Notes: a model not told the origin generated them from the sequence alone. A DNA stretch of 28,134 bases from a virus (IMGVR_UViG_3300008266_012294:1-28134); one strand, 5' to 3'. Counted from the first letter of the stretch, positions 1-28,134 are shown. Made by a program: numbers and translations.

Positions 1-1
1 T

Positions 2-433
2 TCAACTACCTTTAATCTCACGATCAATCAATTTGATGAAGCGCTGCAAACAAATGTTCAGCGCTTGAGCCAAAACATTCCACAAGTTGATTACTCAGTA
101 CACTTTACTGACGGGACAACCGTTAGAGCGCGGTACGACAGTAATCTATCGCGATGGGACATTTCACTAGTAAGAAGTTTGACACTCACTAGTGAAAATT
201 GTATTTTCTTGACGGATCCCGAAAATCCCAATAGCGATTCATATTTTGAATACGATTGGGAATACCCAGCGTTGATTACTTCGCCTTATCCCAGCGAATT
301 GCTTGTTGAGTGGATCCGCGACAATGTTGTGGTAAATGGGATCGTCAATCAAATCAGCGTCAACTATATTCAAGAAGGCGCTTATAGAGCCTTTACAAAT
401 CTTGTCGAACAACTCTACTGGATTCACCCTTAA
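2..433 (+). CDS. Phage tail-region structural protein, C-terminal part (left edge)
   Basis: The frame is open from the first bases of the window, so this is the 3' end of a longer gene; a TTG at 65 is only an internal possible start. The visible part is rich in Asp, Asn, Tyr and Trp with alternating hydrophobics, as in beta-rich phage structural proteins. It lies directly upstream of tail/fibre-like genes on the same strand and ends about 90 bases before the next start. I recognise no named domain; the structural role is inferred from position. Confidence 0.55.
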   Translation, partial: STTFNLTINQFDEALQTNVQRLSQNIPQVDYSVHFTDGTTVRARYDSNLSRWDISLVRSLTLTSENCIFLTDPENPNSDSYFEYDWEYPALITSPYPSELLVEWIRDNVVVNGIVNQISVNYIQEGAYRAFTNLVEQLYWIHP

Positions 434-522
434 CCCTTACCCAAAGCCCGTCATGTCTGGCGGTGCTGGTGCAGGATCAAGAATACTGAAATAGCCTATT
501 TTAATAAAAATGACAGTACAAA

Positions 523-945
523 ATGACAGTACAAACTGATTTACAGACAGTTCTAGACGCTTATATACAATCAAACTTCCAAGGCAGTTTGGAAGAAGTG
601 TCGGCTGATCAATTGCCTTTGCAAAACCTACTAAAATTGCAAAGTTATTTAGCAAATAGCGGTTCTGGTGGTGCTGCCCCTAAAGCTACAACTGCTCCTA
701 CCACATCAATAGCTAGTAGTACATCATCAGTAACATTACTAGTTCTAAACGCTAACCGTAAGTGGGCATCCTTTAGAAATGACAGTACATCAGTTGCTTA
801 CATAGCTAAGAGTGCTACAGCTTCTACTTCATCAGTGTATCGACTAGAACCACAAGGTTATCAGTACTTTGATGATTACACTGGTATTGTTACTGGTATT
901 TGGGCATCAGTTAATGGATTTATGAGAATAGAGGAGGGTACATAA
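523..945 (+). CDS. Phage structural protein, tail/fibre region
   Basis: A 140-aa protein with a helical N-terminus (about 1-45), a Ser/Thr/Ala-rich linker (about 46-75) and a beta-rich C-terminal domain with the pattern NANRKWASFRNDSTS...AYIA...GIVTGIWASVNGFMRIEE. I know this layout from small proteins beside phage tail fibres, where the domain probably decorates the virion. The start codon is the second of two ATGs created by a 12-base tandem duplication at 511-534; the first ATG meets a stop after nine codons. The TAA stop overlaps the next ATG. Confidence 0.65.
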   Translation: MTVQTDLQTVLDAYIQSNFQGSLEEVSADQLPLQNLLKLQSYLANSGSGGAAPKATTAPTTSIASSTSSVTLLVLNANRKWASFRNDSTSVAYIAKSATASTSSVYRLEPQGYQYFDDYTGIVTGIWASVNGFMRIEEGT

Positions 946-1481
946 TGGCAACTATTTTATCTAATCCCTTCATTATCCCTGACGCTTCAATAGTGCCAGC
1001 AAAGTTAGCTCGACCTTACACCAAAGGAGGTTCGGTTTCTTTAAGTGGCGTTAGTTACGATTTCACAGCCATACCTTCATGGGCGACCGAAATTGATATA
1101 GAGATTTCGGCTGTAGGGTTTAACGCAAGCTCCACCATTCTCCTTCAAATAGGGGATAGTGGTGGAATTAGTGCTTCTGGGTACTTAGGTGGATACGAGG
1201 TTCTTTCTGCCTCACCCTCACGCGGGAATCAAACTAATGGATTGCTTGTTTACAGCACTTTTAGTTCAGGTATTCGATTCATTGCAAATATAAACCTCAG
1301 AAGAAATGGGACTACAAATACTTGGATTTTATCTTCTTATGGGTATTTTGAATCTAATGCGGTTGGTCAACTATCAGTAGCCTCAAAAACTCTTTCTAAC
1401 GCATTAGATAGAGTTCGCCTTACTAGTGTAGCTGGTACTGCAAGTTTTGTTTCTAGTGTCGCGTCTATTTCTTGGAGCTAA
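945..1481 (+). CDS. Tail fibre-type protein with C-terminal beta domain
   Basis: A 178-aa protein. The short N-terminus (PDASIVPAKLARPYTKGG) is followed by a domain with SLSGVSYDFTAIPSWATEIDI, LLQIGDSGGI and a C-terminal ALDRVRLTSVAGTASF. These belong to a fibre-tip or capsid-decoration domain common in phage tail modules (SGxSxDFTGIPSWxxxIxV ... LQIGDSGGxExSGY). It probably forms part of a host-binding fibre. Translation is coupled to the upstream gene through the overlapping stop and start. The family is recognised from motifs; the exact virion position is inferred. Confidence 0.75.
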   Translation: MATILSNPFIIPDASIVPAKLARPYTKGGSVSLSGVSYDFTAIPSWATEIDIEISAVGFNASSTILLQIGDSGGISASGYLGGYEVLSASPSRGNQTNGLLVYSTFSSGIRFIANINLRRNGTTNTWILSSYGYFESNAVGQLSVASKTLSNALDRVRLTSVAGTASFVSSVASISWS

Positions 1482-1487
1482 CTAATC

Positions 1488-1805
1488 ATGTTTAGAATTG
1501 AATTAGATTTATCAACAGGCAAAGAGGTTAAAGTATACCTATCACAGCAAGAGATTGAAGCATTGCAAAACATTATTCAGCCTACAGTCATTCGCGAGAT
1601 TGATGCAAGGCGTTTAAGGCTTGCGTTGCATCAATTAAATCTTTTGGATACTGTCGAGACAGCGATTGCCACATTAGGTCGTGATGCCCAAATCGAATGG
1701 GAGTATGCAACCATAATTAAAGAGAACTACCCTTTGGTGATTTCCTTATCAACTGAGCTGGGCTTAAATGTTAGCGAGATTTTTGATATTGCGATCGCTA
1801 AATAA
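1488..1805 (+). CDS. Small phage protein at end of tail module
   Basis: A 105-aa protein with the recurrent phage pattern IDARRLRLALHQLNLLDTVETAIA...DAQIEWEYATxI, and a C-terminal segment on the level of a hydrophobic helix ending DIAIAK. Such proteins often follow the last fibre gene, and a fibre-assembly or scaffolding role is possible but unproven. It is the last plus-strand gene of the late block and faces a convergent minus-strand gene. Confidence 0.6.
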   Translation: MFRIELDLSTGKEVKVYLSQQEIEALQNIIQPTVIREIDARRLRLALHQLNLLDTVETAIATLGRDAQIEWEYATIIKENYPLVISLSTELGLNVSEIFDIAIAK

Positions 1806-1876
1806 AGCTTAGTTGTACTTGTTTGCTTGGCATTTTAGCGATCGCCTGTAAGTCTGCGCGGATGTTGGCATAGTGT

Positions 1877-1906
1877 TTTAGATTTAGTTGTAGCCACAAA
1901 TCTAAA
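1877..1906. terminator. Hairpin between convergent genes, possible terminator
   Basis: TTTAGATTT and AAATCTAAA form a perfect 9-bp inverted repeat around a 12-base loop. It lies where the plus-strand tail genes and the minus-strand methylase gene converge and touches the methylase stop codon. Neither strand has a long T-run afterwards, so it is a weak terminator candidate only. Confidence 0.35.
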
Positions 1907-2453
1907 CAGTTACAGATACATTGCCAAGATGCCCACAGCAAGCCTTAAATTTTTTAGCTGTGAACTTACCAAAATAGAATAAAGTCTGGCTTGTGTCATT
2001 GCCAGATTTTTTCTTTTTGCCATCGTTCTTAGGGTTTGTGAACTCAAGCCGATGGTTAAAAGTTAGGTAACACGCAGAATAATTTTGAGCATCCAAAAAC
2101 CAATTGCTAGAAGTATTACTATTCGTAAGCAGGAAGGTATTACCTATGTGTGCATAGGTTAAAACCATCTCTACTGCCCTCTCAATGTTGCCTTTGGAGT
2201 AAGGAGGGTTAACCCATTTATTAAGATAAGGAGTCCAATCCTTGCTAAATGCGTCATCAGCTTTAGTCCAAAAGGTTTGAGCTTGGATGACTTGATTTGC
2301 TCTTAAGCAAGAAAATGGATCAAGATGGAAGCCTTTAACTAATTCTCGAAATGGTTCTACAACGTAATAGCTCGTATAATTCTCATCGTTCGATTCATCC
2401 TCATTTGTGAGAACACAATCTAGAGTAAATAGGTTTTCTTGTATTGCGATCAT
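1902..2453 (-). CDS. Phage DNA N-6-adenine methyltransferase (Dam-like)
   Basis: A 183-aa protein that should transfer methyl groups from S-adenosylmethionine to adenine N6 in phage DNA, probably as protection from host restriction. The catalytic motif is NPPYS at about 107-111 (WVNPPYSKGNIERAVEM), followed by LLTNSNTSSNWF and the C-terminal LEFTNPKNDGK...SQTLFYFG typical of the phage Dam family (PF05869 type). The length fits the family. The start has a strong Shine-Dalgarno (AGGAGGG, five bases before the ATG) and the ATG overlaps the stop of the preceding gene (TAATG). Confidence 0.88.
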   Translation of the reverse strand: MIAIQENLFTLDCVLTNEDESNDENYTSYYVVEPFRELVKGFHLDPFSCLRANQVIQAQTFWTKADDAFSKDWTPYLNKWVNPPYSKGNIERAVEMVLTYAHIGNTFLLTNSNTSSNWFLDAQNYSACYLTFNHRLEFTNPKNDGKKKKSGNDTSQTLFYFGKFTAKKFKACCGHLGNVSVTV

Positions 2454-2797
2454 TACAACCCTCCTAAAAACTCATTTTTCGCAATCTTGACCATCAATGC
2501 TTGCTGTCCCAAATACAGCAGATGTAGCTCAATGAGTAGCTGCTTAGCTGAGTCAATGTCAATGTTTTGTGCCAAATACTTGATATGTAAGTCTTTCAGC
2601 ATCTCAGTCAACACTTGTTTGTCAAATCCAAAATAAAAATATTTCCACGAAATTGAAAAACAATATTTACCGTTGTAAAACTCAAATCTTGAATAAATAG
2701 GAACCTTCCAAATAGCTAAAGTCAGATTCCCCAACTCAATGCGTAAGAGGTTTACGCCCTTGAGTTCGTCGTCTTTAGAATCTCCGATTTGAATCAT
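2453..2797 (-). CDS. Hypothetical phage protein
   Basis: A 114-aa protein starting MIQIGDSKDDELKG. This start forms an ATGA overlap with the upstream stop and has AAGGG just before it; a longer in-frame version from 2818 is possible but less likely. The N-terminal half is aromatic and beta-like (FEFYNGKYCFSISWKYFYFGFD); the C-terminal half is helical. No recognised domain. Confidence 0.6.
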   Translation of the reverse strand: MIQIGDSKDDELKGVNLLRIELGNLTLAIWKVPIYSRFEFYNGKYCFSISWKYFYFGFDKQVLTEMLKDLHIKYLAQNIDIDSAKQLLIELHLLYLGQQALMVKIAKNEFLGGL

Positions 2798-2982
2798 AAT
2801 CCCTTCAACTCTTTCCATTCATCCTTTAACATTCTGAAAGCCGCCAAGTCCTGATTAATTTGGCGATCAACTACAGCTTTACCAATACCGTGATCTGCCA
2901 TGCGATCGCGTACCGACTCTACAAGCTTATCGATGGCTTGTTCTGTTCCTGCGATCGCATCTTCTTTGATTTGTGCGTTCAT
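2794..2982 (-). CDS. Small helical hypothetical protein
   Basis: A 62-aa charged, mostly helical protein (AGTEQAIDKLVESVRDRMADHGIG), overlapping both neighbours by four bases (ATGA). No function recognised. It belongs to the run of coupled small genes upstream of the Dam-like methylase. Confidence 0.6.
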   Translation of the reverse strand: MNAQIKEDAIAGTEQAIDKLVESVRDRMADHGIGKAVVDRQINQDLAAFRMLKDEWKELKGL

Positions 2983-3248
2983 GATAGCGTTACCTTTCTT
3001 ATCTCTAAAATTGGTACATTAGACCAATAATCACTACTGCCATCAGTTGATTTATTCAAAAAGCAAAGAGTTCTCTTTTCCTCAAAATCTTCTTGAACCA
3101 AATCGCAAACAATCTCGTCATCTTCAAGAAAAACAATAGTGGGGTATAGCGTGTAAGTAACCCTCTTAGACGTTTTAGAACTTCCCATCACTTGAGAAGT
3201 AATTGAGAATTTCTGACCGTCAATTTCTGCTTCGATGTATAAATACAT
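2979..3248 (-). CDS. Hypothetical phage protein
   Basis: An 89-aa protein of mainly beta character (MYLYIEAEIDGQKFSITSQV). The ATG is preceded by GGTGGAAGAAT, a reasonable ribosome binding site, and the stop overlaps the next start (ATGA). No known domain is visible. Confidence 0.55.
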   Translation of the reverse strand: MYLYIEAEIDGQKFSITSQVMGSSKTSKRVTYTLYPTIVFLEDDEIVCDLVQEDFEEKRTLCFLNKSTDGSSDYWSNVPILEIRKVTLS

Positions 3249-3261
3249 TATTCTTCCACCT

Positions 3262-3543
3262 TTACAATTTCCATAATTTCACACACCTAACAAGTGGTTT
3301 GCCATACGCTGTCAAAGTTACAGCGCTATGCTCTTCTAATAGATTCTGGAAGTCAAACAAGCTTTTCCGCATTGCATCAATTCCAATCTGTTTATCTTGA
3401 GTATCAGATTTAGCTTTAACAATCGCGAATATAGGCAACTGGTTAGAGGTTACGATATATTCTTTTTTACCAGCCGCCACGGGACGACATATGCGAGTAG
3501 GGGCTTTACGGAACTCTGAGATTGTGATGTATTCTGGAATCAT
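3262..3543 (-). CDS. Phd/YefM-like antitoxin-type protein, no toxin beside it
   Basis: A 93-aa protein whose N-terminus, ITISEFRKAPTRICRPVAAGKKEYIVTSN.. then LPIFAIVKAK, follows the Phd/YefM pattern (hydrophobic-S-x-E-F-R ... G-x-x-x-V-T...P-hydrophobic-A-hydrophobic). Phd proteins are DNA-binding antitoxins that repress their own operon. The C-terminal half does not look like a usual toxin-binding tail, and neither flanking gene resembles Doc, YoeB or RelE. It may be a stand-alone regulator or a decoy antitoxin. The family call is from the pattern alone. Confidence 0.5.
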   Translation of the reverse strand: MIPEYITISEFRKAPTRICRPVAAGKKEYIVTSNQLPIFAIVKAKSDTQDKQIGIDAMRKSLFDFQNLLEEHSAVTLTAYGKPLVRCVKLWKL

Positions 3544-3837
3544 TTACTTTACCCAATGCCCATGAGCAATAAATGGCATAGCTTCACCACGTAATCTAGG
3601 GAAATCAATCTTTCCTTCATTAAGATATTTCCACGCTAGCTCTCTAGCTTCTTCCTGAAAGTCATACCAGTAATTACGCTCATAACTCTCAAGGATTGAT
3701 GCCCATGAATCAGGGCAGAAATTACTAGAATTATCAGTGTTGGGTCGGCAAGAACAGACAATTCTAGTAACTGATTCAGGATCAATTTTGTCTCTGATAA
3801 TGTCGCGAATACATAAGCTTAGCGATAATCCCTCCAT
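3544..3837 (-). CDS. Hypothetical cyanobacterial/phage protein
   Basis: A 97-aa protein beginning MEGLSLSLCIRDIIRDKIDPESVTRIV, with Trp/Tyr-rich helical segments (YERNYWYDFQEEARELAWKYL). I recall similar small proteins from cyanobacterial and phage genomes but know no function. A GGAGAGAG ribosome binding site precedes the ATG, and the 18-base repeat at 3853-3870 lies just upstream. Confidence 0.6.
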   Translation of the reverse strand: MEGLSLSLCIRDIIRDKIDPESVTRIVCSCRPNTDNSSNFCPDSWASILESYERNYWYDFQEEARELAWKYLNEGKIDFPRLRGEAMPFIAHGHWVK

Positions 3838-3852
3838 TATCTCTCTCCAAAT

Positions 3853-3870
3853 AATTTAATAATGCGATCG
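3853..3870. repeat. 18-bp leader repeat, copy 1
   Basis: Identical to 4033-4050 (AATTTAATAATGCGATCG on the plus strand). It lies 16 bases upstream of the minus-strand gene starting at 3837 and includes part of a HIP1 site. It may be a repeated promoter or leader element. Confidence 0.6.
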
Positions 3871-3871
3871 T

Positions 3872-4015
3872 TTAAGGTTTGACAACCTCTGACCATCCTT
3901 TTTCCCATTCAGGTAGGTTAATACGATATTTAGCCTTTTCTCGGATTTCTTTTGCCGTCTGACCCTCGTAAATTACGTGGTCTGAGCCGTCATTGTTATA
4001 AAGTTTTACAATCAT
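3872..4015 (-). CDS. Small hypothetical protein
   Basis: A 47-aa protein (MIVKLYNNDGSDHVIYEGQ...) ending SEVVKP. The start at 4015 is preferred because residues further upstream are low-quality sequence with no ribosome binding site. The pattern VIYEGQTAKEIREKA suggests a small alpha/beta protein. Function unknown. Confidence 0.5.
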   Translation of the reverse strand: MIVKLYNNDGSDHVIYEGQTAKEIREKAKYRINLPEWEKGWSEVVKP

Positions 4016-4032
4016 TTTTTTTCTTAATATCA

Positions 4033-4050
4033 AATTTAATAATGCGATCG
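4033..4050. repeat. 18-bp leader repeat, copy 2
   Basis: A perfect copy of 3853-3870, here 18 bases upstream of the minus-strand gene starting at 4015. Having the same element at almost the same distance before two consecutive genes argues for a regulatory or duplicated leader role. Confidence 0.6.
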
Positions 4051-4109
4051 CGCTCACAACTTGATCGCGTGAATGTGGCTTCCAGTAGGGGAAGGGGATA
4101 ATTTAGTTG

Positions 4110-4313
4110 TTAGCCATCGCCAGAGCCATAACCAGAGCCAGAGCCACAACCATAACCAGAGCCATCACCAAAGCCATAACTAGAGCCATAACCAGAGCCA
4201 GAGCTATAACCAGAGTCATAACCAGAGCCAGAGCCACAACCATAACCAGAGCCATCACCAAAGCCAAAGCCAGAGCCATAGCCATAGCCATAATCAGTAT
4301 TTAGATCTTCCAT
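4110..4313 (-). CDS. Gly/Tyr/Ser-repeat low-complexity protein
   Basis: A 67-aa protein: MEDLNTDYGYGYGSG followed by repeats of GSGYG, GDGSGYG and GSGSGYD, with two GYGCG cysteines. The N-terminal acidic leader and overlap with the upstream gene (13 bases) support real translation. Similar Gly/Tyr/Asp-rich peptides follow DUF6948-type genes in other phages, as I recall. It is probably disordered; an adhesive or phase-separating role is speculative. Two other long open frames over the same DNA are by-products of the repeat. Confidence 0.6.
   Translation of the reverse strand: MEDLNTDYGYGYGSGFGFGDGSGYGCGSGSGYDSGYSSGSGYGSSYGFGDGSGYGCGSGSGYGSGDG
4127..4265. repeat. Perfect 49-bp direct repeat inside the Gly/Tyr gene
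   Basis: Bases 4127-4175 and 4217-4265 are identical, offset by 90 bp (30 codons, in frame). The repeat itself is built of GCC-rich hexamer variants. This suggests recent in-frame expansion and likely copy-number variation. Confidence 0.8.
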
Positions 4314-4588
4314 ACAGCAACCTCCGCGATTGAATCTTTCGCGATTTCTGTCACTGACAGAATTTCAATCACTTCAGTGACTATGATTCTGTCAACTTCC
4401 GCAGGAAATTTGCAATTACTAGGATCACTAGTTCCTGTTTGAGCTAGCTGAGAAAGGGATGCTGCCCCTGCCCATTTCCATAAACGCCGAGCGTTGCGTA
4501 TTGTTGCTTGCTTACCTTCAAGAGCTTCAAGAAATCCCGCGAATACACCCGCGCTGTAAGTTCGCACAATTACATATTGATCAATCAT
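4301..4588 (-). CDS. Phage protein of the DUF6948 type
   Basis: A 95-aa protein: VIVRTYSAGVFAGFLEALEGKQATIRNARRLWKWAGAASLSQLAQTG ... FPAEVDRIIVTEVIEILSVTEIA. The pattern VRTYSAGVxxG...ARRLWxWxGAxSLxQLAxxG...VxEIxxTEAIEIIPxT is one I recall from small phage proteins (DUF6948). Function unknown. The start is preceded by AGAGGTGCAAATAA. It is the first gene of the leftward block and heads a leader of about 190 bases after the candidate promoter at 4774-4802. Confidence 0.65.
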   Translation of the reverse strand: MIDQYVIVRTYSAGVFAGFLEALEGKQATIRNARRLWKWAGAASLSQLAQTGTSDPSNCKFPAEVDRIIVTEVIEILSVTEIAKDSIAEVAVWKI

Positions 4589-4773
4589 TTATTTGCACCT
4601 CTGCTTGTTTGTGTTAATCGCTAATCTCTGTTAGCTTTAGTGAGAGTGTGATCGCGCCTTGCAACCTTGACCACAGGTGATAATTCTTTGCAAGAGAATA
4701 GGTATTGCTACCCGATTACATATGCTTTACCCTCAGATTTAATAATGTTTGATCCGTTATCTAACTGATAAAC

Positions 4774-4802
4774 AATATATACCGAATATACAAAACATAC
4801 AA
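4774..4802 (-). promoter_or_regulatory. Candidate promoter for leftward genes 4588-1902
   Basis: On the minus strand a TTGTAT -35 (4797-4802) and TATATT -10 (4774-4779) are separated by 17 bases. Downstream is an AT-rich leader of about 180 bases without an obvious gene before the ATG at 4588. The match to a sigma-70-type promoter is fair; no experimental support. Confidence 0.4.
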
Positions 4803-4833
4803 TACCCTAACCATAGTTATCCATCACAATAAA

Positions 4834-4860
4834 CCCGCAAAGCATAGACTAAAATCTATG
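4834..4860. repeat. CCCGCAAAGCATAGA hairpin element, copy 1
   Basis: CCCGCAAAGCATAGA, six bases, then TCTATG. The CATAGA/TCTATG arms pair. The same 15-base core and hairpin occur at 9310-9336. Here it overlaps the stop codon of the 391-codon gene. It could be a processing site, terminator variant or protein-binding site. Confidence 0.6.
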
Positions 4861-6019
4861 GCTGAATATCGCGATACCGTAGCAGACTGCACTCGTTATC
4901 AGGGGCGGCTTTACGGAACTCTAATCCGTAAGCGCTGTAATCGAATCTGTGGGTCTTCCTAAAGGTATTCCTAGCAAATGGACAACCTCTAGATATTGCA
5001 AGCTGATAAGCCATCTCTAGCGTCATCCATTCGTTCTCAAACTCTGTTGCTTGCACCCGTGAGAAGAAAGAAATCTCATGATGATCACGATTGTAGCGAT
5101 GGATTTCCCCTGCTACAGAGCGATTGTAAAAAAGTTTTGATAATTTTCTTAGCTCTATGTTCTCGCCTAGCAGCTCATTTAGCTTGTAAGCAATTGTTAC
5201 AGCATCCTGCCATTTATCGGTAAGCACTGAGTTAATCTGCTCAGTCGAGATAATCCGCTTAGCGACTCCCTTCTTTTTATCTGATTCAACTTTCTTACGG
5301 GTGCGTGTGCGTTTTGGATTACTCCAATCTAATAAAAGTTTCTGAACATCAGGGTGCATCCTATACCGTTTTTTGAGCGATGGTAGATACACTTTTAGGC
5401 TTGCATATTCACCTCCGCAAGCCTTATAAGCAAGCAAAGCTTTTATACGCTGACCATCGGGGCGATCGCGGATCGGTGGTTTTTGTCGTGGGCATAACGG
5501 GGCGCTGTAGGCAAAAAAGCTGTATAGATTCAGTATTGATTGCAAACCACTCAAACAAGGCTTTAAACACGCAAAAACATATAAGTACGTTGGTGATTTG
5601 CGATCTGTTAGCCTTTCGCGGTTACGAATCCGCTTACGTTGCTTTTTGGCTTTCGGCTTTGCAACATTCTTGGGCGGCTTTGTCTTTGGGCGATCGCTTT
5701 TCGGTTTTGGCGGTGGAGCTGCGATCGTCTCTAACTCTGGTTCTGGTCTAGCTTTTGGCGGTTGTAATTTTGGCGCGTCACCAATATGCAAAACGTTGCG
5801 ATCTAATAGCGACTGCCATAGGCTGGACCACTGATTTTTATACACCAAATACCGAGCTACGAATAACGCATTAGTGGCAATAGCGCGATCATCTTTGAGC
5901 TTGCGCCTTTGCTCATGTTCTGCGATCGCACTTAGGATCGGCGCAACTTGTCGCCATATTGCGGGGCTGGTATCAGGGGATGGGATAGCGGAGATGCAGA
6001 TGGGTAGGGATGGTTTCAT
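4856..6019 (-). CDS. Basic HTH-type DNA-binding protein, candidate replication initiator
   Basis: About 387 aa from the ATG at 6019 (a TTG at 6031 is in frame). In order: a helical N-terminal domain (about 1-80, AIWRQVAPILSAIAEHEQRR...), a Pro/Lys/Arg-rich linker (about 85-140), a middle domain, then a Lys/Arg-rich stretch (NPKRTRTRKKVESDKKKG) and two likely helix-turn-helix segments (ISTEQINSVLTDKW... and WMTLEMAYQLAISRG...). I know no exact family. Lying between the iteron-like region and the leftward genes, and next to the primase-helicase, it is a plausible origin-binding protein. That role is inference. Confidence 0.6.
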   Translation of the reverse strand: MKPSLPICISAIPSPDTSPAIWRQVAPILSAIAEHEQRRKLKDDRAIATNALFVARYLVYKNQWSSLWQSLLDRNVLHIGDAPKLQPPKARPEPELETIAAPPPKPKSDRPKTKPPKNVAKPKAKKQRKRIRNRERLTDRKSPTYLYVFACLKPCLSGLQSILNLYSFFAYSAPLCPRQKPPIRDRPDGQRIKALLAYKACGGEYASLKVYLPSLKKRYRMHPDVQKLLLDWSNPKRTRTRKKVESDKKKGVAKRIISTEQINSVLTDKWQDAVTIAYKLNELLGENIELRKLSKLFYNRSVAGEIHRYNRDHHEISFFSRVQATEFENEWMTLEMAYQLAISRGCPFARNTFRKTHRFDYSAYGLEFRKAAPDNECSLLRYRDIQP

Positions 6020-6052
6020 AGTTTTACGCAAATGTTAGAAATGTTAAGCTAT

Positions 6053-6068
6053 ATAGAGTAATCTCTAT
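6053..6068. promoter_or_regulatory. Inverted repeat upstream of the HTH gene
   Basis: ATAGAG and CTCTAT flank a TAAT centre, 34 bases upstream of the ATG at 6019. It is placed like an autoregulatory operator. No well-spaced -35/-10 pair was found nearby. Confidence 0.4.
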
Positions 6069-6136
6069 GATAAGTGCGTGTAGTATATGTATTACACAAT
6101 GTAGTATTAATATATTTCTATATTTTTTTGTAACGT

Positions 6137-6340
6137 TGTAACACTTACATATAAAACGTATATACAGCAAGTATTTAGAGGCGTTACAGGAAGTGTTACA
6201 AGGTATATATTTAGTAATATTTCAGTAACGCATTACAGGTATATCGCTAAGTGTTACAGTGATTGAATTACTTGTAACGCTTGTTAATTGTATATACAGT
6301 AAGGATTTAAGCCTAAGTGTTACAGTGTTACAAGGTATAT
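6137..6340. other. Iteron-like repeats, candidate replication origin
   Basis: The intergenic stretch 6020-6398 has no gene I can support. It is very AT-rich and carries AAGTGTTACA three times in direct orientation (6191, 6249, 6315) and once inverted (6137-6146). The 16-mer GTGTTACAAGGTATAT is perfect at 6193-6208 and 6325-6340; with GTATATACAG at 6158 and 6290 this gives two blocks offset by exactly 132 bases. Extra TTACA or TGTAA copies lie at about 6129, 6183, 6232 and 6273. Iteron arrays beside a DNA-binding gene and a primase gene are typical of theta-type origins. Confidence 0.6.
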
Positions 6341-6398
6341 AGAGAAAGCTGACATGAAAAAAATACTAGTAAGTTTAATTTTCATGCTTGCAACAATA

Positions 6399-8486
6399 CT
6401 AGAAAAATTCATCATCATCACTCGTGCTATTAAGAACGGGTGGAGGTGTAGTTGGACTTTTCCAAATATCCTGTCGATTAGGATCTGATAAATTTGGATA
6501 ACGAATAGGTGTGCGAGGTTGTACAGCGATCGGTACTTGTTTGGGAGTCATGGGATAAAGCGCTTTACCTTTATCGGTTAACATCCAAACACCAAAACGA
6601 GATCCTTGTGGTTTTTGCGACTCTACAAGCCCTTTGTTTTTTGCGCGATGCATTGCAACTCTGAGTGTCGAAACTGTCGTAGAGCATCGAATAGCTAACT
6701 CATCAGCAGACATTGAGCCATCCTTTAACACTCCTAAAGCTATAGAGGTTACGTCATCATGGATTTTTCCTGATTTTGTTTCCCCCAAATAGGAAAACAC
6801 GCCCTTTTCTTTCCAGTCTTCAGTTTGATTAAATTCAAGATCTAAAAATAGCTTCTCGCTGTCCCTAGTTTTAGGCATTGTGAGCTTAAGCAAGTTGCAG
6901 TCTGGATTATCAGGGGCGGCGCTTTCTAATCTCCAGACTGCCCAAACAGGTGCAGTAATTCGCAAACTACCGCTCTCTGTTCCTGTTTTGTTAAGGTGAT
7001 GGATTAACAAGCTAGCAGCGTTATAGTTGCCTAGTAAATCACGCAGTCTATAAATTGCGTGTGCAAATTCAGCGTCATTTTCGGATATGCCACTATTTAG
7101 GGTGATGGAAGTTAATGAATCAACTACAACGAAATCAGGTTTAAACGTGTCTAGTTCCTGCTCTAATTGACGCAACATCTCAAGCCTGAAATTAGAGATG
7201 ATCCGCACATTGTCACTAAATTCTGGGAGTTGATCCGTACCCATTTCCCTAAATCTTTTGCGAGTCGTGCGATCGCTTTGATCGCCTGAAATAAACATCA
7301 CCTTGCATGATTTCATTGCAGATTCATTAAGAAAAATACTGCCCTCTCTAAGTAGTTTATGCATGAGAAACATTGCAAAAATAGACTTGCCTCGACCAGG
7401 AGAACCAGATAATAAAATCATCTCTCCGACTGCCATCATGTTAGATACCAGCCAATTAATTTCTGCATCGCCTTCATTCATGAAATCTTTAGCCGATCTG
7501 CTAACCATCGGGGCGGTATACATATCAGCCGATTTAATGGCTACGCACTTATCAAAAGATGGTTTGTCAATCTTGTGAGCTAGCCTAATATCTCTAGCTA
7601 AGGTCATCTGCCTAATAGGATCTGTCTCAGCTAACCAGTATTTGATACTTTGTTCTAGCTTTGTATTCTCATCAATATTGACATCAGGGGCGATCGCATC
7701 TCCAATGACTTCAGTTATTTTTGTGACAGCATCTTGGATGGTCTTCTTGTCTGCACCGTCATTAATCCAGTCAGCAACATCCAAACCGCCGTTGCTTGGC
7801 AAATGCCTCCAAAAGAAATTATGAGGCGGCGCTAAAAGCTGTTTTAAAGGTGTTGATTTTGCCTCAAGAGCTAATCTGGCTTTGACCATAAACTCAACTC
7901 CAGTAATGTCACGATCAGGGCATAGTACAACCCATTTGCAAGCTGAAAGTATATCAATGTGTTCTTGGCTAAAAGTTTTACCGCGAATCGTAGTGGCAAC
8001 AAAGCCCAAATCATTCAAAGCTTTCGCGCAACTTTCTCCTTCTACCAAAAATACATGACGTTCCTTGGCTGCAATTACAGCATCTTGATTGAACAAAGGA
8101 AATGATGTTTCTGGAATATCTCCTAACCCCGATCGCATGTTCCACTGACCCTCACTCCAAAGGTACGGATAAACGCCCTGTTTCTTTCCGTTGGCGTATT
8201 TCGTAACCACTTTGAGAACTGGTATACTATCCCTAGTGTAAATGTACTCAATCGTCTTGTCAGGTCGTGGAGCCTTCTCTTCTACCTTCAACTTCAAAAA
8301 TGGGAAACCTTCTTTGTCTGTTGTATCTGTCTCTTCTAAATAATCAGGCAACAGCAAAGAATCCCTTTTTAATCTAGTGCAAAGCACTCTAGAAGTATCA
8401 CCCGATCCAATGGTGTAACACCAATCAGTTTTGTGGCATACAGGGCATGGGTTAGACTTTGAGACCCTTATTCCTTCAGATAGCAT
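6399..8486 (-). CDS. Bifunctional TOPRIM primase / RecA-fold replicative helicase
   Basis: About 695 aa from the ATG at 8486 (an in-frame TTG at 8519 adds 11). In the longer numbering: zinc ribbon CPVC...C...C at 25-47, TOPRIM elements FLVEGE (157-162) and CPDRD (200-204), Walker A GSPGRGKS (372-379), Walker B FVVVDS (463-468), helicase motif SLLIHHLNKTG near 503-513, and a winged-helix-like C-terminus (SMSADELAIRCSTTVSTLRVA). It should prime and unwind DNA at the phage fork. The last residues, TSDDDEFF, resemble an SSB-type acidic/aromatic tip. It is the third gene behind the promoter at 9212-9240. Confidence 0.9.
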   Translation of the reverse strand: MLSEGIRVSKSNPCPVCHKTDWCYTIGSGDTSRVLCTRLKRDSLLLPDYLEETDTTDKEGFPFLKLKVEEKAPRPDKTIEYIYTRDSIPVLKVVTKYANGKKQGVYPYLWSEGQWNMRSGLGDIPETSFPLFNQDAVIAAKERHVFLVEGESCAKALNDLGFVATTIRGKTFSQEHIDILSACKWVVLCPDRDITGVEFMVKARLALEAKSTPLKQLLAPPHNFFWRHLPSNGGLDVADWINDGADKKTIQDAVTKITEVIGDAIAPDVNIDENTKLEQSIKYWLAETDPIRQMTLARDIRLAHKIDKPSFDKCVAIKSADMYTAPMVSRSAKDFMNEGDAEINWLVSNMMAVGEMILLSGSPGRGKSIFAMFLMHKLLREGSIFLNESAMKSCKVMFISGDQSDRTTRKRFREMGTDQLPEFSDNVRIISNFRLEMLRQLEQELDTFKPDFVVVDSLTSITLNSGISENDAEFAHAIYRLRDLLGNYNAASLLIHHLNKTGTESGSLRITAPVWAVWRLESAAPDNPDCNLLKLTMPKTRDSEKLFLDLEFNQTEDWKEKGVFSYLGETKSGKIHDDVTSIALGVLKDGSMSADELAIRCSTTVSTLRVAMHRAKNKGLVESQKPQGSRFGVWMLTDKGKALYPMTPKQVPIAVQPRTPIRYPNLSDPNRQDIWKSPTTPPPVLNSTSDDDEFF

Positions 8487-8616
8487 TCTTCTTTTTCTCC
8501 GCGATTTTCTCAGATTCAATCAAAAGTTTATCCACGATCTTACTGCTAGTTTTTGTGTAAGGCAGTGAGGTAATAATGCTAGCAGTAATGTCTATTGCTG
8601 TTTTTTTAATGCTCAT
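8476..8616 (-). CDS. Small protein upstream of primase-helicase
   Basis: A 46-aa reading frame (MSIKKTAIDITASIITSLPY ... EKIAEKKKNAI). Its ATG forms an ATGA overlap with the upstream stop, and its end overlaps the primase-helicase start by 11 bases, so it looks translationally coupled to both. The C-terminus is strongly basic. No known family. Confidence 0.5.
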   Translation of the reverse strand: MSIKKTAIDITASIITSLPYTKTSSKIVDKLLIESEKIAEKKKNAI

Positions 8617-9044
8617 GCTTTTACCCCTGCTTCAGCGATCGCACGTTCAAGGGCTTCAATTGCAAAGCTAAGCAAATTATCGCGCCATCCCATACCATCC
8701 AGTGATATAGAAATATCTGTAAAGCGCAGCACTGAGTTAGCCTGAATCAATATGGTTTTGTCAATCCAATCATGAATAAGAGCGTCGGCAATGCTATTAG
8801 GGAAAACAGGAAGATCGTAAGGAAACAATCCTTTATATTCGCGCCAATCTAGATTGAACTGAGCTTCACCGTAACCATACTCAAGGGTTAAATACTTTAC
8901 CGTGTCTAACACGTAGCCAATAAAACGCTCAAAATCTTGCCTATACTCGTCACTGTGGATAGTTCTTAGTGCTAGTTCGCTGGTTGAACGATTAGCTTGG
9001 AATATAGTGATTTGTTGCTTAGTGGCTTGATCTAATACACTCAC
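8613..9044 (-). CDS. Hypothetical phage protein
   Basis: A 143-aa protein with a GTG start in a GTGA overlap with the upstream RHH gene. It has helical segments (ERFIGYVLDTVKYLTLEYGYG and LLSFAIEALERAIAEAG) and several Trp/Tyr residues. No recognised domain. It sits between a DNA-binding protein and the primase-helicase, so a replication-accessory role is possible. Confidence 0.55.
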   Translation of the reverse strand: MSVLDQATKQQITIFQANRSTSELALRTIHSDEYRQDFERFIGYVLDTVKYLTLEYGYGEAQFNLDWREYKGLFPYDLPVFPNSIADALIHDWIDKTILIQANSVLRFTDISISLDGMGWRDNLLSFAIEALERAIAEAGVKA

Positions 9045-9187
9045 GCCGCCACCTCAGACTTAGCGATCGCCGCTTTTAAAATACGAGTGACATAGACTTT
9101 GAGAGTTCTTTCTTCTTTGTCTGCAAGCTCTTTGAGAGTCTTTTTTAGATCCTCTTCAACTTCGACAATTAACTGTACTTGTGCCAT
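9041..9187 (-). CDS. Small ribbon-helix-helix DNA-binding protein
   Basis: A 48-aa protein: MAQVQLIVEVEEDLKKTLKE, then LADKEERTLKVYVTRILKAA. The pattern is beta strand, helix, turn, helix, as in Arc/CopG/MetJ-type RHH regulators, which dimerise and bind operators. An AGGT ribosome binding site precedes the ATG, and a canonical promoter lies 25 bases upstream. As first gene of the replication operon it probably regulates that operon. The family call is from pattern and size. Confidence 0.7.
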   Translation of the reverse strand: MAQVQLIVEVEEDLKKTLKELADKEERTLKVYVTRILKAAIAKSEVAA

Positions 9188-9211
9188 GTAAATACCTAAC
9201 TCATATTAGAA

Positions 9212-9240
9212 AGTATAGGCGATTATAAGTACTATGTAAA
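9212..9240 (-). promoter_or_regulatory. Promoter of the replication operon
   Basis: On the minus strand TTTACA (9235-9240), a 17-base spacer and TATACT (9212-9217) make a near-consensus sigma-70-type promoter. The RHH gene starts 25 bases downstream, followed by the primase-helicase. Confidence 0.7.
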
Positions 9241-9308
9241 GCATTGCTTCCAAATGATTTTGACGATTATCATAAGCAAAACTATATACATCAAATCCAT
9301 AATCCCAA

Positions 9309-9338
9309 CCCCGCAAAGCATAGATAATTCTCTATGCG
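9309..9338. repeat. CCCGCAAAGCATAGA hairpin element, copy 2
   Basis: The same CCCGCAAAGCATAGA core as at 4834, six bases, then TCTATGCG. GCATAGA and TCTATGC pair perfectly (7 bp). It sits on the far side of the terminator at 9348-9376 and before the promoter at 9212-9240. Confidence 0.6.
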
Positions 9339-9347
9339 TGGCGACAC

Positions 9348-9376
9348 AAAAAAGCTGCTTAGATAGCAGCTTTTTT
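9348..9376. terminator. Intrinsic terminator, bidirectional
   Basis: AAAAAAGCTGCT and AGCAGCTTTTTT form a perfect 12-bp inverted repeat with a five-base loop, and on either strand the stem ends in T-residues. It lies just after the stop of the minus-strand gene at 9383. Confidence 0.9.
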
Positions 9377-9382
9377 GATTCA

Positions 9383-9679
9383 TTAATACTTCCAAATATT
9401 ATTTAATACTTCTTGGGTGATCCAATATGAGTCACCTTCAGTTATCCTTTCTGACTCTGTTTTAGCAACATAGCCAGACGGCTTCATCCACTTGGATGTT
9501 TCTGAAGCTCTAAACCATGTGTCTGGCGTTTGCCAATGGCAAGAAGCTACTTCTTGCTTTACGATTTCTGCATTAGTAATCTTGGAAGCTCTAGCGTCGC
9601 CGCTCCCCCATTTACTGCCCTTAAGCATTTGGGGTTTAGACGAAGCGAGTATTTCGATTTTCCAGTTTTCGTTAATCAT
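9383..9679 (-). CDS. Hypothetical phage protein
   Basis: A 98-aa soluble protein with many Trp residues (SKWGSGDARASK, CHWQTPDTWFRASETSKWMKPSGY). No domain recognised. It is the last gene of the transcript that begins near 10698 and ends at the terminator at 9348-9376, and it overlaps the upstream gene (ATGA-type). Confidence 0.55.
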   Translation of the reverse strand: MINENWKIEILASSKPQMLKGSKWGSGDARASKITNAEIVKQEVASCHWQTPDTWFRASETSKWMKPSGYVAKTESERITEGDSYWITQEVLNNIWKY

Positions 9680-9996
9680 TTTTTCTCTCCATTTATATTT
9701 AATTTCCGTTCAACCTTTGCAACAACTTGCCTGATGTTCTCAGGATCGCGCGCTAACTTTTCGGCTGTTGCGATGACCTTGCGATCGCATTCGATCCAAG
9801 CTGTGTATATCTCCCATTGCAAGGGAGTAATCCCAAAATACTTAAGCACAATTGCTTGGATTGAGTGCGATGCGTTGTCACCAATAGCGGCGATCGCATC
9901 TCCTAAGATCGGGCTAAAACAGTAGGAATATGTCTTAGCCTTTATTTCGGGCGGTTTCTTAGGTCTACCGCCCCCGTGGTTGCCTCCTCTAGGCAT
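9676..9996 (-). CDS. Putative DNA-binding protein with AT-hook-like N-terminus
   Basis: A 106-aa protein. MPRGGNHGGGRPKKPPEIKAK resembles the Gly/Arg-rich, GRPKK-containing start of phage DNA-binding and small-terminase-like proteins. The C-terminus RKVIATAEKLARDPENIRQVVAKVERKL could form a helix-turn-helix. The exact family is unknown. It overlaps both neighbours. Confidence 0.55.
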   Translation of the reverse strand: MPRGGNHGGGRPKKPPEIKAKTYSYCFSPILGDAIAAIGDNASHSIQAIVLKYFGITPLQWEIYTAWIECDRKVIATAEKLARDPENIRQVVAKVERKLNINGEKK

Positions 9997-10666
9997 CTAC
10001 TTGATTCCAATCGTAATCAAATTCAGCGTAAGCTTCATTAAATCCTCTAACAGTTGGATAAAATTCATCCCCTGTTAGAGGATTCAAAACGATAGCAGAT
10101 CCATCAGACATAAAATGAACTGTCAATGGGATATTGCCATCCGATGGATAGTGATCAGCGATCCACACTTCTTGGATAGTAACCCTTTCCTTTAAAAACT
10201 CCCATTCATAAGCTGACAAGGCATCATCTGTGCCTATTTTTAGAAGCACTTCAATATTAAATCGCTCCCTGATCAGAGGGGTTTCCTCTATCCCCTCAAT
10301 GTATGTCTCGTCAACCCAATCAGACGAGGCGGGATCTAGCTTGTTGTTTCCGAACTCGTCTTCCCAGCATTTAACAGTTGTGGAGATTGCTTTTTCCAAG
10401 AGTTGACGCTGTGTAGCGTCAACTCCCGAAAGAAGTGGAGCTACATGAAAGGACAATTCCATACAGCTTTCTTGCCAATCTTCAAACGCTTCGACGGGCT
10501 CAATCCCGTGATCCTCTAACAAAGCAAGGAGTTGATATACCCCCTCCTCGTTGATAGTGTAGGGAATGCTGGAGATCTTCAGACTATCCTCATCAACAAA
10601 AATATCTGTTGATACAGACCACGAAGGGTCTTCGCCGCATTCAAGATCAAGATTACCTAGTAGCAT
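9989..10666 (-). CDS. Acidic hypothetical protein
   Basis: A 225-aa protein very rich in Asp/Glu and poor in Lys/Arg, with an N-terminal DLECGEDPSWSV and a C-terminal aromatic acidic stretch (FNEAYAEFDYDWNQVDA). The segment VYQLLALLEDHGIEPVEAFEDW looks helical. Strong acidity recalls DNA-mimic or anti-defence proteins, but there is no specific match. It is expressed from a strong operator-bearing promoter of its own, directly after the terminator of the Cas-like cassette. Confidence 0.6.
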   Translation of the reverse strand: MLLGNLDLECGEDPSWSVSTDIFVDEDSLKISSIPYTINEEGVYQLLALLEDHGIEPVEAFEDWQESCMELSFHVAPLLSGVDATQRQLLEKAISTTVKCWEDEFGNNKLDPASSDWVDETYIEGIEETPLIRERFNIEVLLKIGTDDALSAYEWEFLKERVTIQEVWIADHYPSDGNIPLTVHFMSDGSAIVLNPLTGDEFYPTVRGFNEAYAEFDYDWNQVDA

Positions 10667-10688
10667 TGCTTTGTTCCTTTGTTTAACT

Positions 10689-10726
10689 CAATAACCTATT
10701 ATTGATCGACCTATAGGTTTTGTCAA
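10689..10726 (-). promoter_or_regulatory. Promoter with two palindromic operators
   Basis: On the minus strand TTGACA (10721-10726), a 17-base spacer and AATAAT (10698-10703). The perfect palindrome ACCTATAGGT (10709-10718) sits in the spacer, and CAATAA/TTATTG (10689-10704) covers the -10. A repressor bound at either would block transcription of the acidic-protein gene. The regulator is not identified. Confidence 0.75.
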
Positions 10727-10754
10727 TAGCAAAACCAAACTATTTTTATAGACA

Positions 10755-10782
10755 CAAAAAAGCCGTCGCGAGTGCAACGGCT
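10755..10782 (-). terminator. Intrinsic terminator after the cas6-type gene
   Basis: Read on the minus strand, AGCCGT, a ten-base loop, ACGGCT, then TTTTTT. It lies about 60 bases after the stop of the Cas6-type gene and closes the Cas-like block. Confidence 0.8.
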
Positions 10783-10841
10783 GGGGAATGCGAAGTAGTC
10801 ACTCTATTTTAAGCGATCGCTCCGCCGAGTGATTTTGTTAT

Positions 10842-11423
10842 TTATTCAAAAAACCCGCATCCTAGATGTTTGCGACCTCCCAACCCTTTCTCTTGTAATA
10901 TTAAAGACTCGTTAGGGCGCAAATCTGAAAACATTACAGGGTATACAGCACACGGTTGCTTTTTAATAATTAGCTGCTCTTTGCGCCCTATTGTTGGCAG
11001 TGTATTAATATCAAACTTTGCTAGTTGCTTACCTAGCGACACCGCAAACCTAGTAAGATCGGGTTCACGATTGTTGTCGGTTTTAATTGATACCCAAGCC
11101 GCTAGATTCTCTTGAGATTTTAGCTCTGTGCCATTAACCAGCTTGAGTTTAATCAACTCTTTGCCTAAATGGATTTGACAATCAAAAAGCATCGTTAGCT
11201 CTGTAATTAAATCTTTGGAGCAACGTAGCCTTATAGTGCTTTGAGTTAAACGTAATGTGCGATCGTCAAAAATATTTGTGTTACTGATTCTACCGATCGC
11301 CCACTCAGGGTTATCTTTGAGCTTAGGAGCTAATCCCGTCAAAGCAGAATAGAGACAGTAATGGTAGTTTCTAGGGATTAAAGAGCCTTCAATACTGAAA
11401 AGAAATTCTACGAAGTTACTCAC
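10842..11423 (-). CDS. cas6: Cas6-type CRISPR RNA endoribonuclease
   Basis: A 193-aa RAMP protein. The C-terminus LILQEKGLGGRKHLGCGFFE is the Gly-rich loop of Cas6, in the form known from Cas6/Cmx6 (I-MYXAN-type) proteins (SxRLQExGLGGRRHMGCGxF). The N-terminal NYHYCLYSALTGLAP also fits that family (DHGYxLYxALSRLxP). His21 and His186 are candidate catalytic residues. Cas6 cuts CRISPR repeat RNA at the base of a stem-loop. It has a GTG start with AAAGGA upstream. It is separated from the csf-like genes by 260 bases with a stable hairpin, so it may be transcribed separately. No array is present, so its RNA substrate is unknown. Confidence 0.85.
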   Translation of the reverse strand: MSNFVEFLFSIEGSLIPRNYHYCLYSALTGLAPKLKDNPEWAIGRISNTNIFDDRTLRLTQSTIRLRCSKDLITELTMLFDCQIHLGKELIKLKLVNGTELKSQENLAAWVSIKTDNNREPDLTRFAVSLGKQLAKFDINTLPTIGRKEQLIIKKQPCAVYPVMFSDLRPNESLILQEKGLGGRKHLGCGFFE

Positions 11424-11552
11424 GATCTTTTATTCCTTTGGTATTTGTGTATTTCTTCAATTCCGCATGACTTTCTTATGTGACGGTTTTTGATAATGGT
11501 AAAATAATAGACTAGCCGAAGAATTTAAGCGTAACGATTAAATACTAAATAA

Positions 11553-11593
11553 GCGTCGCCTGCCTTTGTTGGAGAGAAGCAGACAGGCGACGC
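11553..11593. repeat. Stable hairpin between Coq4-like and Cas6-type genes
   Basis: GCGTCGCCTG and CAGGCGACGC are a perfect 10-bp inverted repeat around 21 bases. On the minus strand it is followed by TTATTTAGTATTT, so it could be a weak terminator or attenuator. A structured RNA substrate of the neighbouring Cas6 is also conceivable. I saw no second copy in the window. Confidence 0.6.
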
Positions 11594-11683
11594 GAAGTGT
11601 GTTGTAAAGAAAAGCTTCTCCGCTTTATTTTAGCACTGCCAAAAGGATAGCCAGCATCTTTAAGAACTAACGCTTCAAAACCG

Positions 11684-12216
11684 TTAGGGGCGGCGCAAAG
11701 GTAGCACTGCATATTTGTTTCTTACTTCTTCTAAAGGTAAATTAAGATCGTGTTGCCATTGCCAATTTTCAAACAACGAGGCGGCATTAGCGCCAATATT
11801 CCAAGCTTTAGCAAGATTCGCAGCATCAATGCAATCCGTTTTGTCACTCAAAAAGATTTCAAGCTGTTCCAATAAAAGGATTGGGGCTGGTGATTTATGA
11901 AGCATTCCACTTTCAAAAGCGATGATCTCCATCTCTCCCCTTTGAGTGGTATCAGCACCTAAAAGAACATGATGCAAATCATGGATAATGATGTAGTTAG
12001 CAGGAAAAAGAGATGCTTCGGTATTAGGCGTTGGCACTGATTCAGATTGATAATATTCGGCTAGATGCTCACCTAAACTATCAGGAATAGGATTGTTGAT
12101 TGCATCAAGAAATAATGCAATAGACTCCTTGTCAGGATTTAAGCCAGCATTGATATAGGCTTTTAATCCAGTTGGCTAAATAAATTACGGTCCGTCAAAA
12201 AGTTAGCGAGTTCCAT
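11684..12216 (-). pseudogene. Coq4-family protein gene, reading frame shifted near the 5' end
   Basis: The intact part carries HDLHHVLLGADTTQRGE, an exact fit to the Coq4 metal motif H-D-x2-H-x11-E, and the Coq4-like C-terminus AWNIGANAASLF...LPLEEVR. The natural start is the ATG at 12216, with GGAG eight bases upstream, inside the end of the CysH-like gene (14-base overlap). That frame reads MELANFLTDRNLFSQLD then stops at 12163. The Coq4 frame is open from 12175 and needs a -1 shift within about a dozen bases. A GTG at 12037 would give a shorter protein. Explanations are a one-base deletion, a sequencing error or frameshifting. Coq4 proteins act in ubiquinone biosynthesis in other organisms; the role here is unknown. 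Confidence 0.7.
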
Positions 12217-12898
12217 TTTTATTCTCCAAAAAATGATTAAGTTTAGGATTGTTTTTTTTAATGTTTTCTTTTTGGGTTTCAACCAAAGAATGATTTATTG
12301 AGAACCAAAAAGAAGCATGAGGATTAGTGCGATCGCTATATTTGTAAGCATCTAAATATGGTAGATCATGCAAACAAGTATAAGCCCAAATGTCTTCAGT
12401 TTGCCAATAAGCCAAGGGAAAGCATCGCCATAAATTATCGCTTTTATATTGATGGATTACCCCATAATGTTTAATTGCACTGCGCCTTTTTTTACTTTCT
12501 TGCGCCCTAACCCCAACTAAAGCAACTTTGAACTTAGGATCTATAGTTGCCTGTATGCGATCGCGCACGGTATCAGGGGTAAAAGCCCATTCTGGTAATG
12601 CTATCAACTCTTGATAATTGGTAGGAAATTTACTGCGATAAGTTGCAATCACTTCAGGAAAATTAGAAACAAGCCCTGTAGCTGACTCAATACTGCCATA
12701 GTGAAAAGCCAAAATATCAGGACAAATCGACTGCACTAAATGAAGCATTACGACTGAATCTTTACCCCATGACACCGCAACATAAGAAGGAGCGATCGCT
12801 AAAGCCTCTCGAATAATCTCTTTAGCTTTCTCAACTTTGCGCTTAAATGTTGGCAGTGTCGCATGAGCTAAAAAAGCATCGCGTTCTATTCTCTCCAT
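12203..12898 (-). CDS. CysH-like PP-loop protein of a type IV-like Cas locus
   Basis: A 231-aa PP-loop ATPase-type protein of the PAPS-reductase/DndC superfamily. The PP-loop is VSWGKDS at 42-48; GVRAQESKKRR at 129-139 and YWQTEDIWAY at 164-173 are the other family motifs. The catalytic Cys near the C-terminus of true PAPS reductases (ECGxH) is not visible, so sulphate assimilation is unlikely. CysH-like genes are a known companion of type IV-B CRISPR loci, with unknown function. The start overlaps the csf3-like gene by 13 bases and the end overlaps the Coq4-like gene by 14, so it is integral to the cassette. Confidence 0.85.
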   Translation of the reverse strand: MERIERDAFLAHATLPTFKRKVEKAKEIIREALAIAPSYVAVSWGKDSVVMLHLVQSICPDILAFHYGSIESATGLVSNFPEVIATYRSKFPTNYQELIALPEWAFTPDTVRDRIQATIDPKFKVALVGVRAQESKKRRSAIKHYGVIHQYKSDNLWRCFPLAYWQTEDIWAYTCLHDLPYLDAYKYSDRTNPHASFWFSINHSLVETQKENIKKNNPKLNHFLENKNGTR

Positions 12899-13572
12899 AC
12901 ATTATCCGTTGGCATATAGCACATAGTTCTATTGGATTGCACAAAATACGGTGTTCGCCACCCCCAGTTCATCATATTGATAGATTGAGGTTGTGGAATC
13001 ATATTAATTGGCATTGGTCGGGCTAAACTATCACCTCTCCACAAATGCCAATCATGCTCAAAAGGAAGTACTTCCCATTTGTGTACCTGTCCGCAACCTT
13101 GCGATCGCTTCTTGCCAAGGTTTGTAACATTTAGAATTAGTTCGCTAATCTTGTCAGCATTGCCAATCGCAAACCAGTGTATAGTCTGCATTTCGCGATC
13201 ATATCGTGGTAAATCATAGGCTTTAAAATGCCCTTGCGAACTATCAACCTTAGCTTTCTTTTTACCCCAATCAAGGTGTAGTTCTTGCTTGTCCCATCGC
13301 TTACGGTAACGCTGAGTTTGTTGATGATTTTCGATGTAGTGTGGTGAACTCACGGCCCAATACCACTCGCCTTTGAGCGTCTTCCGAGCGATCGGCATTT
13401 CATCAAAAATCAAGGGCAGATTCTTTTCAGCATCCGCAGCCGTTGGATTAGGCGTGATTAGCCCTAATTGGTCTAACAATTGATACTCAATCAGAGCATC
13501 GAAGCTAGGGGACCAGTCATCATAGGCAACTAGCGGCGTTGCCATGTGTGCGATTATTTGGAGGTTATCCAT
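12886..13572 (-). CDS. csf3: Csf3-like (Cas5-group) RAMP protein
   Basis: A 228-aa RAMP protein. The Gly-rich segment LGKKRSQGCGQVHKWEV (152-168) matches the Csf3 pattern (IGKRRxQGxGxVxxWxV), and MATPLVAYDDWSPSFDALIEY fits the N-terminal RRM region. Csf3 is the Cas5-like subunit that caps the 5' end of the guide RNA in type IV complexes. The gene starts 8 bases inside the csf2-like gene. The Csf3 assignment is by motif and position. Confidence 0.8.
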   Translation of the reverse strand: MDNLQIIAHMATPLVAYDDWSPSFDALIEYQLLDQLGLITPNPTAADAEKNLPLIFDEMPIARKTLKGEWYWAVSSPHYIENHQQTQRYRKRWDKQELHLDWGKKKAKVDSSQGHFKAYDLPRYDREMQTIHWFAIGNADKISELILNVTNLGKKRSQGCGQVHKWEVLPFEHDWHLWRGDSLARPMPINMIPQPQSINMMNWGWRTPYFVQSNRTMCYMPTDNVWRE

Positions 13573-14776
13573 TCAATAAACTCCGAATATCGCTCTTAGA
13601 ATCAGCTAGAAAGCCTTTGTAATCTTCGAGATATTCTTTATACCTTGCGTGAGATTCAGTAGCGCGATCGCTTAATTTCTGAGCATGAGGTGTAATCGTC
13701 ATAAACTCACCGCGATCGCCCTCCGCAGTCTCAAACCAGAATTGCATAGAGCATAGTCCGCAACCCGTTCCTGATTGACCGCCCAAGTATGGCGATTCTG
13801 CAAACTTGAGTAAAGCATCTGCAATAAATCCTTCTTCGATTCTGGTAACGTTTGCGCTCCAATAAGAGTACAAAGTAGCACCTGTTTGGAGTAGCCAATT
13901 ACCCATAATCATCTGTTGGCTTCTCTCTTTTTCGGGCTTTGCTTTTTCGCTTTTACCTTTCTTGGTTTCAGGCTCCGAAACTATACCAAATAGATCGCCT
14001 TGAGAAATCATCTTTTGAGGTTCTGGAGTAGCGCCGATCAAATGTTTTGCAAAGTTAGGATCGTGAAGTGAATCGCGCCTTGTCTTTTGGCTATAGGTAA
14101 GCCAATCGGAATAATATCGAAGCTTCTCTCCTAAGAATGGTAGCCACTCATCAAGCAAAGCCTTGAGATCGTAATTATTAACATCCGAAGGAGAACCATG
14201 ATGTAGCCATTGGTTTACGCGTTGGCTGTGCTGCAAATCTTTGCCATCAATAATCTGTTCTAGTGCTGGTATGACTTCGATTGGCAACGCAGGGGGGAAC
14301 ATCTGATAAAGATACTTAGCGCTCTCTACACAAGCCAAATACGCATCACCAATATTAATCCGACCATGGACCATTTGAGCATCGGATACACCAAACAATC
14401 CTTTAGGTTTGGCAGTTCCTAGCACTGAAAGGCATGGCAAAAGCTGACGGATTTTTCTATCCAAATCTAAATCATTACCCGTGCCACCATCGATCGCGCC
14501 GCCGCAAAATAGAGCGTGATGCATCGTTGGCGATACTTGCACACCAATCTGAGATAGGAAGGAATCAATACCACACCGCCGCAAAATTCTATTCCGTAAG
14601 CTATTGCCAGAAAGTGTAAAAACTTCAGAGGGATTTCCCTCTAAATCTGTCACTTTCATCGTTCGTAAATTGGTTTGATTGCCTACGGACTCACTGATAT
14701 GTGAGAGTGGCTGCAACAGTGTAATTTGCAGGTGTAGCTTGATATTATGGCGATCGTGGGGATTGTAATTAAGCAT
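13565..14776 (-). CDS. csf2: Csf2-like (Cas7-group) backbone protein
   Basis: A 403-aa RAMP protein, the probable multi-copy backbone that binds guide RNA. Diagnostic segments are LLQPLSHISESVGNQTNLRT (20-39) and FTLSGNSLRNRILRR (53-67), and near the end AESPYLGGQSGTGCGLC, the Gly-rich loop. They match Csf2 (P-L-x-H-x-x-x..., hydrophobic-x-G-N-S-L-R..., E-x-P-Y-x-G-G). A Lys/Glu-rich low-complexity insert lies around 267-288. It overlaps both neighbours by 8 bases. Length and motifs fit type IV Cas7. Confidence 0.85.
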   Translation of the reverse strand: MLNYNPHDRHNIKLHLQITLLQPLSHISESVGNQTNLRTMKVTDLEGNPSEVFTLSGNSLRNRILRRCGIDSFLSQIGVQVSPTMHHALFCGGAIDGGTGNDLDLDRKIRQLLPCLSVLGTAKPKGLFGVSDAQMVHGRINIGDAYLACVESAKYLYQMFPPALPIEVIPALEQIIDGKDLQHSQRVNQWLHHGSPSDVNNYDLKALLDEWLPFLGEKLRYYSDWLTYSQKTRRDSLHDPNFAKHLIGATPEPQKMISQGDLFGIVSEPETKKGKSEKAKPEKERSQQMIMGNWLLQTGATLYSYWSANVTRIEEGFIADALLKFAESPYLGGQSGTGCGLCSMQFWFETAEGDRGEFMTITPHAQKLSDRATESHARYKEYLEDYKGFLADSKSDIRSLLNG

Positions 14777-15299
14777 TATTAGCCTCTACATCTAGAGTAT
14801 TTTCTGTTTCTTCTGGAATATTCAAAGCGCGATCGCTTTCAAAGCGAACACGACAAAAAGTAGTAATAATGTGCGGTTTTGATTTGCACAAACTGAGGAT
14901 ATGGCGATCGCTTATCCCGTGCGTATATTTCAATTTGGCTAAAATGTCGTTCCATCCCAACCACCAAAGATCAATATTTTGATCGCAGTCTTTCTGTTGA
15001 ATGTCTCCCATACTGCCATCATCATTCACAGTAGCCCGTAAAACCACTTGTTTTGGCGCGATTATGCGAGTCCATTCTTTTGGGTTGAGGTGTGCAACAA
15101 TAAGCTTCTTGGCTAAATTCTCAATGTAGTCGTCGATATTGCGAGAGGGAATAGCAGCATTTTGGATACTGCTTTGAAAATATTCCCATGTTTTTAAGCC
15201 CATGGCAGGACTTTTACTCTTGTCTCTACAGCGAAAAACCCAGTAACTAAGCGCACTGGCTAAAGCTGTAACCCTGTCTTCCGTTTCTATTCCATACAT
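14769..15299 (-). CDS. Putative large/small subunit of the type IV-like complex
   Basis: A 176-aa protein in the position of csf1 or cas11, first gene of the cassette and overlapping csf2 by 8 bases. The N-terminal 65 residues look helical (VTALASALSYWVFRCRD..., NIDDYIENLAKKLIVAHL); the C-terminal part mixes helix and strand (WWLGWNDILAKLKYTHGISDRHILSLC). It lacks the CxxC zinc motif of Csf1, so it may be a degenerate Csf1, a Cas11-like subunit or a new component. Assignment is by position only. Confidence 0.5.
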   Translation of the reverse strand: MYGIETEDRVTALASALSYWVFRCRDKSKSPAMGLKTWEYFQSSIQNAAIPSRNIDDYIENLAKKLIVAHLNPKEWTRIIAPKQVVLRATVNDDGSMGDIQQKDCDQNIDLWWLGWNDILAKLKYTHGISDRHILSLCKSKPHIITTFCRVRFESDRALNIPEETENTLDVEANNA

Positions 15300-15327
15300 A
15301 AATATTTCTCGTACATCTACGGTATTT

Positions 15328-15669
15328 TTATTCTAGATCGCAAACAGCATTCCAAGCCGCCAACTTAGCTTTACCGACAGACACACCACGCGCCCTAGCG
15401 TGGTCAAAAGCTTTATTACGCAGTCTGCTTAATTCCCGCTGTTTTAGCTCCTTTGGTGTCGCCTTACGCAGTTTAGGGATAGCGCGATAATTACCCTCAA
15501 CGCACTCAATATGCAAGCGCCTGTTACCGTATGCGATCGCGCCTTGGTTAAGAAGTAAGCGCAATGCGCTCGTATTGATTTGCGTACAGATTTCAATGTA
15601 GCGTAGAGAGTAAGAGCCGCGATGGGTGCTGAAAAAGCCGATGAGCTTGGCTCGCTCGATCTCTTGCAT
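15328..15669 (-). CDS. Basic hypothetical protein, possible DNA/RNA-binding
   Basis: A 113-aa Arg/Lys-rich protein. The first half (RYIEICTQINTSALRLLLNQGAI) looks like a winged-helix segment; the second (KELKQRELSRLRNKAFDHARARGVSVGKAKLAAW) is a helical basic tail. The ATG overlaps the upstream stop (TAATG). It lies 28 bases upstream of the Cas-like cassette and could be cotranscribed with it, but it is not a recognisable Cas protein. Confidence 0.55.
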   Translation of the reverse strand: MQEIERAKLIGFFSTHRGSYSLRYIEICTQINTSALRLLLNQGAIAYGNRRLHIECVEGNYRAIPKLRKATPKELKQRELSRLRNKAFDHARARGVSVGKAKLAAWNAVCDLE

Positions 15670-15767
15670 TAATCATGCTCTCCATCATCATCAATAATCG
15701 CGACGTTAGGTTTAATCGGATCTGGATTGATGGCTAATAAAAGGCGGTTAATTTCTTCGTTAGTCAT
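15669..15767 (-). CDS. Tiny acidic protein
   Basis: A 32-aa frame (MTNEEINRLLLAINPDPIKP, ending IIDDDGEHD). It overlaps the upstream stop by 8 bases and the downstream start by one base, the usual pattern in this operon. No ribosome binding site is obvious, so translation would rely on coupling. Confidence 0.4.
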   Translation of the reverse strand: MTNEEINRLLLAINPDPIKPNVAIIDDDGEHD

Positions 15768-15978
15768 TTTTAATATTGTATTTATTCAAAAGATCAATAA
15801 AATCACGAGAAGCATCAGCGCGTTTTTGCTGTATAGTCGCCAGTTGATCTTCAGTGTAAAAGTTCCTATTCATCAATGCCGTATCGTATTGAATAATTTT
15901 TACTTCAAGATTTAGCATTAACGCCATATCTTCTCGAACGCGATCTAGAGCGTGATTATATCCAGTCGCCTTATACAT
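15760..15978 (-). CDS. Small helical hypothetical protein
   Basis: A 72-aa, mainly helical protein (ALDRVREDMALMLNLEVKII; TEDQLATIQQKRADASRDFI), possibly a coiled coil. It overlaps the P-loop ATPase gene by 8 bases. No known family. Confidence 0.55.
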   Translation of the reverse strand: MYKATGYNHALDRVREDMALMLNLEVKIIQYDTALMNRNFYTEDQLATIQQKRADASRDFIDLLNKYNIKND

Positions 15979-16729
15979 TGTTTACCTCTAAATAATCTTC
16001 AACAAATTTCATGCGATCGCCCAACTCCATGCAGTCTTTTGGCAACTCCTTATAAGGCAAATCCAAATAATTGAGTATCCCTAAAAGCTGAGTATGCAAC
16101 TTGAATATTAACGGTTGATTAATCGCCGCTTTGTCCTCACGCTCAACAAAAGTGATGGCAGGGGGAATTAATACAATTTTGTCAAAATACCGAGCCGTAA
16201 CATTAGAGCAATTTTGCAAATAGTCCATAACCTCAGACTGTGTATGCTTATCTAACTCACCATTGCCAACATCAGCAAGCAAGTAAGCAGCCATGTCCAA
16301 CGGTGTGCGATCGCAGATAAAGCTAGGTTCGTCAACTTCAAACCAGATGTCTTCAGCTTTAGCCAAAATCTTTTGCTGCAAAAACAACCTAGTGCGGATA
16401 TCAAGTTTGTCGGACGGGTGGAATTTATGCTCCAAAAACACACTACTCGCATCAATAGGGATATATGGAATCCCTAGCTTTTGCGATAAGGCGTTCGCTA
16501 GTGTGGTTTTGCCCGTGCCATGTGCACCGCAAAGTCCTATTCCTATACAGGACTTTGCGGTGCGATAATCTGGATAAACAACCAATCTATCGTCTGGGAT
16601 AAGCATTGCATAGCTAACCCTTCCACCAAACATAGCTTTCGCTTCGTCTTCAGTGTCAAATCCGCCATAAGCAATGCAGTTTAGGCTTCGATCCTCAAAC
16701 ATCGCGTACCATTTTTTCATTGTCTTCAC
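15971..16729 (-). CDS. P-loop ATPase/nucleotide-kinase-like protein with N-terminal extension
   Basis: A 252-aa protein. Residues 1-60 form a small alpha/beta domain (KKWYAMFEDRSLNCIAYGGF). Then comes the P-loop domain with Walker A GAHGTGKTT (68-76), the DR-motif CDRTPLD (139-145) and a C-terminal lid-like region, as in NadR/AAA_28-type kinases. It may phosphorylate a nucleotide or cofactor. The GTG start at 16729 is favoured by a GGAGGTGA six bases upstream and a GTGA overlap; ATG 16720 is an alternative. A perfect 15-bp inverted repeat lies at the domain junction. Confidence 0.8.
   Translation of the reverse strand: MKTMKKWYAMFEDRSLNCIAYGGFDTEDEAKAMFGGRVSYAMLIPDDRLVVYPDYRTAKSCIGIGLCGAHGTGKTTLANALSQKLGIPYIPIDASSVFLEHKFHPSDKLDIRTRLFLQQKILAKAEDIWFEVDEPSFICDRTPLDMAAYLLADVGNGELDKHTQSEVMDYLQNCSNVTARYFDKIVLIPPAITFVEREDKAAINQPLIFKLHTQLLGILNYLDLPYKELPKDCMELGDRMKFVEDYLEVNNV
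16524..16563. repeat. Perfect 15-bp inverted repeat inside the ATPase gene
   Basis: GCACCGCAAAGTCCT and AGGACTTTGCGGTGC flank a ten-base loop. The repeat encodes the junction TAKSCIGIGLCGAH just before the Walker A loop. In mRNA it would be a very stable hairpin within the coding region. Confidence 0.9.
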
Positions 16730-16947
16730 TCTTCACCTCCACCAATATCAATTACGTCCTTGTCCAAGCACTGCATTATCAGTGCTAACTCGCCTTTTAG
16801 ATCTTCCAGTGTTGTGCCAACAGGTGTAATCTCGTTAGCACTCCAGCTTGTTAGTTCTCCCTTGCTATTGGGATAAAATTCACGAATAGCAAATACATCA
16901 TCACCGTTTGCGAGAGTTTGCTTTGAGATTCGATACGTCCAACTCAT
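16726..16947 (-). CDS. Small conserved hypothetical protein
   Basis: A 73-aa protein of the widespread pattern MSWTYRISKQTLANGDDVFAIREFYPNSKG...W...TPVGTTLEDLKGELALIMQCLDKDVID. I know this as a small protein of unknown function in bacteria and phages. GTGA overlap with the ATPase gene. Confidence 0.65.
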   Translation of the reverse strand: MSWTYRISKQTLANGDDVFAIREFYPNSKGELTSWSANEITPVGTTLEDLKGELALIMQCLDKDVIDIGGGEE

Positions 16948-16979
16948 TATTTAACCTCAGTTAACCTGTGAATAGTCCC

Positions 16980-17213
16980 TCATTTCAAATCCCCAACAAT
17001 CATCTCAAAAATGCTATGGGTGCAACAGCCCATAAATTTAAAATTATCTGCGGCGATCGGGTCAGTTGGATTACCGTCGGCATCAGTCCAAAACATTTGC
17101 GGTGCGTATGGTTCGCCGTTTAGCGTGAACTCAATGCTTTCAATGTTCTGGCTATCCCAAAGAGCTTTTTGCGCTAGCCATGCTTGGATGTCTTCAATCT
17201 TGACGATCATCAT
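16980..17213 (-). CDS. Hypothetical phage protein
   Basis: A 77-aa protein with two adjacent ATGs (17213 and 17210) after a GGAG ribosome binding site. It contains FTLNGEPYAPQMFWTDADGNP and a CC pair (FMGCCTHSIF). Function unknown. Confidence 0.55.
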   Translation of the reverse strand: MMIVKIEDIQAWLAQKALWDSQNIESIEFTLNGEPYAPQMFWTDADGNPTDPIAADNFKFMGCCTHSIFEMIVGDLK

Positions 17214-17452
17214 TCTTTACGCTCCTTATTCCTTAATCCAGCTTCTCTAAACGTGCTTAGAACTACTGCCGCAGTCCAAACGCATGTAAACACTGCAATA
17301 AATAGCAATCCCTTACCTAATGGCTGCCATACGAACCAGAAAAAACCCGCGATCGGTATCAGAAAAACAAAAGTTAAAGCGAAACAACCGCCAAAAGTTG
17401 ATGCTGTTGCTTGTAGTTCTTCCTTACTGTCAGACTCAAATAATCTAGCCAT
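17210..17452 (-). CDS. Small membrane protein with two helices
   Basis: An 80-aa protein with two hydrophobic segments (about residues 21-42, FGGCFALTFVFLIPIAGFFW, and 46-66, GKGLLFIAVFTCVWTAAVVL) between a charged N-terminus and a basic C-terminus (REAGLRNKERKE). Probably an inner-membrane protein, as phages often use in early takeover, superinfection exclusion or lysis control. AAGGG precedes the ATG. Confidence 0.65.
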   Translation of the reverse strand: MARLFESDSKEELQATASTFGGCFALTFVFLIPIAGFFWFVWQPLGKGLLFIAVFTCVWTAAVVLSTFREAGLRNKERKE

Positions 17453-17859
17453 TACCCTTTACTCTCCTGTGTATCTAAATCACCGTTATACCGCCCTGTC
17501 TCTGAGTAATCATGCCTAGGATAAGCCGTCTCAGCAAATACGATTTGACCAATTCGCATCATGGGATAAATAGGTTGCCAAGCCCAAAGACGATGATTTA
17601 GTAATTCTAAGGTCAGCTTTGAATTGTTAAACCCACCATCAATCCATACTGCCAAAACGTGACCCCATCCTGATCGCCCTCTACTTGACTTAAGCCTAAA
17701 CTCTGCTGAGTAATTACTCGGAAGCCAGTTATTCTCAGTTTTCAGCGTGTAGCCTATCCGCACATCGAGTGATTGTGGGTTAAGCATTGCTTTGTCAAAT
17801 GGCACGATAACGCCTTTTTCTTCGCAAAGCTTTTCGATTTCGTGGTCAACTAGCGTCAT
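17452..17859 (-). CDS. dCTP deaminase / dUTPase-fold protein, shortened
   Basis: About 135 aa from ATG 17859 (a TTG at 17865 is in frame). Family features: LVDHEIEKLCEEKGVIVPFD, NPQSLDVRIG (28-36), KSSRGRSGWG (57-66), AVWIDGGFNNSKLTLELLN (70-88) and YPMMRIGQIVF. dCTP deaminases and dUTPases shape the nucleotide pool for phage DNA synthesis. The usual stretch of about 40 residues between the first two motifs is mostly missing, and the usual DPGF is DGGF, so activity is uncertain. Confidence 0.75.
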   Translation of the reverse strand: MTLVDHEIEKLCEEKGVIVPFDKAMLNPQSLDVRIGYTLKTENNWLPSNYSAEFRLKSSRGRSGWGHVLAVWIDGGFNNSKLTLELLNHRLWAWQPIYPMMRIGQIVFAETAYPRHDYSETGRYNGDLDTQESKG

Positions 17860-18007
17860 TTTCAAATAACCTCAAAATCCTAGAACTAGCACCCATCTTC
17901 TGAGCTTTTGCGCGAGAAGCTTCTACCCTATACCGATCTTCCATCTGCTGTGATGAAATGGCGATCGGGATGCGCTGTTTTTCTGGCTGTTTTTCTGTGT
18001 CACTCAT
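17846..18007 (-). CDS. Small charged hypothetical protein
   Basis: A 53-aa frame (MSDTEKQPEKQRIPIAISSQ ... RILRLFENDAS) that overlaps both neighbours (8 bases upstream, 14 downstream). Probably helical. No known family; real by position. Confidence 0.5.
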   Translation of the reverse strand: MSDTEKQPEKQRIPIAISSQQMEDRYRVEASRAKAQKMGASSRILRLFENDAS

Positions 18008-18260
18008 GGTTATTTTTACTTATAAATTCTTGAACAAGTACCAATCGATCTTCATTGTTTAACAATGGGTTAGCGGCGATCGCCATTTCTATGGCTCTTA
18101 ATTCTTCAAAAGAATATTTTTTGGTAGCGCTAAGCTCACATTCAAAACTTCTCAAAAGCTTTTGCCATTCAGGAATAATGACAATTTTGCTGACTTCTTC
18201 ATTGGCTTTTTCTAGGTACAACCTATTGTTTATACTAACTTCAGTCTGACTTGTAGCCAT
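18000..18260 (-). CDS. Hypothetical phage protein
   Basis: An 86-aa helical protein starting MATSQTEVSINNRLYLEKAN. ATG 18260 has GGAG at normal spacing; a longer in-frame version upstream would overlap the neighbour heavily and is rejected. Function unknown. Confidence 0.55.
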   Translation of the reverse strand: MATSQTEVSINNRLYLEKANEEVSKIVIIPEWQKLLRSFECELSATKKYSFEELRAIEMAIAANPLLNNEDRLVLVQEFISKNNHE

Positions 18261-18606
18261 CATTATTCTCCATACAGTGAATAAATAGATAACACATGGC
18301 TTTAGCTGCTGTATCAGAGTACTTTTCGCCTTTAGGATTAGAAGCAAAATAGCCAATATCACCATTATCTGCTACGCCTTTTTGCAAAATATAAGTCAAC
18401 CTATGATCATCAAAAGCTCTAGTGATTGCGTCTAGGGATGTGTCATATTTTGGCACTGGGATATATTGCTTACTGCCATCAAGAGGGTTTCTAACGGTTG
18501 ATCTGTCGTTAATTCCACAGAGTCCATCTAAAACAAATTCTTGATAATCACCAGTAAACCCGCAAAGCTCAGCGACTTTCTTTCGGATTGAGATCGTGTT
18601 AGTCAT
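18241..18606 (-). CDS. Phage ABA-sandwich-type protein
   Basis: A 121-aa protein: VAELCGFTGDYQEFVLDG... VPKYDTSLDAITRAFDDHRLTYIL ... DIGYFASNPKGEKYSDTAAKAMCYLFIHCME. The order P-x-Y-[ST]-T/S-D-x-x-A...AFxxxRLxY...A...Y-xTAAxAxC is that of small phage 'ABA sandwich' proteins, of unknown function. AGGAGG precedes the ATG. Confidence 0.6.
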   Translation of the reverse strand: MTNTISIRKKVAELCGFTGDYQEFVLDGLCGINDRSTVRNPLDGSKQYIPVPKYDTSLDAITRAFDDHRLTYILQKGVADNGDIGYFASNPKGEKYSDTAAKAMCYLFIHCMENNDGYKSD

Positions 18607-18609
18607 GCT

Positions 18610-18846
18610 CTAAAGCCTCCTAATCTTCTGTAAATCATCAGCTTTGCAATTAAGCACATTGCAAAGCGCGTCAATTAGGTCAAATTCCAAGAACCTGTAA
18701 TAACCCTGCTCTAACTTTTGGATTTTGCGTAAACTGCATCCCTGTAGCTCTGCAGCATTAGCTTTTAGCCAATCATCGCACTGCTTAGCTAATTCTTTTT
18801 GAGTGAGCGATCGCGCTTTGCGTAAGCACTTTAGGTTTAGCTGCAT
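18610..18846 (-). CDS. XRE/Cro-CI-type HTH regulator
   Basis: A 78-aa protein starting MQLNLKCLRKARSLTQKELA, then a helical insert and CSLRKIQKLEQGYYRFLEFDLIDALCNVLNC. The R-x-x-R-S-L-T-Q-K-E-L-A and K-I-x-K-x-E-x-G elements are those of XRE domains. The insert between helices 2 and 3 is longer than usual. It is probably the repressor or Cro-like protein for the operators at 19108-19128 and 19184-19204, two genes upstream of it in the same operon. Confidence 0.75.
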   Translation of the reverse strand: MQLNLKCLRKARSLTQKELAKQCDDWLKANAAELQGCSLRKIQKLEQGYYRFLEFDLIDALCNVLNCKADDLQKIRRL

Positions 18847-19070
18847 GATTTTAGTTCTTGATATTTGCGCTCCAATTCTGGTAGTTCGCATTCAAGATCC
18901 CCGTTGACGGTTAACTCGTACCATTTACCAGTAGATTTAACATACCCATACGAATATTGCTCCAACTCTTTATTCCACCAAATACTAAAATTAGATTCAG
19001 TGCGGATATACACTTCACCTTCATGCGCCAAAAAAGAAGTAGTAATTGTATTTTTTCTAATTATTTCCAC
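18837..19070 (-). CDS. Hypothetical protein, first gene of the leftward early operon
   Basis: A 77-aa protein with a GTG start preceded by GAGGTAAC. Beta-rich N-terminus with aromatic residues (TESNFSIWWNKELEQYSYGY) and a charged C-terminus. No family recognised. It lies 26 bases from the candidate leftward -10. Confidence 0.5.
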   Translation of the reverse strand: MEIIRKNTITTSFLAHEGEVYIRTESNFSIWWNKELEQYSYGYVKSTGKWYELTVNGDLECELPELERKYQELKSCS

Positions 19071-19095
19071 ATTGTTACCTCATTAACTACTAATC

Positions 19096-19128
19096 ACTAT
19101 ACTATCTACTACCCCCTAAAAGGATACT
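19096..19128 (-). promoter_or_regulatory. Leftward early promoter with operator 1
   Basis: On the minus strand TATAGT (19096-19101) is a good -10; the -35 is poor. The 21-base imperfect inverted repeat at 19108-19128 (ACTACCC...GGATACT on the plus strand) lies in the spacer. It matches operator 2 at 16 of 21 bases, so both are likely bound by the same regulator. Confidence 0.55.
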
Positions 19129-19180
19129 TTTTACTTATATAATTAGATGGGAAGCAGTGACAATACTAATCATTTGTGTA

Positions 19181-19209
19181 TTGACTATCCCTCAAAAGGG
19201 TAGTATCTT
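19181..19209 (+). promoter_or_regulatory. Rightward early promoter with operator 2
   Basis: TTGACT (19181-19186), a 17-base spacer and TATCTT (19204-19209). The operator 19184-19204 (ACTATCCC TCAAA AGGGTAGT) fills the spacer, so binding would exclude RNA polymerase. It faces the leftward promoter across a short divergent region, like a lambda-type switch. Confidence 0.65.
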
Positions 19210-19278
19210 TAGTAAACCGAATGGTATCTACACACAAGCTAAGATGAATTTATGACTATTGTTGAGGCTGCTTAACCC

Positions 19279-19443
19279 ATGACAGAAATCCAATATTGCG
19301 AAAAATACTGGATTTCTCGCAATATCGCAATAGCGAGTATTCCAGTATTTCATTATGGCAATAAGGTAAGCCGAAAATGCCTATTTGTGATTGAATCGCA
19401 GCCAATTGTAGGAATGACTGAGGTTTATTGTGAAAATAGTTGA
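19279..19443 (+). CDS. Small protein over a region of strong inverted repeats
   Basis: A 54-aa frame (MTEIQYCEKYWISRNIAIAS ... EVYCENS) that overlaps the next gene start by 14 bases. It contains three Cys. No family known. Its first third is built of interlocked inverted repeats, so the DNA or RNA may matter more than the peptide. Confidence 0.45.
   Translation: MTEIQYCEKYWISRNIAIASIPVFHYGNKVSRKCLFVIESQPIVGMTEVYCENS
19293..19350. repeat. Interlocked inverted repeats (pseudoknot topology)
   Basis: Arm A: ATATTGCGA (19293-19301) pairs with TCGCAATAT (19317-19325). Arm B: AAATACTGGA (19303-19312) pairs with TCCAGTATTT (19341-19350). Both are perfect, and B begins before A closes, so the two stems would interlock. 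TCGCAATA occurs again at 19325. Confidence 0.75.
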
Positions 19444-19720
19444 ACTAGCCAAAACCGTTTTAAAAGAAAAGGCTGAGCTAGCAGCACTCAGGCAAACGAT
19501 CGCAGATTTGCAAGAGCAAGAAAATAGATTACGCAATGAAATCGCAAGCCTTGATCATCAATTCTCTCAAGAGTTTGGTCGCCTAGCCGACCTTGCTGAT
19601 GAGAAATCTATAGATCATTCTGTAGTTGTAGAAATTGATCAGCAAGTTTACACAATTCGATATAAAGAGCTTAAAGGGCTTGTTATATCAGCTAATCAAA
19701 TCTTAAAAGAGGAAGAATAA
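19430..19720 (+). CDS. Coiled-coil hypothetical protein
   Basis: A 96-aa protein with a GTG start. Heptad-rich, highly charged coiled coil at about 8-55 (KEKAELAALRQTIADLQEQE, NRLRNEIASL), then a small C-terminal beta segment. Possibly a dimerising regulator or scaffold; no specific family. Confidence 0.6.
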   Translation: MKIVELAKTVLKEKAELAALRQTIADLQEQENRLRNEIASLDHQFSQEFGRLADLADEKSIDHSVVVEIDQQVYTIRYKELKGLVISANQILKEEE

Positions 19721-19726
19721 ACAATC

Positions 19727-19978
19727 ATGAAACCCGTAAACCACTACGCATCAACCACGCCGATCCCTGATTGGCTTGAGGCTGAGATTTTAGAGCTATC
19801 AAAAGATGTTGATGAGATCGCCTTATTAGTGACCGACTTAGGGGGATCGTTATGGCTTCTTAGTTGGTTGAGTCATCCATCAGCAAAAATATCTGAACAA
19901 GCTAACAAATGGCTTAAAACACAATCACGCGACACATTCAAAGCGCTACTCCAATGGGTAGCGATGGAGTTGATTTAG
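19727..19978 (+). CDS. Hypothetical protein
   Basis: An 83-aa helical protein (PDWLEAEILELSKDVDEIALLV, LWLLSWLSHPSAK, ALLQWVAMELI). The hydrophobic stretches are short; soluble helical bundle more likely than membrane. Function unknown. Confidence 0.55.
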   Translation: MKPVNHYASTTPIPDWLEAEILELSKDVDEIALLVTDLGGSLWLLSWLSHPSAKISEQANKWLKTQSRDTFKALLQWVAMELI

Positions 19979-19985
19979 AATAGAA

Positions 19986-20189
19986 ATGAAGATTTTAGTA
20001 TTCGCGGCTTACAAAGTAAGCAAACAAGGAATTTCAGTACAAGGATCATGCGGCTTTGACATAGATATAGCCCGTCCTTCAGAATTCGCAGAAGCGCTAG
20101 CAGAAGCTGAGAACAGGATTAAAACTCGCACCAAATCAGATTCAGTAACGTTCTTAAATCTGACAATGCAAGAATGGAAAGAACCATGA
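19986..20189 (+). CDS. Hypothetical protein
   Basis: A 67-aa alpha/beta protein (MKILVFAAYKVSKQGISVQG; FAEALAEAENRIKTRT). Its stop overlaps the next start (ATGA). Function unknown. Confidence 0.55.
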   Translation: MKILVFAAYKVSKQGISVQGSCGFDIDIARPSEFAEALAEAENRIKTRTKSDSVTFLNLTMQEWKEP

Positions 20190-20344
20190 CTACCGCACAA
20201 CAAATCGCCAAATGTCGCGCCCCTGACTACACGCAATACAGCGAGGCATACATCAAGCGTAATCCGCCATCATTCTGTAAGGTTTGTAAGCGATGGCAAT
20301 TTAAGAGGCGGCGGTGTAAGTTATTTGTTGAGGGTGTGCAGTAA
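20186..20344 (+). CDS. Small Cys-containing basic protein
   Basis: A 52-aa frame (MTTAQQIAKCRAPDYTQYSE ... FCKVCKRWQFKRRRCKLF). CxxC plus further Cys and an Arg/Lys-rich stretch suggest a zinc-binding nucleic-acid protein. ATGA overlap with the upstream gene. Function unknown. Confidence 0.5.
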   Translation: MTTAQQIAKCRAPDYTQYSEAYIKRNPPSFCKVCKRWQFKRRRCKLFVEGVQ

Positions 20345-20377
20345 GGTAAAATCAATAAAACCTACCTCTAAAACCAC

Positions 20378-20665
20378 ATGCTAAATACTTTGGATTTTGC
20401 CAGAAAAAAGCAGATAATCAGAAGTTTTCGAGAGGGGATTTATCAGAATTTTAACTACAAGTGCGTATACTGCGGATCGCTAGCTCAATCACTAGATCAC
20501 GCAAAGCCTAAAGCTCGTGGCGGCGAAACAGTGGCAAGCAATTTATTGCCCGCTTGCTTGCCCTGTAATCGCGATAAAGGTAGTCAAGAGCTATTTGCGT
20601 GGTATAGAGCGCGGTACTACTGGACTCAAGAGCGTGAAGCGGCGATCGCTAATTGGATTAATTAA
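20378..20665 (+). CDS. HNH endonuclease
   Basis: A 95-aa HNH nuclease: CVYCG at about 29-33, LDHAKPKARGGETVASNLLPACLPCNRDKG spanning the catalytic His and metal-binding Asn/Cys, so the order C-x2-C, DH, N, C-x2-C is complete. HNH proteins nick or cut DNA and in phages often act in homing or packaging. Freestanding; it ends the plus-strand block. Confidence 0.85.
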   Translation: MLNTLDFARKKQIIRSFREGIYQNFNYKCVYCGSLAQSLDHAKPKARGGETVASNLLPACLPCNRDKGSQELFAWYRARYYWTQEREAAIANWIN

Positions 20666-20680
20666 TAACCCACAGCAAAA

Positions 20681-20711
20681 AGAGAGAGCGATCATTGCGA
20701 TCGCTCTCTTT
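20681..20711. terminator. Intrinsic terminator after the HNH gene
   Basis: AGAGAGCGATC and GATCGCTCTCT are a perfect 11-bp inverted repeat with a five-base loop, with A-tract before and T-tract after. The stem includes HIP1 sequence. Likely acts on both strands. Confidence 0.85.
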
Positions 20712-20716
20712 TGGTT

Positions 20717-20773
20717 TTACTTATAAGGCTTAGGCTTGGGCTTACTACCTTTGGGCTTAGGTTTCATTTTCAT
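20717..20773 (-). CDS. Tiny Lys/Pro-rich peptide
   Basis: An 18-aa frame (MKMKPKPKGSKPKPKPYK) between the terminator and the next gene. Its periodic KP composition is unusual, but no ribosome binding site is visible. Real translation is uncertain. Confidence 0.25.
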   Translation of the reverse strand: MKMKPKPKGSKPKPKPYK

Positions 20774-20815
20774 GGCAGTGGTTCTGTGACTTAACACTTT
20801 TATTATCACAGATCA

Positions 20816-20980
20816 TCACTCAATTCTAGTATTAGTAACAACGATCGCCGCTAGCTCGCGGTTGATCTTGCTACGTAGTTCAATCAGTTGTGCCCGTAAC
20901 GCTTTCTCGTCTAAGCCCTTGTTTTTGGCTGCGTATTTCATTTCGTCGGTCAATGCGTATAGGCGGGTTAGGTCAATCAT
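20816..20980 (-). CDS. Small helical hypothetical protein
   Basis: A 54-aa protein starting MIDLTRLYALTDEMKYAAKN, mostly helical. The start lies one base after the upstream stop. A longer in-frame version from 21013 is less likely. Confidence 0.5.
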   Translation of the reverse strand: MIDLTRLYALTDEMKYAAKNKGLDEKALRAQLIELRSKINRELAAIVVTNTRIE

Positions 20981-20981
20981 T

Positions 20982-21584
20982 TTACACATAGGAATAAATG
21001 AGTTTTTGAACATCTTGATACTTCAAAATATGTTGCCAAGTGCCAAGCTTGATCCACTCAAAGGCTGTAGTCTTGAATAACTGTGGCGACTCGTTACACT
21101 GTTTGCATGGGATAGCAGGATTGACAGTGCATTTAAGATATTGCGAATCCGCAAAGTAAGGACACTGTTTATAAACTTCAATACTCTCACTTTGGAAGTA
21201 ATCTTCTAAAGCCCTATAAAGCAAAGGATGTAAACAACCTTGAAATGAGCCGCCATATATCCGCAAAGCTATCCCTAGATTATTTGCGGCAAGGGCATAA
21301 CCGATTAGGTTGAAGCAAACATTAAAGCCAGTTCCCATCTCTTTTATTGTAAATCCCTTGCAAACAACTGGTAAGTTCTTGGGGTAAAAAGTTAAGTTTT
21401 CAAGAAACGGCTGATTTCTAGGGAATATATCACGACAGATTATTTCAAGGTCAAAACCTAAATTCTGCATCTTTTGGCAAATATGTTTAGAGTTTGATTT
21501 ACTCTCTAACACCAATTGATGCGTGGCTTCTAGCTTTTTATCAGTGCAGTGAAAGCGATCGCCTAGCCAGTAGATTTCAATCAT
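20982..21584 (-). CDS. Cyanobacterial/phage hypothetical protein with Cys-rich tail
   Basis: About 200 aa from ATG 21584 (MIEIYWLGDRF). The middle, FYPKNLPVVCKGFTIKEMGTGFNVCF...GYALAANNLGIALRIYGGSFQG, and the tail CPYFADSQYLKCTVNPAIPCKQC resemble a cyanobacterial family I recall as DUF6464 (CPYF...LRCAVNP...CxxC). The final CxxC region probably binds metal. Function unknown. Confidence 0.6.
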   Translation of the reverse strand: MIEIYWLGDRFHCTDKKLEATHQLVLESKSNSKHICQKMQNLGFDLEIICRDIFPRNQPFLENLTFYPKNLPVVCKGFTIKEMGTGFNVCFNLIGYALAANNLGIALRIYGGSFQGCLHPLLYRALEDYFQSESIEVYKQCPYFADSQYLKCTVNPAIPCKQCNESPQLFKTTAFEWIKLGTWQHILKYQDVQKLIYSYV

Positions 21585-21796
21585 TTTGCTAACCTCTGGA
21601 AATAGTGGCAAGTGTATCTATTGCCAGTCTTAATCACAACGTTACCGCCCTTTTTGCGACATAGCCTAGAAGCCTCTTGATTGCTTCTAGCTGTGATTTT
21701 ACCAAGGTCAGAGAAGCCATTGCCAACGGTGCGGTTAACTTGTGCGATCACAGGGGTGGAAATAGAAAGCAATGCGAGGATTAATAGATATTTCAT
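21581..21796 (-). CDS. Small secreted protein
   Basis: A 71-aa protein with a clear signal peptide (MKYLLILALLSISTPVIAQ, cleavage likely after AQ). The mature part has two Cys (SRLCRKKGGN, YTCHYF) that may form a disulphide. Probably periplasmic; function unknown. ATGA overlap with the downstream gene. Confidence 0.65.
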   Translation of the reverse strand: MKYLLILALLSISTPVIAQVNRTVGNGFSDLGKITARSNQEASRLCRKKGGNVVIKTGNRYTCHYFQRLAK

Positions 21797-21832
21797 GGTT
21801 TAATATTTGGTAGAAATGCAGTTATTCGAGTT

Positions 21833-21864
21833 TCAGCGATCGCTTGTCATGGGGCGATCGCTGA
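21833..21864. repeat. HIP1-based hairpin
   Basis: TCAGCGATCGC and GCGATCGCTGA form a perfect 11-bp inverted repeat with a ten-base loop, followed on the plus strand by TTTTTATTT. It is built of two HIP1 octamers. It lies upstream of the minus-strand secreted-protein gene and could act as a plus-strand terminator. Confidence 0.6.
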
Positions 21865-21871
21865 TTTTTAT

Positions 21872-22162
21872 TTAAGCGTGAGCGCCGATTCTAACTTGGT
21901 AATTTGGATAATCAGGGTGAACGTGTTCGCTCACATCGCAACAACCAAAACCGCTACCAGATTCAAGCCAAGAGATGTATTGGTTAGCCCATACAGATGG
22001 GACTAAAGCTACCCAGTCTTCGTCGCCACCGTGATGGCTTAAAGCCTTTAATTCTTCTGGCGCGGACTCCCATTTCCATACTTTAATGTGGACAGCTTTT
22101 TTGCTTTTGCGTCCTGCTCCTTTACGAGCGCCGCCTCGTCCGATGCCTTTTGATTTAGTCAT
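21872..22162 (-). CDS. Phage protein with GRGGARKGAGRK N-terminus
   Basis: A 96-aa protein. The basic start (GRGGARKGAGRKSKKAVHIK) is the Gly/Arg 'GGxRxGAGR' segment often found at the start of phage DNA-binding proteins. The rest (WKWESAPEELKALSHHGGDE, SGFGCCDVSEHVHPDYP) is unfamiliar; CC and His may bind metal. Confidence 0.55.
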   Translation of the reverse strand: MTKSKGIGRGGARKGAGRKSKKAVHIKVWKWESAPEELKALSHHGGDEDWVALVPSVWANQYISWLESGSGFGCCDVSEHVHPDYPNYQVRIGAHA

Positions 22163-22313
22163 AGTCGCTTAGCTTTTCCCATAAATGAGCAATTAAACGA
22201 TTGCGAGAATCGAAAGAAGAAAAGCTCATACAAAATAGCCACCAGCTAAAATTTTGTTTCACTTGCCAAAAGCCAAAAAGAATTGAATAGTAAATTTCTA
22301 ATAAGTTGTCCAT
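22155..22313 (-). CDS. Small aromatic, possibly membrane-associated protein
   Basis: A 52-aa frame (MDNLLEIYYSILFGFWQVKQ, NFSWWLFCMSFSSFDSRNRL). Hydrophobic and aromatic in the first 35 residues. A very good ribosome binding site (AAGGAGATAACGCATC) precedes the ATG, and a canonical promoter lies about 60 bases upstream, so it is surely expressed. Confidence 0.65.
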   Translation of the reverse strand: MDNLLEIYYSILFGFWQVKQNFSWWLFCMSFSSFDSRNRLIAHLWEKLSDYD

Positions 22314-22373
22314 GATGCGTTATCTCCTTTGTGTTACTTGTGTTTGCGGCTTTCTCTCTCAGCCATGAATACA

Positions 22374-22424
22374 AATATAAACCCTATCCTTTTGAATGTC
22401 AATCAATTCATAGGGATAAGGTTT
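22374..22424 (-). promoter_or_regulatory. Promoter with operator-like inverted repeat
   Basis: On the minus strand TTGACA (22397-22402), a 17-base spacer and TATATT (22374-22379). AAACCCTATCC (22379-22389) and GGATAAGGTTT (22414-22424) pair at 10 of 11 positions. The spacer carries TCAAAAGGATAG, close to the same segment in operators 1 and 2 near 19100-19204, so the XRE regulator may also act here. Confidence 0.7.
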
Positions 22425-22445
22425 AATCTTAATATTTGGTTACAA

Positions 22446-23348
22446 TTACAATAGAGACGCTAAATATTTAACTCTGAGTAATGGCACAACAGCGCACTGA
22501 GGCACGATCGCATTACCTAATGCGCTAATTCTGTCCAGCCTATGGGGAAACCCATGAGGAACTCCACAAACTGGGGATTTAGAACTTGACCAGGGGCTAG
22601 AGGTTGTAATGTTCTGATTGTTGTTTCTAAGTTCAACTGCTTCCCTGACGCTATTCTTTTTGCCTCTAGATACGCCGACTTCCCGTCTGATGCCATTGGG
22701 GTTGGTAATAGTTTCTGTAAGGCAGTTACTAGCCCGTCTCCGCTTTTCTTGCTGGCTCCCTTGCGGTTGTGATTGCCGCAAACTGAGGGGGTAGGTAGAA
22801 GCGATCGCAGCTTGACATCTAACTTGGTCTGCCCAGGGCGATGGCTCTCTTGAAAACTGTAAGCTTGCGGGGTAGGCAATAAGGAAAATTCGATCTCTAC
22901 GATGCGGTGCGCCAAGCGCGGATGCGCTGATAGTCTCCCACTCTGCATTACACCCGATGCTGGATAAGCTCCTGAGAACTTCTCCAAATCCGTTCCGTAA
23001 TGCGTCGCTGACATTTTCCCAAACAAGGAAAGTTGCTCCTGACTCTTGATAGATTCGTAGTTGTTCAAACCAGAGGCTTGATCGCTTGCCTTCGATGATG
23101 CCTTTTTGCTTTCCTGCGATCGAGAGGTCTTGACATGGCGATCCTCCACAGACGATTTGCGCCTTGCCGAATTTTGGATTGTAGCTTGTGACATCGTTGT
23201 ATATCGGTGTATTAGGGAAATTCTTTGACAATACCTTTTGACAGAATGGGTTGATCTCGACTGATTCAATTGTCTTGATTCCTACCCATTCCCCTGCTAA
23301 CTGAAAACCTCCTATTCCTGCGAATAGCTCGATCATTTTGAGTTTCAC
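22446..23348 (-). CDS. DNA (cytosine-5-)-methyltransferase
   Basis: About 300 aa. Motif I FAGIGGF (9-15), motif IV GGSPCQDLS with catalytic Cys72, motif VI WENV (110-113), motif VIII HRRDRIFLIA, and C-terminal motifs LDRISALGNAIVP. It methylates cytosine C5 in a short target, as protection from restriction; target unknown, though CG-rich HIP1-like sites are an obvious guess. The GTG at 23348 gives a GTGA overlap; ATG 23336 is an alternative start. The variable region between motifs VIII and IX is Ser/Arg/Gln-rich and is shared with a nested frame. Confidence 0.9.
   Translation of the reverse strand: MKLKMIELFAGIGGFQLAGEWVGIKTIESVEINPFCQKVLSKNFPNTPIYNDVTSYNPKFGKAQIVCGGSPCQDLSIAGKQKGIIEGKRSSLWFEQLRIYQESGATFLVWENVSDALRNGFGEVLRSLSSIGCNAEWETISASALGAPHRRDRIFLIAYPASLQFSREPSPWADQVRCQAAIASTYPLSLRQSQPQGSQQEKRRRASNCLTETITNPNGIRREVGVSRGKKNSVREAVELRNNNQNITTSSPWSSSKSPVCGVPHGFPHRLDRISALGNAIVPQCAVVPLLRVKYLASLL
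22517..23194 (-). CDS. Nested gene in another frame of the methyltransferase gene
   Basis: A same-strand frame of 225 codons from ATG 23194 (open to 23269), wholly inside the methyltransferase gene. Its product has VEDRHVKTSRSQ, then SATHYGTDLEKFSGAYPASGVMQSGRL, repeated LLPTP (FSLLPTPQ, RSLLPTPS, KLLPTPMASDGK) and a C-terminus LNPQFVEFLMGFPIGWTEL. I recognise this as a recurring phage family (EDxxxKTS...FSGxxPxSGxMxxGxLxxLPTPxAxDxK...LNPxFVExLMGxPxGWT). EDRHVKTS lies over the methyltransferase motif GGSPCQDLS, so the family appears to arise by overprinting. Start and function are uncertain. Confidence 0.6.
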   Translation of the reverse strand: MSQATIQNSARRKSSVEDRHVKTSRSQESKKASSKASDQASGLNNYESIKSQEQLSLFGKMSATHYGTDLEKFSGAYPASGVMQSGRLSAHPRLAHRIVEIEFSLLPTPQAYSFQESHRPGQTKLDVKLRSLLPTPSVCGNHNRKGASKKSGDGLVTALQKLLPTPMASDGKSAYLEAKRIASGKQLNLETTIRTLQPLAPGQVLNPQFVEFLMGFPIGWTELAH

Positions 23349-23623
23349 TGCTCCAACTCCACTAGCTCGCACTCGTAAGCAAAAATATTCTCAGTAATCT
23401 CACCTTGGCTAGAACCGCCTTTAGCTAAATAATCAAAACAACGCTCTGATGCAATTGCATTCTCTGGTAGTGTATAAACCTTAGCTTCGATATATGCAAA
23501 ATGTTGAGTGACGTGGGTATCGGTATATCCCATCTCTCGCAGGGCAAGAGCTAATGGTGACTTACTAGGATACTTTGCGGCGGCGATGTGCGCGGCGGTA
23601 ACGGTGACTTTTATTGCTGACAT
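23345..23623 (-). CDS. Hypothetical phage protein
   Basis: A 92-aa protein (MSAIKVTVTAAHIAAAKYPS, then PLALALREMGYTDTHVTQHF). The first half looks helical and the last part acidic. Its end overlaps the methyltransferase start. Function unknown. Confidence 0.6.
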   Translation of the reverse strand: MSAIKVTVTAAHIAAAKYPSKSPLALALREMGYTDTHVTQHFAYIEAKVYTLPENAIASERCFDYLAKGGSSQGEITENIFAYECELVELEQ

Positions 23624-23826
23624 AGTGATACAAGCTCGTTTATAGATTGGTGAAACATTGTATTTGCGCGGATTAGTTCAGAAATTTTTGCTTTGATATC
23701 ATCGGGAATATCACGGCGATTAGCGATATCAGTTTGCAAATCCTGATTAAGCAATTTGCAATATTGACCAGAGATCAAAGCGGATAGATAACGCTTTTCA
23801 TTCTCGGTTTTTGGAGTGCCTAGCAT
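23611..23826 (-). CDS. Small helical hypothetical protein
   Basis: A 71-aa helical protein (MLGTPKTENEKRYLSALISG, ...AKISELIRANTMFHQSINEL). Overlaps both neighbours (7 bases upstream, 13 downstream). No known family. Confidence 0.55.
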   Translation of the reverse strand: MLGTPKTENEKRYLSALISGQYCKLLNQDLQTDIANRRDIPDDIKAKISELIRANTMFHQSINELVSLCQQ

Positions 23827-24101
23827 TGTTTCAACCTCTTAATTACTTCCTTTCTGTACTGTTCTTTCTTCTCTTCCTTCACCCGCTTCGCCTTAGCCAC
23901 GGGATGAGCTAGCTCTGATTGCAGGAAATCAGCTAGTTCGGCGGGGTTGCCTTGTTCATCTACGATCGCATAATCGTAATCAGGATTGTCGGTCTGATGG
24001 CGTTCCATCATAAGACGCAATACATCAAGCCTTGCTGTTAGCTTGGTTACATCTTCATCTTTGCGGATGGTGCGGATGAGTTTAAATTTCTTATCGCTCA
24101 T
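23820..24101 (-). CDS. Hypothetical phage protein
   Basis: A 93-aa protein starting MSDKKFKLIRTIRKDEDVTK. The ATGA overlap with the 32-aa membrane peptide fixes the start; a longer frame upstream is a by-product. The C-terminus is strongly basic (KRVKEEKKEQYRKEVIKRLK). Function unknown. Confidence 0.6.
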   Translation of the reverse strand: MSDKKFKLIRTIRKDEDVTKLTARLDVLRLMMERHQTDNPDYDYAIVDEQGNPAELADFLQSELAHPVAKAKRVKEEKKEQYRKEVIKRLKQC

Positions 24102-24196
24102 CTGCTTCTTTTTCCAATAGTGTAGCCAAGGGTAAAAGAAGAAATACATAAAGACACTAGACAACAAATCACAGTAAAAATAGATACTCCGATCAT
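24098..24196 (-). CDS. Single-helix membrane peptide
   Basis: A 32-aa peptide (MIGVSIFTVICCLVSLCISS FTLGYTIGKRSR, written in two parts) with one transmembrane segment and a basic C-terminus. GAGGAGTTAATT just before the ATG is an excellent ribosome binding site. ATGA overlap with the next gene. Function unknown. Confidence 0.6.
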   Translation of the reverse strand: MIGVSIFTVICCLVSLCISSFTLGYTIGKRSR

Positions 24197-24198
24197 AA

Positions 24199-24471
24199 TT
24201 AACTCCTCGCAACCGCAATCTTAATAGCGAGGTAAGCCAAGAAATCAGTTTGATCGCATGGTTCCCAAAGACCAAATATTAGCCAATCTTCAAAAGAGAT
24301 TAAATCATCTCTCTCAATATCATGATCGCCAAATTTGTAAAGAAATTGGAAGTCTATAATAATTTCTTCCAGCTTTTCTATAGTGCGATCCTTGTAGTTG
24401 CGAATAAAGCTAGAGACGGGGTGGGATTCGTGTTCGTAGCGCTCTATAACTTGTTGTAGTAGTTCTTGCAT
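24199..24471 (-). CDS. Hypothetical phage protein
   Basis: A 90-aa acidic helical protein (MQELLQQVIERYEHESHPVS, ...YKFGDHDIERDDLISFEDWL). It lies 38 bases after the RecT gene. Function unknown. Confidence 0.55.
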   Translation of the reverse strand: MQELLQQVIERYEHESHPVSSFIRNYKDRTIEKLEEIIIDFQFLYKFGDHDIERDDLISFEDWLIFGLWEPCDQTDFLAYLAIKIAVARS

Positions 24472-24509
24472 AATGTTTAGGCGGCATTGCGCCGCCTGTG
24501 AGTGTGTGG

Positions 24510-25430
24510 TTAGAAATCGTCAGAGTCTATGCGGCTTTGTTCTTCTGGAGTAGGATCTGATTCATCCAACTCATGTGCAGACTTTACGGGCTTAGGAATT
24601 TCAACAGTGCGATCATTAAGCTCATCCCCTAAACGCTTGATGATTTGGGTGATTTCGCGATCCTGCTCTTGACTTGGTTGATACTTCTGAACGGTTTTAG
24701 AAACCCATTCAATAAGCTTTTCTAGATCCCCGACAGTGGCGCATTTATTCACGCCCTTTTCAAAGATCGCCCATAGCTTGTCATCCCATCCCGTCGCGAT
24801 TTCTGGCTGTGGGGTGCTGACTGGTTGAGTCTGTGGACTGACATTGCTAGCTTGATCCATCTCTTCAGATGCATAAAGCCCAGCGGTTTGCTCTGGAAAT
24901 GCTTTGCGAAGTGCTAAAGCCTCGGAACATTTACCGATCATGATGTCGGGCATTTTCTCCCATAGCCCTGAAAGCTTGCCTTTAAAGTCTTGTTTGTAAG
25001 CATCAAAACGAGCGACGGCTGTGAATGGTTGTCCACAACCTTTACGATATACAACAGTTTTAGCAGCGCTTGGCGGTGTTGATTTTAACCACACTTCCAA
25101 CCATTTACCATCTTCTCCACACCAAAAAGTTGTAGAGCCGTCATAGTATCCAGAATTAGCAGCGCGTTTGCGAAGTCCATCAATCGATACTTGGATCGAC
25201 ATTTTTGGCTCTTTGCGCTGTGTCTCTGGGTTCCAAGTCTCTCTAGAGATTGCGTAAATCTCACGGGTGAATGGACTTAAATTAGTCTGTTTGCAAACTT
25301 CAATGAAATAATCAAGTTCTGTGTCAGAGCATTTGGGCGCAATCTGTTGCTTGAGAACTTTCAACTGCTCAGAATTGAAGTGTTGAGTGATGCTTGATTG
25401 AGATTGGGATGTAGTTGTGATAGCTGACAT
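24510..25430 (-). CDS. bet: RecT/Bet-family single-strand annealing protein
   Basis: A 306-aa protein that anneals complementary single strands in phage recombination. The N-terminal family signature is LDYFIEVCKQTNLSPFTREIYAI (40-62), followed by IQVSIDGLRKRAANSGYYDG, VYRKG...FTAVARFDAYKQ and MIGKCSEALALRKAFPEQTAGLYASEEMD. After about residue 195 comes a linker and a C-terminal extension ending DSDDF, similar to an SSB-type tip. AGGT precedes the ATG. A partner exonuclease is not recognised in the window. Confidence 0.9.
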   Translation of the reverse strand: MSAITTTSQSQSSITQHFNSEQLKVLKQQIAPKCSDTELDYFIEVCKQTNLSPFTREIYAISRETWNPETQRKEPKMSIQVSIDGLRKRAANSGYYDGSTTFWCGEDGKWLEVWLKSTPPSAAKTVVYRKGCGQPFTAVARFDAYKQDFKGKLSGLWEKMPDIMIGKCSEALALRKAFPEQTAGLYASEEMDQASNVSPQTQPVSTPQPEIATGWDDKLWAIFEKGVNKCATVGDLEKLIEWVSKTVQKYQPSQEQDREITQIIKRLGDELNDRTVEIPKPVKSAHELDESDPTPEEQSRIDSDDF

Positions 25431-25435
25431 TTGTT

Positions 25436-25543
25436 TTACCTGTGTGGATTAATGTTAATAGCGATCGCCAAAATAATAGGCGATAGAAACGCGACGGATA
25501 GCCAGTAAATTAGTTGCTGGTGGTAGTAGTCGTATGGACTCAT
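25436..25543 (-). CDS. Single-helix membrane peptide upstream of RecT
   Basis: A 35-aa peptide (MSPYDYYHQQLIYWLSVAFL, then SPIILAIAINI...). One transmembrane segment. GGAGG six bases before the ATG is an excellent ribosome binding site, and the stop lies five bases from the RecT start. Function unknown. Confidence 0.6.
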   Translation of the reverse strand: MSPYDYYHQQLIYWLSVAFLSPIILAIAININPHR

Positions 25544-25544
25544 G

Positions 25545-25694
25545 CTAAACCTCCGTAAGTTCTTCTTCTTTGACGGGTCTTTCAACCCTATTACCACAGC
25601 GGATCAAATAATCGTATCCTGCGACGTTGCCAAGAGTATCGATTATTGTGGCGATCGCGCCTTGGTAAAGGACTTGCTGCGATGGTTGGTACAT
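25545..25694 (-). CDS. Small hypothetical protein
   Basis: A 49-aa frame (MYQPSQQVLYQGAIATIIDT, LGNVAGYDYLIRCGNRVERP). It starts in a TAATG overlap with the upstream stop. It may be a small beta-rich protein. Function unknown. Confidence 0.5.
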   Translation of the reverse strand: MYQPSQQVLYQGAIATIIDTLGNVAGYDYLIRCGNRVERPVKEEELTEV

Positions 25695-26140
25695 TAAATC
25701 AAAGCTCCGCAACCGTAACGAGCGCTAAACACAAAAGCGTCATCACCAAAATCATCGCGCCTTGTGTAGGTAGATGCAAAATCATCGGCTGTGTATGCGC
25801 CTTGAGCTGCGATACGAGCGGCGCGATCTAGCTCCCATTGGTCAACTACTGGTAAAAGCTCTTGATAAACTTCTTCGTTCGCTACAGGGGGTAAGAGATC
25901 GGCAATAACTTCGATTGCTTCAGTGGCGATCTCCTTATCGCTTTTTGCGTCTAGTTTGCGCTGTGCGATCAGAGTGTTGATAGCTTGCAATGCGTCTTTA
26001 GAATTATTGCTGCAACGGCTTACCGCTTGGGGCTTATCTCCCAATGTGGTGATTTGCGCTGATTGTCTGTACCCTAAGCCAGAAACATAGAAGTCGAACC
26101 CGTTATCGTTTGCGATTTTCTTTACTGCTTTGCTGATCAT
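25694..26140 (-). CDS. Hypothetical phage protein, first gene of the RecT operon
   Basis: A 148-aa protein (MISKAVKKIANDNGFDFYVS...; KEIATEAIEVIADLLPP; C-terminus DDFGDDAFVFSARYGCGALI). The leader AAAGGTAACGCATC before its ATG is very similar to that before the gene at 22313. No known family. Confidence 0.6.
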   Translation of the reverse strand: MISKAVKKIANDNGFDFYVSGLGYRQSAQITTLGDKPQAVSRCSNNSKDALQAINTLIAQRKLDAKSDKEIATEAIEVIADLLPPVANEEVYQELLPVVDQWELDRAARIAAQGAYTADDFASTYTRRDDFGDDAFVFSARYGCGALI

Positions 26141-26182
26141 GATGCGTTACCTTTGCTTGCTTGTGTTTTCTTAACTGTAAAT

Positions 26183-26191
26183 ACTATAGCA
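26183..26191 (-). promoter_or_regulatory. Extended -10 promoter of the RecT operon
   Basis: On the minus strand TGCTATAGT gives an extended -10 (TGn plus TATAGT) 42 bases upstream of the ATG at 26140. The -35 at normal spacing is poor (GTTTTA). Confidence 0.45.
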
Positions 26192-26228
26192 CGAATAACT
26201 CAAAATAAAACATTAAAATAAATATTCT

Positions 26229-26277
26229 TTTTTACTCAAAGTATGATACCTTATAAATGTACTGATTAGTAAGGTAT
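26229..26277 (+). promoter_or_regulatory. Promoter/operator of the RHH regulator gene
   Basis: TTTTTA/TTTACT (from 26229) and TATAAA (26252-26257) form a weak promoter. ATACCTTA (26246-26253) and TAAGGTAT (26270-26277) are a perfect 8-bp inverted repeat; its second arm contains the AAGGT ribosome binding site for the ATG at 26280, so it could act on transcription or on translation. Confidence 0.5.
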
Positions 26278-26279
26278 AC

Positions 26280-26471
26280 ATGGCTATTGAAACCAAACAA
26301 ATTATTCGTGGCGCTCGTAAAACATTGTCTATACAGTTAGAAGATTTGGAAACATTGAAGAGGTTGAAGCGGGGCAAAGAAAGTCTTGCTGTGACTTTCC
26401 ATCGCATTGTAGATAACGCTGAAATGTATGACGCAATCATGAAAGCTGGAGAGGTTGCAACTAATGAGTAA
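26280..26471 (+). CDS. Ribbon-helix-helix-type regulator
   Basis: A 63-aa protein: KTLSIQLEDLETLKRLKRGKES LAVTFHRIVDNAEMYDAIMK (in two parts). Strand, helix, turn, helix as in RHH repressors. It probably binds the inverted repeat just upstream. Its end overlaps the next gene by 8 bases. Confidence 0.65.
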   Translation: MAIETKQIIRGARKTLSIQLEDLETLKRLKRGKESLAVTFHRIVDNAEMYDAIMKAGEVATNE

Positions 26472-27108
26472 GCTGACTGTAATAGAAGTTGATGGAGTTT
26501 TTGTTGTAGATTCTCGTTTGATCGCTGATCGTCTTGATATTGATCACAAGAGTTTTATGGATATTGTGGTCAGACACTTTGGCTATCCAAAACACTCAAT
26601 GAATATTTTGGATTTACTAGGTATTAAAGCTAGGTTTTTTACCTATTCAGATTTTGAGAAAGGAGATACTTTAAATCAAATTATTAATGAAATCCTGTAT
26701 GATCCTGCATTCCCATCTGACTTAAGAGCAAATTTAGTTTGGATGTTTGCAGCTATTAAGTTTGAGTCAGCTAAAACTTGGTGTGTGTCAGTACAGGAGC
26801 TAGGCGGCGTTCATCCTTGGTTTAAAAAAAACCATAAAATGCTTGTTCCTAATTCAGAATTGATAAAAGTCGTGGCGAAAAACAAGAAACGCCCTGATTT
26901 TGTTCTGACTGTTGGTGGGAAAGCGTATCCAGTGGAATGCAAAATCGACTTTACAAGTAAATCTTTAAAGCAATTACAGTCTTATATGAAACTATGGGAC
27001 TGCAATAAAGGCTTTGCTGTTGCTTACTCGCTTAAGTGCCCTCTCCCTAGCAACATTACATTTTTTCAAGTCGTTTCAGAAGAATCAAATGAGGCTGATG
27101 ATGAGTAA
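26464..27108 (+). CDS. Rha-like N-domain fused to a PD-(D/E)XK nuclease-like domain
   Basis: 214 aa from ATG 26464, chosen for the GGAGAGG nine bases upstream; a TTG at 26455 is in frame. Residues 5-40 (LTVIEVDGVFVVDSRLIADRLDIDHKSFMDIVVRHF) follow the phage Rha regulator pattern (V-x-DSRxVAxxLGxxHxxFxxxI). Residues 118-175 (HPWFKKNHKM...KKRPDFVLTV..KAYPVECKIDF) contain PD145-x12-E158-C-K160, the core of PD-(D/E)XK nucleases. So it may be a regulator with nuclease activity, or an inactive nuclease fold used for binding. The fusion is inferred from motifs. Confidence 0.65.
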   Translation: MSKLTVIEVDGVFVVDSRLIADRLDIDHKSFMDIVVRHFGYPKHSMNILDLLGIKARFFTYSDFEKGDTLNQIINEILYDPAFPSDLRANLVWMFAAIKFESAKTWCVSVQELGGVHPWFKKNHKMLVPNSELIKVVAKNKKRPDFVLTVGGKAYPVECKIDFTSKSLKQLQSYMKLWDCNKGFAVAYSLKCPLPSNITFFQVVSEESNEADDE

Positions 27109-27169
27109 AAACAAGCAATTCCGCTTTAACTTCGACTCATCCAAAATCGTACCGATGAAGAGGGCTTAA
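27101..27169 (+). CDS. Tiny basic peptide
   Basis: A 22-aa frame (MSKNKQFRFNFDSSKIVPMK) starting inside the end of the previous gene and ending just before the next start. Short but placed like a coupled gene. Confidence 0.3.
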   Translation: MSKNKQFRFNFDSSKIVPMKRA

Positions 27170-27171
27170 TT

Positions 27172-27642
27172 ATGAATCAAATAGAAAATCAAAAAGTTCT
27201 ACACCCCGTAGAAAACCTTACGATCCTATACCGCGCCCGTGGTTTCTGGCACACACCCGAACTCAACCAAGCGATCGAGAAAATCATTAATCACTTTGGA
27301 GATCGCGCATCTATTCCCCCTGAATTTATTGCTGAGTTCATGAGTGGAATTAAGCGTCATGGCTTGCCAAGTGGCGAGGGTTGGAATGTTTGGTATGAAC
27401 CATGTCCAGTTGTTAAAACTACTGCAATGGAAGTAGTTGTTACATCACAGGATATGCCACCCGAAATTATGGAACTGTACCCAGACTTCTACAAGGGCGG
27501 TAAATTCCACATCAACAAAGCTAAGCTACAGCAATCAGGCAGGGCTTATCACTCACGACATGGTGAGTATTTTTATATTGCTGTGCCTGATAGCGCGATC
27601 GCATTGCCAGAAAGTAAGGAATTATTAGAGGTTGCATTGTGA
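27172..27642 (+). CDS. Hypothetical phage protein
   Basis: A 156-aa alpha/beta protein (VENLTILYRARGFWHTPELN, ...PPEIMELYPDFYKGGKFHIN, ...GRAYHSRHGEYFYIAVPDSA). No domain recognised. Stop and next start overlap (GTGA). Confidence 0.55.
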   Translation: MNQIENQKVLHPVENLTILYRARGFWHTPELNQAIEKIINHFGDRASIPPEFIAEFMSGIKRHGLPSGEGWNVWYEPCPVVKTTAMEVVVTSQDMPPEIMELYPDFYKGGKFHINKAKLQQSGRAYHSRHGEYFYIAVPDSAIALPESKELLEVAL

Positions 27643-27854
27643 CCCAACAAATCAAGATCGCCTATCTACTCCAGCGATTTATATCAGATCGCAACGAGTG
27701 GAAAACACTGAGATCCAACAAAAAAGAATCTGATGCAATCAAATTACTAAAAAGGATGAGATTGAGACATCCTGAATTACAGTATCGGGTTGCGATTGAA
27801 GAAGAGACTACTACGATTACTGTTGTAAAGGTTGTTAGAGGTATTGAATTATGA
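27639..27854 (+). CDS. Small hypothetical protein
   Basis: A 71-aa basic protein with a GTG start (MTQQIKIAYLLQRFISDRNE, ...LLKRMRLRHPELQYRVAIEE). Its stop overlaps the next ATG (ATGA). Function unknown. Confidence 0.55.
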   Translation: MTQQIKIAYLLQRFISDRNEWKTLRSNKKESDAIKLLKRMRLRHPELQYRVAIEEETTTITVVKVVRGIEL

Positions 27855-28134
27855 GCAAACCCAGAAAATCAGCACCGCTAGGCATGACTGAAGCTAACTT
27901 CTGCGCGATAGTTGATCCGCGATCGCCTAATCCTAAGACTGAAACGCGGCGATTATCTAATGGCAGTGATAAGCCTAAGTATAATGTGGGCGATCGCTGC
28001 TACCTAACAGAGCCAACGCAAAACCTAGCTGGCGCAGATTACACAAACAAAAAACTGCATATTCAGTATTTTTGGCATAGTCCAGAATCTAAGTGGGTAA
28101 CTCCTACTGAGCAAGATTTGATAAAAATCAACAA
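27851..28134 (+). CDS. Hypothetical protein, 5' part (right edge)
   Basis: Open to the window end (94 codons seen): MSKPRKSAPLGMTEANFCAI ... YNVGDRCYLTEPTQNLAGAD ... IQYFWHSPESKWVTPTEQDL. No stop before the edge. Translationally coupled to the previous gene. Function unknown. Confidence 0.5.
   Translation, partial: MSKPRKSAPLGMTEANFCAIVDPRSPNPKTETRRLSNGSDKPKYNVGDRCYLTEPTQNLAGADYTNKKLHIQYFWHSPESKWVTPTEQDLIKIN

Follow-up and report, generated by a model that had tools for sequence, protein, structure and literature searches.

Type IV-B CRISPR systems are described as having no Cas6 (PMC8175902), and both their function and the role of their ever-present CysH are open questions in the literature. 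The present locus, a csf cassette carried by a phage together with cysH-like, coq4-like and cas6 genes, raises the question of where such a set belongs among type IV systems, and of what a complex with no array of its own might do with a Cas6 and with the enzymes encoded beside it.

The cassette and its place within type IV

The window, i.e., the whole stretch of DNA analyzed, is the 28,134-base IMG/VR virus record IMGVR_UViG_3300008266_012294 (G000), a phage early region that encodes a RecT annealing protein, a primase-helicase, and C5 and Dam-type DNA methyltransferases. A close relative has a terminase whose nearest matches come from phages of Leptolyngbya, Microcystis, and Anabaena, and on this ground the window is assigned to a freshwater-type cyanophage. 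Profile searches identified six minus-strand genes, encoding Cas11, Csf2 (Cas7), Csf3 (Cas5), a CysH-like PP-loop protein, a Coq4-like protein, and Cas6, and so bore out the initial annotation of a type IV Cas cassette within a phage; the gene positions, the strand, and overlaps of 8, 8, 13, and 14 bases were all reproduced. The features are listed below in the order of transcription.

14769..15299, minus strand: cas11, type IV small subunit, 176 aa (PADLOC typeIV_Cas11, E=2.3e-12)
13565..14776, minus strand: csf2 (cas7), 403 aa (PADLOC Csf2_0_IV, E=1.2e-42)
12886..13572, minus strand: csf3 (cas5), 228 aa (PADLOC Csf3_0_IV, E=7.4e-47)
12203..12898, minus strand: cysH-like PP-loop protein, 231 aa (Pfam PAPS_reduct, E=7.7e-13)
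11684..12216, minus strand: coq4-like gene, broken (alignment to L008, which has an intact 236-aa relative; Pfam Coq4, E=5.7e-5)
11640..11706, minus strand: csf1-start scar, CYLCAAPN...LVLKD, at the site occupied by csf1 in sister phages (25-nt near-identity to the csf1 starts of L013, L016, and L017)
11424..11639, minus strand: non-coding linker with a 13-bp hairpin (common to L010 and L098)
10842..11423, minus strand: cas6, 193 aa, I-B/MYXAN family (Pfam Cas6, E=1.7e-33; TIGR02807, 107.5 bits)
10761..10782, minus strand: intrinsic-terminator-like hairpin at the operon end

PADLOC profiles matched Cas11, Csf2, Csf3, and Cas6 alike, and the 176-aa product, previously a putative subunit at the csf1/cas11 position, is Cas11. 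In profile searches, Csf2 matches the solved Csf2 structure PDB 8rc2, and its match to TIGR03115 (E=1.7e-5) is under that model's cut-off; Csf3 matches the solved Csf3 structure PDB 8rc3 and also 7xfz. No nuclease is found among the cassette genes.

Relatives were collected from IMG/VR, 21 loci via Csf3 and a few more via Csf2. The gene order, which the initial annotation had proposed to follow in related genomes, recurs in more than 20 IMG/VR contigs, near-identical ones included, so that the loci are not all independent; roughly ten relatives, like the window, carry cas6. Purifying selection extends across the cassette genes (dN/dS 0.02-0.23), with values of 0.02-0.16 for the core genes, cas6 and the detached csf1 included, and 0.04-0.23 for the genes of the exchanged module described below. 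The initial annotation had staked its reading on RAMP relationships and co-inheritance; that reading stands for Cas11, Csf2, Csf3, CysH, and Cas6, and fails in part for Coq4. Scans of genome contigs with Cas6 and Csf2 returned no relatives. By tblastn, Csf2 matched only plasmids of Rhodococcus, Rhodovastum, and Gloeobacter, and all three plasmid loci inspected contain a PAPS-reductase gene; the matches listed for Csf3 are plasmids of Gloeobacter and Rhodococcus.

The two proteins that define type IV, Csf2 and Csf3, are both present (PADLOC 1e-42 and 7e-47). The cassette further shares with IV-B its Cas11, an operonic CysH without the catalytic cysteine, nearest relatives that are IV-B loci (tblastn of Csf2), and the absence of an array from the window and an 80-kb relative, the arrays of G005, G019, and G020 being linked to V-U2. 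The cassette products include neither a DinG helicase (IV-A), the 706-aa protein of the window being the primase-helicase, nor a Cas10-like large subunit (IV-C), and relatives have Csf1. However, IV-B is characterized by having no crRNA-processing enzyme (PMC8175902), and the presence of Cas6 therefore makes the cassette a variant of IV-B rather than a plain member. The earlier view that the set fits neither subtype is not supported: Cas11, Csf2, Csf3, CysH, and a detached Csf1 are IV-B-like, and Cas6 is the departure. A search of the open-licence literature yielded no account of a IV-B system that has Cas6 or whose CysH partners are exchangeable, and CysH, Coq4, and cupin are unmentioned in the text of the 2025 classification.

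Detachment of csf1 and the origin of Cas6

Apart from a scar of its first codons, csf1 was not found in the 28-kb window, and a system without Csf1 had been considered. This reading is abandoned, since the missing gene reflects the limits of the 28-kb fragment, csf1 lying at other genomic sites in near relatives. The large Cas6-type relatives G005 (73 kb) and G008 (80 kb) possess an intact csf1, distant from the cassette and near the terminase, which rules out that the system lacks it. Five further metagenomes with a window-clade cassette contig (3300042312, 3300042449, 3300034116, 3300032093, and 3300031963) each hold a separate csf1 contig, in which the gene lies beside the terminase or the terminase's neighbor gene, with no other cas gene within reach. 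Csf1 is represented in L012-L017 by a zinc-finger protein (CYLC..CDRC), the gene of which follows the CysH module (PADLOC typeIV_Cas8, 1e-23 to 5e-27 in the three tested). Most of these contigs are missing cas6; L017 has both genes, and its Cas6 bears a fused csf1 N-terminus.

Between coq4 and cas6 of the window, 25 nt at 11682-11706 are near-identical to csf1 starts, in a frame that reads CYLCAAPN, and the last residues of Coq4, LPLRRP, come from a frame overlapping this scar; the arrangement at the cupin/csf1 border of L013 is identical. The scar and the shared overlap lead us to infer, as a historical reading, that csf1 formerly followed coq4 in the lineage of the window, and Cas6 would now sit where csf1 used to start. 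Judged from these sequences, the IV-B effector appears to have gained a Cas6 of the cyanobacterial I-B family, while csf1 split off from it.

The identity of Cas6 is supported by PADLOC (E=9e-36), by Pfam, and by TIGR02807 (I-MYXAN Cas6/Cmx6), the cut-off of which, 98.85 bits, is passed. It is most closely related to I-B Cas6 proteins of cyanobacteria and to the Cas6 of a I-B CAST, PDB 8fcj. The C-terminal glycine-rich loop is retained in the phage protein, whereas the alignment places its N-Y-H opposite the D-H-N/G of five I-B Cas6 proteins from cyanobacteria and of the Cas6 of the Gloeobacter plasmid pGMOR1. The histidine of the D-H motif, which we take to be the catalytic residue of the Cas6 family, is also missing from 8fcj; thus, the changed motif of the phage need not mean an inactive Cas6. 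The pGMOR1 Cas6 occupies a different locus position and is barely similar to that of the phage (26% identity, E = 1e-4), which suggests a second, separate recruitment, a claim founded on position and low identity because the branches of the Cas6 tree are too few and too long for proving separate acquisitions.

The exchanged segment behind csf3

Comparison of the window with L009 or L002 revealed sharp changes in DNA identity, from 97-98% in csf3 and approximately 94% in the first 66 cysH codons to 53% in the rest of cysH and approximately 50% up to the end of the partner gene, with a return to 95-97% in cas6. Codons 1-66 of cysH (12701-12898) are constant between phages, and the remainder (12203-12700) is exchanged. 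On the evidence of these breakpoints, the segment behind the constant CysH N-terminus is an enzyme module that is exchangeable between phages, with the following versions.

CysH-A + Coq4-A: window, L008
CysH-B + Coq4-B: L003, L009
CysH-C + cupin: L002, L006, L010
CysH-D alone: L007
N6/N4 DNA methyltransferase replacing CysH: L012
CysH-E alone: L014, L016
CysH-E + glycosyltransferase-like protein + second cupin-like protein: L013, L015
CysH-E + weakly matching methyltransferase: L017

CysH retains the SxGKDS motif (SWGKDS), the GxRxE(S/N)..R motif (GxRxES..R), and the I/V-W motif, while the C-terminal catalytic cysteine of PAPS reductases (ECGLH) is absent, as it is from the CysH of classical IV-B (PMC8175902). 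The CysH model (pLDDT 68) matches in fold FAD synthase, PAPS reductase, TtuA, and TilS, which act by adenylating their substrate or by binding one already adenylated. The idea that CysH is a common PAPS reductase of phages was rejected, since tblastn against 50,697 phage records gave no match. On plasmids, tblastn found a single relative of CysH-C, namely the CysH encoded at the pGMOR1 locus (42%), another that combines IV-B with Cas6. The proposal that CysH is a member of the system is upheld by this relative, by co-inheritance, and by the overlap with csf3, and CysH is a hallmark of IV-B elsewhere (PMC8175902).

Coq4 fares differently, as it had been read as an intact fifth overlapping gene and a fixed member of the system. 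The frame opened by the coq4 ATG at 12216, overlapping cysH by 14 bases, is limited to 17 codons by a stop, the window lacking 178 bp that L008 keeps; L008 is 99% identical around coq4, is longer by this length, and encodes the intact protein. The junction of the deletion lies at ~12169/12170, and the surviving Coq4 of the window consists of the C-terminal 160 aa alone, in a different frame. The HDxxHx11E metal-site motif is kept in both Coq4-like forms, that of the window included; whole-protein Pfam Coq4 scores are marginal, near or below threshold, and the structure model (pLDDT 34) is unusable. Coq4 is one of several exchangeable partners, disrupted in the window copy. A search of the open-licence literature found no relevant paper on Coq4 with type IV CRISPR or on cupin with IV-B.

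Guide sources, possible functions, and known systems

The window proved array-less in a repeat search, as annotated: no Rfam RNA, tRNA, or CRISPR repeat was found within it, and the V-U2 repeat, when searched for, was absent. In G005, G019, and G020, each array has 5-7 repeats, which are 37 nt long and separated by spacers of 34-40 nt (one unit of G005 being degenerate); the arrays lie directly behind a V-U2/C2c8 effector of 558-581 aa; on pGMOR1, a V-U2 relative, apparently without RuvC-III, is followed by an array. These V-U2-linked arrays are not assigned to the csf cassette, and one V-U2 spacer matched, among viral contigs, only two that carry V-U2 arrays. It is very improbable that the complex draws its crRNAs from a V-U2 (C2c8) array belonging to the phage. 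G005 and pGMOR1 each combine a Cas6-type cassette with such an array, and an Actinomyces plasmid carries a IV-B locus with an inactivated Cas12b3 (PMC12669027); however, neither a V-U2 effector nor an array was found in the 80-kb Cas6-type G008, or in G014, and G019/G020 retain the array despite a decayed csf cassette, fused, deleted, and without cas6. A phage small RNA from the coq4-cas6 linker is scarcely credible as the guide and largely refuted: its hairpin is strong (z = -2.05), but the linker is a remnant of the csf1 scar and is deleted from most Cas6-type relatives (L002, L003, L006, L007, and L009). The cassette may use host crRNAs, an idea strengthened by the family of its Cas6; CASTs are reported to use host crRNAs through Cas6 (PMC11656645, review). 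The repeats of two cyanobacterial I-B arrays gave best matches of 12-17 mismatches in the phages, and in the window none better than in a shuffle.

We tentatively favor, at somewhat less than even likelihood, a IV-B-derived RNA-binding complex of cyanophages that is loaded in trans and carries an exchangeable chemical effector. Csf2, Cas11, Csf3, and Csf1 would assemble into a filament along a small RNA, in the manner of the Mycobacterium IV-B complex of known structure (PMC7937560), and Cas6, by analogy with CASTs (PMC11656645), would bind, and perhaps cut, repeat hairpins of crRNAs made by others, whether these come from host arrays or from the V-U2 array that some relatives also carry, thereby feeding the array-less complex. 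CysH, as an ATP pyrophosphatase-type adenylating enzyme, and its partner may chemically alter the nucleic acid that the complex binds or targets, or else synthesize a small molecule, and adaptation of hosts or rivals to this chemistry may be what drives the swapping of the module; in the window copy, the partner enzyme (Coq4) is disrupted. The points in favor are the profile identities, the detached but conserved csf1, its scar, the sharp module breakpoints, the low dN/dS, the pairing of Cas6 with IV-B at another position in pGMOR1, the kinship of Cas6 to cyanobacterial I-B Cas6 and to that of I-B CAST, the motifs and fold matches of CysH, and the DNA methyltransferase that takes its place in L012. 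Against it stand the failure to find an array of its own, the I-B repeats not found in phages, the changed D-H motif, and the broken Coq4 of the window; moreover, the module enzymes could act independently of the RNP, and the usual mosaicism of phages, at a hot spot for recombination, could account for the exchange at the slot, RecT being encoded in the window. A more specific version, RNA-guided chemical modification, in which Cas6-captured crRNAs would aim the Csf filament and the adenylating enzyme with its exchangeable partner would mark the target nucleic acid, is doubtful.

The main rival is a guide-RNA sponge, in which Csf proteins and a binding-only Cas6 would soak up host crRNAs or other small RNAs and blunt host CRISPR immunity without any targeting. 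It is unlikely, even though the solved IV-B complex was assembled on non-CRISPR RNAs (PMC7937560), the cassette has no nuclease, and the phage Cas6 keeps its glycine-rich loop with NYH in place of the DH of most relatives. The last point loses force because 8fcj is also without the histidine, and a sponge leaves unexplained the module of CysH, Coq4, cupin, glycosyltransferase, and methyltransferase as well as the conserved PP-loop active site. These enzymes could instead be passenger morons that a recombination hot spot behind csf3 has collected, functionally unlinked to the Csf complex, as RecT, homing-type inserts at the csf2/csf3 junction, and a partner that is variable and here broken might indicate. 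Such a reading is improbable given that CysH is near-universal, overlaps csf3, joins an invariant N-terminus to changing C-termini, is a IV-B hallmark elsewhere (PMC8175902), and recurs with cupin and csf1 on pGMOR1. Decay of this contig's cassette to a non-functional state, to which the coq4 deletion and the fused and deleted cassettes of G019/G020 could point, is quite improbable, since all five of cas11, csf2, csf3, cysH, and cas6 are unbroken and show low dN/dS values, and the L007 cassette is intact although it has no partner gene.

If Cas6 loads crRNAs, an array-less IV-B system would be a guide-RNA hijacker, which is testable with known host repeats, and if the module is an effector, CRISPR complexes would gain a chemical output beside cutting or blocking. 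The phages supply natural variants in which the CysH partner is swapped, CysH is replaced by a DNA methyltransferase, or Cas6 appears recruited at two positions; freshwater cyanobacterial viruses thus offer a new handle on the puzzling function of type IV-B.

Among known systems, classical IV-B (JS623; PMC7937560, PMC8175902) shares Cas11, Csf2, Csf3, and a CysH without the reductase cysteine, together with Csf1 (here in relatives), the absence of a cassette array, and carriage on a mobile element. Unlike it, the phage cassette has Cas6, a detached csf1, and an exchangeable CysH partner. Fuxivirus, a Bathyarchaeia virus, likewise encodes a IV-B system with CysH, but has csf1 in the locus and a mini-array, and Cas6 is unmentioned in its description (PMC10848311). 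The locus of the Gloeobacter morelensis plasmid pGMOR1 (NZ_CP063846, 77.5-82.5 kb), the record of which has no annotation of a IV-B role, resembles that of the phage in holding cas11, csf2, csf3, cysH, cupin, csf1, and a Cmx6-family cas6, and the Csf2 proteins are 42% identical. Its order is cas11, csf2, cas6, csf3, cysH, cupin, and csf1, so that, in contrast to the phage cassette, cas6 separates csf2 from csf3, the operon includes csf1, and the partner is a cupin. The phage Cas6 itself belongs to the family of the cyanobacterial type I-B (MYXAN) and I-B CAST (8fcj) enzymes; however, it adjoins csf genes and not cas3/cas8/cas7 or tns genes.

Insertions and decay in related cassettes

The csf2/csf3 junction is the exact insertion point of extra genes in three relatives of the cassette (loci L009, L020 and L016); the homing-type inserts are of the GIY-YIG, T5orf172 kind, and a Pfam search of the L016 insert gave no match.

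L009 7628-8005, inserted gene, homing-type
L020 7174-8004, inserted gene, homing-type
L016 7448-8008, inserted gene

The cassette of L020 and L021 is decayed, and at 6702-7181 in both loci the gene upstream of cas11 has been fused to the C-terminal part of csf2 by an in-frame deletion. In the distant phage loci L143 and L144, from which cas6 and the partner gene are both absent, csf1, csf2, csf3 and cysH adjoin a terminase-like gene.

Tandem and solitary repeats

Tandem 12-nt repeats of the AGCCATAACCAG type occupy positions 4088-4326 of the window and are shared with contigs G001 and G007. A CRISPR repeat of cyanobacterial type, ATTGCAATATATTTTGATCCTTGGTAGGGATTGAAAG, occurs as solo copies in two loci, in each of which one copy lies ~60 bp upstream of cas11.

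L012 3457-3595 and 6221-6257, solo repeat copies
L069 1971-2007 and 4127-4163, solo repeat copies

Type V-U2 effectors and arrays

In three phage contigs a CRISPR array, whose repeat reads GGTGAAGCTTCTGGTTAAGCGATCGGCTGATTGGAAG, belongs to a phage-encoded type V-U2 (C2c8) effector of compact size.

G005 46614-46915 (L046), V-U2-linked array
G019 4808-5279 (L038), V-U2-linked array
G020 32911-33382 (L057), V-U2-linked array
pGMOR1 140572-142850 (L090), V-U2-like protein, then array

The V-U2-like protein of the Gloeobacter plasmid pGMOR1, which is annotated as a transposase, seems to lack RuvC-III and is followed by an array of 8 repeats that is missing from the annotation table. The plasmid also carries the IV-B locus with Cas6.
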